A stretch of 64,000 nucleotides of DNA from Heliomicrobium modesticaldum Ice1. GTDB taxonomy: Bacteria > Bacillota > Desulfitobacteriia > Heliobacteriales > Heliobacteriaceae. A model generated the notes under the pieces. It had not been told where the DNA came from. It saw only the letters and a program-made list of their open reading frames with translations, and did not search any database. Below are positions 1 through 64,000 of the stretch, piece by piece (positions within the stretch are counted from its first letter, which is position 1; every line of letters begins with the position of its first letter). The DNA lies in assembly GCF_000019165.1 (NCBI RefSeq), contig NC_010337.2:1884501-1948500 (forward strand), given 5' to 3'. The position numbers and the translations under genes are program-made.

Positions 1-1
1 G

Positions 2-493
2 GAGGCGGAAAAGCGCGGCCTGCCCACACCGAAGGTCCTCGTCGAGCCGGGCCGCTCTATCGTCGCCACGGCGGGCACGACCCTCTACACGGTCGGCTCG
101 GTTAAGGAGATCATCGGCGTCCGCAAGTATGTCGCCGTCGACGGCGGCATGACCGACAACCCCCGTCCGGCCCTCTACGGCTCCCGCTATGAATCGATGC
201 TGGCCAACAAGGCCACCCAAGAGCCCGAAGAGGTCGTCTCTGTCACCGGTAAGTGCTGCGAATCGGGCGACATGCTCCTCTGGGACGTGTCCCTGCCCAA
301 AGTCGAGTCCGGCGATATCCTCGCCGTCTCCTGCACCGGCGCCTACAACTACACCATGTCCATGAACTACAACCGCATCGGTCGCCCTGCCGTGGTCTTT
401 GTCCGCGATGGCAAGGCGGCGGTCGTCGTCGAACGGGAGAGCCTCGATGATCTGATCCGCAACGACCGGATCCCTCCGTACCTGCAACGGTAG
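2..493 (+). CDS. lysA: Diaminopimelate decarboxylase, C-terminal part (cut by window edge)
   Basis: The last 163 residues of a PLP-dependent fold-III decarboxylase that converts meso-diaminopimelate to lysine. The frame is open from base 2, so the gene starts outside the window. Recognisable family segments are EPGRSIVA (phosphate-binding region), the YVAVDGGMTDNPRPALY stretch, the CCESGD motif, which supplies the active-site Cys from the partner subunit, and GAYNYTMSMNYN near the end. The C-terminus looks complete, ending with a TAG stop. The gene fits the aspartate-family genes (hom, thrBC, lysC) found 52-57 kb into the window. The family assignment is firm; regulation cannot be judged without the upstream part. 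Confidence 0.96.
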   Translation, partial: EAEKRGLPTPKVLVEPGRSIVATAGTTLYTVGSVKEIIGVRKYVAVDGGMTDNPRPALYGSRYESMLANKATQEPEEVVSVTGKCCESGDMLLWDVSLPKVESGDILAVSCTGAYNYTMSMNYNRIGRPAVVFVRDGKAAVVVERESLDDLIRNDRIPPYLQR

Positions 494-614
494 AACGAAC
501 CGGTCCGATCCGCAAGCGGCGAATCCCCCTTGGTAAAGGCTGCGCCCACAATGATGCGGCGCGATTCAGTGACCATCGCTGTTTGACGGGTACCGACGAA
601 AGGTGGTGAAGCAC

Positions 615-734
615 ATGTCGGAAAAGTTCTACGAGATGATGATCGAACAGATGAATCAGTCCCAGAATCCCCAAGCGGTACGCTCGGGAACCGACGATGC
701 CGCTGACACCACGCCGGAAAAAAGCGGCCGGTAA
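615..734 (+). CDS. Small ORF, 39 aa, unknown
   Basis: A short frame starting ATG after an AAAGGTGGTG ribosome-binding site about 5 nt upstream, with a TAA stop and a Rho-independent terminator 34 nt later. The product is acidic/polar with a Met- and Gln-rich N-terminal half (MSEKFYEMMIEQMNQ) that could be helical, then a Ser/Thr/Asp tail. I do not recognise the family. Start signal, length and terminator spacing suggest that it is translated as the last gene of the lysA transcript, but coding status is not proven. Confidence 0.45.
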   Translation: MSEKFYEMMIEQMNQSQNPQAVRSGTDDAADTTPEKSGR

Positions 735-767
735 TCGAAGGATGTATTGAATCAAAACGGTGATAAA

Positions 768-798
768 AGCGGTGGCGCTGATGCCGCCGTTTTTTTTA
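768..798 (+). terminator. Rho-independent terminator after the small ORF
   Basis: Seven-pair GC-rich stem CGGTGGC (770-776) with GCCGCCG (783-789), a six-base loop, one G-U pair, then a run of eight T. It closes the lysA transcript. Confidence 0.85.
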
Positions 799-837
799 TT
801 CCGGAAGGGCCTCCATCCTCAGCAAAAGGGCAAGAAG

Positions 838-867
838 TGGAAAGAATCAAAGCGCCTATGCTATAAT
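838..867 (+). promoter_or_regulatory. Probable sigma-A promoter for the CCA-transferase fusion gene
   Basis: A perfect TATAAT at 862-867 with a weak -35 candidate TGGAAA (838-843) 18 bp upstream. It lies just after the terminator and 35 bp before the GTG start, so it probably serves the next gene. Confidence 0.5.
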
Positions 868-901
868 GTACGTTATGAGATGAGCAAGGAGGCGGACAAC
901 G

Positions 902-3577
902 GTGGAGATCATCCTCACACACAACAATACCGATTTCGACGGCCTGGCCGCGTCTTTTGCCGCCTCCAAGCTCTATCCACGGGCGATCCCGGTCCTCGCA
1001 GGCAAATTGAGCGCCAATGTACAGGAGTTCATGGCGCTGCATAAAGATACACTGGGATTCAAGACGATCAAGGACATCCCGTCCCAGCAGGTGAAAAGGG
1101 TCATCCTCGTCGACACGAAGATGGCCTCCCGGGTGGGGCCCTTAGGACAGCTGACGCAAAAGCCGGATGTGGATGTGCACATCTATGACCACCATCCCGC
1201 CGGCGCCGACGATACGCCGGCGTCGCAACTGGTGCGGGAGGATGTGGGCGCCGTCACGACGATCCTCGTCGAGATCCTGCGCCGCCGCCACTGCCGGCTC
1301 ACACCCTTTGAAGCGACGGTGCTCGCCCTGGGCATCTACGAAGATACGGGCGGGCTCATGTTTTCCACCACCACCGAGCGCGATGCCGCCGCCGTGGCCT
1401 ACCTGCTCGGCCGCGGCGCCAACCTGTCTGTCATCAACGAGTTTATCGACAGGCCCCTCTCGAAGGAACAGAAGGAACTGCTCCGGGAACTGACGTCGCG
1501 TTCCGTCGTTCTGGTCATCCACGGCATCCGGGTGGTCGTCACATCGGCGGAGCTGAATGAGTATGTAGAGGGACTCTCCCATCTCGTTCACCGTCTGGGC
1601 GACATCGAGAGCCCCGACGTGATGGTGGCGGTCGTGCGCATGCATGACCGGGTCCATGTGGTGGCCCGCAGCCGCATCGAGGCGGTGCGGGTCAACACGT
1701 TGCTTCAGCCCCTTGGCGGTGGCGGGCATGGCGCAGCGGCGGCCGCTTCGATCAAGGGGGGCGATGCTGCGCTGACCTTGGAGCAACTGGTGCGCAGCCT
1801 CTACGATACGATCCGGCCCCAGCGGGGCGCCCGGGAGATCATGTCTTCGCCGGTGAAGACGATCACACCCGATACGACCGTCGATGACGCCGGCAAGGTC
1901 ATGCTCCGCTACGGCCATACGGGGCTGCCTGTCGTCGAAGGCGATCGGCTGGTGGGCGTCATCAGCCGCAGAGACTTTGATAAGGCCTATATCCATGGTT
2001 TGCGCCATGCCCCGGTGAAGGGGTTCATGTCCCGCAACGTGATCACCATCACCCCCGACACATCGCTGCGCCATATCCAGCGCCTGCTGATCGAGCATGA
2101 CATCGGCCGTCTGCCTGTCCTCGAAGAAGGAAAACTGGTCGGCATCGTCTCTCGCACCGACGTGCTGCGCACCTTGCACGGTGAGAACATGCCGGTTCGC
2201 TACTGGACCAACTTTGGAAGCGCGCGAGCCGGAGAGGCGGCACCGGTTGGGACGGATCGGCAAGTGGTCGACCGCATGCGTCAACAGTTGCCGCCCCATA
2301 TCCTCGACCTCTTTGACGACGTAGGCCGCCTGGCCGACGGAGAGGGCGTTCAGGTCTACGTGGTGGGCGGCTTTGTGCGGGACCTGCTCCTGGGCGTGAA
2401 CAACCTCGATATCGACCTGGTCGTTGAGGGCGACGGCATCTGTTTCGCCACCGAATTGGCCCGCTTTTTAAAAGGAACCTTGCGCACCCATGAGAAGTTC
2501 GGCACTGCTGTCATCCGCTGGGGCGATCAGAAGATCGACGTGGCCACGGCTCGCCGGGAGTTTTATCAATACCCGGCAGCGCTGCCCCAGGTGGAGGCTT
2601 CCGATCTGCGTCAAGACCTGTATCGGCGTGACTTTACCATCAACGCCTTGGCCATCCGCCTCAACCGGGAGCGTTTCGGCGAACTGGTCGATTTCTTCCA
2701 GGGGGTCAAGGACCTGGAACAGGGGCTGGTCCGCGTCCTCTATAACCTGAGTTTCGTAGAGGATCCGACGCGCATCCTGCGGGCGATCCGTTTTGAACAG
2801 CGCTACGGCTTCACCATCGAGCCGCAGACGATGGGCTTCGCCCGCGAGGCCATTGCCCGGCAGATGATCCGCGAACTTTCCTATGAGCGCATGGTCGACG
2901 AGCTGATCCTGATCCTGAGCGAAGAAAACCCGGCGCCTGCGCTCCGCCGTTTGACCGAATTGGGACTCTGGGAGTACCTGCTGCCGGGATTGGTGTGGAC
3001 GCCCTGGGTCGAGGTGGAGGTGTCCGCCGTGCCGTCGATGCTGAAAGCCTTGGCGGAGGCCGGTCTGCCTGTCCCACAGCGGCCCTGGGTGGTTTATTTC
3101 TACATCCTGGCTCGGCACCTGTCTATGGAAGGCGTCTGTTTTGTCAACGACCACTACCCGCTGAAGCAGGTCATGCGGGACGACTTGTTCAAATTGCATA
3201 AGGAAGGGAAAGATACCAACCAAGCCCTGATGAACTGGCTGCGCGGCGATGATCCCTTGAGCCGGCTGGAGTCGATCCTCCGGGACTGGTCCGAGGAGGC
3301 CATCTTGGCCTTGCGCGCCGGCTTTTCCCTGCCCGATACGGTGCGTCTTTTCGAAGCTTGGCGGCGGATCCGGGAGACCCGTCCCTGTCTGACGGGCAAC
3401 GATCTGAAAGCACTCAAGATCCCGCCGGGACCGATCTACGCCCGGATCCTGAATCGGCTGCGCCGGGAGCGACTCGACGGCCGACTGACCGACGCAGGCG
3501 CCGAGCGCGACTTCGTGCGCCGCCTCCTGCAAGAAGAAGCGCCGGCGTCGGAGACAAAAGGAGGAAATCATGTTTGA
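902..3577 (+). CDS. DHH phosphoesterase - CBS pair - CCA/poly(A) nucleotidyltransferase fusion
   Basis: An 891-residue multidomain protein of the class II nucleotidyltransferase family. The N-terminal third is a DHH-type phosphoesterase (THNNTDFDGLA at 6-16, a DHH at 96-98, a GGGGH-type DHHA1 motif near 275). Two CBS domains follow at about 313-435. The C-terminal half is the tRNA nucleotidyltransferase/poly(A) polymerase head (VVGGFVRDLLLG then DIDLVV near 485-505) with its RNA-binding region. The family adds or repairs the 3' CCA end of tRNA; in lineages with split activity, proteins of this architecture can be A-adding only, which sequence reading cannot decide. The GTG start is set by AAGGAGG 9 nt upstream. 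The 3' end overlaps the next gene by 8 nt, suggesting translational coupling. Confidence 0.93.
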   Translation: MEIILTHNNTDFDGLAASFAASKLYPRAIPVLAGKLSANVQEFMALHKDTLGFKTIKDIPSQQVKRVILVDTKMASRVGPLGQLTQKPDVDVHIYDHHPAGADDTPASQLVREDVGAVTTILVEILRRRHCRLTPFEATVLALGIYEDTGGLMFSTTTERDAAAVAYLLGRGANLSVINEFIDRPLSKEQKELLRELTSRSVVLVIHGIRVVVTSAELNEYVEGLSHLVHRLGDIESPDVMVAVVRMHDRVHVVARSRIEAVRVNTLLQPLGGGGHGAAAAASIKGGDAALTLEQLVRSLYDTIRPQRGAREIMSSPVKTITPDTTVDDAGKVMLRYGHTGLPVVEGDRLVGVISRRDFDKAYIHGLRHAPVKGFMSRNVITITPDTSLRHIQRLLIEHDIGRLPVLEEGKLVGIVSRTDVLRTLHGENMPVRYWTNFGSARAGEAAPVGTDRQVVDRMRQQLPPHILDLFDDVGRLADGEGVQVYVVGGFVRDLLLGVNNLDIDLVVEGDGICFATELARFLKGTLRTHEKFGTAVIRWGDQKIDVATARREFYQYPAALPQVEASDLRQDLYRRDFTINALAIRLNRERFGELVDFFQGVKDLEQGLVRVLYNLSFVEDPTRILRAIRFEQRYGFTIEPQTMGFAREAIARQMIRELSYERMVDELILILSEENPAPALRRLTELGLWEYLLPGLVWTPWVEVEVSAVPSMLKALAEAGLPVPQRPWVVYFYILARHLSMEGVCFVNDHYPLKQVMRDDLFKLHKEGKDTNQALMNWLRGDDPLSRLESILRDWSEEAILALRAGFSLPDTVRLFEAWRRIRETRPCLTGNDLKALKIPPGPIYARILNRLRRERLDGRLTDAGAERDFVRRLLQEEAPASETKGGNHV

Positions 3578-4199
3578 TTTTGACCTGACGAGCCTAGTGG
3601 CCCGGGCGCCGGCCATCCTGATCGCCTTGGCGTTGCACGAATACGCCCACGCCCGCATGGCCGTCTGGCTGGGCGATCCGACACCGCGCTGGGAAGGCCG
3701 GCTCACCATCAACCCGCTCCCCCACCTGGATCCGATCGGAACACTCATGCTCATCTTCGGTCCCTTCGGCTGGGCCAAACCAGTCGGCGTCAACCCTTAC
3801 AACTTCCGCGGCAACAAACAGCGGGGGATGATGCTCGTCGCCCTGGCCGGCCCGTTGATGAATGTGCTCCTGGCGATCATCTCGGTGGCTCTTTTCGTCG
3901 GTTTCGGCGATATCGCTGAGGCGCGTCACTTGCTGCGGAGCATGATCGGGATCAACGTGGGCTTGGCCGTATTCAACCTGCTCCCCATCCCGCCCCTTGA
4001 TGGTTCGAAAGTCCTGGCCGGACTCCTGCCAGCTCGGAACCAGGGCTGGCTGCGTCAGTTGGAACAATACGGACCGATCCTCCTGCTGGTGCTCGTCTTC
4101 TTCCCGGCGCTGTCAAGGGTGATATTTTGGCCTCTTTATGAAGCCTTGTACAATGTGGTCTTCCCCGTAGGCAGCGCCATCGGGCAAATCCTATTCTAG
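3570..4199 (+). CDS. M50 (site-2 protease family) membrane metalloprotease
   Basis: A 209-residue integral membrane protein. The zinc motif HEYAH (in ALHEYAHARMA, about residues 23-33) and the downstream NLLPIPPLDGSK segment, which supplies the Asp ligand, mark the short YwhC/Rip-like branch of M50 peptidases without a PDZ domain. Several hydrophobic segments follow. The ATG overlaps the end of the preceding gene and has GGAGG 5-9 nt upstream inside that gene. The substrate is unknown; these short forms are widespread near scpA/scpB and trpS in spore formers. The last codons and the TAG stop lie inside the first unit of a 16-bp tandem repeat, so the C-terminus may vary between strains. Confidence 0.93.
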   Translation: MFDFDLTSLVARAPAILIALALHEYAHARMAVWLGDPTPRWEGRLTINPLPHLDPIGTLMLIFGPFGWAKPVGVNPYNFRGNKQRGMMLVALAGPLMNVLLAIISVALFVGFGDIAEARHLLRSMIGINVGLAVFNLLPIPPLDGSKVLAGLLPARNQGWLRQLEQYGPILLLVLVFFPALSRVIFWPLYEALYNVVFPVGSAIGQILF

Positions 4200-4263
4200 G
4201 GAAATCCTATTCTAGGAAAATCCTATTCTAGGGAAATCCTAATTCTGGGATAGCCTATTCTAC
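4186..4263 (+). repeat. 16-bp tandem repeat, three near-identical plus two degenerate units
   Basis: Units of AAATCCTATTCTAGGG occur at 4186-4201, 4202-4217 (last base A) and 4218-4233, then a 17-bp variant at 4234-4250 and a partial unit at 4251-4263. The first unit contains the stop codon of the M50 gene and the array ends just before the trpS signals. AT-rich compared with its surroundings. Confidence 0.95.
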
Positions 4264-4302
4264 ATGAAAACGGTCGCTTTTATACAGGAAGGAGCCTTTA
4301 TA

Positions 4303-5304
4303 GTGAAAAAAGGTAAAATCTTCAGCGGCATGCGCCCGACGGGCCAACTGCACATCGGTCACCTGAGCGTGATCGAAAACTGGATCCGGTTGCAGGATGA
4401 GTATGACTGTGTCTTTGGCATTGTCGACTGGCACGCCCTGACCACGTCCTTTGACGATGTCCAGGCGTTGCAGCGGCGCATTCGCGATATCGCGCTTGAC
4501 TGGCTGTCGGCCGGTCTCGATCCTGAGAAGAGCCCCATCATGGTCCAATCCCAGGTGAAGGAACATGCCGAACTGCACCTGCTCTTTTCGATGATGACCC
4601 CCTTGAGTTGGCTGGAGCGGGTCCCCACCTACAAGGACCAGATCCAGCAGTTCGGCGCCCAGGGCAAAGACATCAGCATGTACGGCTTCCTTGGGTACCC
4701 CTTGCTTCAGGCGGCGGACATCCTCATCTACAAGGCCACCCATGTGCCGGTGGGCCAGGATCAGATCCCTCATATCGAGTTGAGCCGCGAGGTGGCCCGC
4801 CGTTTCAACCACCTCTATCAGACGGAGGTCTTCCCGGAACCGCAGGTTCTCCTCTCCGAGGTGCCCCTGCTGCCCGGGATCGACAACCGCAAGATGAGCA
4901 AGTCCTATGGCAATGACATCGCCTTGTCGGCATCGTCCGAGGAGATCAAGGAAAAGGTTCGCCTGATGGTCACCGACCCGGCTCGGGTGCGCAAGACCGA
5001 CCTGGGCAACCCTGATGTCTGTGTCGTCCACACCTACCATAAGATTTATAACGATGGGGAGGTCTGCGACATCGGCGACCAGTGCCGCAAGGCCGGCATC
5101 GGCTGTGTGGCCTGCAAGCAGCGGCTGGCGGCCAAACTGGAAACCATCCTCGGCCCCATCCGGGAGCGGCGCGCCGAACTGTTGGCCAAGCCTGGCCGCG
5201 TCGATGAGATCCTGGCCGAAGGGTCCCTTCAGGCCCGGGCCAAGGCGGCCGATACGATGGAGCAGGTCCGTGAGGCCATGGGTGTCCGCGGGGTCATGGA
5301 CTGA
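4303..5304 (+). CDS. trpS: Tryptophanyl-tRNA synthetase, probable Fe-S cluster type
   Basis: Class I aminoacyl-tRNA synthetase charging tRNA-Trp, 333 residues. The signature HIGH is at 17-20 and KMSKS at 197-201. I chose the GTG at 4303 because AGGAAGGAG lies 9 nt upstream and the resulting N-terminus (MKKGKIFSGMRPTG) matches the family; an upstream in-frame ATG at 4264 has no ribosome-binding site. Cysteines at 240, 261, 268 and 271 are spaced C-x20-C-x6-C-x2-C, with one more at 255, resembling the [4Fe-4S] site in the anticodon-binding region described for Thermotoga TrpRS. No T-box leader is seen upstream; only the tandem repeat separates it from the M50 gene. Confidence 0.95.
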   Translation: MKKGKIFSGMRPTGQLHIGHLSVIENWIRLQDEYDCVFGIVDWHALTTSFDDVQALQRRIRDIALDWLSAGLDPEKSPIMVQSQVKEHAELHLLFSMMTPLSWLERVPTYKDQIQQFGAQGKDISMYGFLGYPLLQAADILIYKATHVPVGQDQIPHIELSREVARRFNHLYQTEVFPEPQVLLSEVPLLPGIDNRKMSKSYGNDIALSASSEEIKEKVRLMVTDPARVRKTDLGNPDVCVVHTYHKIYNDGEVCDIGDQCRKAGIGCVACKQRLAAKLETILGPIRERRAELLAKPGRVDEILAEGSLQARAKAADTMEQVREAMGVRGVMD

Positions 5305-5310
5305 CCGGCC

Positions 5311-6054
5311 ATGGCATACCGGGTCAGCCTGCCCGTTTTTGAAGGTCCCTTTGACCTGCTCGTCCACCTGATCGAGAAAAACCAGGTCAACATCTATGAC
5401 ATACCCATCGCCCAGATCGCCGCCGAGTACCTGGCGTACCTTCAGCAGTTGGACGAGCTCGACCTGGAAAGGGCCAGCGCCTTTTTGCTCATGGCGGCTC
5501 AACTGCTGGCGATCAAGGCGCGTATGCTCCTGCCCAAACCGCCCAAGGCTGAGGCGGAGACAGAAGGGGATGAGGGCGAGGATCCGCGCCGGGAACTGGT
5601 CGACCGTTTGATTGAGTACCGCCGCTACAAGGCGGTGGCGGAACTGCTCAAGGAACGGGAGGTGGACCGGAACCGCCGCTTCAGCCGCGTCGTCGACCCG
5701 ACCACCTTGGCCCACCTCTTTGTGGAGGAGAACCCGCTGGAAGGGGTGATGATCGGCGACCTGCTGGCAGCCTTGCGTAAGGCCTTGAGCCGCCGGGCCA
5801 AGGAAGAGCCTGTCGCCGCCATCCCCCGCGAAGAGGTCTCTGTGCAGGCGCGGATGCAGGAACTGCTCACGTCGATGGCCCAGCTGCCGCCCCATGCGCC
5901 GATCGCTTTTTCCACCCTCTTTGCAGGGCGCTGGCGTCCGGCGGAGATCATCGTCACCTTCTTAGCCATGCTGGAGCTGGTGCGGCTGAAAAAAGTGCGC
6001 GTGCTCCAGCGGGAGGCCTTCGACGAGATTTACTTGCTGGCGTCGCAGTTGTAG
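5311..6054 (+). CDS. scpA: Segregation and condensation protein A
   Basis: Kleisin subunit of the bacterial SMC-ScpAB condensin, 247 residues, near the family norm. The N-terminal segment (VFEGPFDLLVHLIEKNQVNIYDIPI) and the winged-helix C-terminus (FLAMLELVRLKKVRVLQ) are characteristic; an acidic linker separates them. It begins 6 nt after trpS and is followed within 72 nt by scpB, so the three are probably co-transcribed. Confidence 0.96.
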   Translation: MAYRVSLPVFEGPFDLLVHLIEKNQVNIYDIPIAQIAAEYLAYLQQLDELDLERASAFLLMAAQLLAIKARMLLPKPPKAEAETEGDEGEDPRRELVDRLIEYRRYKAVAELLKEREVDRNRRFSRVVDPTTLAHLFVEENPLEGVMIGDLLAALRKALSRRAKEEPVAAIPREEVSVQARMQELLTSMAQLPPHAPIAFSTLFAGRWRPAEIIVTFLAMLELVRLKKVRVLQREAFDEIYLLASQL

Positions 6055-6126
6055 ATGCCGGCGCCGATGGAATCAGCCGGCGGGGATGATCCCATTGTAT
6101 AGGCAACGGCGCGTGGAGGGATTCCG

Positions 6127-6702
6127 TTGATTGCCATCTTTCCCAATTCAAAGAGTCGCGTGATCGAGGCGCTCCTGTTTGTCTCCAGTGATCCTCTGTC
6201 TGTTGAGACGATTGCCGAAGCGACAGGCTTTGCCGCGGAAGAGGTGCGCGAACTGTTGGCCGGGCTCAAGGCCGAGTATGACGATCAGGAGCGGGGGTGG
6301 CAGTTGGAAGAGGTGGCCGGCGGCTTTCGCCTCTCCACCAGGGCTGAGTTCGCCCCTTACATCGAACGGTTGCTCCGGACGCCCCAACCGGGTCTTTCTA
6401 ACGCCGCCCTGGAGACGCTCGCCATCATCGCCTACCACCAGCCTGTCACCCGCGCGGAGATCGAGCAGATCCGGGGCGTCAAAGCCGACCGCTCCCTGGC
6501 GACACTGCTGGGCAAGGGGCTGATCCAGGAGGTGGGGCGGAAAGAGGCGCTGGGCCGACCCATCCTCTATGGCACGACGGACAGCTTTCTTCGCCATTTC
6601 GGTCTGCGCAGCCTGGCCGATCTGCCCAAACTGGAGGAGGTATTTCTCCAGGAGGAACTGCCCTTGACGGGACGGGACGAACATCACAATCCGGAGGGAT
6701 AA
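6127..6702 (+). CDS. scpB: Segregation and condensation protein B
   Basis: Winged-helix partner of ScpA in the SMC condensin, 191 residues. The segments IEALLFVSSDPLS and LETLAIIAYHQPVTRAEIEQIRGV are family hallmarks. The start is TTG at 6127, supported by GGAGGG 6 nt upstream; no better in-frame ATG exists before the conserved region. The 72-nt gap after scpA contains no convincing promoter. Confidence 0.95.
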   Translation: MIAIFPNSKSRVIEALLFVSSDPLSVETIAEATGFAAEEVRELLAGLKAEYDDQERGWQLEEVAGGFRLSTRAEFAPYIERLLRTPQPGLSNAALETLAIIAYHQPVTRAEIEQIRGVKADRSLATLLGKGLIQEVGRKEALGRPILYGTTDSFLRHFGLRSLADLPKLEEVFLQEELPLTGRDEHHNPEG

Positions 6703-6707
6703 GGCCG

Positions 6708-7574
6708 ATGCAGCCTGAACGCCGAGAAGTGACGCTGCCCGGGATTCGCCTCTCCTACTTGGAATGGAAGGGAGAGGGGACCGAACCGATCCTGTTGCTG
6801 CACGGTCTGGGCGACCACGCCCTGATCTGGGTGCTGCTGGCGGAACGGCTTGCCGACCGTTTCCACATCATCGCGCCCGACATGCGCGGCCACGGCGAGA
6901 GCGACAAGCCCGGCAGCGGATACACCTTTCGTCAAGTCATTGCCGACATGGAAAACCTGATGGATCACCTGGGGTGGTCAGACGCCCACATCCTGGGGCA
7001 CTCCTGGACAGGCAAGTTGGCGCCCATCTGGGCGCGCGAGCACAAGGAGCGCTTTCGGAGCATGATCCTCGTCGACCCGATCTTCATCGTCAAGATGCCG
7101 GCGGTGATGAAGCTCTCCTTTCCCATCCTCTTTCGAGTCCTTGACAGCTTGAAAGGAATGGGACCTTTCAGAAGTTACGCCGAAGCGGAAACCCTGGCCA
7201 AAAGCCTGCGCCAGTACCAGGGGTGGAGCGCTCACCAACAAAGGGTCTTCCGGGAAGGGTTGGAGCGAAAACCCGACGGCCGCTGGGGCAGCAAATTTGT
7301 CGTGCCGGCGCGCAACCAGATCTTCGACGATGTGATGCGCGTCGCCGGCTTGACTGAGCCCATCACCGTGCCCACCCTGTTTGTGCAGCCTGAAAAAGGC
7401 GTCAACCGCGCCGATTTTCAGATGAAACCCTACATAACCTATCTCAAGAACCTGGAGGTCCGCCGCATCGCCGGCAACCACTGGCCCATGCTGGTCGAAC
7501 CGGAGATCTTCAACCGGACCATTGAGGATTTTCTGATGAAGCGACTGGCGCAGAAGAAATCCCGGGAAAAGTAG
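6708..7574 (+). CDS. Alpha/beta hydrolase
   Basis: A 288-residue alpha/beta-hydrolase-fold protein. The oxyanion-hole region LLLHGLGDH is at about 29-37, and the nucleophile elbow LGHSWTG carries Ser99 (the usual second Gly of GxSxGG is Thr-Gly here). DMRGHGESD precedes it and the catalytic His is probably in AGNHWPM near residue 264. No signal peptide, so cytoplasmic. It starts 5 nt after scpB behind GGAGGG and is probably in the same operon. The substrate cannot be told from sequence. Its TAG stop abuts a 169-bp inverted-repeat element. Confidence 0.88.
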   Translation: MQPERREVTLPGIRLSYLEWKGEGTEPILLLHGLGDHALIWVLLAERLADRFHIIAPDMRGHGESDKPGSGYTFRQVIADMENLMDHLGWSDAHILGHSWTGKLAPIWAREHKERFRSMILVDPIFIVKMPAVMKLSFPILFRVLDSLKGMGPFRSYAEAETLAKSLRQYQGWSAHQQRVFREGLERKPDGRWGSKFVVPARNQIFDDVMRVAGLTEPITVPTLFVQPEKGVNRADFQMKPYITYLKNLEVRRIAGNHWPMLVEPEIFNRTIEDFLMKRLAQKKSREK

Positions 7575-7742
7575 GGGTAGATGGATCTGTGAGCGATTTG
7601 GGCGGAGCGGCGAGAGCGAGCACAGGCTGCCGAGCATTAAGGGCGCCATGACATGCAGAAAAGCCCGGGATGTTTGGCGCCCAGCGAAGTAGCCAAAGCG
7701 AGCCCGCCGCGCAGCCCTTAGCGAGCAGGTTCATCTACCACC
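7574..7742. repeat. Large imperfect inverted-repeat element between hydrolase and folD
   Basis: The outer arms are GGTAGATG (7576-7583) and CATCTACC (7732-7739). Inner matched blocks include GGGCGCCA against TGGCGCCC around 7641-7682, and GGCTGC/GCGGCG-type blocks between. The whole can fold into a long branched hairpin. No ORF of note lies within. It could be a MITE-like element, a structured RNA, or a complex terminator; I see no clear target-site duplication. The remaining 93 bp to folD hold a weaker GCCGCT...AGCGGC hairpin. Confidence 0.6.
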
Positions 7743-7835
7743 GCTTTTCCACAAATGTTGAATCGAAGGGAATACGAAAATAGCGCCGCTAGCATTCTAG
7801 TTCAGCTGAGCGGCTCTTGAAAGCGAGGTGGGCCC

Positions 7836-8699
7836 ATGACGGCCCAATATATCGACGGCAAGGCCATCGCCGCCCAACTGCGGGCGGAGATCAAGGCAGA
7901 GGTCGCCAGCCTCCGTGAACAGGGGATCGTGCCCAAACTGGCCGTCATCTTGGTCGGAGACGATCCGGCGTCAGTAGTCTACGCCCGTTCCAAAGAAAAA
8001 GCGGCGGCTAACCTGGGCATCGCCTTTGAACTGTTCACACTGCCCGGCGACACGACTGAGGCTGCTCTCTTGGCCTTGATTGAAAGGCTGAACGCCGACG
8101 CCGCCGTCCACGGGATCATGGTTGAACTCCCGCTGCCCAAACAGATTTCCAAAGAGAAGGTGCTGGAGGCCATCCACCCCCTCAAGGATGTAGACGGCGT
8201 CCACCCCCTCAACCGGGGCTATCTCATGGCCGGGCAGCCCGGACTCGTGCCGGCAACGCCGATGAGCTGCATGGAACTGTTGGCACGTTCCGGCGTTGAA
8301 TTGGCCGGCAAGCGCGTTGTCATCATCGGTCGGGGCGAGACAGTGGGCAAGCCGCTCTTCTTCTTGCTCCTTCGCCGCAACGCCACCGTCACCGTCTGCC
8401 ACACCCGCACAAAAGACCTGGCCGCCGAGGTGCGCCGCGCCGAGATCGTCATCGCTGCCGCCGGCAAAGCCGGGTTGGTCACCGGGGAGATGATCGCTCC
8501 CGACGCGGTTGTCATTGATGCCGGTATTAACGAAGGCGAGGACGGGAACATTGTCGGCGATGTGAAGACGGCAGAAGCGGCGGAGCGGGCGTCGCTGATC
8601 TCGCCGGTGCCCGGCGGCGTCGGCGCCTGCACGACGGCGCTGCTTTTCCGCAACGTCCTTTTCGGGTTGAAACTGCAAGGGGGAATGGCCCATGAGTGA
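7836..8699 (+). CDS. folD: Methylenetetrahydrofolate dehydrogenase / methenyltetrahydrofolate cyclohydrolase
   Basis: Bifunctional cytosolic enzyme of one-carbon metabolism that interconverts 5,10-methylene-, methenyl- and 10-formyl-tetrahydrofolate with NADP(H). 287 residues, typical length. Family motifs are YARSKEKAAANLGI (with the catalytic Lys), VDGVHPLNRGYL and PATPMSC. The dinucleotide-binding turn reads GRGETVGKPL where most members have GRS. Start ATG with GAGGTGGG a few nt upstream. It overlaps fchA by 8 nt, linking two folate-interconverting activities. Confidence 0.96.
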   Translation: MTAQYIDGKAIAAQLRAEIKAEVASLREQGIVPKLAVILVGDDPASVVYARSKEKAAANLGIAFELFTLPGDTTEAALLALIERLNADAAVHGIMVELPLPKQISKEKVLEAIHPLKDVDGVHPLNRGYLMAGQPGLVPATPMSCMELLARSGVELAGKRVVIIGRGETVGKPLFFLLLRRNATVTVCHTRTKDLAAEVRRAEIVIAAAGKAGLVTGEMIAPDAVVIDAGINEGEDGNIVGDVKTAEAAERASLISPVPGGVGACTTALLFRNVLFGLKLQGGMAHE

Positions 8700-9327
8700 C
8701 ATCTTTGCGCGGTCGCTGCGGGAGGTTATCGCCGAGGCCGCGTCGGCAGCGCCCACACCGGGCGGCGGTTCTGTTTCGGCCATCACCGGCGCCTTTGGCG
8801 CAGCCATGGTGGCTATGGTGGCCAACTTGACCGTAGGGAAGGAAAAATACCGAGATGTAGAAGCCCAGGTGCGGGAGCAACTGCAGCGGCTGGAAGGGAT
8901 CACCGCACGGCTGGAAGGGCTCGTCCGGGCTGACATGGAAGCCTTCGCGGCATTCATGGCCGTCTACAAACTGCCTGCAGATACGGATGAAGAAAAAGCG
9001 GCCCGGGCAAGAGCGCGCCAGGCTGCGGCTATTCAGGCCACCGAGGCGCCGCTGGCCATCGGCGACGCCTGTATCGAGGCATTAGAGGCGGCCGTGGTGT
9101 TGGCGGCTATCGGCAACAATAGGGCCATCTCCGATGTGGGCGTTGGCGCCTACCTGGCCGAAGCGTCCCTGAAGAGCGCGCTGCTCAGCGTCGATATCAA
9201 CCTCCCCGCCATCGACGATGCCGCCTATGTGGACAAGGCCAAAGGGCGTCGAGACCGGTTGCTCGCCGAGGCCGAGCGTCTGCGCGCCCAGGCTGTCCAT
9301 ATCGTCAGCAAACGGATTCATGGGTAG
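8692..9327 (+). CDS. fchA: Cyclodeaminase/cyclohydrolase family protein (FchA-like)
   Basis: A 211-residue helical protein of the formiminotetrahydrofolate cyclodeaminase / methenyl-THF cyclohydrolase family. Clear family signature PTPGGGSVSAITGAFGAAM near residues 22-40 and VGKEKY shortly after. It overlaps folD, so it probably acts in the same C1-folate flow: either the methenyl-THF cyclohydrolase of acetogen-like pathways or the formimino-THF step of purine/histidine breakdown. The folD context favours the first, but a HutP homologue elsewhere in the window leaves the second open. Confidence 0.88.
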   Translation: MSDIFARSLREVIAEAASAAPTPGGGSVSAITGAFGAAMVAMVANLTVGKEKYRDVEAQVREQLQRLEGITARLEGLVRADMEAFAAFMAVYKLPADTDEEKAARARARQAAAIQATEAPLAIGDACIEALEAAVVLAAIGNNRAISDVGVGAYLAEASLKSALLSVDINLPAIDDAAYVDKAKGRRDRLLAEAERLRAQAVHIVSKRIHG

Positions 9328-9409
9328 ATAAGTTCATCGCACCAGGGAATGGAATATTATCGCGCGCTTGGTGGGATGCTATTCTTCCGAATGGGAGGGT
9401 AGCGGCTCC

Positions 9410-10246
9410 ATGACCAGGCTGTTGTTTTGGACCCTCATGGGCGGCGCTGTTGTCGTTCTCATGGGGGTTCTTGTTGCATATCTGCCCTTTACCATGCAGA
9501 TCCGTTACCACAGGAACGGAGAAGACGATGACTTCGTCGTCAACTGGGTGTTGTTTGGCATCCCTCTCAATCTGATCACCTTGCCGAAGGCCAGTTTGAA
9601 ATCAAAAAAGACGCCGCCAAAGATCCTGTTCCGCCTGAAAAAGCTGTATCAAGGGAAAGCGCATAAACAGGAGAAACGAGTCGACCGCTTCCCGGGTATT
9701 TTTATGTCCGCTTGGCCGAGTCTGAAACGGGTCCTTCTGATGGTTCGCCTGGAAAAAAGCAACTTTCGGCTCCGCCATTTGCGCTGGGAGACGCGCATCG
9801 GCGGCGGGGACGCTAAGGATACGGCTCTGCTGGCAGGCGGCTTATGGACGTTGAAATACATGCTGGCGGCATGGTTGGAGCGGTTTGCCGACAGCGTGGA
9901 CGGCCGACCGAAGGTTATGGTCGTTCCTCTTTACGGCAGCAAAAGGTTGGACGTCCGTTTCGATTGCACATTCACCATCCGACCCGGTCACATCATTGTC
10001 GTCGGCTTATGGAATGGCGGTTACTTTCCAGGGAACATACCGAAAATTTTTACTAAAGCCGGTGCGAAAAAAAAGCAGCCCTCCCACGCCGATGCGCCTG
10101 CTGTCATTGGTGAAGAGCGACCGAGAGAGGATCAGCGTCAGCACAGCCCCATCGGCGTCCGCCTTTCTCGACCGGTTGTCAATCGCCCTAAAAGAAGAGA
10201 GAAGAAGTTAAAAATCAGGGAAAAAGTAAAGGCGGGAAGTCAATAG
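9410..10246 (+). CDS. DUF2953 family protein
   Basis: A 278-residue protein with one N-terminal membrane segment (TLMGGAVVVLMGVLVAYL) and a cytoplasmic or envelope domain containing NWVLFGIPLNLITL, a basic linker, then RLRHLRWETRIGGGDAKDTAL and FDCTFTIRPGHI, all characteristic of DUF2953. The tail is strongly basic. The start at 9410 is chosen for GGGAGGG 6-9 nt upstream. In spore formers this family often sits next to a GerW/YtfJ gene, as here; its role is unknown but sporulation is a reasonable inference. Confidence 0.85.
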   Translation: MTRLLFWTLMGGAVVVLMGVLVAYLPFTMQIRYHRNGEDDDFVVNWVLFGIPLNLITLPKASLKSKKTPPKILFRLKKLYQGKAHKQEKRVDRFPGIFMSAWPSLKRVLLMVRLEKSNFRLRHLRWETRIGGGDAKDTALLAGGLWTLKYMLAAWLERFADSVDGRPKVMVVPLYGSKRLDVRFDCTFTIRPGHIIVVGLWNGGYFPGNIPKIFTKAGAKKKQPSHADAPAVIGEERPREDQRQHSPIGVRLSRPVVNRPKRREKKLKIREKVKAGSQ

Positions 10247-10379
10247 CGGGTCTTCGTTGTTCGATTGTAACGAATAGGGAAAGAGACGAGAATAAACAGA
10301 ATAAATAGATGAGCGTATAACCGTAACTTGGAATCGCCATAATAGCTCTAGCAATGAAGTTATAGGGGGATGAAGCATA

Positions 10380-10820
10380 GTGAGCCACCCCATTGAAGCA
10401 TTGATGAAAACCGCCATGCAGAGCATCAAGGAAATGGTCGACGTGAACACCGTCGTCGGAGATGCTGTGGAAGCGCCGGACGGCAGCTTGATCATCCCCG
10501 TATCCCGCGTGGCCTGTGGGTTTGCCGTCGGCGGATCTGAATTCGCAGAGCCGAAGGAGGCGCCTATTCCCGACGCGGAAGCGGTGCTTCCCTTCGGCGG
10601 TGGCAGCGGTGCCGGCGTCTCGGTGCAACCGGTCGGGTTTCTCGTCGTCCATCAGGGGACCGTTCGCCTGTTGCCTGTTGACGGCAATGCAGTCATGGAC
10701 CGTTTGATCGACCTCGCCCCTCAGGTGTTGGACCGCATCCGCGATATCGTGAACGATAAAGACGACGAAGAAGAGGTGCCGATCACCGTCTGTGATCAGG
10801 CCGAGGAAAAGGCCCACTGA
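10380..10820 (+). CDS. ytfJ: GerW/YtfJ family sporulation protein
   Basis: A 146-residue protein matching the GerW (YtfJ) family needed for germination in Bacillus: HPIEALMKTAMQSIKEMVD, then VISVSR-like IIPVSRVACGFAVGGSEF, a Gly-rich GGGSGAGVSVQPVGFLVV and an acidic C-terminus. The start is GTG with AGGGGG about 10 nt upstream. It follows the DUF2953 gene after 133 nt and is convergent with the PBP gene downstream. Confidence 0.93.
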   Translation: MSHPIEALMKTAMQSIKEMVDVNTVVGDAVEAPDGSLIIPVSRVACGFAVGGSEFAEPKEAPIPDAEAVLPFGGGSGAGVSVQPVGFLVVHQGTVRLLPVDGNAVMDRLIDLAPQVLDRIRDIVNDKDDEEEVPITVCDQAEEKAH

Positions 10821-10840
10821 TCAGTGGATCACGCAGATGG

Positions 10841-10980
10841 AACAAAGGAGACCACAGGAGCACAAAGGGCCACAGGAGCACAAAGGGCCACAGGAGCACA
10901 AAGGGCCACAGGAGCACAAAGGGCCACAGGAGCATAAAGGACCGCAGGGAGCATAAAGGACCACAGGAGCACAAAAGAGC
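10841..10980. repeat. 18-bp tandem repeat array after ytfJ
   Basis: Four identical copies of CACAAAGGGCCACAGGAG at 10861-10932, flanked by variant units of 18-20 bp at 10841-10860, 10933-10951, 10952-10969 and a partial at 10970-10980. There are no spacers, so it is not a CRISPR. It sits directly before a bidirectional terminator. Confidence 0.95.
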
Positions 10981-11013
10981 GGCGACCCCGATGATCGGGT
11001 CAGCCGCTTTTTT
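10975..11013. terminator. Bidirectional terminator between ytfJ and the PBP gene
   Basis: Stem GCGGC + GACCC-GAT paired with ATCGGGTC + GCCGC (about 10979-11007), preceded by AAAAGA and followed by six T, so it can stop transcription from both convergent genes. Confidence 0.85.
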
Positions 11014-11021
11014 GGTTGCGC

Positions 11022-13409
11022 CTATTCGAAGAGGACCCAATGTTCCTCCGGAGGATCGCTGTGACGATCCGGGGGCGCCGGTGGCGGTTTTTTGGCGGTG
11101 TGCCCCAGGGGAGGGCGCTCAGAGCCCGGCAAAGATGTTCCCGGTGCCGGTGCCGATGTTCCCGGATTTGGCGCTGCCGGGGAGGCTGACGATGGCGGCG
11201 GGGAAGCGGGATGGGGGGCATTCGTCGATTCCCCTGTCGATGAAAGGGGCGGCTGCTCCAATCCCGGCGGTGTGAGCCGCCGCGCCGATGGATCCGGCCT
11301 CTGTGAGGTTTGGCCTGGCGGCGTCATCTCGTCGTCAACCGAAGGGATCGGGGATGGCGCGCCCCCGCTGTTGTTCTCTGCGAGCTCTCCTTTCTTATCA
11401 TCGGGGGAAACCCAGGGGTTTACATCCTTTGGCCCCACATACCGGGCCGTCCGGTGCGCCTGATACCCCTCCGGCCGGGCAAAGGCTTCTACAGGATGAT
11501 CGTGTAGGGATGAGTTCAGCACTTCCCGGAACATCTGGGCCGGGTAGGAACCGCCGTAGACCTGCTTCAGGTAATGCTGCCTGTCGGTGCGGTCATAGCC
11601 CATCCAGACGGCGCAGGTCACCTCCGGGGTATAACCGACAAACCAGGCGTCCTTATTGCCCTTGACATTCTTGAACTCCGGCAGCGGCGGCAGTTCCGTC
11701 GTCCCCGTCTTACCGGCGACGGGGCGGCGCATCTGTGCCCGGTAACCGGTACCGGACTGAACGGCGGTGATCAGCATATCTGTCACCCGGTAGGCGGCGA
11801 CGGGAGAGAGCACCCTTTCCTGCTTCGGCTCAATCACCTTTTCATTCCCCGAGGCGTCAACGACGCGCACGACAGCGTGGGGCTCTACATAGATGCCGCC
11901 GTTGGCTAAGGCTGAATAGGCGCCGGCCATATGCAGGGGCGCGACCCCTTGGGTCATGCCGCCGAGGGCGAGAGAGAGGTAGCGGTCATTTTCAGTGAGG
12001 GGAAGACCGACCCGTTTGGAGAGTTCCACGCCATGATGGGTCCCTACCGTCTTTAACAGGTATACGGCCGGGATGTTGACCGAGTAGGCCAGCGCCTCTC
12101 GGATCGTGATGGCGCCGCGGAACTTGCCGTCATAGTTGGTCGGCGCGTAGCCGTTAAAGTCCATCGGCCCGTCATAGACGATATCCTCCGGGATGAGGCC
12201 CTTTTCCATGGCGGGGGCGAAGACCATGATCGGCTTGATGGCAGATCCCGGCTGGCGGCGCAGTTGCGTCGCCCGGTTGAAACTTCGGCGGCCGTCATAA
12301 CCGCGGCCCCCGCCGATGGCGAGGATTTCGCCGTTCTTGTGATCGACGACGACCATGGCGGCTTGAACCGGTTGATCGGCAGGTCCTGGCGGGTAGAGGG
12401 AGTCATCGTTGAGCACCGCTTCGACGCGCTGCTGGACTGCCGGATGAAGCGATGTATAAATCTTCAAGCCGCCGCGAAAGACCTGATCCTCCGTATAGCC
12501 GTGGCGGGTACAAAGCTCAGAAACGACGTGATCAATGAAGGCGGCGAACTGGCGGTTTTGTGTCAGGCCGTGCAGTTGCTGGGGGAGGGGCGCTTTTTTG
12601 GCCTCTTCGACCTCTGATTCGCTGGCGAAACCGTTTCTGGCCATGATGGAGAGGATCGTGTTCCGCCGGTCCAGGGCCGCTTCCGGATTGGTGATGGGCG
12701 AGTAATAGCTGGGAGCCCGGGGCATGGAGGCCAGCAAGGCGGCTTCGGTCAGGGTCAAAGCGGCGGCGTTTTTGCCAAAGTAGGTCTGGGCCGCCGCCTG
12801 TACCCCATAGGCGCCGTTGCCAAAATAGATGCGGTTGAGGTACATTTCCAAGATCTGCTCTTTGCTGAAGCGCGATTCGATCTGAAAGGCCAGAAAAGCC
12901 TCCTGCACCTTCCGCTTGATCGTCTTGTCGGTGTTGAGAAAGGTGTTTTTGACCAGTTGCTGGGTGATCGTGCTCGCGCCCTGGGAGATTCGCCCATCCT
13001 GAAAGTTGGTCACCAGCGCCCGTGCGATAGCCCGGAAGTCGACGCCTTGGTGGTCGTAAAAGCGGAGATCCTCGGCGGCCACGATGGCCTTTTTCATGGT
13101 CGGCGGGATTTCGTCCAAGGTGATAGGGATCCGGTTTTGTTCGCCATGGAGGGCCGTGATCACGGCGCCTTCCCGATCATAAATGAAGGAAGTGGCTGCC
13201 AGCGAACCGAGGGTGGAGGCGTTCAGTTCAGGACGGTCATGAAGATAATAGAAGATAAGGCTTACGAGGCTGACGAAGAAAAGAAAGAATATGCCCAGGG
13301 TCACCTGAAGGAGCCGTTTTTTTAAGGAACGGGGAGGATGAGGCGGGGGGCTTCCGGAGGGTGGGTTTTTATCATTCCAAGACGGATCCGGCGTGGACCT
13401 CAGGTCCAT
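11022..13409 (-). CDS. Class A penicillin-binding protein (transglycosylase/transpeptidase)
   Basis: A 795-residue bifunctional peptidoglycan synthase. A Pro-rich cytoplasmic start is followed by one membrane anchor (about residues 33-53). The GT51 domain shows AAEDLRFYDHQGVDF and RKVQEAFLA; the transpeptidase domain shows SAIKP (SxxK), YSVN (SxN) and KTGTT. The last ~120 residues are a Pro/Ser/Thr-rich, probably disordered tail, unusual in length but seen in other Clostridia. It is transcribed against ytfJ and divergently from spmA. Sporulation-specific versus vegetative use cannot be decided. Confidence 0.95.
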   Translation of the reverse strand: MDLRSTPDPSWNDKNPPSGSPPPHPPRSLKKRLLQVTLGIFFLFFVSLVSLIFYYLHDRPELNASTLGSLAATSFIYDREGAVITALHGEQNRIPITLDEIPPTMKKAIVAAEDLRFYDHQGVDFRAIARALVTNFQDGRISQGASTITQQLVKNTFLNTDKTIKRKVQEAFLAFQIESRFSKEQILEMYLNRIYFGNGAYGVQAAAQTYFGKNAAALTLTEAALLASMPRAPSYYSPITNPEAALDRRNTILSIMARNGFASESEVEEAKKAPLPQQLHGLTQNRQFAAFIDHVVSELCTRHGYTEDQVFRGGLKIYTSLHPAVQQRVEAVLNDDSLYPPGPADQPVQAAMVVVDHKNGEILAIGGGRGYDGRRSFNRATQLRRQPGSAIKPIMVFAPAMEKGLIPEDIVYDGPMDFNGYAPTNYDGKFRGAITIREALAYSVNIPAVYLLKTVGTHHGVELSKRVGLPLTENDRYLSLALGGMTQGVAPLHMAGAYSALANGGIYVEPHAVVRVVDASGNEKVIEPKQERVLSPVAAYRVTDMLITAVQSGTGYRAQMRRPVAGKTGTTELPPLPEFKNVKGNKDAWFVGYTPEVTCAVWMGYDRTDRQHYLKQVYGGSYPAQMFREVLNSSLHDHPVEAFARPEGYQAHRTARYVGPKDVNPWVSPDDKKGELAENNSGGAPSPIPSVDDEMTPPGQTSQRPDPSARRLTPPGLEQPPLSSTGESTNAPHPASPPPSSASPAAPNPGTSAPAPGTSLPGSERPPLGHTAKKPPPAPPDRHSDPPEEHWVLFE

Positions 13410-13613
13410 GGGTACACCTCCCGCTTTTACTCTTTGCGGTTTCCTTCAAAACCGTCATAGGACTGCTATGGAAAGAAACTTACTGTAATATATTAACATA
13501 AATAGACGACTAAAACCATTTTGATTCTTCCACCCGGAAGCCCTTTCACGTGCCGCTGCTGGTTCTAGCCTGTCCCTTTCGGTCATAGTTTGTACCGTCA
13601 AGGGGGTATGGCG
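13410..13613. other. Divergent intergenic region between PBP gene and spmA
   Basis: About 200 bp holding the ribosome-binding site of the PBP gene (GGGAGGTGTACC on the minus strand) and an AT-rich block around 13485-13510. Promoters for both directions must lie here, but I see no consensus pair good enough to call. Confidence 0.5.
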
Positions 13614-14201
13614 ATGAATGCCATCTGGCTCTTTTTTCTATTAGGCGGTATCGGGATCGCCGCCGCGCGGGGCGATGTGCAGAAAGTCACCGACGGGGCC
13701 TTAAAAGGGGCGGAGATGGCTGTCGAGGTCGCCCTGGGGCTGATCGGCGCCATGGCGCTTTGGCTGGGCATCATGCGCATCGCCCAGGAAGCCGGGTTGA
13801 TCGATCTGGTGGCCCGGATCGCCCGACCCTTTTTGATCCGGCTCTTTCCGTCTATTCCGTCGAACCACCCGGCGCTCGGTCACATCCTCATGAACCTGAG
13901 CGCGAATGTGCTCGGTCTCGGCAGCGCAGCGACCCCCTTCGGCATGAAAGCGATGCAGGCCATGCAGGAGCTGAATCAAAACCGGCCCGAGGCGTCGGAG
14001 GCCATGTGCACCTTTTTGGCGCTCAACACCTCCTGCATCACCTTGATACCGGCCACGATCATCAGCGTCCGTGTGGCCGCCGGTTCGGCGAATCCCACGG
14101 AAATCGTCGGTCCGACCATCTTAGCTACGATGGTCGGCATGACGGTGGCGGTCACGGCGGATCAGTTGTTGCGCAGCTATTATCGGCGACGGGGGGGCTG
14201 A
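13614..14201 (+). CDS. spmA: Spore maturation protein A
   Basis: A 195-residue polytopic membrane protein of the nucleoside-transporter-like gate family, required for spore core dehydration in Bacillus. Features: MNAIWLFFLLGGIG start, a KGAEMAVEVALGLIGAMALWLG segment, NLSANVLGLGSAATPFGMKAM and NTSCITLIPATIISVR. I prefer ATG 13614 over 13608 because AGGGGG (13601-13606) abuts the latter. Followed after 2 nt by spmB. Confidence 0.94.
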   Translation: MNAIWLFFLLGGIGIAAARGDVQKVTDGALKGAEMAVEVALGLIGAMALWLGIMRIAQEAGLIDLVARIARPFLIRLFPSIPSNHPALGHILMNLSANVLGLGSAATPFGMKAMQAMQELNQNRPEASEAMCTFLALNTSCITLIPATIISVRVAAGSANPTEIVGPTILATMVGMTVAVTADQLLRSYYRRRGG

Positions 14202-14203
14202 CT

Positions 14204-14740
14204 ATGCCCGCAGCGATCCTGGATACCTTATCCCAGTGGACTGTCCCGGTGCTTTTTGCTGTCGTGCTCGCAGCGGGAGCGTTGCGTGGCGTCAAAGTCT
14301 ACGACGCCTTTGTGGCCGGCGCCGAAGAAGGTTTTTCCATCGCCGTCAAATTGATCCCCTATCTGGTGGCCATGCTGACGGCCATCGGCATCTTCCGCGA
14401 GACCGGCGCTATGGACATGGTGATGGCCTTGTTGCATCCGATTACATCCTCCTTAGGAATCCCCGGCGAAATCCTTCCCCTGGCGGTGATGCGCCCCCTT
14501 TCGGGAAGCGGCGCCCTGGGCGTCGCCACCGAATTGATCCAGACCTATGGCGCTGATTCCTTCATCGGTCGATTGGCGTCGACGATGCAGGGGACGACAG
14601 ACACGACCTTCTTTGTCTTGACCATTTATTTTGGCGCCGTTGGCGTGCGCCGATACAAATACAGCCTATACACCGGCTTGTTGGCAGATGTGACTAGTTT
14701 TTTTGCATCTGTCTACTTTTGCAAAATTTTCTTTAAATGA
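14204..14740 (+). CDS. spmB: Spore maturation protein B
   Basis: A 178-residue membrane protein, partner of SpmA. Recognised from DAFVAGAEEGFSIAVKLIPYL, VMRPLSGSGALGVATELI and STMQGTTDTTFFVLTIYFGAVGVRR, all near-invariant in the family. Starts with ATG at 14204, 2 nt after the spmA stop; the GGGGGGG at the end of spmA serves as its ribosome-binding site. An open frame continues upstream but overlaps spmA in another frame and is not coding. Confidence 0.94.
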   Translation: MPAAILDTLSQWTVPVLFAVVLAAGALRGVKVYDAFVAGAEEGFSIAVKLIPYLVAMLTAIGIFRETGAMDMVMALLHPITSSLGIPGEILPLAVMRPLSGSGALGVATELIQTYGADSFIGRLASTMQGTTDTTFFVLTIYFGAVGVRRYKYSLYTGLLADVTSFFASVYFCKIFFK

Positions 14741-14941
14741 TTTGCAAAGTTGTCCGAAAGTGCTTTCTCTCACAAGACGATTGTGGTATGATAACAACCA
14801 GGGAAGAGTTGCGCGTCTATTCTGAAAAAAAGAAATTTGTAGAAAAGTAGCGCCGGTTCGTGGTATTTTTTTCAAGAAATGAGGAATCCTCTACCTAGAA
14901 AAGCTTATTGTCCTAAAAAACTGGAAGGAGGTGTGCCGGTT

Positions 14942-15193
14942 ATGGCCCCGTCCCCGTTCTTTCAAGCTGGAGATCGCGTCATTACCTACAATGCTCAACC
15001 GGGGACTGTCGTTGATGTCATCACTGACGACGACGATACGAAAATTTTGTTGATCAAAATTGACAACATGCCCGGGGAATATGCTTACGAATGTACGGAA
15101 GTCACCCATGCCCAATCGACAGGCAAGGGCAAGGCGACCAAATCGGATCCGCTGTTGGATTTCACCATCAAGATGAGACGTCACTATGCCTGA
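14942..15193 (+). CDS. Hypothetical protein, 83 aa
   Basis: A small acidic-then-basic protein beginning after an excellent GGAAGGAGG site 10 nt upstream. The N-terminal half resembles a small beta-barrel (FQAGDRVITYNAQPGTVVDV, then KILLIKIDNMPGEYAYECTEV), as in KOW/SH3-like nucleic-acid-binding folds, but I cannot assign a family. The C-terminus is basic (FTIKMRRHYA). The ~200-bp gap before it is AT-rich and has a TATGAT -10 candidate at 14787. Confidence 0.7.
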   Translation: MAPSPFFQAGDRVITYNAQPGTVVDVITDDDDTKILLIKIDNMPGEYAYECTEVTHAQSTGKGKATKSDPLLDFTIKMRRHYA

Positions 15194-15305
15194 GCAGAAG
15201 GCGGGCTGTCATCCCAATCGTCCTATTTGTTCAGCCGCCCCACCTTTTCCGGGCGCCCGGTCGTCATGATCGGGAGACATTCTTTGCATAAAGCGATGGG
15301 TGATG

Positions 15306-15336
15306 AAAGGGCCTGCTGCGGGTGCGGGCCTTTTTT
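15306..15336 (+). terminator. Terminator before rluB
   Basis: Stem AAAGG-CCTGC with one bulged G paired to GCGGGCCTTT, followed by T6 (15331-15336). It separates the 83-aa gene from rluB; a TATAGT at 15363 is a possible -10 for the next gene. Confidence 0.75.
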
Positions 15337-15422
15337 GTGTGCCCCCGATGGTGTTTTCATGGTATAGTGTAGGCAGACAGGAAAAACTAAGCCGGAATCG
15401 GATCCGAGAAATGAGGGCCTCT

Positions 15423-16424
15423 ATGGACAGTCAAACTGTTCGTCTGCAAAAACTGCTGGCGGCGCACGGCGTCGCTTCTCGCCGCGAAGCGGAAGCTATG
15501 ATCCGGGCGGGGCGGGTGCGCATCAACGGGACCGTCGTGCGGGAGCAGGGGGTTCGCGTCGACGGAGCCCGGGATGTGATCGAGGTGGACGGCCGTATCC
15601 TGAAACGGCGCGAAGCGCCCCTTTATTACGCCTTGTACAAGCCGAGGGGGGTCGTCACTACCTGCAAGGATCCCCAGGGACGGCAGACGGTGATCGGCCT
15701 TCTTTCCGGTGTCAATGAGCGGGTCTATCCCGTGGGCCGGCTTGATCGGGATACGGAAGGGTTATTGTTGTTGACCAACGACGGGCAGTTGGCCTTCCGG
15801 CTCACCCACCCCCGTTTCGGTGTCGAGAAGACTTACCGTGCCCGACTGCGCGGTGACGTGAGCGCTGGGGCCTTGAAGGCGCTGGCGGAAGGCGTTCAGC
15901 TGGAAGACGGGGTGACGGCGCCGGCCCAGGTCCGGTTGCTCCGCCGGGAAGGGGACGCCACATGGATCGAGATCAAGATCCATGAGGGTCGCAAGCGCCA
16001 GATCCGCCGGATGGGCGATGCTATCGGTCATCCGGTCATCGATCTGGAACGGATCGCTTTTGGACCGATCACCCTGGGCAAATTGAAGCCCGGCGAAGTC
16101 CGTCCGCTGACTTCGGCCGAACTCCGGGCCTTGAAGTCGGCGGCGGGGATGAAAGAAGCGACCGCCCACGGCAGGGACGAGCGCAGGCAGACGGCTCGGC
16201 CGAGCAGGACGGCTGCGACGGCCAAAGTGGCCTCTGCGCACAAGGACGCGGGTAAGGGCGTTTTCAAAGGTCTAAAGGGTTTGCGGGAAGCGAGCAACGG
16301 AGGCGATGGGCGTGGCAAGAGCGCGTCTGGAAAAAGGTTTGATTCAGGTGTACACGGGAAATGCCAAGGGAAAAACGACGGCGGCCCTTGGTCTCGCCCT
16401 GCGGGCCCTCGGTCACGGGTTTAA
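15423..16424 (+). CDS. rluB: Pseudouridine synthase RluB/RsuA family
   Basis: A 333-residue RNA pseudouridine synthase. An S4 domain (RLQKLLAAHGVASRREAE) is followed by the catalytic domain with PVGRLDRDTEGLLLLTNDG (catalytic Asp) and HEGRKRQIRRM. The usual family length is about 240; here a basic, Gly/Ser/Ala-rich tail of ~90 residues follows, the last part of which overlaps cobO by 113 nt in another frame. The start at 15423 is chosen for AATGAGGG 5-8 nt upstream and agreement with the family N-terminus. The rluB-spm neighbourhood is conserved in Bacillus-type genomes. Confidence 0.93.
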   Translation: MDSQTVRLQKLLAAHGVASRREAEAMIRAGRVRINGTVVREQGVRVDGARDVIEVDGRILKRREAPLYYALYKPRGVVTTCKDPQGRQTVIGLLSGVNERVYPVGRLDRDTEGLLLLTNDGQLAFRLTHPRFGVEKTYRARLRGDVSAGALKALAEGVQLEDGVTAPAQVRLLRREGDATWIEIKIHEGRKRQIRRMGDAIGHPVIDLERIAFGPITLGKLKPGEVRPLTSAELRALKSAAGMKEATAHGRDERRQTARPSRTAATAKVASAHKDAGKGVFKGLKGLREASNGGDGRGKSASGKRFDSGVHGKCQGKNDGGPWSRPAGPRSRV

Positions 16425-16908
16425 GATCTTTATCGTTCAATTCATGAAAGGCAGCTCCTATTACGGAGAACTATTCTCTTTGCAGCGGCTTTCACCGGAT
16501 ATTCAACTGGCTCAGTACGGCCGCAACTGTCCCCATGACCCGATGATCCGGCAAGGGGAGATGCAGTGTGTCGGCTGTGGCAGTTGTTTTGTGCGCAAGG
16601 GAGCGGCGACTGAACAGGACCGGCTGATGGCTGATCGCGCCATGGAACGGGCGCGGGCGGTGATCACCTCCGGTGAATACGATATCGTCATCTTAGACGA
16701 ATTGTCCAATGCCCTCTGGTTTGATCTGGTCACCCTGGAAAATGCGCTGGACCTGCTGGCGGCCAAACCGGACCATGTGGAAGTGGTCATCACCGGACGG
16801 AACACGCCGCCGGAGATCCTGGAGAAGGCCCATCTGGTGACAGAGATGCGCGAGATCAAGCATCCCTACCAGATCGGGGTGCCGAGCCGCCGAGGCATTG
16901 AATACTGA
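16312..16908 (+). CDS. cobO: Cob(I)yrinic acid a,c-diamide adenosyltransferase
   Basis: ATP:corrinoid adenosyltransferase that forms adenosylcobalamin precursors. P-loop GNAKGKTTAALGLALRA near the N-terminus and GEYDIVILDELSNAL near residue 120 are typical of CobA/CobO. Between them lies a Cys-bearing insert (NCPHD ... CVGCGSCF) with four cysteines that could bind a metal or cluster. The GTG at 16312 has GGAGG 8 nt upstream; an ATG at 16306 is too close to it. The start lies inside the rluB tail. The predicted cobalamin sensor at 21-24 kb would use the product of this pathway. Confidence 0.93.
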   Translation: MARARLEKGLIQVYTGNAKGKTTAALGLALRALGHGFKIFIVQFMKGSSYYGELFSLQRLSPDIQLAQYGRNCPHDPMIRQGEMQCVGCGSCFVRKGAATEQDRLMADRAMERARAVITSGEYDIVILDELSNALWFDLVTLENALDLLAAKPDHVEVVITGRNTPPEILEKAHLVTEMREIKHPYQIGVPSRRGIEY

Positions 16909-17083
16909 TCCCATCGGTCCTGTGGATCGCAGCGCCATGGCCGCTGCGCGATCCCGCTGGGACGGGCTGATCGAGCCGCCTCACGGAAAAGGGGTCGGCG
17001 CTGTTCTTGCGCTCCACCAGGCTTACCTCGCCACCTGCGTCTTGCGTGATATGGGGATGTGGCCGAAAAAAGAGGGTTTTTAG
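16898..17083 (+). CDS. Short CobT-N-terminus-like ORF, 61 aa (possible remnant)
   Basis: A frame starting TTG inside the end of cobO. Residues 6-45 (GPVDRSAMAAARSRWDG then LIEPPHGKGVGAVLALHQA) follow the pattern of the N-terminus of nicotinate-nucleotide:dimethylbenzimidazole phosphoribosyltransferase (D..AM..AR...D.L..PP....G....LA). Nothing of the catalytic domain follows before the stop at 17083. It may be a decayed cobT or a short free-standing module; the weak GAGG before the TTG does not settle translation. Confidence 0.4.
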   Translation: MNTDPIGPVDRSAMAAARSRWDGLIEPPHGKGVGAVLALHQAYLATCVLRDMGMWPKKEGF

Positions 17084-17176
17084 AGCTATATCTCGAATTA
17101 TGGAAAAACAGGAAAAGACGTGGTTGGAGTGGCGGCTCTATGGTCGCCGGACTGACTGTAGTGTGGAGTGACAACA

Positions 17177-17641
17177 GTGTTCAACGGAATCAGCGGTGAC
17201 GAATGGCGCCGTCCGGCCTTGCGGGCGCGGGTGCGCCTCGATTTTCACAGACCCATCCGCAAAAACAGGCTTTTTTTCGGAACCCCGGATGTGGATAAAG
17301 AGGCCGAGGCGATCCGAGAGCAGCAGGTGGCATTGCTGCGCAACGTGCCTATTCAGGGAATCACTGTCGAGGATATCGATATGGCCATCGATATCTACAT
17401 CCTGCTTGATGAGGAGACAGGCAGGGAGATCGCCTTTGCGCCTGTCATTGTGACCATCGGCGCCGACACGCTGGAGGATCTGTTGCGGTTTACTTTGCGC
17501 GACGAATTTCGCAAGATTGAACTGTTGGAACCGGAACAGTTTTTTCTCCACCGCTTTGAGTTGGAGCGGTTCATCTACCGGATCAATGAGGACCAGCGGC
17601 AGTTCCGGCTAGCGCTGGAGCGGCGGCTGACAGCGCGCTGA
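17177..17641 (+). CDS. Hypothetical protein, 154 aa
   Basis: I do not recognise this protein. It is acidic with an N-terminal beta-like segment (RPALRARVRLDFHRPIRKN), a stretch rich in Ile/Asp (VEDIDMAIDIYILLDEETG), and a charged helical C-terminus (FFLHRFELERFIYRINEDQ). No signal peptide or membrane segment. The GTG at 17177 has GGAG 8 nt upstream. The next gene follows after 30 nt, so they may be co-transcribed. Confidence 0.7.
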   Translation: MFNGISGDEWRRPALRARVRLDFHRPIRKNRLFFGTPDVDKEAEAIREQQVALLRNVPIQGITVEDIDMAIDIYILLDEETGREIAFAPVIVTIGADTLEDLLRFTLRDEFRKIELLEPEQFFLHRFELERFIYRINEDQRQFRLALERRLTAR

Positions 17642-17671
17642 ACACAGATGCAATAGGAGGCTGCAACGACA

Positions 17672-18964
17672 CTGGATACGGCAAGGGTCATCGTCATCGG
17701 AGGGGGGGCCGCCGGGCTGACGGCGGCCATCATGGGGGCCAGAGCAGGGGCGCCCCTTTTGCTTTTGGAGAAGAACGACCGGCTCGGAAAAAAACTGCTC
17801 ATCACCGGCAAGGGCCGTTGCAATGTAACCAATGACACCGACATCGACGGGATCATCGCCAATCTGCCCGGCAACGGCAGGTTCCTCTACAGCGCCCTGC
17901 GGGCCTTTGACGCCCGGCAGACGATGCGCTTTTTCGAGGAAGAGCTGAGACTTCCATTGAAAGTGGAGCGGGGCAACCGCGTTTTCCCGCAGAGCGACCG
18001 GGCTGCCGACGTGGTCGACGCCATGGTCCGCGAGTTGAAGCGGTTGAAGGTGGAGGTGCTGACCAGGCGGACAGTGACGTCGATTGAACGGGACGCCGGC
18101 GGCGCCGTCCGGGGCGTTCGCACCAGTGACGGCCAATTCCATCCCGGCGTCGCCGTCATCGTCGCGACAGGGGGGAGCACCTACCCCGGCACGGGTAGCA
18201 GCGGCGACGGTTTCCGTTTCGCCAGCGAGTTGGGCCATACGGTGACGACCTTACGGCCCTCCCTCGTCCCTCTGATCACGGCTGAGCCTTGGGTCAAGGA
18301 CCTGCAGGGGCTGACGCTGAAAAACGTGCAGGTGACCCTCCGCGATAAGGCCGGCAAAAAGCTGGGCGACGAGTTCGGCGAGATGCTCTTCACCCATTTC
18401 GGCGTCTCCGGTCCGGTCATCCTCAGCCTCAGCAAGCACGCCACGAACTACTGGGAAAAAAGCGGCGCTCCGGAGGAACACCCGCTCTACGTCAAGATCA
18501 ACCTGAAACCTGCCCTGACGCCGGAGCAGTTGGATGCCCGGATCCAGCGCGATTTCGCCCAGTTTCAGCGCAAGCAATTCAAAAACGCCCTGGGCGATCT
18601 GCTGCCCAAGTCGCTGATCCCCATCGTCATCGCCTTGTCGGGCATCTCAGAGGATAAGTTTGTCCATCAGATCACCAAGGCGGAGCGGCGCAACCTCTTG
18701 GAGACGCTGACAGCGTTTACTGTGACGGCGACGGGCCACCGGCCTATGAGCGAGGCCATCGTCACCGCCGGCGGCGTCGATATCCGCGAGATCGACCCCA
18801 AAACGATGGCCAGCAAGCAGACACCTGGTCTCTTTTTCGCCGGCGAGGTGGTCGACGTAGACGGCTATACAGGCGGTTTCAACCTCCAGGCGGCCTGGTC
18901 GATGGGCTGTGCGGCCGGACGGGCGGCGGCGAAGCTTGTCAAGGACCAGCGACGGGGGCTATAA
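17672..18964 (+). CDS. BaiN/HI0933-family FAD-dependent oxidoreductase, apparent CTG start
   Basis: A 430-residue flavoprotein of the BaiN/HI0933/YhiN family. The FAD dinucleotide motif (VIVIGGGAAGLTAA) is at residues 6-19, followed by KNDRLGKKLLITGKGRCNVTN, STYPGTGSSGDG and the C-terminal GGVDIREIDPKTM ... GLFFAGEVVDVDGYTGGFN. Between the in-frame TAG at 17654 and the FAD motif there is no ATG, GTG or TTG. The only plausible starts are CTG 17672 (AGGAGG 11 nt upstream) or ACG 17666; the ATG at 17732 would delete the FAD site. Substrate unknown. Confidence 0.9.
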   Translation: MDTARVIVIGGGAAGLTAAIMGARAGAPLLLLEKNDRLGKKLLITGKGRCNVTNDTDIDGIIANLPGNGRFLYSALRAFDARQTMRFFEEELRLPLKVERGNRVFPQSDRAADVVDAMVRELKRLKVEVLTRRTVTSIERDAGGAVRGVRTSDGQFHPGVAVIVATGGSTYPGTGSSGDGFRFASELGHTVTTLRPSLVPLITAEPWVKDLQGLTLKNVQVTLRDKAGKKLGDEFGEMLFTHFGVSGPVILSLSKHATNYWEKSGAPEEHPLYVKINLKPALTPEQLDARIQRDFAQFQRKQFKNALGDLLPKSLIPIVIALSGISEDKFVHQITKAERRNLLETLTAFTVTATGHRPMSEAIVTAGGVDIREIDPKTMASKQTPGLFFAGEVVDVDGYTGGFNLQAAWSMGCAAGRAAAKLVKDQRRGL

Positions 18965-19007
18965 TGGGCATACCCGGTGTCAGCCGGGAAGAATGGGAGG
19001 ACGGTTC

Positions 19008-19427
19008 ATGGGAGGCAATCCAGGCAGCAAACGCGTCGCAGCCGCCGCCCTGCGACTGGCCATGAGTGAGAGCCGGGAAGATGAGCATCAGTTGCGCCGC
19101 CTCTATGCCGAAGAGGGGATCCGGACAGCGGCAGTCGACTACGGCGGCGAGTTCATTCCGGCGGTGAAGAAGATCATCGAACGGGCGGTCGTGGCGGCCA
19201 AGCGGGAAGGGGTCATCCGGGAGAGCCACCCGGAGGAGGGCGCCGTCGCCGGTGCCACTCACGAGGCGCTGACCCAGATCCTGCCGAAGGCTGTAGGGCT
19301 GAACATCGGCGGCAAGGTGGGGATTGCCCGGTACCATGATCACATCAGTGTGGCCGTCTTTTTCGGCATCGGCCTGCTCCATCTCGATGAGGTGGCTGTC
19401 GGCATGGGCCATCGCGCGGCATTGTAG
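19008..19427 (+). CDS. HutP-family RNA-binding protein homologue
   Basis: A 139-residue protein resembling HutP, the histidine- and Mg-dependent antiterminator of the Bacillus hut operon. Family-like segments: RVAAAALRLAMSESREDE at the start, AVAGATHEALTQ in the middle and GIGLLHLDEVAVGMGHRA at the end. The start at 19008 is set by GGGAGG 7 nt upstream. It lies 27 nt before aroH, not next to hut genes, so its ligand and RNA target may differ from the Bacillus protein; UAG-type triplets are the known HutP target. Confidence 0.85.
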   Translation: MGGNPGSKRVAAAALRLAMSESREDEHQLRRLYAEEGIRTAAVDYGGEFIPAVKKIIERAVVAAKREGVIRESHPEEGAVAGATHEALTQILPKAVGLNIGGKVGIARYHDHISVAVFFGIGLLHLDEVAVGMGHRAAL

Positions 19428-19454
19428 CACAGCAGTACGGCAGGGGGGATAGAC

Positions 19455-19826
19455 ATGACGGTCAATTATGTGCGCGGCATCCGCGGCGCCGTCACTGTCG
19501 AGGAGAACACTAAGGAAGCGATCCAGCAGGCCACCAAGGAACTGCTGCGGGAGATCGTCGAGGCCAACAGGTTGCGGCTCGAAGACATCGCCTCGGCCAT
19601 CTTTACGGTCACGCCGGATCTGAACGCCGATTTTCCGGCTTACGCGGCCCGGGAGGCGGGATGGCACCAGGTGCCGCTCATGTGCATGAGCGAGATCAAT
19701 GTGCCCGAGGCGTTGGGCCGCTGTGTGCGGGTGTTGATTCATGTCAACACGCCCAAGGGCCAAGAAGATATGGTTCATGTCTACCTGGGCGGCGCCGTCC
19801 GACTGCGGCCAGACTTGAGCCGGTGA
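19455..19826 (+). CDS. aroH: Monofunctional chorismate mutase, AroH type
   Basis: A 123-residue trimeric AroH-fold chorismate mutase converting chorismate to prephenate. Key stretch: [16 protein letters not shown] (the conserved early Arg), [18 protein letters not shown], and [20 protein letters not shown]. The family length is about 120. It provides prephenate for pheA and tyrA 20 kb downstream, neither of which carries a mutase domain. Its neighbour is the HutP homologue, and a terminator follows. Confidence 0.95.
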
Positions 19827-19892
19827 ACATAAGGTTCTCCTTTTGCCAACGATCATCGCGGAAGACAGCCGATACAATCCGCTCTATGACGC

Positions 19893-19926
19893 GGTCGCCC
19901 CTTTCTTGAGGGGCGGCCTTTTTTTG
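19893..19926 (+). terminator. Terminator after aroH
   Basis: Nine-pair stem GGTCGCCCC / GGGGCGGCC with one G-U pair and an eight-base loop, followed by TTTTTTT. Confidence 0.9.
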
Positions 19927-20169
19927 TATTTTTTTTGTGAAGATTTGCAACAGACCGTTGTTCGAAAAAGGGATCGTCCCTCATTGTATAGAATGTTATT
20001 GTGATGTTTTATCAGGATTTGTTCTAACTTGAATGTACCTTTCGTGTCAACCGAAGCAAACCGTCGGAGGGCACTGTGCGGTTGGGATGACGGACCAAGG
20101 GGCTGTTTCAAGAAGCGAAAGAAGCGGCCGGGCTGTTCAGTCTGCGAAGAAGGGGAAGGAGAAGGTGAT
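19927..20169. other. Non-coding leader region upstream of the signalling cluster
   Basis: About 240 bp without a convincing gene. A TATAGA at 19987 may be a -10, but the -35 is poor. The segment 20055-20095 can form a hairpin with outer CCGTC / GACGG arms and contains GGCACTGTG. I compared it with cobalamin and c-di-GMP riboswitch cores and found no full match. It ends in AAGGAG at 20156, which serves the next gene. Confidence 0.4.
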
Positions 20170-20964
20170 GTGCTTAAGGGTGCGCCGATCGTCCAAGAAT
20201 CCGGTGCGGAGCCGATGATCCTCCTTGCCGAAGACAACCTCGTCAACCAGAAACTCGTCTTATTGCAGTTAAAAAAGTTGGGCTTGCAGGCCCACGCCGT
20301 CATGAACGGCCGGGAAGCGGTGGAAGCGGCGCGGAGCGGTCGCTACGCATTGATCTTGATGGATTGCCAGATGCCGGTCATGGATGGTTATGAGGCCACT
20401 CAGCTCATCCGTTCCTACGAGAGGGAACAGGGCGTACATAGGCCGATCATCGCCATGACGGCCTATGCCATGCAGGGCGACAAGGAGCGCTGCCTCCAAG
20501 TGGGGATGGACGACTACCTGAGCAAGCCTTTTGTCATCCAGGCCTTGCGCCAGGTGCTTGAACGCTGGCTTTCCCCGTTCCCCCGCGCAGGGTGCGCTTG
20601 CGATACAGACCCTATCGACTGCAGCGTATTGGACCGCCTCCGGGAGTTGCAGGTAGAGGACGAACCAGACATTGTCACAGAGGTGATCGAGATCTTTTTA
20701 CGCGACACGCCGCCGAAGATCGAGGCGCTGCGAGAAGCGGTCCGTCAGCGGGACGCGCAGGCGCTGGCTAACCTGGCCCACAGCCTCAAGTCCAGCAGCG
20801 CCGGCATCGGCGCCAATGCCTTGTCGGCCTGCAGCAAGGAACTGGAGACCATGGTGCGGCAAGGGTGTCTCGATTCGGCGTCGGTCAAGGCGGAGCAGGT
20901 GGCTCGCGAGTTCGAACGAACCCAAAAGATCCTTCGACACCTGGTGGGTCATCACCCGGAATAA
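20170..20964 (+). CDS. Response regulator receiver - histidine phosphotransfer (REC-Hpt) protein
   Basis: A 264-residue cytoplasmic phosphorelay protein. The receiver domain (about 16-135) has the acidic pair in LLAEDN, the phospho-acceptor Asp65 in LMDCQMPVMDG, the Thr of IAMTAYA and the Lys of YLSKPF. The Hpt domain (about 160-255) has the phosphorylatable His204 in NLAHSLKSSSAGIGA. There is no DNA-binding or enzymatic output domain. The GTG at 20170 is chosen for AAGGAG 8 nt upstream; the frame stays open further upstream. Its receiver is very close in sequence to the receiver of the hybrid kinase at 24082, pointing to a shared origin and probably one relay. Confidence 0.9.
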   Translation: MLKGAPIVQESGAEPMILLAEDNLVNQKLVLLQLKKLGLQAHAVMNGREAVEAARSGRYALILMDCQMPVMDGYEATQLIRSYEREQGVHRPIIAMTAYAMQGDKERCLQVGMDDYLSKPFVIQALRQVLERWLSPFPRAGCACDTDPIDCSVLDRLRELQVEDEPDIVTEVIEIFLRDTPPKIEALREAVRQRDAQALANLAHSLKSSSAGIGANALSACSKELETMVRQGCLDSASVKAEQVAREFERTQKILRHLVGHHPE

Positions 20965-21093
20965 GCCCTTTTTTTCGTCATATGCAGGAATCGACAGTCT
21001 TGTATGGAATATTGTCCTAATGGATACAAGAACGTGGCTTGACGAGTTTCCCAGACAGTAGATGCACTGACGACGGGAAGTGAGGGGAAGGCC

Positions 21094-21634
21094 ATGAGCG
21101 ATCACTATTGCCGGATCAGTAAAATATTTGAAGACAAACTGCCGCAGTTGTCGGAGGCGATCCTAGTGCGCCAATCGGTGGCGCCGACGGAACTGACGGA
21201 GAAATTCAACGACATCGGGCGCCTGCGCGCCCTGCAAGATATCCGGGCGCAGCTGTCCTTCCTCTCTGAGGCGGTGGCGACGAAAAGCCCGTCTCTGTTT
21301 ACGGATTATGTCTCCTGGGTGAAGGTCCTCCTGTCTGGCCGCGGCATCCCTGTCGCCGACCTGGCCAAGAACCTATCTTTTACCAAGGACGTTCTCCGCG
21401 AGATGTTGCCGGTCGATGTGGGCAATATTGCCTCTGAATACCTCGATCTGAGCATCAACGGTCTCGATGAGTCGCCGGTCGAACTGCCGACCTATTTTAC
21501 GGCCGATGCGCCCTTGAGCGATCTGGCGCGCCAGTACCTGGACACGCTGCTGCAAGGGGAACGGCATGGCGCTGCGCGGTTGATCTTGGACGCCGTTCAG
21601 TCGGGCGTTCCCGTGCGGGACATCTATCTTTTCG
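21094..21634 (+). CDS. Cobalamin-binding sensor protein, exon 1 (split by group II intron)
   Basis: The first 180 codons plus one base of a ~354-residue protein. The ATG follows GTGAGGGGAAGG. The N-terminal ~90 residues are helical and unrecognised; residues from ~150 (SDLARQYLDTLLQGERHGAARLILDAVQSG) are the start of the B12-binding-2 helical bundle. The reading frame runs into intron sequence after ...IYLF and would stop at 21702. Joining base 21634 to 23519 makes codon 181 GTC and gives DIYLFVFQRSQYEIGRLW, the expected family sequence. Intact protein therefore requires RNA splicing. Confidence 0.88.
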
Positions 21635-21933
21635 GTGCGCCCGGCATGGGCGTTGTCTCTAGGGTGGAAGTCCCGAACGCCGAAGGTGGCAGTAGGCGTT
21701 AGCTTAAGGCAAGGGTGTCCGCCGCGAGGCGGAATCTGAAGGAAGCCAGCGGCAAACCTCCGGCCCGAGGACCACGAACCCCAGGTGAGGCTAGCGGCAG
21801 TTGGATGAGCTTGCCGAACAAAGCGAAGTCCTTGTCACCGAAGGCTGCCGAGAGTAAATGGGGCGGGTAGATGGAGGGAAAGGCAACGTTCTTACCCGGG
21901 GAGGCCTGCCGGGGGACCAAGTAACTTGGGAAA

Positions 21934-21951
21934 CCACGCCGAAAGGCGTGG
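21934..21951 (+). other. Probable EBS1 hairpin of the group II intron
   Basis: Stem CCACGC / GCGTGG with loop CGAAAG. The loop is complementary (one G-U pair) to the last six bases of exon 1, TTTTCG, and so is the likely exon-binding site 1 in domain I. Confidence 0.7.
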
Positions 21952-22020
21952 CTGAACCGGCAGGAGTCAGCAGAGGTCATAGTAGGCTGGCCCGACGTCC
22001 GGCCAGATGAAGGACCGAAC

Positions 22021-23448
22021 ATGATGGAAGGGGAAGCGACGATGCGTTCGCGTGACGCGCAGAGACAGCCGAATATCCCGAAAGGGAACTGCCAACGGGA
22101 GGAAGCGGTGAATCCGCAGGGGACCGGTGGAGTGCCGAGCGCGTTACCGGCACAAGAAGCGAAGCAACCCCGCGAAGAGACGTATGACCTGATGGAGAAA
22201 GTCGTCGAACGAGGGAACATGACGGAAGCGTATAAGCGAGTCATGGCCAACAAAGGCGCGGCCGGAATCGACGGTATGGGGCTAGAATCCCTGCGCCCGT
22301 ACCTAAAAGAGGAATGGTCGCGCATTAAACAGGAATTGTTGGAGGGGACCTATCGACCGCAACCGGTCCGGCGGGTTGAAATTCCCAAACCCCAAGGCGG
22401 AACACGGAAGCTGGGCATTCCCACTGTCGTCGATCGACTGATCCAACAGGCCCTGAACCAGATCCTGATGCCGATCTTCGACCCTGACTTTTCCACGAAC
22501 AGCTACGGATTTCGTCCGGGAAAGAGTGCGCACCAAGCGGTGAAGAAAGCGAAGGAATACATCGCCGACGGCTACCGATGGGTGGTTGACATGGACCTGG
22601 CCCAGTTCTTTGATCGCGTCAATCACGACATTCTCATGGCGCGCGTAGCGCGCAAGGTGAAGGACAAACGAATCTTGAAGTTGATCCGAGAATACCTCAA
22701 GGCCGGGGTCATGCTCAACGGGATTCGTGTGAAGAGCGAGGAAGGAACACCCCAGGGAGGTCCACTCAGCCCTTTGCTGGCGAACATCATCCTGGATGAT
22801 TTGGATAAGGCACTGGAAAGCCGGGGACATCGCTTCTGCCGGTACGCCGACGACTGTAACGTCTACGTCCGCAGTCGACGGGCAGGGCAACGAGTGATGG
22901 AGGGTATGGCAAAGTTTCTGGAGGGGCGGTTAAAACTGCAGGTCAACTGGGAGAAAAGCGCAGTCGACCGACCCTGGAACCGAAAGTTTCTGGGGTTTTC
23001 ATTTACGTGGCATAAGGCAGCAAAGATTCGGCTCGCCCCCCAAACGGTGAAACGGGTGAAAGAGAAGATTCGCCAGTTCACTGGGCGGAACCGAAGCATT
23101 GCGATGGAGGACCGACTGGTCACCCTCAACCAATACCTGAAAGGCTGGATGGGCTACTTTCGACTCATTGACACGCCAAGCGTACTTAAAGAGTTGGATG
23201 AGTGGCTTCGCCGACGACTGCGGATGTGCCTGCTCAAGCAATGGAAGCGCCCGAAGACACGAAGACGAAACTTAGTGGCGTTGGGGATCCCGGAGGAATG
23301 GGCATGCAACATCAGCGGCTCACGAAAAGGATATTGGCGTCTGTCCTTGACCCCGCAAATGAATAAAGCCCTTGGCCTCGCCTACTGGCGGGAACAGGGC
23401 TTAGTCAGTTTAGTCGAAACATACCAATCTCATCGTCAACCAGCATGA
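22021..23448 (+). CDS. ltrA: Group II intron reverse transcriptase/maturase
   Basis: A 475-residue intron-encoded protein. The RT domain has KPQGGTRKLGIPTV, GFRPGKSAHQAVKKAK, EGTPQGGPLSPLLANI and the catalytic RYADDCNVYV. The maturase (X) domain follows with NQYLKGWMGYFR. The C-terminus ends without an HNH endonuclease motif, so mobility would depend on other priming. The TGA stop is directly before domain V. It is full length with no frameshift, suggesting an active or recently active intron. Confidence 0.95.
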   Translation: MMEGEATMRSRDAQRQPNIPKGNCQREEAVNPQGTGGVPSALPAQEAKQPREETYDLMEKVVERGNMTEAYKRVMANKGAAGIDGMGLESLRPYLKEEWSRIKQELLEGTYRPQPVRRVEIPKPQGGTRKLGIPTVVDRLIQQALNQILMPIFDPDFSTNSYGFRPGKSAHQAVKKAKEYIADGYRWVVDMDLAQFFDRVNHDILMARVARKVKDKRILKLIREYLKAGVMLNGIRVKSEEGTPQGGPLSPLLANIILDDLDKALESRGHRFCRYADDCNVYVRSRRAGQRVMEGMAKFLEGRLKLQVNWEKSAVDRPWNRKFLGFSFTWHKAAKIRLAPQTVKRVKEKIRQFTGRNRSIAMEDRLVTLNQYLKGWMGYFRLIDTPSVLKELDEWLRRRLRMCLLKQWKRPKTRRRNLVALGIPEEWACNISGSRKGYWRLSLTPQMNKALGLAYWREQGLVSLVETYQSHRQPA

Positions 23449-23518
23449 ACCGCCGTATACCGAACGGTACGTACGGTGGTGTGAGAGGACGGGGGTTAAT
23501 CACCCCCTCCTACTCGAT
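23449..23518 (+). ncRNA. Group II intron domains V and VI
   Basis: Domain V is the hairpin at 23449-23480 with a two-base bulge and GAAC tetraloop; domain VI is the GGGGGT-TAATC-ACCCCC hairpin with the 3' CTCCTACTCGAT end. Together they form the catalytic and branch-site part of the ribozyme. Confidence 0.88.
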
Positions 23519-24042
23519 TCTTTCAGCGCAGCCAGTACGAGATCGGCCGCCTCTGGCAGATGAACCGGATCAATGTGGCGCAGGAGCACTACTGCTCGGC
23601 GGCCACCCAGATGATCATGGCCCAGTTGTATCCCTTTGTTTTTTCAGGTCCCTCCAAAAACCGCCGGCTCGTCGCCACTTCTGTGAGCGGTGAACTGCAT
23701 GAGATCGGGATCCGCATGGTGGCTGACTTTTTGGAGATGGACGGTTGGGATACTTACTACCTTGGGGCGAGTACGCCGGCGGCCAACGTGGTCCAGGCCT
23801 TGCGCGATAACAACGCCCAGGTGCTCGCCCTGTCGGCGACGATGACCTTCCATGTGCGAAACGTCGAGGACATGATCCGGGTGGTCCGCGCCGCCAAGGA
23901 TGTGGGCAACGTGAAGATCATGGTCGGCGGCTATCCCTTCAACATTGAAAAGGATTTGTGGCGGCAGGTTGGCGCCGACGCCTATGCGGCGGACGCGTTG
24001 GCTGCGGTGGATACGGCAAACCGGCTAGTGACAGGCGAGTGA
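23519..24042 (+). CDS. Cobalamin-binding sensor protein, exon 2 (B12-binding domains)
   Basis: The continuation of the protein begun at 21094: two bases complete codon 181, then 173 residues to a TGA stop. In the spliced protein, Trp193, Glu203 and His204 form W-x9-EH, the motif of the four-helix cap in CarH/LitR-type adenosylcobalamin photoreceptors. His241 in GELHEIG fits the ExHxxG-type lower-ligand motif of the Rossmann-like B12 domain, followed by YYLGAST and a C-terminal VGGYPF. Residue 194 after the Trp is Gln; Thermus CarH has a His there. No DNA-binding domain is present, so the partner is probably the kinase 39 nt downstream. Confidence 0.88.
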
Positions 24043-24081
24043 TGACGGAGGCCTCCTCGCCAATAAAGGAGTGTTCTCCCC

Positions 24082-26193
24082 ATGAGCGCAGTGGAGAATG
24101 GCAACGGAATCACGCTGATCTGTGACTGGCAGGGCATGATCATGCGCGTGAACAGCAACAGGCTGGGATTTTCTGCGCGGATCCGGGCGGGTCAGCCCTT
24201 TCCCGGCATCGTCGATCGGAGTTGCACTGACAAGGCTCTCAACTTTTTGGCTGCCCTGCGCAAACAGGGTTCCGTCTTCAACTGGGAGCTGAACGTTCCC
24301 TTGGGTGATCAGGTGCTCGGCCTCTACTTCGCCGGTTGCGCCTCAGAGGGGAAGATGCTCATCGCCGGAGCGAGGACTCGCTCCACCATGGCCCGTCTCT
24401 ATGAGGAGATGGCCGACAGCGGCAGCCAGGCGCCGGCTTTGCGGTCGACGCTGAAGGAACTGGCCGCCCAGACGGGCACTCAGGCCGATTGGGACAGTGA
24501 GCTTTATGAAGAGGTGACGCGCCTCAACAACGAGTTGGTGAACCTGCAGCGTGTCCTCGTCAAGAAATTTGAAAAGAGCGAGGAACGCTACCGGCTCTTG
24601 GCCGAATACGCCTCTGATCTGATCTCCCGCCATACGACGGAGAACATAATTCTTTATGCGTCGCCGGCGAGCCGCTCCCTTTTGGGTTATGAGCCGGAAG
24701 AGATCCTCGGCCGTTCGGGATACGAATTTCTGCACCCCAAAGACATGGACCGGGTAGGCGACAACCTCCGCGAAGCCATAGCCCGCCTAGAGCCGCGCCT
24801 GTTCCAATACCGGATGCGGCGCAAAGACGGGCGGTATGTCTGGTTTGAGTCGACTGTCCGGCCTGTGCAGAACATGGAAACGGGGAAGGTACAGGAGGTC
24901 GTCTTCGTCACTCGGGACATAACGGAGCGGAAGCGTGCCGAAGAGGAGCTGCACATGGCCAAGGAGCGGGCCGAAGCAGCAGACCGGGCCAAGAGCGCTT
25001 TTTTGGCGACGGTGAGCCATGAGATCCGCACGCCCCTGCATGGGATCATCGGCATGATCGACCTGCTTCTCGACACCGCTTTGACGGAGGAACAGGCCAG
25101 CTACGGGCGCACTATCGGCGAGCTTTCGCGGCTCTTGTCGTCGATCATCAATGACATCCTCGATTTTTCCAAGATGGAAGCCGGCCGGATCGAGTTGGAG
25201 GTTGTCGACTACGAGCTCCGCGCCGTCGTCAATGATGTGGTCAACCTCTTGCGCGTTCGTTCGGAGCAGAAAAACCTCGACATTACCTGTGACATTGACA
25301 GAGAGGTCCCTCCTTTTTTGCGGGGCGATCCTATTCGTCTGCGGCAGGTCTTGATCAACCTCGGCGGCAACGCCGTCAAGTTTACGGAAAAAGGAAAGGT
25401 CGCCCTGCGGATCGCCATGGACTCTCGAGCGGAGCAAAGCGATCCTGTGAACGAGGTTGCCCGCTTTCTTCGCTTTGAGATTTGCGATACGGGCATCGGC
25501 ATCACCGATGAGGTGGCGCCCCGCCTTTTTCAACCCTTCTCCCAGGCCGACATGTCGACGGCGCGCCGGTACGGGGGGACCGGTTTGGGGCTGGCCATTT
25601 CCAAGCGGCTCGTCGAGCTGATGGGCGGTGAGATCGGTTTTCGGAGTATTCCCGGGCTGGGGACGACCTTCTGGTTTACAATGCCGCTGTTGGAATCATC
25701 CGCTCAGGCTGCTGAGGACAGCCGGGCCCAGGAAAAGGCTGATTTGCTCTTGCCCGAACTGCCGGAAAAACGGATCTTGTTGGTGGAAGATAACCCTGTC
25801 AACCAGAAGTTGGCCTCCATTCAGTTGAAGAAGTTCGGCCTCCCCCTGCTTGCCGTCTCCAATGGCCGCGAGGCTGTTGAGGCCGTTCGGCGCGAGAAAT
25901 ACAGCCTGATCCTCATGGACTGCCAGATGCCGGAGATGGATGGTTTCGAGGCTACCCGGGAGATCCGCCGGATCGAGGCGGAACAGGGCGGTCATGTTCC
26001 CATCGTGGCCATGACGGCCCGAGCGATGCGCGGCGACCGGGAGGAGTGCTTGGCCTGTGGCATGGACGATTATATCAGTAAACCGATCCGTTCGGCCGAT
26101 CTGCGCCGGATCTTGAATCGCTGGATTTTTGCCATCGATGTAGAGAAGGCGGAAAGGCCTGATGACAGCATCGATCCGGGCGCCAAGGCGTAA
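24082..26193 (+). CDS. PAS-containing hybrid sensor histidine kinase
   Basis: A 703-residue cytoplasmic hybrid kinase. Residues 1-110 look like a divergent PAS-type sensor ([19 protein letters not shown]), followed by a helical linker, a PAS/PAC pair (about 165-290; [18 protein letters not shown]), HisKA with His313 in [12 protein letters not shown], HATPase_c ([26 protein letters not shown]) and a C-terminal receiver with Asp613 in [11 protein letters not shown]. No membrane segment. It starts 39 nt after the cobalamin sensor and a terminator follows, so the sensor, kinase and the REC-Hpt protein upstream probably work as one relay (inference). Confidence 0.95.
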
Positions 26194-26196
26194 AAG

Positions 26197-26236
26197 AGGC
26201 TCCCATCCGCAAAAGACGGAAGGGAGCTTTTGTTTT
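26197..26236 (+). terminator. Terminator after the hybrid kinase
   Basis: Stem GCTCCC-TCCG paired with CGGA-GGGAGC (26199-26227) followed by TTTTGTTTTT. Confidence 0.88.
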
Positions 26237-26350
26237 TCCCCAATATGCGCAGTTTTTTGTCCATTATCTTCAGTGTTGCATCGGGAAATATGTTGTCGCG
26301 CAAAGAAAGACCAGGGTCCCTGTTAAGCGATTTACGGAGGCAGTCATTTT

Positions 26351-27724
26351 TTACTTCAGTTTGGCCTTGACGACATCCCAGAAGCGCTGATCCTCGAAGC
26401 CGAGGCGCCAGATGCCGATGCCGCCGAGGCCATACTGGTTGACGAGGTCCAGTTTGTATTCGGTGGACCGGGCGTCTTCATACCACACCGTATGGCTACG
26501 GCCATAGCTGTCGGTGTATGTAAACCAGGGTGATTTTGACGTTTCGTCCCATTTGGGCGTCACACCGTACTGGCTGAGCAGTTTGGGTACAGTGAGGTAG
26601 TTTACCGTTTTCGTGCTGGTTCCATACCAGTCATAGCCGTAGGTGGCGATGCCGAGGAGGATCTTTTCCTTGGGCATTGTCGACAGGGTGTACTGGACGG
26701 CCTTGGTGACATAGCCAATGGAGGCGATCGGGCCGGGGGTCCCGCCGGGGTAGTGCTCGTCATAGGTCATGATCTGCACGTAGTCGGCGTACTGACCGAT
26801 GGCGTTGAAGTCGAAGGCGCCCCCCCAGTTGGAGGTGGTGTCATTGTAGGTCTTGCCGGTGACAGAGAGGATGACTGTATACCCCATGGGGCCAAGGGCT
26901 TCTTTCACTTCTCTGACGAACTGGGTGTAGTTGGCCCGGTCGGACGGGTGGATGTACTCGATATCGATGTTGACGCCGGCGTAGCCGTATGTAGGCAGGA
27001 TGGTCTTTAACCGGTTGATCACCTTCTGGCGGTTCGCCGCGCTGCCGAGCAAGGAAGAGGCGATGCTTTGGTTGAACCCGCCATTGGTGTAGTTGTGGAT
27101 CAAGGCGTAGGTTTTGATGCCTTTGGACTTGGCCAGGGTGAGCCCGTCGGTGGGAGCGGTGCCGGTCAGGTTGCCCTGCCCGTCTACCAGATAGGTGAAG
27201 GTAGAGATGGCGTTCATGGAGCTGCCGTAGTTGACGAGGGAGTTATAGGCGGCCTTGTCTCCCGCATAGTCGACGGGGTAGTAGCCGAGGATGATCTTGC
27301 TGTGCGGGGGCGCCGGAGTGAATACCGGTTCGGTCGCGGCGGGTTCGGTCGCGGCGGGTTCGGCCGCGGCGGGTTCGGCCGCGGCGGGTTCGGCCGCGGT
27401 GGGTTCGGCCGCGGCGGGTTCGGTCGCGGTGGGTTCGGCCGCGGCGGGTTCGGTCGCGGTCGGTTCGGTCGCGGTGGGTTGGGTCGCGGTGGGTTCGGTC
27501 GCAGTCGGTTGGGTCGCGGTCGGTTCGGTCGCAGTGGGTTCCGTTACAGCAGGTTGGGTTGTAGTCGGTTCGGTGGGGGCTGGGGTAGGGGCAGTCGGGC
27601 TGGTAACGGTCGTTTTCTTCAGTGTGCCAGGTGTCGCCTCTTTTTTTGCCGCCAAGGCCAGACCGGGAAGGAGCAGGGACAGGATCAGGAGCAGTGGCAC
27701 GATGAAGCGCAGTTTGTTTCGCAT
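26351..27724 (-). CDS. Secreted glycoside hydrolase family 18 protein with Pro/Thr repeat linker
   Basis: A 457-residue exported protein. Signal peptide: RNKLRFIVPLLLILSLLLPG. Residues ~50-140 are a five-residue repeat (TEPTA, TQPTA, AEPAA variants), a probable extended wall-spanning linker. The GH18 TIM barrel follows: ILGYYPVDYAG, then GVNIDIEY, which has the catalytic Asp-x-Asp-x-Glu pattern, and QIMTYDEHYPGG. The start at 27724 is chosen for AAAGGAG ~12 nt upstream and the signal peptide. GH18 enzymes cut chitin or N-acetylglucosamine bonds; in spore formers they often act on spore or cell-wall peptidoglycan. Confidence 0.92.
   Translation of the reverse strand: MRNKLRFIVPLLLILSLLLPGLALAAKKEATPGTLKKTTVTSPTAPTPAPTEPTTTQPAVTEPTATEPTATQPTATEPTATQPTATEPTATEPAAAEPTATEPAAAEPTAAEPAAAEPAAAEPAATEPAATEPVFTPAPPHSKIILGYYPVDYAGDKAAYNSLVNYGSSMNAISTFTYLVDGQGNLTGTAPTDGLTLAKSKGIKTYALIHNYTNGGFNQSIASSLLGSAANRQKVINRLKTILPTYGYAGVNIDIEYIHPSDRANYTQFVREVKEALGPMGYTVILSVTGKTYNDTTSNWGGAFDFNAIGQYADYVQIMTYDEHYPGGTPGPIASIGYVTKAVQYTLSTMPKEKILLGIATYGYDWYGTSTKTVNYLTVPKLLSQYGVTPKWDETSKSPWFTYTDSYGRSHTVWYEDARSTEYKLDLVNQYGLGGIGIWRLGFEDQRFWDVVKAKLK
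27328..27573 (-). repeat. 15-bp in-frame tandem repeat in the GH18 linker
   Basis: About 16 copies of a 15-bp unit related to GGTTCGGTCGCGGCG on the + strand, encoding five-residue T/A-E/Q-P-T/A-A repeats. The length is a multiple of three, so copy changes keep the frame. Confidence 0.93.
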
Positions 27725-27842
27725 GACCTGTGCAAACTCCTTTTCTGTGTTGTTTGTCTCGTTGCTTGTCCCAAAACCAATGTAACATAGGGTAGAATTT
27801 TCATATATAAGACCGTAGTCCTGAAATATTTTAAAAAAATAA

Positions 27843-27874
27843 GGAAAAACCGTCCTGAAGCGGTCGGTTTTTCC
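27843..27874. other. Hairpin in the divergent GH18/oxidoreductase region
   Basis: Ten-pair arms GGAAAAACCG / CGGTTTTTCC around a 12-base loop. It lies upstream of both divergent genes. It could be a terminator-like structure in a leader or an operator. The rest of this 285-bp gap is AT-rich with no other feature I can call. Confidence 0.5.
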
Positions 27875-28009
27875 GTGGTGCAACTGTTATAGGCTGCCTC
27901 TTCCCCGGAATAGCTGCCCTTTTGTTTAGGAACATTAATTCCGTGCCAGGATTCGACAGAGAGCAACACAGCAAATGGTGTAAATCAGCGAAGGAGTGAT
28001 CGAGTTAGG

Positions 28010-29122
28010 ATGCGAAAACTGCGTGTAGGTATCATCGGAGCCGGCATGGCCTTTGAACAGCTCCATTACCCGGCCTTTCAGGAACTGAAGGATCATTATG
28101 AGATCAAGGCGATCTGTGACATCAATCGGGGAAAGGCTGCTGAATGGGCGCGGCGGCTGGGGCTTTCTGACGCCGATGTGTACACCGATTATATGGCGAT
28201 GGTGACACGGGATGATATCGATGTCATTGACATTATGGTGCCCATCGAACTCAACTACAAGGTGACGGAGGCGGTGGCTCAGGCGATTTCGGGCACTAAA
28301 AAGGGCATCATCTGTGAAAAGCCCTTGGCGCCCACGCTGGAGCAGGCGAAGGCCCACGCAGAACTGCCCAAGAAGTACAATGTGCCGATCATGATCGCCG
28401 AAAACTACCGCTTCAATGAGGAGGTCAATATCATCCGCGACCTGGTGCGAACGAAGCGGGTCGGTGATATCTACTACTTTATGCAAAACCGGGTGGCCTG
28501 CTTCCCTTGCGAGATGGGCAAGCCGAACAAGTTCCCCAATTCGCCCTGGCGGCAGCACCCCGACTACCCGGGCGGCGTGATCATGGACACGGGCGTCCAC
28601 GATATGGCAGCCTTGCGGCACATCTTCGGACCTATCGATAAGCTGCAAGCCTTCGGCGTGCCGCTCCATAACGGCGAATACGCCCCCTATGCCTCCGTCT
28701 CAGTCAACTTCCGCTTCAAGAGCGGCGTTGTGGGCCAGTTCTCCTTCTTCACCGCCGGCAAAGAGATGCAACGTCCGCTGGTGGGCTTGCGCATCTTCGG
28801 TACGACAGGGATGATCTATCTGGAGGAGCGGGATTGCGGTTTCATCAACGTAGCCCACAATGATGGCAAGTCGGAACTGATCCCGTACCGACCGCAGCGG
28901 GGGTATTACAATGAACTGCTCAACTTCCATAAGGCCATGACCGGGCAAGAGGCGATCGCTGTCCCGCCGGAGTTGGAGTATGGCGATACGAAGACGATTC
29001 TCGACATCCTGCGGTCGGCCAAGGAGGGGAGCCTTGTCTCCGTCGATGCGGAGTGGGATTTCATTCCGGCCGATGATGCGGCGCGACGCGCTCAAGAGCA
29101 ACCGGGAAGGCCCATGATGTGA
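28010..29122 (+). CDS. Gfo/Idh/MocA-family oxidoreductase
   Basis: A 370-residue NAD(P)-dependent oxidoreductase. The N-terminal Rossmann motif is VGIIGAGMAFEQLHYP, the conserved lysine motif is IICEKPLAPT (about residue 105), and the C-terminal half fits the family substrate domain with GGVIMDTGVHDMAALRH. Alone between the GH18 gene and the convergent DsrE-like gene. AAGGAG lies about 13 nt before the ATG, a long spacing. The substrate (sugar, cyclitol or other) cannot be told. Confidence 0.9.
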   Translation: MRKLRVGIIGAGMAFEQLHYPAFQELKDHYEIKAICDINRGKAAEWARRLGLSDADVYTDYMAMVTRDDIDVIDIMVPIELNYKVTEAVAQAISGTKKGIICEKPLAPTLEQAKAHAELPKKYNVPIMIAENYRFNEEVNIIRDLVRTKRVGDIYYFMQNRVACFPCEMGKPNKFPNSPWRQHPDYPGGVIMDTGVHDMAALRHIFGPIDKLQAFGVPLHNGEYAPYASVSVNFRFKSGVVGQFSFFTAGKEMQRPLVGLRIFGTTGMIYLEERDCGFINVAHNDGKSELIPYRPQRGYYNELLNFHKAMTGQEAIAVPPELEYGDTKTILDILRSAKEGSLVSVDAEWDFIPADDAARRAQEQPGRPMM

Positions 29123-29148
29123 TCGTCGCTTGGCTCCGAAAGTCAAAT

Positions 29149-29181
29149 GCCCTGTATGGCTTCAAAAAAGCAATGCAGGGC
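29149..29181. terminator. Hairpin between convergent oxidoreductase and DsrE-like genes
   Basis: Fourteen-pair imperfect stem GCCCTGTATGGCTT with AAGCAATGCAGGGC (29149-29181). No strong T run on either side, so termination is plausible but not certain. Confidence 0.55.
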
Positions 29182-29233
29182 AGCGGGGCATGTTCAGTCT
29201 TTTGGCACGCGAACGTTTTAACCTTTTCGTTTC

Positions 29234-29581
29234 TTAGGCTCGGATGTAGCTATATCCGGCCGCTTGTTTTTCTGCCAGTTCCACGATGCTCGACGGAACG
29301 GTAGAGACGAAGGCGGGGAGTGCTTTCACATCGATGTTGTTGCGCCGCAAGGCGTTTTCACAAGCGAGGATCTTGGCCCCTTTTTCTACCAACTCAGGCA
29401 GTCTGTCGTAAGGGGAGAAGTCGCCTTGCGGGGCATCGGTTTTGACGAGGCCTTGCACGCCCGGTCCGTTGGCAAGGATCAGCAGATCGAAGGACTGCGG
29501 TGCAACTTGAAAGAACCCGGCCAGACTGTTGAAAACCTTGGGCCATCCTTGCATATCGCCAACATGATAGATGATCTTCAC
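29234..29581 (-). CDS. DsrE/DsrF-like family protein
   Basis: A 115-residue protein of the DsrE-like fold. The N-terminus (MKIIYHVGDMQGWPKVFNSL), LLILANGPGVQGL, GAKILACENALRRNNID and a C-terminal LAEKQAAGYSYI are family features; the Cys in ILACENAL is the conserved position. GTG start with AAAGGAG upstream. Such stand-alone members are linked to sulfur transfer or are uncharacterised; no sulfur genes are adjacent. Confidence 0.85.
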   Translation of the reverse strand: MKIIYHVGDMQGWPKVFNSLAGFFQVAPQSFDLLILANGPGVQGLVKTDAPQGDFSPYDRLPELVEKGAKILACENALRRNNIDVKALPAFVSTVPSSIVELAEKQAAGYSYIRA

Positions 29582-29695
29582 AGGCCTAGAAACTCCTTTC
29601 TCAAATGAAAATAACTCCCATCAGATTATAGCATATCCGGCGGCTCTTGGCGAAGGAAACCTGATCGCAGGGCAAAGAGCCCTCTGTTCGTCCAT

Positions 29696-31270
29696 TCAGT
29701 GCGGGACCGAAAGGTCCTTTTGGGGCAGCCTGATCTGCACTTCTTTAGTTTCATCGCCATATTCCACTTCGAAGCCAAGTTTTTCGCTCAGCAACTGCAC
29801 CGGCACAAGCACACGATCGCCTACAACCGGCAATGGTTCAATATCTGCGCTTGGCTGATGATTCAACTGCACCTGTCCGCCATCGAGCGGTAAGTCGAGG
29901 CTTTTCCCATCGACGGTGATGGTTGCCCGTCGGTCAAGCTCCCGGTACTCCACGGTTCCGCCCAGTGCTTCTCCTAAGAAGCGGAGGGGCAAATATGGCT
30001 GACCGTCTTTTAGGAAGGGGGGACTGTCGAGGGGGACCGGCGCATCGGAGACCCAGGCTTTCGGTTGGTCAAGGGTCAGGCGCAGCGCTGTCGACCGCTT
30101 GGAAGAGAGAAGGTCTTGCGCCCGGATCAGTTGGAGCGGTTCGTACCCGACCAGCTGGTTCGGTGTCAAACCCACTTTGTCAACGGGCCGATCCATAGCG
30201 GTGGTGTAGCGGGCGATGGTCAGCTTCAGCACGCCGCCGGCTTGGAGATCGAAGAGGGTCTGGACCGATCCCTTGCCGTAGGTTTTTGTGCCGACGAGGA
30301 CGGCTTTCGCCCGTTCCTGCAGGGCGGCGGCGAGCAGTTCTGAGGCGCTGGCGGAGCCGTCGTCGATGAGGACGACCATGGGGATGGGCCTTTCCTTGCC
30401 GGTGGTGGTAAAGGTTTCTTTGGGTAATTTTCGGCCGGCCATGTGGTAGAGGGGGCCTTCGGGGAGCAGGAAATCGGCCACAGTTTCCGCCGCTGTGATC
30501 TCGCCACCGCCGTTGCCGCGGAGGTCGATGATCAGTTGCTTCATGCCGGACGATTCGAGTTTTTCGTAGGTGGTTTTGAATTCCTTCCCGGTCCGATCGC
30601 CGAAGGTGCTGATGTGTATGTAGCCGATGGTTCCTTCCAGCATCTTTCCTTCGACCTGCGGGAGATCGATGCGCTGCCGCATCAGTTCGACCGTCTGTTC
30701 TTCTTCTGACTTGGCCGGTTTGATGGTGAGCTTGACGGTGGTGCCTTCGGGGCCGCGCACTTTTTTGGCTAACTGGTCCACCGATAGGTCATGGGTCGAT
30801 TCGCCGTTGATGCCGGTGATGGTGTCGCCGCTTTTGATGCCGGCTTTTTCGGCTGGAGAGTCGGGGAAGGTTTTTTCTACGACAGGATAATCGGCGCCGG
30901 GGGCGATGACCATGCCTACGCCGAAGTAATTCAGGTTGACCGATTCGAGCAGCTGTTCGTATTCCTCTTCATCGAGGTAAAGGGAGTGCTTGTCATTGAG
31001 GGCTTGTAGGGTTGCTTTGATCGTGCTTTGCGCAAAAACCTCGGAGGCGGGCTCATCGACGTAGTAATCGGAGATGAGGCGGCGGATCTCGAGCAGTTTG
31101 GAGTCGATTTTGGCAGATGCTTCAGATGATGGGGGAGACGGTACAGATTGGGCAGAGGCAGCGGCTGCCGGCGTTGCGCTCGCGGCGCCGAAGGGATAGA
31201 GAATGGTTGTCCAGCAGGCGAACAGGAGGGCAACCAGGAAGGCGGGGATGCAGAGGGGTCCTTTTTTCAT
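29696..31270 (-). CDS. C-terminal processing protease (S41) with PDZ and copper-amine-oxidase-like domain
   Basis: A 524-residue exported serine protease. An N-terminal signal/anchor (FLVALLFACWTTILYPFG) precedes an Ala/Ser/Pro linker, a PDZ domain (about 110-190; YFGVGMVIAPGADYPVV), and the S41 core with QLIIDLRGNGGGE, catalytic Ser in DDGSASASELLAAAL and Lys in GTKTYGKGSVQTL. The C-terminal ~110 residues resemble a copper-amine-oxidase N-like module (GQPYLPLRFLGEALGGTVEY), a wall- or protein-binding add-on. CtpB-like enzymes of this type act in sporulation signalling in Bacillus; the role here is unproven. Confidence 0.93.
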   Translation of the reverse strand: MKKGPLCIPAFLVALLFACWTTILYPFGAASATPAAAASAQSVPSPPSSEASAKIDSKLLEIRRLISDYYVDEPASEVFAQSTIKATLQALNDKHSLYLDEEEYEQLLESVNLNYFGVGMVIAPGADYPVVEKTFPDSPAEKAGIKSGDTITGINGESTHDLSVDQLAKKVRGPEGTTVKLTIKPAKSEEEQTVELMRQRIDLPQVEGKMLEGTIGYIHISTFGDRTGKEFKTTYEKLESSGMKQLIIDLRGNGGGEITAAETVADFLLPEGPLYHMAGRKLPKETFTTTGKERPIPMVVLIDDGSASASELLAAALQERAKAVLVGTKTYGKGSVQTLFDLQAGGVLKLTIARYTTAMDRPVDKVGLTPNQLVGYEPLQLIRAQDLLSSKRSTALRLTLDQPKAWVSDAPVPLDSPPFLKDGQPYLPLRFLGEALGGTVEYRELDRRATITVDGKSLDLPLDGGQVQLNHQPSADIEPLPVVGDRVLVPVQLLSEKLGFEVEYGDETKEVQIRLPQKDLSVPH

Positions 31271-31395
31271 GCTCTTCAGGCGGGTTCACTCCTTTTTATG
31301 TAAGGGGTATTTCCATTTAGGGCCTTATGTACAAGGTACTCCATGGGGTGTTCCATTGCAAGTAAAAAAGCGATGGCGCCCTTTCCGAAAGATCG

Positions 31396-31424
31396 TTGAC
31401 ATTTCCATACAGCTATGGTACTTT
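31396..31424 (+). promoter_or_regulatory. Probable trp operon promoter
   Basis: Perfect -35 TTGACA (31396-31401), 17-bp spacer, weak -10 TACTTT (31419-31424). A start near 31431 would put the NAG repeat at the very 5' end of the transcript. Confidence 0.6.
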
Positions 31425-31430
31425 TACTGC

Positions 31431-31479
31431 GAGATGAGTTTTAGAGTAGTTGAGCGGAGTCCAGTGGAGTCGAGCGGAG
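31431..31479 (+). promoter_or_regulatory. TRAP-like RNA-binding site in the trp leader
   Basis: Ten triplets at 5-6-nt intervals: GAG at 31431 and 31436, TAG at 31442 and 31447, GAG at 31452 and 31457, CAG at 31462, GAG at 31467, 31472 and 31477. Spacers are all 2 nt except one of 3. Bacillus TRAP (MtrB) binds eleven (G/U)AG triplets with this spacing when charged with tryptophan. A terminator follows 28 nt later and trpE 112 nt later. No mtrB is in the window; the HutP homologue at 19 kb is another possible reader. Confidence 0.82.
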
Positions 31480-31506
31480 AGGCGGTATTTTCTGATGTTG
31501 TCAGGA

Positions 31507-31538
31507 AGCCGGTCTACCTTCGGTGGGCCGGTTTTTTT
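31507..31538 (+). terminator. trp leader terminator (attenuator)
   Basis: Ten-pair stem CCGGTCTACC / GGTGGGCCGG with a short TTC loop, followed by T7. Its position between the NAG repeat and trpE is that of an attenuator. I could not draw a convincing antiterminator by eye. Confidence 0.88.
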
Positions 31539-31590
31539 GTTCGCTTTTTTCCGGTCTCGCTGCACACTTCGCCTGGAAGGAGGGTGAAGG

Positions 31591-33137
<1,547 letters not shown>

Positions 33138-33141
<4 letters not shown>

Positions 33142-33725
33142 TCGTCGTCATCGATAACTATGATTCCTTCACCTATAACCTGGTCCAGTACCTGGGGGAG
33201 ATGGTCGACGCCGTTGAGGTTTACCGCAACGACGCTATCGCGCCTGAGGCCATCGCCGGCCTCGCCCCCTCCCACATCGTCATCTCGCCGGGACCTTGCA
33301 CCCCCAATGAGGCGGGCATCTCGATGGATGTGATCGGCCGCTACGCCGGGCAGATTCCCATCCTGGGCGTCTGCCTCGGTCACCAGTCGATCGGTCAGGT
33401 CTTCGGCGGGCGCGTCATCCGAGCGTCCCGGTTGATGCACGGCAAGACTTCGCCGATCTACCATGACGGGCGGACGATCTTTGCGGGCTTGCCCAATCCC
33501 TTCACGGCCACGCGCTACCACTCGCTGATCGTCGAGGAGGAGAGCCTGCCTGACTGCCTGGAGGTCACGGCGCGGAGCGACCAGGGCGAAATCATGGGTC
33601 TTCGCCACCGGGAGTATGCCGTCGAGGGCGTGCAGTTTCATCCGGAGTCGATCCTGACGGAGGCAGGGAAAGGGTTGTTGCGCAATTTTCTCAGTGTAAG
33701 ATACAGCAGAGGTGAGACGAGATGA
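33138..33725 (+). CDS. trpG: Anthranilate synthase glutamine amidotransferase subunit
   Basis: A 195-residue class I glutamine amidotransferase. Catalytic Cys in [11 protein letters not shown], and His/Glu in [11 protein letters not shown]. Start GTG overlapping the trpE stop by 4 nt, so translation is coupled. It may also serve aminodeoxychorismate synthase (PabA role), as in Bacillus, since no second copy is visible. Confidence 0.95.
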
Positions 33726-34810
33726 GCCAGTCCCTGGCGATAGCCAAGCACAGCCTTAAATGCCTGTTGAGTGGCGAGCGCCTCGGCGAAGAGCGGGCAG
33801 AGGAACTGATGAACGCCGTCATGGAGGGGAAGGTCCCCTCGGTGCAACTGGCGGCGTTGCTCGTCGCCTTGCGCTTGACCGGCGAGGGTGAAGAGGAGAT
33901 CGCCGGTTTCGCCCGGGCCATGCGCAGCCGGGTAGGTCGCGAACTGGCCGAATACGTGCCTGCAGCCTTTGAAATGACGCGGCGGCAACTGGTCGATACC
34001 TGCGGAACCGGCGGCGATGGCGCCGGAACCTTCAATATCTCCACGACAGCCGCCCTGGTCGTGGCCGCCGCCGGTGTGCCTGTCGCCAAGCACGGCAACC
34101 GGGCCATGTCAGGCCGCGCCGGTTCGGCCGATGTGCTGGAGGCCCTCGGCGTCACCGTCGATCTGGCGCCGAACTACTCCTATCAGTGTCTGATGCAGAC
34201 GGGATTCGGCTTCTTTTTCGCCCCCCAGTGCCACCGGGCCATGGCCCACGCGGCGCCGACACGGCGGGAGCTGGGCGTGCCGACGGTCTTTAACCTGTTG
34301 GGCCCCTTGAGCAACCCTGCCGGGGCCGAGCGCCAACTGCTCGGCGTCAGCAGCGCCGAACGGGTGAAGGTGATCGCCCAGGTGCTTCGCCGCCTCGGGG
34401 TCACATCGGCCTGGGTGGTCCACGGTCAGGATGGCCTCGACGAGATCAGCCTGACGGCGCCGACGACGGTGGCCCGGCTGGAAGCGGGAGAGGTCCACCT
34501 GGAGACCCTCGATCCCCGCGCCTACGGCTTCAACTATTGCGCCCCCGAGGACTTGAAAGGGGGCGACCGCGAGCGGAACGCCGCCATCACTGAGGCGATT
34601 TTGAATGGCGAGGCGGGGCCTCGTCGGGATATTGTCCTCTTGAACGCTGCCGCCGCCCTCTGCGTCTCCGGGAAGGTTGACGGATTGGCGCAGGGGATCG
34701 CTTTGGCCCGGTCGGTCATCGACAGCGGCGAGGCGCGGGCCTTGCTGGAGCGGGTCAAAGCGTTTACGGCGGCAGCGGCCTCCTTTCGAGTAGGCGGGGT
34801 GAGCGTATGA
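33722..34810 (+). CDS. trpD: Anthranilate phosphoribosyltransferase
   Basis: A 362-residue enzyme joining anthranilate and PRPP. Family motifs: [44 protein letters not shown] and [16 protein letters not shown]. The first 15-20 residues are slightly longer than typical. Overlaps trpG and trpC by 4 nt on each side. Confidence 0.96.
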
Positions 34811-35673
34811 CTGATCCGGTTTCCCCGATCCCCTTGACAGGTTTTTTGGCGATCCTGTGGGAGATCCAGGCTGATCGCGTCCTAAAAGCGCGCCAGGAAG
34901 TCGGCCTTTCCGAACTGGCGCGCGGCATCGCCCGCATGGGGCCGGTCCTGGATTTCGCCGGGGCGCTCCGGCGGCAGCGTCCCTCGGGGCCTGTCCGGGT
35001 CATCGCCGAGGTGAAACGGGCTTCGCCCTCTAAAGGCCCCCTCTTTCCGGAGGCGAAGGCAGGTGACCTGGCTGCTCGCTATGAACAGGCCGGTGCGTCG
35101 GCCATCTCCATATTGACGGAGGAAAAATACTTTTTGGGTTGTCTCGACGATCTCCAGGAAGCCAAGGAACAGGTCAGCCTGCCGGTGATGCGCAAGGACT
35201 TTCTGATCGACCCCTATCAAATTGCGGAGGCCCGCCTCTGCGGCGCTGATGCCTGTCTGCTTATCGCCGCCATGCTCGGGCCGTCCCGCCTCGACGAGAT
35301 GTGCGCCGCCGCCTTGGAGTTCGGAATCCACACGCTGATCGAGGTTCATGGCGAGGAAGACCTGGCCTGGGCGGCGGAGGCGGTAGAGAAAAACCGCGCG
35401 CAGCGGCCCGGCTGGCTGCCGGTTGTCGGCATCAATGCTCGCAATCTGGCCACATTGAAGGTGGACAAGGAGCAGGCCTTGCGCCTCGGCGCGGCGCTGC
35501 CGGAGGGCGTCGTCAAGGTGGCCGAAAGCGGCATCGGCGGCGCCAGCGACGGGCAGCGCGCTCTGGCGGCCGGTTTTGACGCCATCCTCGTCGGCGAAGC
35601 CCTGGTGACGGCAGCCGACCCCGGGAAGGCCTTGCGGGACTTGATCGGTCTTGAAAATCGAAGCGGCCTTTAG
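34807..35673 (+). CDS. trpC: Indole-3-glycerol phosphate synthase
   Basis: A 288-residue TIM-barrel enzyme closing the indole ring. Motifs: VIAEVKRASPSKGPL (catalytic Lys), ISILTEEKYFLG, VMRKDFLIDPYQI, VVGINARNLATLKVD and VAESGIGG. Overlaps trpD by 4 nt. A terminator-like hairpin separates it from trpF. Confidence 0.96.
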   Translation: MTDPVSPIPLTGFLAILWEIQADRVLKARQEVGLSELARGIARMGPVLDFAGALRRQRPSGPVRVIAEVKRASPSKGPLFPEAKAGDLAARYEQAGASAISILTEEKYFLGCLDDLQEAKEQVSLPVMRKDFLIDPYQIAEARLCGADACLLIAAMLGPSRLDEMCAAALEFGIHTLIEVHGEEDLAWAAEAVEKNRAQRPGWLPVVGINARNLATLKVDKEQALRLGAALPEGVVKVAESGIGGASDGQRALAAGFDAILVGEALVTAADPGKALRDLIGLENRSGL

Positions 35674-35684
35674 AATCATACAAC

Positions 35685-35727
35685 AAGGGTGCCTTCACAG
35701 GGTACGGTTCAAGGCACCCTTTTTTTC
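35685..35727 (+). terminator. Hairpin with T run inside the trp operon (trpC-trpF)
   Basis: Eleven-pair stem AAGGGTGCCTT / AAGGCACCCTT with a 15-base loop, then a run of T. It could lower expression of trpFBA relative to trpEGDC, or end one transcript and leave trpFBA to an unseen promoter. Confidence 0.78.
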
Positions 35728-35742
35728 AAGGGAGGTCCTGCC

Positions 35743-36423
35743 ATGTTCGCCAACCCGCGCGTGAAAATCTGTGGCATTCGTTCTTTTCAAGATGCGGAAG
35801 CGGCCCTGGGCGCCGGCGCCCATGCCATTGCTTTCAATTTTGTTCGCCCTTCCCGCCGCTATATCCACCCGGAGGCGGCCCGGGAGATCATCCTTGAACT
35901 GCCGCCCTTCGTCTCTGTCGTCGGCGTCTTCGCCGATGAGCCCCGCTACAGCGTCGAGGAGATCGCCTCTTTTTGCCGGCTCCAGGCGCTCCAGTTTCAC
36001 GGTGAAGAGACGCCCGAATACTGCCGCCGCTGGTCCTACCCGGTGATCAAGGCCTTCCGGTTCGGCGACGGCGCGCCGGCAGCAAAAGCAGGTGCCACTG
36101 CCTTTACGGACTGGGAATCTTTGGCCCAAGCGGCCCATGAGTACGATGTCAACGCCTTTCTAATCGACGCTTACTGCCCGAACGCACTCGGCGGGATGGG
36201 GCGGGCCTTCGATTGGTCCAAGATCGGCGGCAGACTGCGCCGTCCGCTGATCCTGGCCGGGGGATTAAACCCGAATAATGTCCGTGAGGCCATCGTTCGC
36301 GTCCGTCCCTTCGGTGTCGACGTGGCCTCGGGCGTCGAGACGGACGGGAAAAAGGACCTGGCGAAGGCGGCGGCCTTTGTGGAAGCGACGCGATTTCGCT
36401 TTGGCGATGACGATGGACGATGA
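35743..36423 (+). CDS. trpF: Phosphoribosylanthranilate isomerase
   Basis: A 226-residue TIM-barrel isomerase. Motifs: VKICGIRSFQDAEAA (catalytic Cys), FNFVRPSRRYI, LQFHGEETPEYC and AGGLNPNNVREAI, ending GVDVASGVE. The ATG at 35743 follows GGGAGG by 7 nt. A 105-nt gap with little signal precedes trpB. Confidence 0.94.
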   Translation: MFANPRVKICGIRSFQDAEAALGAGAHAIAFNFVRPSRRYIHPEAAREIILELPPFVSVVGVFADEPRYSVEEIASFCRLQALQFHGEETPEYCRRWSYPVIKAFRFGDGAPAAKAGATAFTDWESLAQAAHEYDVNAFLIDAYCPNALGGMGRAFDWSKIGGRLRRPLILAGGLNPNNVREAIVRVRPFGVDVASGVETDGKKDLAKAAAFVEATRFRFGDDDGR

Positions 36424-36528
36424 TAAGTCTGTCGACGGGCCAGTGCATCGGGCAATGAGCCGGCGCTTTGGAGCTCACGCGACTTCGGTGAACGAATGAT
36501 TTTGCACAATAAGAAAGAGGTGTCCGCC

Positions 36529-37713
36529 TTGATTGGACAGCTTCCCCCAGATGGTCGTTTTGGCGCTTTCGGCGGCGCCTTTGTCCCCGAGACGCTGAAG
36601 CCGGCCCTTGAGGAACTGGAGGCCGCATTCCGGCAGATGACCGACGATGCTGTCTTTCGGGAGGAGTTGCAGACGCTCCTCGCCGAATACGCCGGCCGGC
36701 CCAGCCGCCTCTACTTTGCCCGGCGGCTTACGGAACACCTGGGCGGCGCCCGCCTCTACCTGAAGCGGGAGGATCTGAACCATACCGGTTCCCATAAGAT
36801 CAACAACACCCTCGGACAGGTGCTGATGGCCAAGCGGATGGGCAAAAAACGGGTCATTGCCGAGACGGGCGCCGGACAGCACGGCGTGGCCACGGCGACG
36901 GCCTGCGCCCTCTTCGGCATCCCTTGTGAGGTCTATATGGGCGCGGAAGACGTAGAGCGCCAGGCGTTGAACGTGCTGCGCATGCAACTGTTGGGAGCGA
37001 AGGTGATCGCCGTCACCTCGGGCACGCGGACGCTCAAAGACGCCATCAACGAGGCCATGCGCGACTGGGTGGCCAATGTGCAGGACACCTTTTACTGCTT
37101 CGGCACCGCCGCCGGCCCTCATCCCTATCCTTCGATTGTGCGGTACTTCCAGTCGGTCATCGGCATCGAGGCGCGCGCCCAGATCCTGGACAAGGAAGGC
37201 CGCCTTCCCGACGCCGTGCTGGCCTGTGTCGGCGGCGGCAGCAACGCCATGGGCATGTTTTCCGGCTTCCTGGACGATGCGTCGGTCCGCCTGATCGGCG
37301 TCGAGGCCGGCGGTGACGGGGTGAAGACGGGGCGGCACTCGGCGTCGCTCACGGCCGGCCTCCCCGGTGTGCTGCATGGCGCCGTCTCCTACCTGTTGCA
37401 GGACGACGACGGGCAGATCATGGGGACCCATTCCATCGCCGCTGGTCTTGACTACCCCGGTGTGGGACCCCAACTCTCTTACTTAAAAGACAGCGGCAGA
37501 GCCGAGTTTGTGGCGATCACCGATAAAGAAGCCCTGGAGGGCGTCCGCATCCTGGCCCTGACGGAGGGCATCCTGCCGGCCCTGGAAAGCGCCCACGCCA
37601 TCGCCCAGGCGGCGAAAATGGCGCCCCAGATGAGCCCGGACAGCCTGTTGATCGTCAACCTGTCGGGCCGCGGCGACAAAGACGTGCACACACTGGCCGG
37701 GGAGGTGGGCTGA
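36529..37713 (+). CDS. trpB: Tryptophan synthase beta chain
   Basis: PLP enzyme joining indole and serine, about 394 residues. Motifs: [15 protein letters not shown] at the N-terminus, [13 protein letters not shown] (PLP Lys), [14 protein letters not shown], and [13 protein letters not shown] prefer TTG 36529 (AAAGAGGTG 6 nt upstream, N-terminus matching the family) over ATG 36496, which lacks a ribosome-binding site; the ATG would add 11 residues. trpA starts right after the stop. Confidence 0.95.
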
Positions 37714-37714
37714 G

Positions 37715-38530
37715 ATGGAAGACCTGCGTGGAACAGAACGGTTGACTGCGACCTTCGCCAACCTGAAAGCCGAAGGCAAGCGGGCCTTCATCGCCTATGT
37801 GACGGCGGGAGACCCTGATCTGGAGACGACGCGGGAACTGGTGCTGACGCTGGAGAAGAATGGCGCCTCGATCATCGAACTGGGCGTTCCCTTCAGCGAC
37901 CCTGTCGCCGATGGGCCCGTCATCCAGGAGGCGGCCGTCCGGGCGCTGGCCGGTGGGACGACGCTGACCAAAGTGCTGGCGATGGTGCGGACGCTGCGCC
38001 GGGAGACGTCGATCCCCATCGTCCTCCTCACTTATTACAACCCGGTTCTGCGCTTCGGCCTTTTGCGCTTTGCCCGCGAAGCGGCGGCCTCCGGCGTCGA
38101 CGGCGTCATCGTCGCCGACCTGCCGGCCGAAGAAGGCGGCGTGCTGAGAGAACCCCTGGATGAGTTAGGGTTGGCCTTGATTCCTCTGGTCGCGCCTACA
38201 TCGACACCGGAACGCATTCAACGGATCGCCGAAAAGGCGCGCGGTTTCATCTACTGCGTCTCACTGCTTGGGGTGACGGGGATGCGGTCTGACCTGCCGC
38301 CTGACGCGGCAGCCTTGCTGGAACGGGTGCGGGCGATGACCGATGTTCCCTTGGCTCTCGGCTTCGGCATCTCCAGGGCGGAGCATGTGGCGATCGTGGC
38401 GCCCAACTGTGACGGCGTCATCGTCGGCAGCGCCATCGTCAAGCTCATCGCCCAAAACCTCGGTGACCGGGCGAGAATGCTCGCTGAGGTGGGCGCTTTT
38501 GCCCGAGAGATGGCGGCGGCTGTCGGTTGA
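37715..38530 (+). CDS. trpA: Tryptophan synthase alpha chain
   Basis: A 271-residue TIM-barrel lyase releasing indole. Motifs: AYVTAGDPDLETT, IELGVPFSDPVADGPVIQ (catalytic Glu and Asp), GVIVADLPAEE and GFGISRAEHV. Starts 1 nt after the trpB stop with GGAGG inside trpB. Last gene of the trp set before a new promoter region. Confidence 0.96.
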   Translation: MEDLRGTERLTATFANLKAEGKRAFIAYVTAGDPDLETTRELVLTLEKNGASIIELGVPFSDPVADGPVIQEAAVRALAGGTTLTKVLAMVRTLRRETSIPIVLLTYYNPVLRFGLLRFAREAAASGVDGVIVADLPAEEGGVLREPLDELGLALIPLVAPTSTPERIQRIAEKARGFIYCVSLLGVTGMRSDLPPDAAALLERVRAMTDVPLALGFGISRAEHVAIVAPNCDGVIVGSAIVKLIAQNLGDRARMLAEVGAFAREMAAAVG

Positions 38531-38595
38531 TTCTGGGTATCTGATAAAAAGGCGCTCGGAATATCCCTGAGTCAAATTCGGACAATTGGAAAAGG

Positions 38596-38624
38596 TTGCA
38601 GCTAGGTGGGGGCTGTGCTATATT
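38596..38624 (+). promoter_or_regulatory. Promoter before the aroF leader
   Basis: TTGCAG (38596-38601), 17-bp spacer, TATATT (38619-38624). Transcription would begin near 38631, leaving a ~230-nt leader before aroF. Confidence 0.75.
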
Positions 38625-38630
38625 GGGTAT

Positions 38631-38788
38631 TGTAGGGATCATCTCTCGGAGATGGTCGAGGTAGCGGAGGCGATGGGGTCGTCCTCCGGTGCACCGCTGG
38701 TGATGGGCTGTTTTTTTTGTAGCATGGAAGTACGGTAGGAGTCTGGCTGTCGATTTTGAAGGTACTCCGCCTGCTGGGGTGCCTTTTT
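38631..38788 (+). ncRNA. Structured leader (or small RNA) upstream of aroF
   Basis: About 158 nt between a good promoter and a strong terminator. It can form CATCTC-GAGATG, GGAGGCGA-TCGTCCTCC and CACC-GCT-GGTG hairpins, the last followed by T8 at 38711-38718. No T-box core or known riboswitch core is seen. A possible short ORF ending GCFFCSMEVR reads two Phe codons in the T run, but its ribosome-binding site is poor. It could be an attenuator for aroF or an independent sRNA. Confidence 0.5.
38759..38788 (+). terminator. Leader terminator upstream of aroF
   Basis: Ten-pair stem AAGGTACTCC / GGGGTGCCTT with a seven-base loop and T5, located 74 nt before the aroF start. Confidence 0.88.
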
Positions 38789-38861
38789 GTCTTCTCGGGC
38801 CGACGATTGCCTGACCTTCCGACCGGACACATTAACAGAAGGACGAGGGAGGATTTGTCAC

Positions 38862-39875
38862 ATGATCATTGTGATGAGCGAAGGGGCAACGGCCCAGCAA
38901 ATCGAGGCGATCAAGCAGCGCCTAACCAAAGAGGGGCTGCAGATTCACCTGTCTCAAGGCGTCGAAAAAACAATCATCGGCGTCATCGGCGACAAGTCCC
39001 GGATCTCCGCATCGACCTTGGAGGCGCAACCGGGAGTGGAGAAAGTGATGCCTGTCCTTCAACCTTATAAATTGGCCGGCCGTTCCTTCCGTCATGAGAA
39101 CACGGTCATCCGCATCGGCGACGTGGAGATCGGCGGCGATGCCTTGCAGGTCTTTGCCGGCCCCTGCGCCGTGGAAAGCCGGGAGCAGCTTCTTGAATCG
39201 GCTCAGGCCGTCAAGGCAGCCGGCGCCAGGATCCTTCGGGGCGGCGCTTTCAAACCGCGCACGTCCCCCTACGCCTTCCAGGGACTGGAGGAACAGGGAC
39301 TCAAACTCCTGGCCCAGGCGCGGGAGGAGACGGGGCTTCTGATCTGCACGGAGGTCATGGATACCCGCAGCATCGAGATGATCGCCGAATACAGCGACAT
39401 CCTGCAGGTTGGGACCCGCAACATGCAGAACTTCCACCTGTTGCGTGAACTGTCCAGGGTGAACCGACCCATCCTGCTCAAGCGCGGCCTGTCGGCCACG
39501 ATCGAGGAGTGGCTGATGGCGGCGGAATACATCATGGCCGGCGGCAACTACAACGTCATCCTCTGCGAACGGGGCATCCGCACCTTTGAGACGCAGACGC
39601 GCAACACCCTTGACCTGAGCGCGATTCCGATCATCAAGAGCCTGAGCCACCTGCCGATCATCGTCGACCCCAGCCACGGCACCGGCAAGCGCCACCTCGT
39701 CCGTCCCATGTCGATGGCCGCTGTCGCCGCTGGCGCCGACGGGATCATGGTCGAGGTCCATCCCAACCCGGCCGAAGCGCTCTGCGACGGTCCCCAGTCC
39801 CTGCGGCCTGAGGAGTTTGCCAGCCTCATGGACGAACTGCGCCGCCTGGCCGGCGTGATGGGACGGACGGCTTAG
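38862..39875 (+). CDS. aroF: 3-deoxy-7-phosphoheptulonate (DAHP) synthase, type I beta
   Basis: First enzyme of the shikimate pathway, 337 residues. The first ~70 residues form the ferredoxin-like regulatory domain ([19 protein letters not shown]) seen in Thermotoga-type enzymes; the catalytic barrel has [52 protein letters not shown] and [12 protein letters not shown]. No chorismate mutase domain. Start ATG 38862 with GGGAGG 9 nt upstream. Confidence 0.96.
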
Positions 39876-39958
39876 TAAGAAAAATTGTCGATCTGCCGTC
39901 GCTGCCGGGGAGGATCGGGAAGGGAATCTCAACACAGCGAATACCGGCAAGGAGACGG

Positions 39959-40840
39959 ATGAGAGATATGATGACTGAGCGACAACCGAAGGGGCTCGCC
40001 GGCGCCGTCAAGGGGCCGGTGGGCTATCTGGGGCCTGAAGGCACCTTCAGCGAAGAAGCGGCCCGGGCCTTTTTTTTACCGGATACGACCTTGCGGCCTT
40101 TTTCCAGCATCTCCGCCGTTTACGAGGCCTTGAGCCTCTGGGAGATCGAGGCTGCCATCCTGCCTCTGGAGAACTCCATCGAGGGCACGATCAACCAGAC
40201 CCTGGACGAACTGGTAGAAAATCCGGGATTGTTCATCTTCGGAGAACTGATCCTCCCCGTCCATAATCACCTGCTCGTTCCACCGGGTGTCGACTGGACC
40301 CGTGTCGTCGAGGTTTATTCGCACCCGCAGCCGCTGGCCCAGTGCCGCAGATTTCTCGAGGCCAAGCTGCCGAATGCGCGGCTCATCGCCACCGCTTCGA
40401 CGGTGGAAGGCGCGAAGAAAGCCCTGGAATTGACTGTTCCCGAGGCGCCGCGGGCTGCCGTCGGTTCGGCCTTCGCCGCCCGACGGCTCGGCCTCCAGAT
40501 TGCTCAGTCCGATATCCAGAGCCGGCCGAACAACAAGACCCGTTTCGTTGTCGTCGGACGGCAGTTGACAGAACCGACGGGCAACGACAAGACATCCCTG
40601 GTCTGTTCACTGCCCCAGGATCGACCTGGCGGCCTCTATGCCATTTTGAAGGAGTTTGCCGAACGGGAGATCAACCTGACCCGCATCGAATCGCGGCCTA
40701 CCAAGCACGAACTGGGCCAATACCTTTTTTTCATCGATTTTGTCGGACACCAGCGCGATCGCACTGTGGCCGAGGCGCTCAACGCCATCGGGCAGTTCAC
40801 CACCTTGACCCGTGTGCTGGGCAGCTATCTCCGGGGGTGA
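39959..40840 (+). CDS. pheA: Prephenate dehydratase
   Basis: A 293-residue monofunctional enzyme forming phenylpyruvate. N-terminal GYLGPEGTFSEEAA, PLENSIEGTINQTLD, the catalytic NNKTRFVVVGR, and a C-terminal ACT domain (about 205-285) with ESRPTKHELGQYLFFI for phenylalanine feedback. Start ATG 39959 has AAGGAG 4 nt upstream; ATG 39968 is an alternative. tyrA begins 4 nt downstream. Confidence 0.95.
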   Translation: MRDMMTERQPKGLAGAVKGPVGYLGPEGTFSEEAARAFFLPDTTLRPFSSISAVYEALSLWEIEAAILPLENSIEGTINQTLDELVENPGLFIFGELILPVHNHLLVPPGVDWTRVVEVYSHPQPLAQCRRFLEAKLPNARLIATASTVEGAKKALELTVPEAPRAAVGSAFAARRLGLQIAQSDIQSRPNNKTRFVVVGRQLTEPTGNDKTSLVCSLPQDRPGGLYAILKEFAEREINLTRIESRPTKHELGQYLFFIDFVGHQRDRTVAEALNAIGQFTTLTRVLGSYLRG

Positions 40841-40844
40841 AGGC

Positions 40845-42017
40845 ATGGAAGAGGCGGAAAGAACCGTTTGCCGTACATTAGAGGAAAAGATAGCAGGCGC
40901 TGATGTCTTTCGCCGCGTGGTCATTATCGGCCTTGGTGTCATCGGCGGCTCCCTGGCGATGGCCTTGACCCAGGGACAGCTGGTCGATGAGGTGATCGGC
41001 GTCGACCGCGATGAGGAGACGCGCAAGCTGGCCCTGGCCACTTACGCGGCCCATCGGGTCGAAGCGGACGCTGCGGAGGCTGTTGCGGAGGCGGATCTGA
41101 TCGTGCTGGCCACGCCGGTTTGCACCTATCCGGCCATCATCGCCTCCATCCGTCACCGGCTGAAGCCGGGGACTATTGTCACCGATGTGGGATCGACAAA
41201 ACAGTGGGTGCTCGAACAGATGGGCCGGTTGCTCCCGCCCGGCGTCCGCTTCGTCGGCGGCCATCCCATGGCTGGTTCGGAAAAACAGGGGATCCGGGGC
41301 GCTGATCGCTACCTGTTGGAAAACGCCGTCTACGTGCTGACGCCGGATGTTGATACTGACGCTGCGGCGCTGCAAGCCCTGGAAGATCTGATCAAAGCCG
41401 CCGGTGCACGGGTGCTGCGAATCAGCGCCGAGGAGCACGACAGCATGGTCGCCCTGGTCAGCCACCTGCCCCATATGATGGCCGTCGCTCTGGTTGAGAC
41501 CTTGAGCGAAGTGGCGAAGGAGTATCCGAAAGCGCCCATGCTGGCGGCCGGCGGTTTCCGAGACACGACGCGGGTTGCCGCCGGCGACCCGCAGATGTGG
41601 GTCGACATCGCCTGCACCAACCGGGAGCCGCTGCTACATATGATCGGCTGCTTCCGCAGCGCTCTGGACCGGCTGGAAGAGCAGATCGACGCCTGCGGCG
41701 CCTGTGGCTCGAAAATGGAAGCTCTCCGGGAAACCCTCGCCCATGCGCGGGAGGTCCGACTTTCGATCCCCGGCAAGGCCAAAGGGATCCTGCCCGGCAT
41801 CCATGAGATCGTCCTTACCGTGCCGGATGAGCCGGGTGTGATCGGCACGATAGCCCGCCTCCTTGGCGACAACGGCATCAACATCGCCGACATCGAGATC
41901 TTGCGCGTCCGCGAAGGCCACGGCGGGACCATCCGCATCGGCTTTTACGAGGCGCCTGATGCCGACGGCGCGGTGGAGGTGCTCGCTGGGGCAGGCATCA
42001 TCGTCAAGCGGTGGTAG
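40845..42017 (+). CDS. tyrA: Prephenate dehydrogenase with C-terminal ACT domain
   Basis: A 390-residue enzyme for tyrosine synthesis. Rossmann motif IIGLGVIGGSLAMAL, VTDVGSTK, GGHPMAGSEKQGI, and SHLPHMMAVAL with a conserved His. The last ~75 residues (EIVLTVPDEPGVIGTIARLL) form an ACT domain, probably sensing tyrosine. Start ATG 40845 lies 5 nt after pheA with GGGGGTGAAGG upstream. Confidence 0.95.
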   Translation: MEEAERTVCRTLEEKIAGADVFRRVVIIGLGVIGGSLAMALTQGQLVDEVIGVDRDEETRKLALATYAAHRVEADAAEAVAEADLIVLATPVCTYPAIIASIRHRLKPGTIVTDVGSTKQWVLEQMGRLLPPGVRFVGGHPMAGSEKQGIRGADRYLLENAVYVLTPDVDTDAAALQALEDLIKAAGARVLRISAEEHDSMVALVSHLPHMMAVALVETLSEVAKEYPKAPMLAAGGFRDTTRVAAGDPQMWVDIACTNREPLLHMIGCFRSALDRLEEQIDACGACGSKMEALRETLAHAREVRLSIPGKAKGILPGIHEIVLTVPDEPGVIGTIARLLGDNGINIADIEILRVREGHGGTIRIGFYEAPDADGAVEVLAGAGIIVKRW

Positions 42018-42035
42018 CGTTCATTCTCGCTTTTT

Positions 42036-42080
42036 CAGGCGGTTGCTTCGGTGCCTCGGCGCGAAAGACAACCGCCTTTT
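42036..42080 (+). terminator. Terminator-like hairpin between tyrA and aroA
   Basis: Nine-pair stem AGGCGGTTG / CAACCGCCT with a long loop, followed by TTTTCT. May only partly stop transcription into aroA. Confidence 0.7.
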
Positions 42081-42114
42081 CTAAAATACGATAAAAAAGG
42101 AGATCCTGGATCCC

Positions 42115-43446
42115 ATGAACGATGTGCAAACAGCAGCGCTTAAAAGCCTCGCCATACGACCGGGTCTCCCTTTGCGCGGCGAAACGGAGGTCCCCGGCGA
42201 CAAGTCCATCTCCCACCGCGCTGTCATGTTCGGCGCGCTGGCCAGGGGGGTGACGCGAGTCCACCGCTTCCTGCCCGGCCAGGATTGCCTTTCCACCATC
42301 GATTGTTTCCGTAAACTCGGCGTCCGGATCGAACAGCCTAATCCGTCCGAGGTGGTTGTCTACGGTCAAGGGCCGGGGGGGTTGAAAGAACCCTCGGAGG
42401 TGCTCGATGTGGGCAATTCAGGCACGACGATCCGGCTGATGACCGGCATCCTCAGCGGCCTGCCCTTTTTTTCTATAGTGACTGGCGACACCTCCATTCG
42501 GCGGCGGCCCATGGGGCGCGTCACCCGTCCGCTTTTGGAGATGGGCGCGTCCATCTGGGGTCGTGAGAATGCGACCAAGGCGCCCCTGGCCATCAACGGC
42601 GCATCGATGGCTTTGGAAGCCATCCACTACAACAGCCCTGTCGCCAGCGCCCAGGTCAAGTCGGCCGTGCTCTTGGCGGGGCTCTTTGCCGAGGGCTGCA
42701 CCAGCGTCCGGGAGCCTTTGGTTTCGCGGGATCACACGGAGCGGATGCTGGCCGCTTTTGGCGCGAAAATCGGGCGTTCAGAGGACCGATTGACGGCTTC
42801 CGTCGAGGGCTTTCCCGAACTGCGCGCCCAAGAAGTGGAGGTTCCCGGCGATATCTCGTCGGCCGCCTTTTTGCTCGTCGCCGCTTCCATCGTGCCCGGT
42901 TCTGAGCTGGTCCTCTACAACATCGGCGTCAACCCGACGCGGGACGGCATCATCGAAGTGCTGCGGGCCATGGGCGGAGATGTGCAGGTGGAAAATGCCC
43001 GCGAGGTGGCTGGAGAACTTGTGGCTGATCTGATCGTCCGAAGCGCCTCTTTGAAAGGGACGACCATCGGCGGTGCCATCATCCCCCGCCTCATCGACGA
43101 ACTGCCGATCATCGCCGTAGCCGCCCTCTTCGCAGAGGGGACGACGGAGATCCGCGACGCCGCCGAGATGCGGGTGAAGGAGACGGACCGCATCGCCGTC
43201 ATGATAAGGGAGCTGCGCAAGCTCGGCGCCGATATTGAGGAGAGACCTGACGGGATGATCATCCGGGGCGGCGCTGCGCTGCGGGGGGCAGCGACGGAGA
43301 GCCACGGCGATCATCGCGTCGCCATGGCGCTGGCTGTGGCCGGACTGCTGGCGGAAGGGGAGACGGTGATCAACGACGCTGGCAGCATCGATGTGTCCTT
43401 CCCCGGTTTTGCCGAGTTGTTGGAACGGCTGCGGCGGCGCGCCTAG
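42115..43446 (+). CDS. aroA: 5-enolpyruvylshikimate-3-phosphate synthase
   Basis: A 443-residue enzyme of the shikimate pathway. Motifs: EVPGDKSISHRAVMFGAL, DVGNSGTTIRLMTG, SAQVKSAVLLAGLFA, VKETDRIAVMIRELR and SHGDHRVAMALAVAG. The GNSGTTIRLMTG segment keeps the NSGT variant seen in many Firmicutes (class II-like). AAGGAG lies ~11 nt before the ATG. Ends the aromatic cluster. Confidence 0.96.
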   Translation: MNDVQTAALKSLAIRPGLPLRGETEVPGDKSISHRAVMFGALARGVTRVHRFLPGQDCLSTIDCFRKLGVRIEQPNPSEVVVYGQGPGGLKEPSEVLDVGNSGTTIRLMTGILSGLPFFSIVTGDTSIRRRPMGRVTRPLLEMGASIWGRENATKAPLAINGASMALEAIHYNSPVASAQVKSAVLLAGLFAEGCTSVREPLVSRDHTERMLAAFGAKIGRSEDRLTASVEGFPELRAQEVEVPGDISSAAFLLVAASIVPGSELVLYNIGVNPTRDGIIEVLRAMGGDVQVENAREVAGELVADLIVRSASLKGTTIGGAIIPRLIDELPIIAVAALFAEGTTEIRDAAEMRVKETDRIAVMIRELRKLGADIEERPDGMIIRGGAALRGAATESHGDHRVAMALAVAGLLAEGETVINDAGSIDVSFPGFAELLERLRRRA

Positions 43447-43470
43447 GGGGAAAAGGGCGAGTTGCCATAG

Positions 43471-43488
43471 CGTCTCCTGCAGGAGACG
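43471..43488. other. Perfect 18-bp palindrome downstream of aroA
   Basis: CGTCTCCTG / CAGGAGACG, perfectly symmetric, with no T run after it. It lies in the 235-bp gap before cmk, which also has a TAAAAT -10 candidate at 43575. Operator or weak terminator. Confidence 0.6.
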
Positions 43489-43681
43489 AAGTGAGGAGCG
43501 GCATTGGGCGGTGAGGTTTTTTCGCCATTTCGCGTTCGGAGACGGATGATGTGCCTCTTTGCTGAGATATGTGGTAAAATATCGGCAAAAAGTGACTATG
43601 GTGAGTCGACTCGTCTGCCCGTTGCCGATAAATCCGGTTGCACCGTAGAGCGCCTCACCATGCTGCGAAGGGGATAGAATT

Positions 43682-44368
43682 GTGACCCGTGCCGGAATCC
43701 AAGTAGCGATTGACGGACCGGCAGGCGCCGGCAAGAGCACCGTCGCCCGGGAGTTGGCAAAACGCCTGGGCTATCTCTATATCGACACAGGCGCCATGTA
43801 CCGCGCCCTGACCTGGCTGGCCCTGCAAAAGGGGATCGCCTTGTCGGACGACGAGGCCTTGGCCCGGCTGGCGGAGCAGGCGGACATTGCGCTGCTGCCC
43901 CTTCCCGGCGGTTTGACCGTCCTCGCCGACGGGCAGGATGTGACCGACGCCATCCGCACGCCCGAGGTGTCTCGCCATGTTTCCCGCGTCTCTGCTGTGG
44001 CCGGTGTCCGTGCGCCCATGATGCGCCTGCAACAGAAGTTGGCAGAGCAAGGCGGCGTCGTTATGGACGGCCGCGACATCGGCACCCATGTGTTGCCCCA
44101 GGCCGAAGTCAAAGTTTTCCTGACCGCCTCCGTGGAAGAACGGGCGCGCCGACGCTTCAAGGAGATGATCCTCAAAGGGATGGATGTCGACTTCGAGCAA
44201 CTCCGCAACGATATGGAGCGGCGTGACCGGGAGGATTTCACCCGGGAGACGGCGCCGCTCGTCCAGGCCGATGACGCCCTGTACCTCGATACGACTGGCC
44301 TTGCCTTTGAAGAAGTGGTGGGACGCCTGTTGGATATGGTACATAGCCGGACGGGGGATGGACGATGA
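43682..44368 (+). CDS. cmk: Cytidylate kinase
   Basis: A 228-residue P-loop kinase phosphorylating CMP/dCMP. P-loop GPAGAGKSTVARELA, LYIDTGAMYRALTWLAL, and VVMDGRDIGTHVLP. Start GTG with GAAGGGG ~8 nt upstream. Overlaps plsC by 4 nt, the usual cmk-plsC-ispH order of Clostridia. Confidence 0.96.
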   Translation: MTRAGIQVAIDGPAGAGKSTVARELAKRLGYLYIDTGAMYRALTWLALQKGIALSDDEALARLAEQADIALLPLPGGLTVLADGQDVTDAIRTPEVSRHVSRVSAVAGVRAPMMRLQQKLAEQGGVVMDGRDIGTHVLPQAEVKVFLTASVEERARRRFKEMILKGMDVDFEQLRNDMERRDREDFTRETAPLVQADDALYLDTTGLAFEEVVGRLLDMVHSRTGDGR

Positions 44369-45057
44369 ACGACGAGATCCGCTCCGGCGCTGTCGATCTG
44401 GAAGAAAGGGAACGGAGAGGACTCGCTTCGGCCTACTGGCTCTACCGCCTGTTGCGGGCGCTCTTTCGCTTCCCTTTCAAACACTTTTGTCATTGGCGGA
44501 TCAGCGGGCTGGAAAATGTCCCCCTTGATGGACCGTTGATCGTCGTCAGCAACCATGTTTCCAACTGGGATCCGGTGATCTTGGCCTGCGCCCTACCACG
44601 GCAGCTGCATTTCATGGCCAAGGTGGAGTTGTTCAAGATCCCGGTCTTGTCTTATGTGATGACTGCCTGCGGCGCCTACGCAGTGGATAGGGGGAAACCC
44701 GGACGCCAGGCTTTGAAAAAATCGCTCGATATCCTGGCAGAGGACAAGGTGATCTGCATCTTCCCGGAAGGAACGCGGAGCAAGACCGGTGAGACGGGCG
44801 AGGCCAAAGCGGGCACCGCCATGATCGCCGCCAAGTCGCAAGCGTACATTCTTCCGGTAGGCCTACACAACAGCAGGAAGGTCTTCTCTAGGGGATGGTT
44901 TCGGCCTTTCTCCGTTTCTATCGGTCGGCCGTTCCGGATCGAGGCGGCGGAAGGGAAGCGGCTGTCATCGCAGCGGCTGCATGAATTATCGGACGAGATA
45001 ATGGAGGAAATCACGGGATTAGTGAATCATGCGAAGGAAATTTTGAACAAAGCCTAG
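44365..45057 (+). CDS. plsC: 1-acyl-sn-glycerol-3-phosphate acyltransferase
   Basis: A 230-residue phospholipid acyltransferase. HX4D motif in SNHVSNWDPV, and the FPEGTRS motif near residue 132. A hydrophobic N-terminal stretch (LLRALFRFPFKHF) suggests membrane association. Overlaps cmk by 4 nt. A CATCCCC / GGGGATG hairpin follows. Confidence 0.94.
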   Translation: MNDEIRSGAVDLEERERRGLASAYWLYRLLRALFRFPFKHFCHWRISGLENVPLDGPLIVVSNHVSNWDPVILACALPRQLHFMAKVELFKIPVLSYVMTACGAYAVDRGKPGRQALKKSLDILAEDKVICIFPEGTRSKTGETGEAKAGTAMIAAKSQAYILPVGLHNSRKVFSRGWFRPFSVSIGRPFRIEAAEGKRLSSQRLHELSDEIMEEITGLVNHAKEILNKA

Positions 45058-45107
45058 AAATGAACAATTAAAAATCGGTGTACTATTTTCATATCGAGCG
45101 AATAGGG

Positions 45108-45140
45108 CATCCCCGCAATGCGATGGGGATGATTTATTTT
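45108..45140 (+). terminator. Probable terminator after plsC
   Basis: Seven-pair stem CATCCCC / GGGGATG followed by ATTTATTTT. The rest of this 232-bp gap is AT-rich leader with no clear promoter pair. Confidence 0.65.
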
Positions 45141-45289
45141 GCTATGGATAACCCGGCAATCGCGAAGTATCCTATATTTTAAGCCCGATTCCCCTTTTCT
45201 TCTAAAATGGAGAGAGTTTTTTAGAGCACAAGCAGGATTTATTCGTTTGATCACGAAAATAAAAGCAGACGAATAGGGGAGTGATGGGT

Positions 45290-47287
45290 TTGCAAGTCCT
45301 CCTGGCGGATCACGCTGGGTTTTGTTTTGGCGTCCAACGGGCGCTCGACCAAGTGGAGAAGGAAGTCGGACAAGGCAACCGGGTGGTCACCTACGGGCCG
45401 CTCATCCACAACCCGCAGGTCGTCGAACGGCTTGCCCGGCAGGGTGTAGAGGAAGTGAAAGACCTGGCAGGAGCCTCATCCGGAAAGCTCGTCATCCGCT
45501 CTCACGGCGTTGGTCCTGAGGTCTACGAACAGGCGAAGCAATGTGGCTTTGACATCGTCGACGCCACCTGTCCTTTCGTCCACAAGGTGCAGAAGCTTGC
45601 CAAGGACTTTACCGACCAGGGATATCAGGTGATCGTCGCCGGCGACCGGAATCACCCGGAAGTGCAGGGCATCGTTGCCTGGACTGGCGGCAAAGCCCTC
45701 GTCGTCGCTGACGAGCAGGAGGCGAAAGCCCTCGATCTTCAGGGTAAGGCGGCGCTAATCGCACAAACTACCCTAAAAGAGGCTACCTTGCGCCACATCG
45801 AGTCGGCCTTGCGTGGCAAGCCGATCGAACTGGCGGTGCGCAACACCATTTGCGCGGCCACGAGCAAACGCCAGGACGCCGCCAGGCGGTTGGCCGCAGA
45901 GGTCGACGTCATGGTCGTCGTCGGCGGACGCAACAGTTCGAACACGGCGAAGCTGGCGCAGATCTGCCAGGGCGCTGCCGTACCGACCTACCATGTCGAG
46001 ACGGCTGACGAATTAGACCCTGAATGGTTTCAAGGCAAGCAAAAAGCGGGGGTAACTGCCGGGGCATCCACCCCCCGTTGGATAATCGAGGAGGTAGTAC
46101 AAAGAATGACCGATGTGAACCAGGAACAGGCAACGACCGAACTGAACGAACAAAAGCAAGAAGCGATCGAAGTCCAGGAGCCGCAGAATGAAGTCGAGGA
46201 TATGGACAAAATGTTCGCCGAGTCTCTCAAGAAGATGGAAGAGGGCCAACTGATCACCGGCATCGTCGTCAAAGTCACTCATGATGAGGTGCTCGTCGAC
46301 GTGGCCGGCAAATCGGAAGGCGTCATCCCCATTCGGGAACTGGCGACCCGGATGCCTAACTCGGCTAGCGATATCGTCAAAGTCGGCGACGAGGTGAAGG
46401 TCGTCATCCTCAAGGCTGAATCGGAAGACGGCACCTTGGTGCTGTCCCGCCGCCGTGCCATCGAACGGGAGAAAATCCTTCACCTGCAAGAAGCCAAAGA
46501 GCGCGGCGACATCATCACCGGCGAAGTCATCGCCGTCGTCAAGGGCGGCCTGCGCGTCGATGTGGGCGTCATCGGCTTCGTTCCCGCCTCTCAGGTGGAG
46601 CGGGGCTATGTAGAAAACCTGGAAAAGTACATTGGCCAGACCCTGCGGATGCGGATCATGGAGATCGACACCCGCCGGAACAACGCCGTGCTGTCCCAGA
46701 AAGTCGTCCTCGAAGAGGAGTACAAAGAGGCCCGTGCCAAGACCTGGGAAGAGATAGAAGAAGGTCAGACCCGCCGCGGCACTGTGCGCCGTCTGACCGA
46801 TTTCGGCGCCTTTGTCGATCTGGGCGGCGTTGACGGCCTGCTCCACGTCTCTGAAATGTCCTGGGGCCGCATCAAGCATCCCAGCGAAGTGGTCAAAGAA
46901 GGCGACGTTATCGACGTCTATGTCCTCAAGGTCGACCGCGAGAAGGAAAAAGTCTCCCTGGGTCTGAAACAGGTATTGCCCAACCCTTGGAACACCGTCT
47001 CCGAGAAATACCCCATTGGCGCCATCATCACCGTCACTGTTGTCCGGCTCACCCCCTTCGGTGCCTTCGCCGAACTGGAACCGGGCGTCGACGGCCTGAT
47101 CCATATCTCCCAACTGGCCGACCGCCGCGTCAACAAGCCGGAAGACGTCGTTTCCGTGGGCGACCAGGTCAAGGTGAAGGTCCTCGACATCAAGGAAGCC
47201 GAGCGCCGCATCTCCCTGAGCATACGCGCCGTCAAAGAAGATGAGGCCAACGCCGAGGTGCAGGAATACCTGGACAACCAGGAATAG
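45290..47287 (+). CDS. ispH: IspH (HMBPP reductase) - ribosomal protein S1 fusion
   Basis: About 665 residues. The N-terminal ~275 residues are 4-hydroxy-3-methylbut-2-enyl diphosphate reductase, the last MEP-pathway step, with the three cluster cysteines in [16 protein letters not shown] and [11 protein letters not shown]. An acidic Glu/Gln-rich linker leads to four S1 RNA-binding domains starting near residues 317, 406, 490 and 577. This fusion is typical of Clostridia and may serve as the S1-like ribosomal protein. I prefer TTG 45290 (GGGGAG 8 nt upstream; family N-terminus [15 protein letters not shown]) over GTG 45281 or ATG 45284. Confidence 0.95.
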
Positions 47288-47388
47288 GAATGAACATCAG
47301 GCTAGGAGAAGGAATCACCATCCGATGCTTTCCCCAGCCGCTTTTCCATGTAAGCACACTTGATCGAGTTCGAATACCGTGGGTAGCC

Positions 47389-47416
47389 AAGCGGGGCAGT
47401 GGATGCCCCGCTTTTC
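47389..47416 (+). terminator. Terminator before topB
   Basis: Ten-pair stem AAGCGGGGCA / TGCCCCGCTT with a short loop and TTTCTT. The 110 bp between ispH-S1 and this hairpin hold nothing else I can call. Confidence 0.88.
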
Positions 47417-47437
47417 TTATCCTCGGGGGAGGAAACG

Positions 47438-49783
47438 TTGAAAACCTTGATCATCGCCGAGAAGCCGAGCGCCGCTGAAGCCATCGCCGAGGCTGTCGCC
47501 GGCACCTATCAAAAAAAGCGCGGTTACCTTGAAAGCCCCGACTTCTACATCACCTGGGCCGTCGGGCACCTCGTTCAACTGGCCGAACCGGAGGACTATC
47601 GCTCCAGCCTCAAACGCTGGCGCTTCGGCGACCTGCCGATCATCCCCGACTTTCAGCTGCGGCCAGTGAAGAAGACAGAAGGCCAGTTGAAGACCATCGC
47701 CGGATTGGCGAAAAAGAGCCGGGCACTGATCAACGCCTGTGACGCCGCCCGGGAAGGTGAACTGATCTTCCGCTACATCGTTGCCTACCTGCGCCTGGAG
47801 GAGATGCCGGCTTGGCGGCTCTGGACGGCCTCTCTCACCGCCGAAGCCATCCGGGCGGCCATGGCCGACCTGAAGCCCCTCGACCGATATGACAATCTGT
47901 TCAAATCGGCCCGCTGCCGCAGCGAGGGTGACTGGCTGATCGGCATCAACGCCACCCGCGCCTTTACGACCCGCTTTGGCGAGCTGCTCACCCTGGGCAG
48001 GGTGCAGACGCCAGTCCTGGCCATGATCTGTGAGAACCGCCGGCGGCGGGATGCCTTTGTCCCCGAGACCTACTGGGAGGTCTGGGCGCGCTTTCGCGGC
48101 GAAGGCTGTGATTACCGGGGTCTTTGGCTCCGGGAAAAGGGTGAGGCGCATCGCCTCAATGAAAAAGGTAAGGCAGAAGCGATCGCTGCTGCAGTGGACG
48201 GCCGGAACGGCGAGGTCCGCCAGGTCGACGAGAAGGAGTCCCGGGAGCTACCGCCCCGCCTCTATGACCTGACGACGCTGCAGCGTGAGTGCAACCGCCT
48301 CTTCGGCTTTTCCGCCAACAAGACCCTCAAGATCGCCCAAGAGCTCTACGACAGCAAGTTCATCACATACCCCCGCACGAACAGCCGATTTGTCGATAAG
48401 CATGGCCTGGCCTTGCTTCGGCGCGTTGTCTCCGGCCTCGCCAGCCACCCCGTCTACGGCCCCTTCGTCGCTCAGGGTAACCCACAACTGGTCCATGAGC
48501 GCAACCGGAACATCTGCCGGCCTGAAGCGGTCGAGGATCACCATGCACTGTTGCCGACGACGCTGGTTCCTACCGGGCTGGTGGGGGATAAGTGGAAGGT
48601 CTATGACCGGATCGTCCGGCGTGTGCTCGCCCACTACTATTTGCCGGCTCGCTATCGTGAACGGGTTGTTCTCACCGTCGTGCCTTTCGAGCGCATTACC
48701 GGCAAAGCGACAGACCTACCCGTCGGCGACCTTGGTATGGCGACTGCAGTTTTGGACAGCGCGCACAGCAAAGAGGCGGATGATCTCGGCGGCGCAGTCT
48801 TCCGAAGCGCCGAAAAGACGATCATCGATCCCGGTTGGAAGGTTGTCGACGGCGGTTGGACACCGCCGAAAGAACAGGAGCGCTTTCCGGAGCGGGCCGG
48901 TTTGGCGGTCCGTTGCGCCGGCGCTGAGGTGCTGGAAAAGCAGACGGAACCGCCCAAAGCCTACACGGAAGGCAGCCTGTTGGCCGCTATGGAGACGGCT
49001 GGCAAGCAGTTAGATGACGAGGAACTGCGGGAGATCATGAAAGACGCCGGTCTGGGAACGCCGGCCACCCGTGCGGCCACCATCGAACGGCTGAAGGAGG
49101 TCGGTTATATCGAACTGCAGGGCAGGCAGATCGAACCGACCCCGAAGGGGATGGCCCTCATCAGCCTGGTGGAAAAGTCCGAGATCCCCCTCCTGTTGTC
49201 AGCGGAGATGACAGGCCGTTGGGAGAAGTTCCTGAATGAGATCGCTCGCGGCAACGCCCAGCCCCTCGAATTCAACCGCCGCGTGTCCGACCTGGCCGTC
49301 TACTTGGTCAAGCAGTTGGAGGCCGCCGAAAAAAGTTGGTATGACAAGAGTGCCTGCGCGCGGCGACTTGGGACATGCCCCCGCTGCGGCGGCGCCATCG
49401 TGGAAAACCGCAAGGCTTATGTCTGCGCCAACTGGAAGGTTGAGCAATGCCCCGTCACGATCTGGAAGACCTTCCGAGGCAAGGGGATCACCGAAAAGAC
49501 GGCACTCGCTCTTTTGGAAAAAGGCCGCTCCCCTCGCCTGCGCTTTTACACAAAAGAAAAAAAGCCCTATCCGGCAGTTATCGTTTTTGACGCCCAGACA
49601 GGGGTGATGAACCTGGAGTTTTCTTCGGCAGCCACGAGGTCAACAAAGTCAGCAAGACCGAAAAAAGCAACCCCAGCTGCCGAACCTGTAGAGCCTGCTG
49701 AAAGGGACCGATCCACAAACACAGCAAAAACCCTACAGCCTTCGAACAGCGGCAATCAGACAGCATCAATGAAAAAGGCGTAA
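47438..49783 (+). CDS. topB: DNA topoisomerase III (type IA)
   Basis: A 781-residue type IA topoisomerase. Toprim region TLIIAEKPSAAEAIAE and CDAAREGELIFR; active-site Tyr in ITYPRTNSRFVD; late motif MKDAGLGTPATRAATIERL. Near the C-terminus a zinc-ribbon-like CPRCGG ... VCANWKVEQC and a topoisomerase C-terminal repeat with low-complexity tail follow. Start TTG 47438 after GGGGGAGG. The family relaxes or decatenates DNA by single-strand passage. Confidence 0.94.
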   Translation: MKTLIIAEKPSAAEAIAEAVAGTYQKKRGYLESPDFYITWAVGHLVQLAEPEDYRSSLKRWRFGDLPIIPDFQLRPVKKTEGQLKTIAGLAKKSRALINACDAAREGELIFRYIVAYLRLEEMPAWRLWTASLTAEAIRAAMADLKPLDRYDNLFKSARCRSEGDWLIGINATRAFTTRFGELLTLGRVQTPVLAMICENRRRRDAFVPETYWEVWARFRGEGCDYRGLWLREKGEAHRLNEKGKAEAIAAAVDGRNGEVRQVDEKESRELPPRLYDLTTLQRECNRLFGFSANKTLKIAQELYDSKFITYPRTNSRFVDKHGLALLRRVVSGLASHPVYGPFVAQGNPQLVHERNRNICRPEAVEDHHALLPTTLVPTGLVGDKWKVYDRIVRRVLAHYYLPARYRERVVLTVVPFERITGKATDLPVGDLGMATAVLDSAHSKEADDLGGAVFRSAEKTIIDPGWKVVDGGWTPPKEQERFPERAGLAVRCAGAEVLEKQTEPPKAYTEGSLLAAMETAGKQLDDEELREIMKDAGLGTPATRAATIERLKEVGYIELQGRQIEPTPKGMALISLVEKSEIPLLLSAEMTGRWEKFLNEIARGNAQPLEFNRRVSDLAVYLVKQLEAAEKSWYDKSACARRLGTCPRCGGAIVENRKAYVCANWKVEQCPVTIWKTFRGKGITEKTALALLEKGRSPRLRFYTKEKKPYPAVIVFDAQTGVMNLEFSSAATRSTKSARPKKATPAAEPVEPAERDRSTNTAKTLQPSNSGNQTASMKKA

Positions 49784-49789
49784 GACGTG

Positions 49790-50647
49790 TCAGCGGGAAG
49801 GCAAACCCCTCTTGTCTTCTTGCCCCCCCTTTTTTTCATCATCGCTGCCTTCATCGGCGATTTCCAATAGGCTCACCTTGGCGCTTTCTTCGGCCTTCGC
49901 TTCCGATGACGCCATAGGCTCTGTCGTCTTCTCGGCGCCGCTCACCGATTCTTCCGCAGGGGCGTCAATGTCGTCATTCGTGACGGCGGCCAAAAGGATA
50001 GCTTCCTGTTCCTCAGCAGGCGCTATCGTCTGTACCGAATCAGGGCCAAAGGTCACCTTGATAGAAGAGGTGGGCGCAGGCTTCTCGTCGGAATTCGTCG
50101 GGATGATCAGCGTCGGACGCCGACTGGGGCGCGGGAGCGGTCGGCTGCCGGGGGCTGGAGCCGAGGCGGGCGTCGGCAATGGTTCCCTTTCGGCCATCTG
50201 CTCCGCCGGTTGTTCCCCAGGGGAGGGAGAGTCTGGCAAGGAGCAGGCGCCTGGTCTTTCCGGCGCCCCTGGCGCGGTCGGCATGGGAAACCACGACTGC
50301 AAAACAGGAGACGCCGGCCTGCTCCAAGGACCGGATCCAGGGGAGGGGACCATGCCGGGGTAGCCGGGAAGGCCGGGAGATACAGGGTAGTCGGGAGCGA
50401 CCAAGCTTGGGCAATAACCCCTTTGCTCGATTGTTCTCATCATGTCCGAGACTGTACTTCGCATATCGTGGTATAGGCGGGAATACATTTCGGCGCAGCG
50501 AGCCTGCACCATGCGGCAGACCTGACGATGCATGGCCTGAAGCAAATAGGGCTCCTGCGGACAGGCGTAGCGGCAATCTGGCTGACGTCGCGCCGGTGCG
50601 ATGCCCATTGTTTCTTCAGGACCACGAGAATATGTGCGTTCTGACAT
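49790..50647 (-). CDS. Hypothetical Pro-rich protein with Cys-containing helical N-terminus
   Basis: I do not recognise this 285-residue protein. The N-terminal ~85 residues contain five Cys (CRYACPQE, VCRMVQARCAEM, then one near 80) in a helical segment; the middle is Pro/Gly/Ser-rich (PDYPVSPGLPGYPGM), and the C-terminus is acidic (ending LLEIADEGSDDEKKGGQED). Start ATG 50647 follows GGAGGAGG. It is convergent with topB. The composition is reminiscent of spore-coat or exosporium-like proteins, but that is a guess. Confidence 0.65.
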   Translation of the reverse strand: MSERTYSRGPEETMGIAPARRQPDCRYACPQEPYLLQAMHRQVCRMVQARCAEMYSRLYHDMRSTVSDMMRTIEQRGYCPSLVAPDYPVSPGLPGYPGMVPSPGSGPWSRPASPVLQSWFPMPTAPGAPERPGACSLPDSPSPGEQPAEQMAEREPLPTPASAPAPGSRPLPRPSRRPTLIIPTNSDEKPAPTSSIKVTFGPDSVQTIAPAEEQEAILLAAVTNDDIDAPAEESVSGAEKTTEPMASSEAKAEESAKVSLLEIADEGSDDEKKGGQEDKRGLPSR

Positions 50648-50864
50648 GTAAACGAATCCTCCTCCAAGTCGGCGGCAAACCGGAAGTGTCGATTTCGCTA
50701 CCATACTATGAAGGTGGATAGGGAAAGGTTAGGAAAAAGTCACCGGTTTTGATGATCAGCCCGGCAATTGGTGGGATCGGCGTTGGGCCAGGCGACGCCC
50801 AATACACAAAAAATTGCCTAATCCGACGAAAAAACAGTCAGATTCGCCAGGGAGGAGAGGGAAG

Positions 50865-51578
50865 ATGCAAAAGACACCGCTTCTCCGAGTAAGGACGAAT
50901 AGCTGGTTGGCGGTGCTCGCGTGGATGCTCTTCCTCTTTGTGACGCCAGCCCAGGCCTTTGATACCATCTTTCCGGCCCACCGGTTCACTTCCATCCGAT
51001 CTGACGCGCCAGTGTTGCCTTTGGACCGGAGCATGCGCATCTATGGCAGGCTCTTTCACGCTGGTCAGACTGACTACTTCACCGTTCACGGGCAAAGCGG
51101 CGACGAATTGCGCCTGGAGATGGCTGTTCCGCAACTCGACGGATTAAAGAAGTTTCGCCCTTCCGTTGCTGTCATCGGCCCCGGGTTGCCGATGGGTGTT
51201 CATGACGGCGCTTACTTCACCGTCCCTAACGGCCTGGGCGCCCATGTGATCGAGCCGGCGGCGCGGGAACGCGACTTGAATGATGCCATGTCCGGCGCCC
51301 GGTTCTGGCTGACCCAAGCCTTTCAGCTCCGTCTTCCTGCCGAAGCCGATTACTACATCGCTGTCTTTGACAAATCGGGGCAACGGGGAAAATATGTCCT
51401 TAACCTCGGTCCGCCGGAGGAAACAGACCTCTTGACCGCCTTCCAGCGGCCGATCCAGTTTCTCGAGATCCGGGCCTGGTACCATCCGACGCAGCTGTTG
51501 GCCGTTATCGCCCTGGCGGTGATGGCTGTCGCTGTCTTTTTTGCCGGTTGGCTGGGGCGAAGGCAAAAAACGGGGTGA
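50865..51578 (+). CDS. Hypothetical exported protein with C-terminal membrane anchor
   Basis: A 237-residue protein with a signal peptide (WLAVLAWMLFLFVTPAQA), an external beta-rich domain (RIYGRLFHAGQTDYFTV, then DYYIAVFDKSGQRGKYVLNLG, which looks like a pre-peptidase-type fold), and a C-terminal transmembrane helix (LLAVIALAVMAVAVFFAGWLG) with a basic end. Start at 50865 after GGAGGAGAGGG. No family assigned. Confidence 0.72.
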   Translation: MQKTPLLRVRTNSWLAVLAWMLFLFVTPAQAFDTIFPAHRFTSIRSDAPVLPLDRSMRIYGRLFHAGQTDYFTVHGQSGDELRLEMAVPQLDGLKKFRPSVAVIGPGLPMGVHDGAYFTVPNGLGAHVIEPAARERDLNDAMSGARFWLTQAFQLRLPAEADYYIAVFDKSGQRGKYVLNLGPPEETDLLTAFQRPIQFLEIRAWYHPTQLLAVIALAVMAVAVFFAGWLGRRQKTG

Positions 51579-51668
51579 ACGAAAACGGGACGACTGTCTT
51601 ATTTCCGGGCATTGCCAATGCCTGATGAGCCGGTGCAAAGGGAAATTGTATGAATCTTCATCTTGGGG

Positions 51669-51698
51669 TTGCCGAACAGCCGGTAAAACCGATATAAT
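51669..51698 (+). promoter_or_regulatory. Promoter for the ACT-hom-thrC-thrB operon
   Basis: TTGCCG (51669-51674), 18-bp spacer, perfect TATAAT (51693-51698), about 50 bp before the ACT gene start. Confidence 0.7.
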
Positions 51699-51747
51699 GT
51701 CTACCATACAGAGAAACATTCCTCCCCAGATGGACAGAGGTGAAATC

Positions 51748-52200
51748 ATGAACGATGGGGGAAAGCGTTTCTACCTGGTCGACGGAGATATCCTCCCGGA
51801 AGCGATCCTGAAGACGGCCCTGGTCAACGAGATGCTGGCCAAGGGCGAGGTGACCAAGGTGAGTGAAGCTGTCGAGAAGGTGGGTCTCAGCCGGAGCGCC
51901 TATTATAAATACAAGGATGGCGTTCTGCCTTTTCGGGAACCGGGACGGTCCAACATCGTGTCGGTCAGCCTGTTGCTCGAACACCATCCCGGCATCCTCT
52001 CGCGGGTGCTGAACACGGTAGCGGCGATGGAGGGCAACATCCTGACGATCAACCAATCAGTTCCCGAAAAAGGCCTTGCGCCTGTGGCTTTTGTGTTGGA
52101 CAGGAGCCGGATGTCCGTCGATCTGCCACGGCTCTTGGCTGAGCTGAGACAGTTGACCGGCGTCCGCAGCGCCCAACTGGTGGGCAGCGAAGAGGAATAA
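51748..52200 (+). CDS. UPF0735 ACT-domain protein (PheB-like)
   Basis: A 150-residue regulatory-type protein. N-terminal RFYLVDGDILPEAILKTALV and the helix-turn-helix-like GEVTKVSEAVEKVGLSRSAYYKYKDGV, followed by an ACT domain (about 70-145; LEHHPGILSRVLNTVAAM). Family members sit upstream of hom/thrB in many Firmicutes, as here, and are thought to sense an amino acid. ATG 51748 follows AGAGGTGA by 5 nt. Confidence 0.93.
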   Translation: MNDGGKRFYLVDGDILPEAILKTALVNEMLAKGEVTKVSEAVEKVGLSRSAYYKYKDGVLPFREPGRSNIVSVSLLLEHHPGILSRVLNTVAAMEGNILTINQSVPEKGLAPVAFVLDRSRMSVDLPRLLAELRQLTGVRSAQLVGSEEE

Positions 52201-52239
52201 ACTGTAGAATAAGTGAGAGGAATTAGCGAGGTGCATCCG

Positions 52240-53529
52240 ATGAAACAACCCATCATGGTCGGTCTGCTCGGTCTGGGAACAGTCGGGGGCGGAACGCTGC
52301 GCATCCTGCAAAACCGGGTGGAGGATATCGCCCAGCGGCTGGGACGGCCGGTGCAGGTCAAAAAAGTGCTCGTTCGCAACCTGCATAAGCCACGCCCTGT
52401 TGTCGTCGACCCTGCCCTGTTGACAGACAATCCTGCCGACATCCTGGAAGACCCAGAGATCTCCATCGTTGTCGAACTCATGGGAGGCATTCATCCCGCC
52501 CTTGATTATATCAAATCGGCCTTGAAAGCGGGCAAGAACGTCGTCACCGCCAACAAGGACCTGATGGCCGTTCACGGCCGGGAGCTCTTCGATCTGGCTG
52601 AAGCGAAAGAACTGGACCTGGAGTTTGAAGCCTCCGTCGCCGGCGGCATCCCCATCATCCGTCCGCTCAAGGTCTGCCTGGCCGCCAACCGGATTGAAGA
52701 GTTAAAAGGCATCATTAACGGCACGACCAACTTCATCCTGACGAAAATGACCCAGGAAGGCAGCGACTTCGGCGAGGTGTTAAAAGAAGCCCAGGCACTG
52801 GGCTATGCCGAGGCCGACCCGACAGCTGACGTGGAAGGTCTTGACGCCGCCCGCAAGCTGGCCATCGTCGCCTCCATCGCCTTCAACTCTCGGATCACCC
52901 TGAACGACGTCTACGTCGAGGGGATCACCAAGGTGACGGCCCGCGACATCCAATATGCCCGCCAGATGGGCTACACGATCAAACTGCTCGGCATCGCCAA
53001 GGAGATCGACGGCAAGGTGGAGGCCCGCGTCCACCCGGCCATGATCCCCGACTGCCATCCCCTGGCCGCTGTCAACGACGCCTTTAACGCCATCTTCGTC
53101 AAGGGCGACGCCGTCGGCGAGACCATGTTCTATGGCCGCGGCGCCGGCGACATGCCGACCGGCAGCGCCGTCGTCGGCGATATCATCGACGTGGCCCGCA
53201 ACATCATCAAGGGCCATACGGGCCGCATCTCCTGCACCTGCTATCACCAGAAGCCGGTTCGCCCCATCGGCGAGATCGTATGCAAATACTTCCTGCGCCT
53301 GGTGGTGACGGAGAAGCCTGGCGTCCTCGCCGCCATCGCCGGCGTCTTCGGCGACCAGGGCGTCAGCATCCAGACCTTGATCCAGCAGGAGACGATCGGC
53401 GACAGCGCCGAGATCGTGCTGGTCACCCACCCTGTCCGGGAGGACAACCTGCAGATGGCGCTTAAGATCCTGTCCGACATGCCGAGCGTCGAGCGCGTCG
53501 GCAACGTGATCCGCGTCGAACGCGGCTGA
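52240..53529 (+). CDS. hom: Homoserine dehydrogenase
   Basis: A 429-residue enzyme reducing aspartate semialdehyde to homoserine. N-terminal [44 protein letters not shown] and [14 protein letters not shown], with a C-terminal ACT domain ([20 protein letters not shown]). Start ATG 52240 with GCGAGGTG upstream. 22 nt before thrC. Confidence 0.96.
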
Positions 53530-53551
53530 ATCAGCGAGAGGAGAACATAGT

Positions 53552-54601
53552 ATGAATAGGCAGGGCATCATCCCCACATTCAAAGACTTTCTGCCGGTGA
53601 CCGAAAAGACGCCCATGGTGTCGCTCTGCGAGGGTAACACGCCCCTCATCGCCGCGCCTCGGCTTTCCCAACAAATCGGCGCCGAACTTTATTTCAAATA
53701 TGAAGGGCTCAACCCGACCGGTTCCTTCAAGGATCGAGGCATGGTCATGGCCGTCGCCAAGGCCGTCGAAGAGGGCGCCCAGGCGATCATGTGCGCCTCG
53801 ACGGGCAACACCTCCGCTGCTGCCGCCGCCTATGCCGCCCGCTGCGGCATCAAGTGCATCGTCATCATCCCCGAAGGCAAGATCGCCCTCGGCAAACTGG
53901 CCCAGGCGCTGATCTACGGCGCCAAGGTCATCGCCATCGAGGGCAACTTTGACGAAGCCCTGAAGATCGTCCGCGACATCTGCGCCAAACACCCCATCAC
54001 CCTGGTCAACTCGGTCAATCCCTACCGGATCGAAGGGCAGAAGACGGCTGCCTTCGAGGTCTGCCAGCAACTGGGCGATGCGCCCGACTACCTGGCCATC
54101 CCTGTCGGCAACGCCGGCAACATCACCGCCTACTGGAAAGGCTTTGTCGAGTGGAAGCAGGCCGGCAAGGTGGACAAGACCCCCAAGATGATCGGCTTTG
54201 AGGCGGAAGGCGCCGCCGCCATCGTCTTTGACCGTGTCATTGAGAAACCGGAGACGGTGGCCACGGCCATCCGCATCGGTAACCCCGCTTCCTGGCAGGG
54301 CGCTGTCGCGGCAGCCCGCGACTCCGGCGGCTTTATCGACTATGTGACCGACGAGGAGATCCTCGAGGCCTATCGCCTGCTCGCCTCTCAGGAAGGCATC
54401 TTCTGCGAACCGGCATCAGCTGCTTCCCTGGCCGGCGTGATCAAAAAGCGTCAAGCCGGCATCCTGCCCGAAGGCGCCAAGATCGTCTGCGTTCTCACCG
54501 GCCACGGCTTGAAAGACCCTGACAATGCGATCAAAACGGTGTCCGGCGGCCCGATCATGGTGCCGGCCACAGAAGAGGCTGTTCTGCGGGAGGTTTTTTA
54601 A
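53552..54601 (+). CDS. thrC: Threonine synthase
   Basis: A 349-residue PLP enzyme converting phosphohomoserine to threonine. PLP Lys in [30 protein letters not shown], and the PLP-phosphate loop [14 protein letters not shown]. The gene order hom-thrC-thrB is common in Firmicutes. The stop is 2 nt before the thrB start. Confidence 0.96.
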
Positions 54602-54603
54602 CC

Positions 54604-55530
54604 ATGCGAGAAACCGCCTCTCCTACGGTGCGGGTGATCGTCCCGGCGACGACGGCCAACCTGGGGCCTGGTTTTGACACCCTGGGCATGGCCCTGGACT
54701 TATACAACCATGTGGAACTGACGGAAACGGGCGAGGGCTTTGTCGTTGACGTAGAGGGGGAGGGTGCGGCCAGCATCCCCAGAAACGAGTCAAACATCGT
54801 CCTCCGGGTGGTCCGGCAGGTGTACGAGCTTGCCGGGCGAAAGCCCGCCGGATTGCGTCTTAGACTGCGCAACGAGATACCTGTCGCGCGGGGCCTCGGC
54901 TCTTCCGCGGCGGCCTTAGTCGGCGGCGCCGTGGCGGCCAACGAGCTCTGTGGCAACTGTCTCAGCGATCAGGAAATCCTGGAGATCGTGACCAGTTTTG
55001 AAGGGCATCCCGACAACGTGGCGCCGGCGCTCTTCGGCGGCGTCGTCGTTTCGGCCATGATCGCCGAAGGCGACCGGACCGAGGTGGTCAGCCGCAAGAT
55101 CCCGCCGCCCTATGGGATGCGCGCCATCGTCGCCATTCCCGACTTTCCCCTGGCCACCAAGCGGGCTCGCAACGCCTTGCCGGCTGTCGTGCCCTTCAAG
55201 GACGCCGTCTTCAACGTGTCGCGCACCAGCATGGTCATCCTGGCCTTCATCCATAACGACTGGGATCTGCTGGCGAAGGTGATGGAAGACCGCCTCCACC
55301 AACCTTACCGGGAACCGCTGATCCCCGGCATGGGCGATGTCTTCTCCGCCGCTCGGGAAGCCGGCGCGCTGGCGGCCGTGCTCAGCGGCGCCGGTCCGAC
55401 GCTGATCGCTTTCGCGCGGGAGAACACAGCAGAAGTGGCGCAGGCGATGGAAGAAACCTTCGCCCGCCACGGCGTATCCTGTGTCACGAAAGAATTAAAA
55501 CCCTGCGCTGTCGGCGCAAAGGTGATATAA
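54604..55530 (+). CDS. thrB: Homoserine kinase
   Basis: A 308-residue GHMP-family kinase. Motifs: VPATTANLGPGFDTLGMAL, RGLGSSAAALVGGAVAAN (ATP-binding), and SGAGPTLIAF near the C-terminus. Followed by a 164-bp gap with TATAAT-like boxes at 55526 and 55582 and a small CCGTT / AACGG hairpin; no lysine riboswitch core is visible before lysC. Confidence 0.96.
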   Translation: MRETASPTVRVIVPATTANLGPGFDTLGMALDLYNHVELTETGEGFVVDVEGEGAASIPRNESNIVLRVVRQVYELAGRKPAGLRLRLRNEIPVARGLGSSAAALVGGAVAANELCGNCLSDQEILEIVTSFEGHPDNVAPALFGGVVVSAMIAEGDRTEVVSRKIPPPYGMRAIVAIPDFPLATKRARNALPAVVPFKDAVFNVSRTSMVILAFIHNDWDLLAKVMEDRLHQPYREPLIPGMGDVFSAAREAGALAAVLSGAGPTLIAFARENTAEVAQAMEETFARHGVSCVTKELKPCAVGAKVI

Positions 55531-55694
55531 TCGACCACAGGGATCGACAAAAAGCGAGAACCGTTCCAGGCAACGGCTGAATATAATGTACTACAACGTG
55601 TAGGCAAATCTTTTTTTCTTTTTTTCACCCATTGCAACCTTGATTGTTCGTCAATTTTCATGATCTTTTGGATTGAGTAAGGAAGTGAACCGAG

Positions 55695-56948
55695 TTGGCC
55701 ATCGTTGTACAAAAGTTCGGCGGTTCCTCTGTCGCCAACCCTGAACGGATCCAGCGGGTTGCTCGCCGAGTCGTGGAGACGAAAGCGGCAGGCAACCAGG
55801 TCGTCGTGATCGTGTCGGCCATGGGGGACAGCACCGATGACCTGATCGATCTCGCCAGGCAGATCACGGACAAGCCGAAGGCCCGCGAAATGGACATGCT
55901 CTTGGCTACAGGAGAACAGGTCTCCATCGCCTTGCTGGCCATGGCCATCGACAAACTGGGTCATTCTGTCCTTTCCCTGACGGGCCCGCAGGTGGGCATC
56001 TTGACGGAACACGTCCATGGCAAGGCGAAGATCCTCGACGTCAACCCCGAACGGCTTCGTCTGGAGCTCGACGCCGGTAATATCGTCATCGTCGCCGGTT
56101 TCCAGGGCGCCACAGAGACAGGCGAGATCACCACGCTCGGTCGCGGCGGCTCCGATACGACGGCGGTGGCTGTAGCGGCAGCGCTGAAGGCCGATGTATG
56201 CGAGATTTTCACCGACGTGGACGGCGTCTATACGACTGACCCCCGCGTCGTGTCCAATGCGCGCAAGCTCAACCGGATCACCTATGACGAGATGCTCGAA
56301 CTGGCCAGCCTGGGCGCCCAGGTGCTCCATCCCCGGTCGGTCGAGGTGGGCAAGGAATACAACGTGCCCATCCATGTGCGGTCTAGCTTCAATTACAACC
56401 CCGGAACCATCGTGCAGGAGGTCGTTGACGAAGTGGAAAAGGATATGATGGTCAGAGGCGTAGCCTATGACCTGAACGTGGCGAAAATCGGACTCTTTGA
56501 CGTGCCCGACAAGCCGGGTGTGGCTCGCACGCTCTTTAAGGCCCTGGCTGAACGGCGGGTGAACGTGGACATGATCATCCAGAGCGCCATGCGCGATGAT
56601 AAGAACGACATCGCTTTCACCGTCGGCAAGGACGATCTGGAGCTGGCCGTCGAGGTCGTCAAGGAGGTCAATGAGGCTATCGGCGCCGGCGGGCTCACCT
56701 ATGACGCCGATCTGGCCAAAGTGTCTATCGTCGGCGCCGGCATGGTCAGCCGTCCCGGTGTGGCCGCCATGATGTTCGAGGCGCTCGCCGACGAGGGCAT
56801 CAACATCGATATGATCGCCACCTCAGAGATCAAGGTCTCCTGTGTCGTCAGCGCCTCCGAGGCGAAGCGCGCCGTCCAGGCCATTCACAAGGCCTTTGAA
56901 CTGGAAGGCGACGTGGCCGCCAATGACGAGGGATTCAAAGCAGGTTAA
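55695..56948 (+). CDS. lysC: Aspartate kinase
   Basis: A 417-residue aspartokinase. Catalytic region VQKFGGSSVANPERIQ and TLGRGGSDTTAVAVAAALKAD; two C-terminal ACT domains (DVPDKPGVARTLFKALAE and GAGMVSRPGVAAMMFEALADE) for feedback. Start TTG 55695 behind AAGGAAGTG. An internal AGGAGG at 56416 followed by in-frame GTG 56433 and ATG 56445 could produce a separate beta subunit of ~170 residues, as in Bacillus aspartokinase II. Confidence 0.95.
   Translation: MAIVVQKFGGSSVANPERIQRVARRVVETKAAGNQVVVIVSAMGDSTDDLIDLARQITDKPKAREMDMLLATGEQVSIALLAMAIDKLGHSVLSLTGPQVGILTEHVHGKAKILDVNPERLRLELDAGNIVIVAGFQGATETGEITTLGRGGSDTTAVAVAAALKADVCEIFTDVDGVYTTDPRVVSNARKLNRITYDEMLELASLGAQVLHPRSVEVGKEYNVPIHVRSSFNYNPGTIVQEVVDEVEKDMMVRGVAYDLNVAKIGLFDVPDKPGVARTLFKALAERRVNVDMIIQSAMRDDKNDIAFTVGKDDLELAVEVVKEVNEAIGAGGLTYDADLAKVSIVGAGMVSRPGVAAMMFEALADEGINIDMIATSEIKVSCVVSASEAKRAVQAIHKAFELEGDVAANDEGFKAG
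56416..56450 (+). promoter_or_regulatory. Possible internal translation start for LysC beta subunit
   Basis: AGGAGG (56416-56421), then in-frame GTG 56433, ATG 56445 and ATG 56448, corresponding to residues 247-252. Bacillus LysC beta begins near residue 246. Confidence 0.45.
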
Positions 56949-56988
56949 ATACTCGACTCAGCACTTTCGAAACTGTCTCGAAGACAGG

Positions 56989-57023
56989 AGCCTTTCCCGG
57001 ATGCAAACCGGGAAAGGCTTTTC
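56989..57023 (+). terminator. Terminator after lysC
   Basis: Twelve-pair stem AGCCTTTCCCGG / CCGGGAAAGGCT with a seven-base loop and TTTTC. Confidence 0.9.
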
Positions 57024-57117
57024 TGCTGCTCTTCCATTAGATACCAATCATTCCTCTGCATGAGTTCCGGCGCTGCGGGAAAGCCTAAAGCCGGACATTC
57101 ATCAAGGAGGGACTACT

Positions 57118-57801
57118 GTGCAACAACAGGGACAACAGGTATACGGCTCGCCGGTAAATCCTTACGGGACCCATATGGGCGTCGGCATCGGCGGCGCGAC
57201 GGCAACCGACGTGGGCAGGATGAATATGACCGGTGGTGGGCAGCAGCAGTTTGGCGCCCATGAGACGTTGATGGTTCATGAGGTTCTGCAAACCACGATC
57301 AATGGGATCAACAAGTTTGAGCTCCTCCGGCCTCATGTGAAGGATTCCCAGCTGGCGCAGATCATGGACAACCAGATCCAGTTCATGCGCACCAGCTACC
57401 AGAACACGGTCAACTACCTGCACCACAAAGGGGCGCCTAACGCCGTGCCTTATCGGATGCCGCGCACATCCAGCCCGACCTACGGGTTGCGCAATCCGCA
57501 ACCGCAAGAGCCAAACAGCTCGGTCAATCAGCTGGATGACCGGGATGTCGCCTCAGAGATGCTGGGGAGCGCCAAGTGGGGCGCCATTCTCCACACCCAG
57601 GCGGCACTCGAATGTGCCGATCCCACCTTGCGCTCCATGATGGTCAGCGGCGCCCAGTCCTGCATCAACAAGGCTTACGAGGTATTCCAGTTTATGAATC
57701 AGCGCGGCATGTATCAGGTGCCGACGATGCCGGACAAGACGACGAACAATTTCCTCAACGCCTTCCAATCGCCCCAAGGCATGCAGATGCCTATGCAGTA
57801 G
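57118..57801 (+). CDS. CotF-family spore coat protein
   Basis: A 227-residue protein. A Gln/Gly-rich N-terminus precedes the CotF-type helical domain: HETLMVHEVLQTTINGINKFE, NQIQFMRTSYQNTVNYLHH, then SEMLGSAKWGAILHTQAALEC and MVSGAQSCINKAYEVFQFM. Start GTG 57118 with AAGGAGG 7 nt upstream. CotF members are spore coat components in Bacillus; the C-terminal Met/Gln-rich end is low complexity. Confidence 0.9.
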   Translation: MQQQGQQVYGSPVNPYGTHMGVGIGGATATDVGRMNMTGGGQQQFGAHETLMVHEVLQTTINGINKFELLRPHVKDSQLAQIMDNQIQFMRTSYQNTVNYLHHKGAPNAVPYRMPRTSSPTYGLRNPQPQEPNSSVNQLDDRDVASEMLGSAKWGAILHTQAALECADPTLRSMMVSGAQSCINKAYEVFQFMNQRGMYQVPTMPDKTTNNFLNAFQSPQGMQMPMQ

Positions 57802-57837
57802 TCCTTTCGCTGAATCTTCAACAAAACAGATTTCGTG

Positions 57838-57884
57838 AAAGCGTCCCGGAAAAGCCCTTCTGTGGCTTCCCCGGGGCGCTTTGT
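57838..57884 (+). terminator. Terminator after the CotF-like gene
   Basis: Stem AAAGCGTCCCGG / CCGGGGCGCTTT with an inner AAAAGC/GCTT extension, followed by TGTCTTTC. Confidence 0.78.
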
Positions 57885-57993
57885 CTTTCATGAAGCGACC
57901 CCTGTGCAGCAAAAGGATGTGTATATGGGCGCATGGCTTATCTCGGTTGGAATATACATTTAGAAAAAGTTGGTTGGTTGGGGGGTGCCTTCG

Positions 57994-59235
57994 ATGGCAA
58001 CCGTCATGGAGGCTTATGAAAATCATATCAACCCGGCGGTGGCGCGCCTGTTCCGTTTGATGGGGATGGGTTCCACGGCTGTTCGCGCGGAAGGATGCTT
58101 CGTCTATGACGAACAGGGGCGGGAGTATATCGACTTTTTGGGTAATTTCGGAGTTCTCAGCTTGGGACACCGCCATCCCCGGATCATCGCTTCTATACTG
58201 GAACAGTTAAACGGTCTGGCCCAAACGTCGCGGTTCCTTCTGGATAAGGCGACGGCGAGCCTTGCCGAAGCCCTGGCCGGCATAACACCGGGCGATCTGC
58301 AGTATTGTTTCTTTTGCAATTCCGGCGCCGAGGCGGTCGAGGCGGCCATCAAAATCGCCCGCCTGGCCACGGGTAAAAGCGGTTTTATCGCAACGATCAA
58401 CGGCTTTCACGGCAAGACCTTCGGCGCCTTGAGCGTCTCCGGGCGTGAGCCTTTCCGGGCGCCTTTTCTCCCCCTCTTACCCCGGGTGATCCATGTTCCT
58501 TTTGGCGATGCGGCGGCGTTAGAGGAGGTGATGGCAAGAGACCGGCATATCGCCGCTTTTATCGTAGAGCCTGTTCAAGGGGAAGGCGGTGTGATCGTGC
58601 CCCCGCGAGGGTACCTGAAGGAGGTTGAGGCCCTTTGTCGGCAAGCGGGGGTTCTCCTGATCGCCGACGAGGTGCAGACAGGCCTTGGACGCACGGGAAG
58701 CCTTTTTGCCTGTGATGAAGAGGGCCTTGTCCCCGACTTGCTCTGCCTGGCCAAGGCGCTCGGTGGCGGCGTCATGCCCATTGGCGCTGTGGTGGGACGG
58801 CCCGCCCTGTGGGCGCCGCTCTTTGACCATCCTTGGTTGCACACGAGCACCTTTGGCGGCAACCCCTTGGCTTGTGCCGCCGCTCTGGCCGCCATCGAGG
58901 TCACCATCGAAGAGGATCTCATGGGACAGGCGCGCCAGAAGGGTGACTGGCTTCTCAGCCGGTTGAAAGAACTGGCGAGCCGGCATGAGCAGGTGATCGC
59001 CGATGTCCGCGGTCGAGGGTTGTTGATCGGGATAGAGTTGACAAAGGAAGGTGTCGGCGGATTTGTGATCGGGCGAATGATGGAGGAGCGGATCATCGTC
59101 GGGTATACGCTGAATCATCCACGGGTGATCCGGTTGGAACCGCCCTTGAACGTGCCCTGGGAGGTGTTGATGCAGGTCTATGCCGTGCTGGAGCAGGTGA
59201 TCCAAGAGGCGGAGGCGTTCGTTCATGACCTGTAG
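57994..59235 (+). CDS. Class III aminotransferase (putrescine/ornithine type)
   Basis: A 413-residue PLP-dependent aminotransferase. Motifs: YIDFLGNFGVLSLGHRHP, FCNSGAEAVEAAIKIAR, INGFHGKTFGALSVSG, LIADEVQTGLGRTG, the PLP Lys in LCLAKALGGG, and STFGGNPLACAAALA. Closest in pattern to putrescine or acetylornithine aminotransferases. ATG 57994 follows GGGGGTG. Neighbours suggest no pathway; it precedes an SRPBCC protein by 78 nt. Confidence 0.9.
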   Translation: MATVMEAYENHINPAVARLFRLMGMGSTAVRAEGCFVYDEQGREYIDFLGNFGVLSLGHRHPRIIASILEQLNGLAQTSRFLLDKATASLAEALAGITPGDLQYCFFCNSGAEAVEAAIKIARLATGKSGFIATINGFHGKTFGALSVSGREPFRAPFLPLLPRVIHVPFGDAAALEEVMARDRHIAAFIVEPVQGEGGVIVPPRGYLKEVEALCRQAGVLLIADEVQTGLGRTGSLFACDEEGLVPDLLCLAKALGGGVMPIGAVVGRPALWAPLFDHPWLHTSTFGGNPLACAAALAAIEVTIEEDLMGQARQKGDWLLSRLKELASRHEQVIADVRGRGLLIGIELTKEGVGGFVIGRMMEERIIVGYTLNHPRVIRLEPPLNVPWEVLMQVYAVLEQVIQEAEAFVHDL

Positions 59236-59313
59236 TCGAAGATACGATCGTTTCTCGAGGATGTGTGCCGGGAAGAACGAAGCAGGAAAAAGAAAAAGGA
59301 AGGAGCGGTCCTG

Positions 59314-59748
59314 ATGCCTTGCGTGGAGGAAAGCCTGTGGATCAGAGGAACCGTGGGCGATGTCTATGCTTTGGCCAGTCGGATGGAGGATTATCCTCTG
59401 TTCATGCGAGATGTTCGCGCCGTCCGGATCGTCGAACGCGGTGACGGTTTTACCTTGACTGATTGGGAAACCGACGTCGACGGGCGGAGCTTCCGTTGGC
59501 GTGAACGAGACGAGTTCTATCCTGATGAGGGGAGGATCGTCTACCGGCAGGTGAGCGGCGATGTGAAGCGCTTTGAAGGGGAGTGGCGATTTCAAGCAAC
59601 GGAAGGCGGCTGCCATGTGACGCTGACTGTCGACTTCGATCTGGGCATCCCCATGCTGGGACCCTTACTGCATCCCCTCTTGATGAAAAAGGTGAGAGAG
59701 AACTCCCGGTCGATGCTCCTCGCCATCAAGGAAAAAATCGAAGGGTAG
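59314..59748 (+). CDS. SRPBCC (START/Bet v1-like) family protein
   Basis: A 144-residue ligand-binding-fold protein, like polyketide cyclases or COQ10-type quinone-binding proteins. N-terminal WIRGTVGDVYALASRMEDYPLFM, central FRWRERDEFYP, and FEGEWRFQATEGGCHVTL. ATG 59314 follows AAGGAAGGAG. Its place near menaquinone genes fits a quinone or isoprenoid ligand (inference). Confidence 0.85.
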   Translation: MPCVEESLWIRGTVGDVYALASRMEDYPLFMRDVRAVRIVERGDGFTLTDWETDVDGRSFRWRERDEFYPDEGRIVYRQVSGDVKRFEGEWRFQATEGGCHVTLTVDFDLGIPMLGPLLHPLLMKKVRENSRSMLLAIKEKIEG

Positions 59749-59784
59749 ATGACAAGAGCGGCGGGAACAGAAAAAAGATTCGAC

Positions 59785-59829
59785 GAAAGCCTTACAAACC
59801 TTAGTGGATTGGCGGGCTTTGTTTTTTTT
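59785..59829 (+). terminator. Weak terminator after the SRPBCC gene
   Basis: Stem AAAGCC / GGCTTT with a large loop, then G and T8. Short stem, so efficiency is uncertain. Confidence 0.6.
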
Positions 59830-59915
59830 ATTATCCAGACGTCTACTAGGGCAGGATTTTGACAGGTGTGCTAGAATTATAATATCGCTGCCGGCCGGAA
59901 AGGGGTGTTTTTCCT

Positions 59916-60737
59916 ATGTCAATTCGAATGTGGGAGTCCATCCTGCCTGAGTTGTCGAAGGTGCGGGCCCGTCTTGATGACCGGATGCCCCTTATCTCTA
60001 AGCAGCACCTTCGCTTCATGGGGTTGGGTTCTTATGATGTGTACAAGCTGTTTCCGGCCATTCTGGTACTGCTCACGGCGCGCATGTTCGGTACCCCGAG
60101 CCTTAAGACCAACTGTCTGGCAAGCGCTGTCCAGTTTATTCAGACAGGGACTGATATTCACCGGACGATTCCCGATGAAGGCAGAGTCCTTCGGCACCTG
60201 GAAAAGGCGACGATTCCTTTTTCCGTGCTTGTCGGCGATCTTTATTACTGTCAGTTTCTCTCCCTTCTCTGCGAAGGGGAGCTGCTGGAGTATCTGACGC
60301 CCATCTCCCGGACAGTCTGCCGCGTTCATGAGGGCGGCGTCCTCCGGAAAGAGTTGGTTGAACCGGGATTCGCCACCGATGAGCATATCAGAGCGATGCG
60401 CGAGATGGAATTCGCCAGTCTGCCCCTATTGGCTTGCCGGGTCGCTGGTGAGATCTGCGGTGCTTCGCCGAGACAGGTGGTTGCATTGGAGCAGTTGGGA
60501 CGAGCAGTTGGACTGTTGGCCGGTTGCCGGATTCTGGCAGCTACATCTGACGAGGTTGTTGAATGGCTGGATGAAGCGATGGAGGCGTTGCAGGCGCTCC
60601 CCCAAGGGGCGATGGCTGAAGCCTTCCGGGTACTCTTGTCCCAGTTGCATGGCGGTGTCCGGGCGGACGGCTTGAAGTTGCCCTCGGAAAAGCCGATCCT
60701 CGAAGGCATCATGAAACCCAGGGTGGTTGTTGTGTGA
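59916..60737 (+). CDS. Polyprenyl-diphosphate-synthase-like protein lacking the Asp-rich motifs
   Basis: A 273-residue helical protein resembling the polyprenyl synthase fold (KQHLRFMGLGSYDVYKLFPA, then LASAVQFIQTGTDIHRTIPDEG where true synthases have IH-DDxxD). The first motif is reduced to HRTIPDE, and the second DDxxD region (LGRAVGLLAGCRILAAT) has no Asp pair. It is therefore probably not a catalytic synthase; a regulatory or partner subunit of a heterodimeric long-chain synthase is possible. Start ATG after AAAGGGGTG. Sits just before menG. Confidence 0.72.
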   Translation: MSIRMWESILPELSKVRARLDDRMPLISKQHLRFMGLGSYDVYKLFPAILVLLTARMFGTPSLKTNCLASAVQFIQTGTDIHRTIPDEGRVLRHLEKATIPFSVLVGDLYYCQFLSLLCEGELLEYLTPISRTVCRVHEGGVLRKELVEPGFATDEHIRAMREMEFASLPLLACRVAGEICGASPRQVVALEQLGRAVGLLAGCRILAATSDEVVEWLDEAMEALQALPQGAMAEAFRVLLSQLHGGVRADGLKLPSEKPILEGIMKPRVVVV

Positions 60738-60756
60738 AGAAAGGAACGACTCGATG

Positions 60757-60783
60757 AAGCCGCCGATTGTCTGGCGGCTTTTC
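60757..60783 (+). terminator. Terminator before menG/ubiE
   Basis: Eight-pair stem AAGCCGCC / GGCGGCTT with an eight-base loop and TTTT. A TATAAA-like box at 60838 may belong to the next gene's promoter. Confidence 0.85.
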
Positions 60784-60901
60784 GACGTGCGCACCGAAGC
60801 TGCAGGCGATGATCTCGTTGAAGATGCGTCTCCGGTAATATAAAATAGCGGGGGGAGCGCAAGCTAAAGAACACAGCAAGAGGAAGGCGTGTGTTGACAT
60901 A

Positions 60902-61633
60902 ATGGCGGAGGAGTTCCGGTCTGCGGAAGAGAAGGAACGGTTTATTCAATCCACCTTTTCCGCCATCGCCGCTCGTTACGATCTGATGAACCAGGTGATG
61001 ACCTTCAATTCCGATACCCGCTGGCGGCGAAAAGCGGCAGCCTTGTCTCAACTTCCCGTCGGCGGCGCTGGACTCGACGTCTGCTGCGGCACCGGGGAAC
61101 TGACCCAGGCGCTGGCCGAGCGGGTCGGCGCGCGGGGATCGGTGGTCGGCCTCGATTTCAACGCAGACATGCTGGCCGTGGCCCGGGAAAAGCAGCGGGA
61201 AGGACGATTGGCCCGTCAGATCGACTTTATCCAGGGAAACGCCATGGCGCTGCCTTTTCCGGATAACCGCTTCGACACGGCCACGATTGGCTTCGGTCTG
61301 CGCAATGTGCCCGATTTCCGCCAGGTCCTGCGGGAGATGACGCGGGTCGTCAAGGCGGGCGGAACCGTCGTTTCGCTGGAAACGTCGAAGCCCCAATCAT
61401 GGCCGATGAAACCGCTTCACCGTTTTTATGTGGACAGACTGGTTCCGGTCATCGACCGCTTGTCGGTGGGGAAGCAGGGTCCTTATGCCTGGCTGGCCCG
61501 GTCGGCACAGGCCTTTCTCTCTCAGGAGGAGTTGAGTGCCGTCTTCCGGGAGATCGGCCTGATAAAGGTCCGCTATTATAACCTCTTCGGCGGCGTCGCC
61601 GCCATTCACGTCGGTTTCAAACCGGATACCTGA
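60902..61633 (+). CDS. menG: Demethylmenaquinone methyltransferase (UbiE/MenG)
   Basis: A 243-residue SAM-dependent methyltransferase completing menaquinone. Motifs: IAARYDLMNQVMTFNSDTRWRR, GLDVCCGTGELTQALAE (SAM-binding), VVGLDFNADML, and TIGFGLRNVPDFRQVLREM. AGGAAGG lies about 15 nt before the ATG; no closer in-frame start avoids the upstream TAA. Confidence 0.95.
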   Translation: MAEEFRSAEEKERFIQSTFSAIAARYDLMNQVMTFNSDTRWRRKAAALSQLPVGGAGLDVCCGTGELTQALAERVGARGSVVGLDFNADMLAVAREKQREGRLARQIDFIQGNAMALPFPDNRFDTATIGFGLRNVPDFRQVLREMTRVVKAGGTVVSLETSKPQSWPMKPLHRFYVDRLVPVIDRLSVGKQGPYAWLARSAQAFLSQEELSAVFREIGLIKVRYYNLFGGVAAIHVGFKPDT

Positions 61634-61808
61634 ACCCCTTGACCCCCATCTGCGCCGGAGAGTCGTCCTGCCGTTTCTGAGGGCGTTCTCTCCGTTTTTC
61701 CTTGTCTGTCGGAAAAACGGGGAATCTAACCTTATCGCCGATATGAACATAAGAGGCGCAGACCGATGGGAAGAACGGCAGGGAGCAAATGCGAGGAGGA
61801 ATCATAGC

Positions 61809-63257
61809 TTGGCTTTTCGCGACATCCGTGAGTTTATCGATGAACTGGAGAAGCGGGGCTGGCTGAAGCGGATCACCGCTGAGGTCGATCCCTATCTGGA
61901 GATATCGGAGATCACCGACCGGGTGGGCAAACAGGGTGGTCCGGCCTTGCTCTTCGAGAATGTGAAGGGCTCGGACATGCCTGTTCTGACGAACACCCTC
62001 GGCTCTTATGAGCGGCTGCACCTGGCTCTGGGCGTCAACAACCTCGACGAGATCGGCGACGAGATCATGAGCTTTTTGCAGTTGCCGGACGTGTCGGCCG
62101 CTTCCTTCTTCGACAAGCTGAAGGCGTTGCCGAAGTTGGCCCAGATCGGCAATTTTTTGCCCAAGACGGTGCGCACCGGTCCGGTGAAAGAGGTCATCGA
62201 CCACGACCCCGACCTGACGAAGATCCCTGTGCTGACGACCTGGCCTGATGACGGTGGGCCCTTCATCACGCTGCCCATGGTCTTCACGAAAGACCCGGTC
62301 ACAGGCAAGCGCAACGTAGGGATGTACCGCATGCAGGTGTACGACCGCAATACGACGGGCATGCACTGGCACCTGCACAAGCAAGGCGCCCAGCACATGG
62401 CCGACGCGAAAGGCAAGTCGAAGCGGATGGAGGTGGCTGTGGCGCTCGGCGGCGATCCTGTCCTCTCCTATTCGGCCACGGCGCCGCTGCCGCCGGGGAT
62501 CGATGAGATGCTGCTGGCCGGCTTTTTACGCAAAAGCCCAGTCGAGATGGTCAAGTGCGAGACCATCGATATCGAGGTGCCGGCCCATGCCGAGATCGTC
62601 TTGGAGGGGTACGTCGATCCGGAGGAATTGCGCTGGGAAGGCCCCTTCGGTGACCATACGGGCTACTACTCGCTGGCCGACTACTATCCCGTTTTTCATG
62701 TCACCTGTGTGACCCACCGTAAAAACCCGATTTACCCGGCGACAGTGGTAGGGCGGCCGCCCATGGAGGACAGCTACCTGGGCAAGGCGACGGAGCGCAT
62801 CTTCCTGCCGCTGATGAAGCTGGTCTTGCCGGAAGTGGTCGATATGAACCTGCCCTGGGAGGGCGGCTTCCACAACCTGGTCGTCGTGTCGATCAAAAAG
62901 AAATACCCCGGCCATGCCCGCAAGGTCATGTGCTCTCTCTGGGGCATGGGGCAGATGATGTTCGCCAAGACGATCGTCGTCGTCGATGAGGATGTGAACG
63001 TCCAGGACATGAGCGAGGTCTGGTGGCGGCTCTTCAACAACATCGACCCGCGCCGGGATATCATGTTCGTCGACGGACCCGTTGACGCCCTCGATCATGC
63101 GGCGCCGCTGCCTCACTACGGCTCCAAGATGGGCATCGACGGCACCCGCAAGTGGAAGTCGGAAGGGCATACCCGCGAGTGGCCTGAGGTGATGGTCATG
63201 TCGCCGGAGGTGCGTGAGCGGGTAGCGCGGCGTTGGAAGGAATACGGACTCGATTAA
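61809..63257 (+). CDS. UbiD-family decarboxylase (probable MqnL-type)
   Basis: A 482-residue prenylated-FMN-dependent decarboxylase. Family segments: FRDIREFIDELEKRGWLKRI, GNFLPKTVRTGPVKEV, MHWHLHKQGAQHMADA, and GPFGDHTGYYSLADYYPVFH. Start TTG 61809 is set by GAGGAGGA 8 nt upstream; an in-frame ATG at 61743 lacks a good site. Between menG and a UbiA-type prenyltransferase it probably acts in late menaquinone synthesis, as MqnL does in the futalosine pathway. Confidence 0.93.
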   Translation: MAFRDIREFIDELEKRGWLKRITAEVDPYLEISEITDRVGKQGGPALLFENVKGSDMPVLTNTLGSYERLHLALGVNNLDEIGDEIMSFLQLPDVSAASFFDKLKALPKLAQIGNFLPKTVRTGPVKEVIDHDPDLTKIPVLTTWPDDGGPFITLPMVFTKDPVTGKRNVGMYRMQVYDRNTTGMHWHLHKQGAQHMADAKGKSKRMEVAVALGGDPVLSYSATAPLPPGIDEMLLAGFLRKSPVEMVKCETIDIEVPAHAEIVLEGYVDPEELRWEGPFGDHTGYYSLADYYPVFHVTCVTHRKNPIYPATVVGRPPMEDSYLGKATERIFLPLMKLVLPEVVDMNLPWEGGFHNLVVVSIKKKYPGHARKVMCSLWGMGQMMFAKTIVVVDEDVNVQDMSEVWWRLFNNIDPRRDIMFVDGPVDALDHAAPLPHYGSKMGIDGTRKWKSEGHTREWPEVMVMSPEVRERVARRWKEYGLD

Positions 63258-63333
63258 GCAGGCAGTACTCATGTAGAAAGAGAATTATCGCGCTCACACC
63301 GACGAGCCGCTTCCTCTCAGGAGGGGAGACATC

Positions 63334-64000
63334 TTGTCAAATTCAACAAGCGCTCTGGGACGGGTCGGCACGTTCCTGGAAATGATCAAGTTTGAGCACA
63401 CCATCTTCGCGCTGCCCTTCGCCTACATGGGCGCGCTATTGGCCCAGATCCGCGTCCCCGACTGGCCGGTCCTCTTCTGGATCACCATGGCCATGGTGGG
63501 AGCGCGGACAGCGGCCATGACCTTGAACCGGCTGATTGACCGCCATATCGACCGGAAAAACCCGCGCACCGCCAGCCGGGCCATGGCTCGAGGGATCATC
63601 GGCGTCGGCGAAGCCTGGATCTATGTGGCCCTCAGCCTCGCCCTCCTGTTGTTTTCGGCGGCCATGCTTAATGCGACGGCCTTGCTCTTGTCGCCGCTGG
63701 CCCTTTTTGTGCTCGTCCTCTACTCTTATACGAAACGGTTTACCTGGGCCTGTCACTTTGTGCTCGGCCTGGCTCTGGGGGCCGCGCCTATGGGCGCTTG
63801 GATCGGTGTCAACGCCTCCGTCGACCCAACCGTCGTCGTGCTGGCCTTCGCCGTGCTCTTCTGGTCGGCCGGTTTTGATGTCATCTATGCCTGCCAAGAT
63901 GTCGACTTTGACCGCGCCCAGGGGCTTTATTCGATTCCGGCGCGCTTCGGGATCGCCCGGGGGCTGATGATTTCGCGGCTGCTCCATGTCCTGGCGCCGT
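63334..64000 (+). CDS. UbiA-family prenyltransferase (MqnP/UbiA type), cut by window end
   Basis: The first 222 residues of an integral membrane aromatic prenyltransferase, open to the window end. Start TTG 63334 follows AGGAGGGGAG. N-terminal FLEMIKFEHTIFALPFAYMG, the first Asp motif region NRLIDRHIDRKNPRTA, several membrane helices, and the second motif region YACQDVDFDRAQGLYSIPAR. It probably attaches the isoprenoid chain in menaquinone synthesis next to the UbiD-family gene. Confidence 0.92.
   Translation, partial: MSNSTSALGRVGTFLEMIKFEHTIFALPFAYMGALLAQIRVPDWPVLFWITMAMVGARTAAMTLNRLIDRHIDRKNPRTASRAMARGIIGVGEAWIYVALSLALLLFSAAMLNATALLLSPLALFVLVLYSYTKRFTWACHFVLGLALGAAPMGAWIGVNASVDPTVVVLAFAVLFWSAGFDVIYACQDVDFDRAQGLYSIPARFGIARGLMISRLLHVLAP

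Follow-up and report, generated by a model that had tools for sequence, protein, structure and literature searches.

A probable TRAP-dependent transcription attenuator before the trp operon of a heliobacterium, with a likely second target at trpP

In Bacillus trp leaders, TRAP binds eleven NAG triplets and promotes termination. The B. subtilis model includes NAG triplets with 2-3 nt spacers and an overlapping antiterminator and terminator in the trpE leader (PMC3913778). At trpP, B. subtilis TRAP represses solely by blocking ribosome binding (PMC13170310, PMC11255114). A literature search found no TRAP work in heliobacteria; key older papers lay outside that search, and an earlier mention is possible. 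We analyzed a 64-kb stretch of DNA (the window; positions 1,884,501-1,948,500) from a genome that forms one contig of 3,075,407 bases; its TrpE and MtrB place it in the Heliobacteriaceae, within the Clostridia. The window contains an intact trpEGDCFBA operon, and sequence and folding predictions make it highly likely that the region upstream of it, 31396-31590, is a TRAP-dependent transcription attenuator of the operon. The elements of the leader and the genes that follow are listed below.

31396..31424, + strand: trp operon promoter as read from the sequence, with -35 TTGACA (31396-31401), a 17-bp spacer and an extended -10 TGG-TACTTT (31416-31424)
31431..31479, + strand: predicted TRAP-binding array of ten NAG triplets, with spacers of 2 nt and one of 3 nt
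31476..31518, + strand: hairpin predicted to act as antiterminator, sharing bases with both the last NAG triplet and the terminator's 5' arm (dG -14.7, z -2.2)
31509..31538, + strand: intrinsic terminator (attenuator), CCGGTCTACC-TTC-GGTGGGCCGG followed by TTTTTTT (dG -21.0), conserved in 9/9 heliobacterial leaders
31564..31593, + strand: trpE ribosome-binding region, with the SD AAGGAGGG (31577-31584) and a TTG start (31591), part of which a predicted local hairpin would occlude
31591..33141, + strand: trpE, anthranilate synthase component I (Pfam PF00425/PF04715; NCBIfam TIGR00564 over cut-off)
33138..33725, + strand: trpG, glutamine amidotransferase subunit (Pfam PF00117, 3e-60)
33722..38530, + strand: trpD, trpC, trpF, trpB and trpA (Pfam matches; trpD TIGR01245)

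After trpA, the same strand carries the genes of DAHP synthase, prephenate dehydratase and prephenate dehydrogenase, and the next ORF reads by eye as EPSP synthase. A separate leader-like region precedes the DAHP synthase gene (window 38560-38860), in which a possible -10 and, at 38758-38786, a U-tailed hairpin can be seen; it contains no NAG array and gave no credible Rfam match. Elsewhere, the window holds group II intron D1-D4 RNA at 21718-22015 (Rfam RF02001, RF01998) and, at 26351-27883 on the minus strand, degenerate TEPT/AAEP-type repeats in what looks by eye like a glycoside-hydrolase-like secreted protein.

The sequence-only reading of this DNA had described ten NAG triplets (nine of them G/UAG) with 2-3 nt spacers, a TTGACA promoter ahead of them and a strong terminator between them and trpE. 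All three descriptions agree with the sequence. The triplets at 31431-31479 read GAG at GAG ttt TAG ag TAG tt GAG cg GAG tc CAG tg GAG tc GAG cg GAG at, which is nine G/UAG and one CAG, and thus one triplet fewer than the canonical eleven. The first triplet lies at, or a few bases from, the likely transcription start, so the functional triplets would number nine to ten. An array of this length lies far beyond chance expectation: when the 64-kb window was dinucleotide-shuffled 150 times, no array on either strand exceeded six triplets, and 5000 shuffles of the local 300-nt segment likewise peaked at six. Only two sites in the whole 3.08-Mb genome, the trp leader and the trpP leader, hold an exact run of seven triplets spaced by 2 nt. 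The nine heliobacterial genomes, which span five genera, all carry 9-11 triplets at the same position before trpE. TTGACA is invariant in their trp leaders, and in most of them TGn stands before a TAnnnT-like -10. We also observed that 13 nt of the array, GAGTCGAGCGGAG (31467-31479), are invariant in 9/9 heliobacterial trp leaders, spacers included, even though TRAP spacers need no conservation; no pairing partner accounts for all nine leaders.

The terminator stem CCGGTCTACC/GGTGGGCCGG forms ten pairs over 31509-31531, followed by seven T. The sequence-only reading had suggested folding the leader for a competing antiterminator, and such a hairpin emerges from folding and recurs in the nine relatives. 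The fold was computed for the nascent RNA alone, before the 3' arm of the terminator is made. In each of the nine leaders, the hairpin pairs a 5' strand that contains the last NAG triplet with the terminator's own 5' arm, which serves as its 3' strand. The sequence of the inner part varies between genera while its pairing is retained. The hairpin is better than shuffled sequences (z below -2) in seven of the nine leaders, with weak z-scores in G080 and G082. By these folding predictions, the conserved hairpin is the antiterminator required by the TRAP model.

With tryptophan plentiful, Trp-loaded TRAP would wrap the nascent triplets as they emerge from RNA polymerase. TRAP on the last triplet (31477-31479) would remove the base of the antiterminator (31476-31518), leaving the 5' arm of the terminator (31509-31518) free; the terminator could then form and transcription would end before trpE. 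With tryptophan scarce, TRAP would be off the RNA, the antiterminator would fold first and the operon would be transcribed. In the window leader, the terminator (dG -21.0) beats the antiterminator (-14.7) at equilibrium, and we therefore infer that the choice of fold must be kinetic. The equilibrium probability of the terminator in this leader is 0.96 with the array free vs 0.94 with the array blocked. More generally, the full-length RNA favors the terminator in 8/9 leaders whether the array is blocked or free, and equilibrium folding with a blocked array was discarded as uninformative on the switch.

Absence of mtrB, the TRAP gene, from the genome was part of what the sequence-only reading had named as grounds for abandoning the idea. 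The genome encodes one mtrB of 77 aa, which matches the Pfam family TrpBP (PF02081) with E 3.7e-40 and 137.5 bits against a cut-off of 21.3. MtrB aligns across its whole core to solved TRAP structures (E 3.8e-30 to 1c9s). Aligned to a B. subtilis reference row, it retains G23, T25, T30, F32, K37, Q47, T49, S53, K56 and R58 (B. subtilis numbering); the core of this alignment is confirmed by that to the solved TRAPs. The retained residues, K37, K56 and R58 among them, are those of the tryptophan pocket and the RNA contacts. A dnaE-like gene (judged by eye) lies on one side of mtrB, and a 66-aa ORF and then accD on the other. A search of the genome for anti-TRAP (rtpA, PF15777) gave no match, while the B. 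subtilis control was detected.

Arrays and regulator occur together across genomes. Of the 83 class genomes, 18 encode mtrB, and the nine from the family are all among them. Sixteen of the 17 readable trpE leaders in mtrB-positive genomes of the class contain at least six chained triplets, and the remaining leader has five. By contrast, none of the 18 mtrB-negative trpE loci of the class reaches six. The association of array and mtrB gives a Fisher p of ~4e-9, with kinship ignored. One genome (G044) has the array with mtrB undetected, in an assembly that is 76% complete. Beyond the class, mtrB is present in Moorella, Carboxydothermus, Pelotomaculum, Paenibacillus and Bacillus. The sequence-only reading had held that the layout implied a tryptophan-dependent regulator outside the classical bacilli. 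This is right in that the Heliobacteriaceae are Clostridia; the surprise is modest, since mtrB is widespread in Clostridia-type Bacillota. A plain count of the NAG pattern was also tried as a regulon finder across the class and rejected as unspecific, with AAG/TAAAG repeats matching in mtrB-negative genomes. A further conserved NAG array was seen in two related mtrB-positive genomes (G040:C57:17283-17319 and G041:C152:24383-24419), and it is possibly an extra TRAP target.

TRAP might instead bind the leader and act chiefly on trpE translation, refolding the RNA to hide the SD, with the terminator secondary. Control of this kind is known as an added layer at B. subtilis trpE (PMC11255114), and folding predicts a comparable switch in three relatives. 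In G075, G076 and G078, CACUCUCC before the trpE SD has two alternative predicted partners, the SD (GGAGGGUG) and the triplet array, and blocking the array lowers the predicted SD accessibility from 0.58, 0.76 and 0.22, respectively, to 0.00. The predicted pairing in these three can follow the same logic as the translational control of B. subtilis trpE. The window leader has diverged at the CACUCUCC region, however, and an array-dependent SD switch was rejected for it, as the predicted unpaired fraction of its SD hardly moves (0.57 with the array free vs 0.55 with it blocked). Considering also that the strong U-tailed terminator is retained in 9/9 leaders, we regard action mainly on translation as unlikely.

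Attenuation by a leader peptide (ribosome-mediated) or a T-box (tRNA-mediated), with the NAG triplets incidental, is less likely still. Both mechanisms are common at trp operons, and an ATG at 31434 starts a frame through the leader. This ATG is not conserved (it is TTG in G077) and the frame has no Trp cluster, so that we dropped it as a leader peptide. The T-box model RF00230 is absent at its gathering score in the window and at E<=5 in the leader, and the trp leader matched no riboswitch, T-box or other Rfam family. Moreover, the triplets track mtrB across genomes, which also bears on a third alternative, an array that is mere chance or a degenerate purine-rich tandem repeat. Purine-rich 5-nt repeats (AAGAA, TAAAG etc.) do fit the pattern in many mtrB-negative genomes, and the bare pattern is unspecific. 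Yet the 18 mtrB-negative trpE loci have no such array, whereas the triplets considered here are G/UAG with mixed spacers, associated with mtrB and kept in position in nine genomes of five genera. A repeat origin is therefore scarcely credible. The preferred reading is TRAP-dependent attenuation of transcription ahead of trpE.

The second array in the genome (1,218,995-1,219,036) lies upstream of trpP (PF17099, 5.5e-18), behind which come genes for two ECF ATPases and a T component (trpP-ecfA-ecfA-ecfT). The region 1,218,960-1,219,120 contains a NAG array of 5 + 7 triplets and a terminator. All six heliobacteria with trpP keep both the array and the terminator, as does the Desulfosporosinus-like G040, and no such array was found in three mtrB-negative genomes with trpP. 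As a candidate antiterminator, pairing between a terminator arm and the array is predicted in 7/7 trpP leaders and beats spacer-shuffled controls in only two. The array is well removed from the trpP start codon (~200 nt upstream of the gene) and an intrinsic terminator comes after it; judged from this layout, transcription attenuation is the likelier mode at trpP. The same regulator very probably controls trpP (the tryptophan ECF S-component) and ecfA-ecfA-ecfT in the same way as the trp operon.

A possible third site covers the trpD ribosome-binding site.

33709..33726, + strand: candidate weak TRAP site over the trpD RBS, GAG gt GAG ac GAG at GAG (seven triplets from 33692 counting CAG/AAG)

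The trpD RBS is GAGGTGAGnnGAGATGAG in most heliobacteria, with 4-7 chained triplets in 9/9. There are 7-9 triplets in the mtrB-positive Thermincola, Thermosyntropha and Desulforadius, and at most three in mtrB-negative relatives. Since the SD and ATGAG supply some of these triplets for free, we treat this candidate weak TRAP site as a lead and not as a finding. Taken as a whole, we lean toward a heliobacterial TRAP regulon consisting of attenuation at the trp and trpP-ecfAAT operons plus the triplet site at the trpD RBS, with no detectable anti-TRAP.

TRAP attenuation is an already known switch, and the novelty here would rest chiefly with the trpP-ECF attenuator and the lineage. If true, TRAP attenuation of trpP transcription is a mechanism undescribed for B. 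subtilis, and an attenuator before trpP-ecfAAT adds support to the view that this ECF transporter carries tryptophan. The trp leaders would extend a textbook RNA-protein switch of Bacillus to phototrophic Clostridia, with binding site and regulator consistently paired. They also form a natural series with different antiterminators, 9-11 triplets, strong terminators and no anti-TRAP. Such a series suits two debated points, TRAP's dependence on the attenuator hairpin and the number of triplets it requires.

Compared with the known systems, the heliobacterial leader resembles that of B. subtilis, as far as sequence and folding tell, in its triplets and spacers, its overlapping antiterminator and terminator and the presence of mtrB in the genome. 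It differs in having ten triplets instead of eleven and an antiterminator that overlaps mainly the last triplet. The heliobacterial terminator is strong and GC-rich with an unbroken U7, while its B. subtilis equivalent has been called weak (PMC3913778). Unlike in B. subtilis, trpG is inside the operon and no anti-TRAP was found. The gene for the regulator is placed between the dnaE-like gene and accD, whereas in B. subtilis mtrB sits with folE/mtrA. Moorella, Pelotomaculum, Desulforadius and the Desulfosporosinus-like genome likewise have a NAG array and a terminator before trpE and contain mtrB. Their terminator reads like CCAGTGCTCATTTGAGTGCTGG, whose CTCAT can pair, by eye, with the last GATGAG of the array; heliobacteria instead have CCGGTCTACTTCGGTAGGCCGG and a different antiterminator. 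The trpP gene of B. subtilis (yhaG) is also a tryptophan transporter gene with a TRAP site, which here is a predicted one. In B. subtilis, TRAP covers the RBS (PMC11255114, PMC13170310), whereas the heliobacterial array is placed well upstream and ahead of a terminator, and trpP is the first gene of an operon that includes dedicated ECF ATPase and T-component genes, unlike its B. subtilis counterpart.
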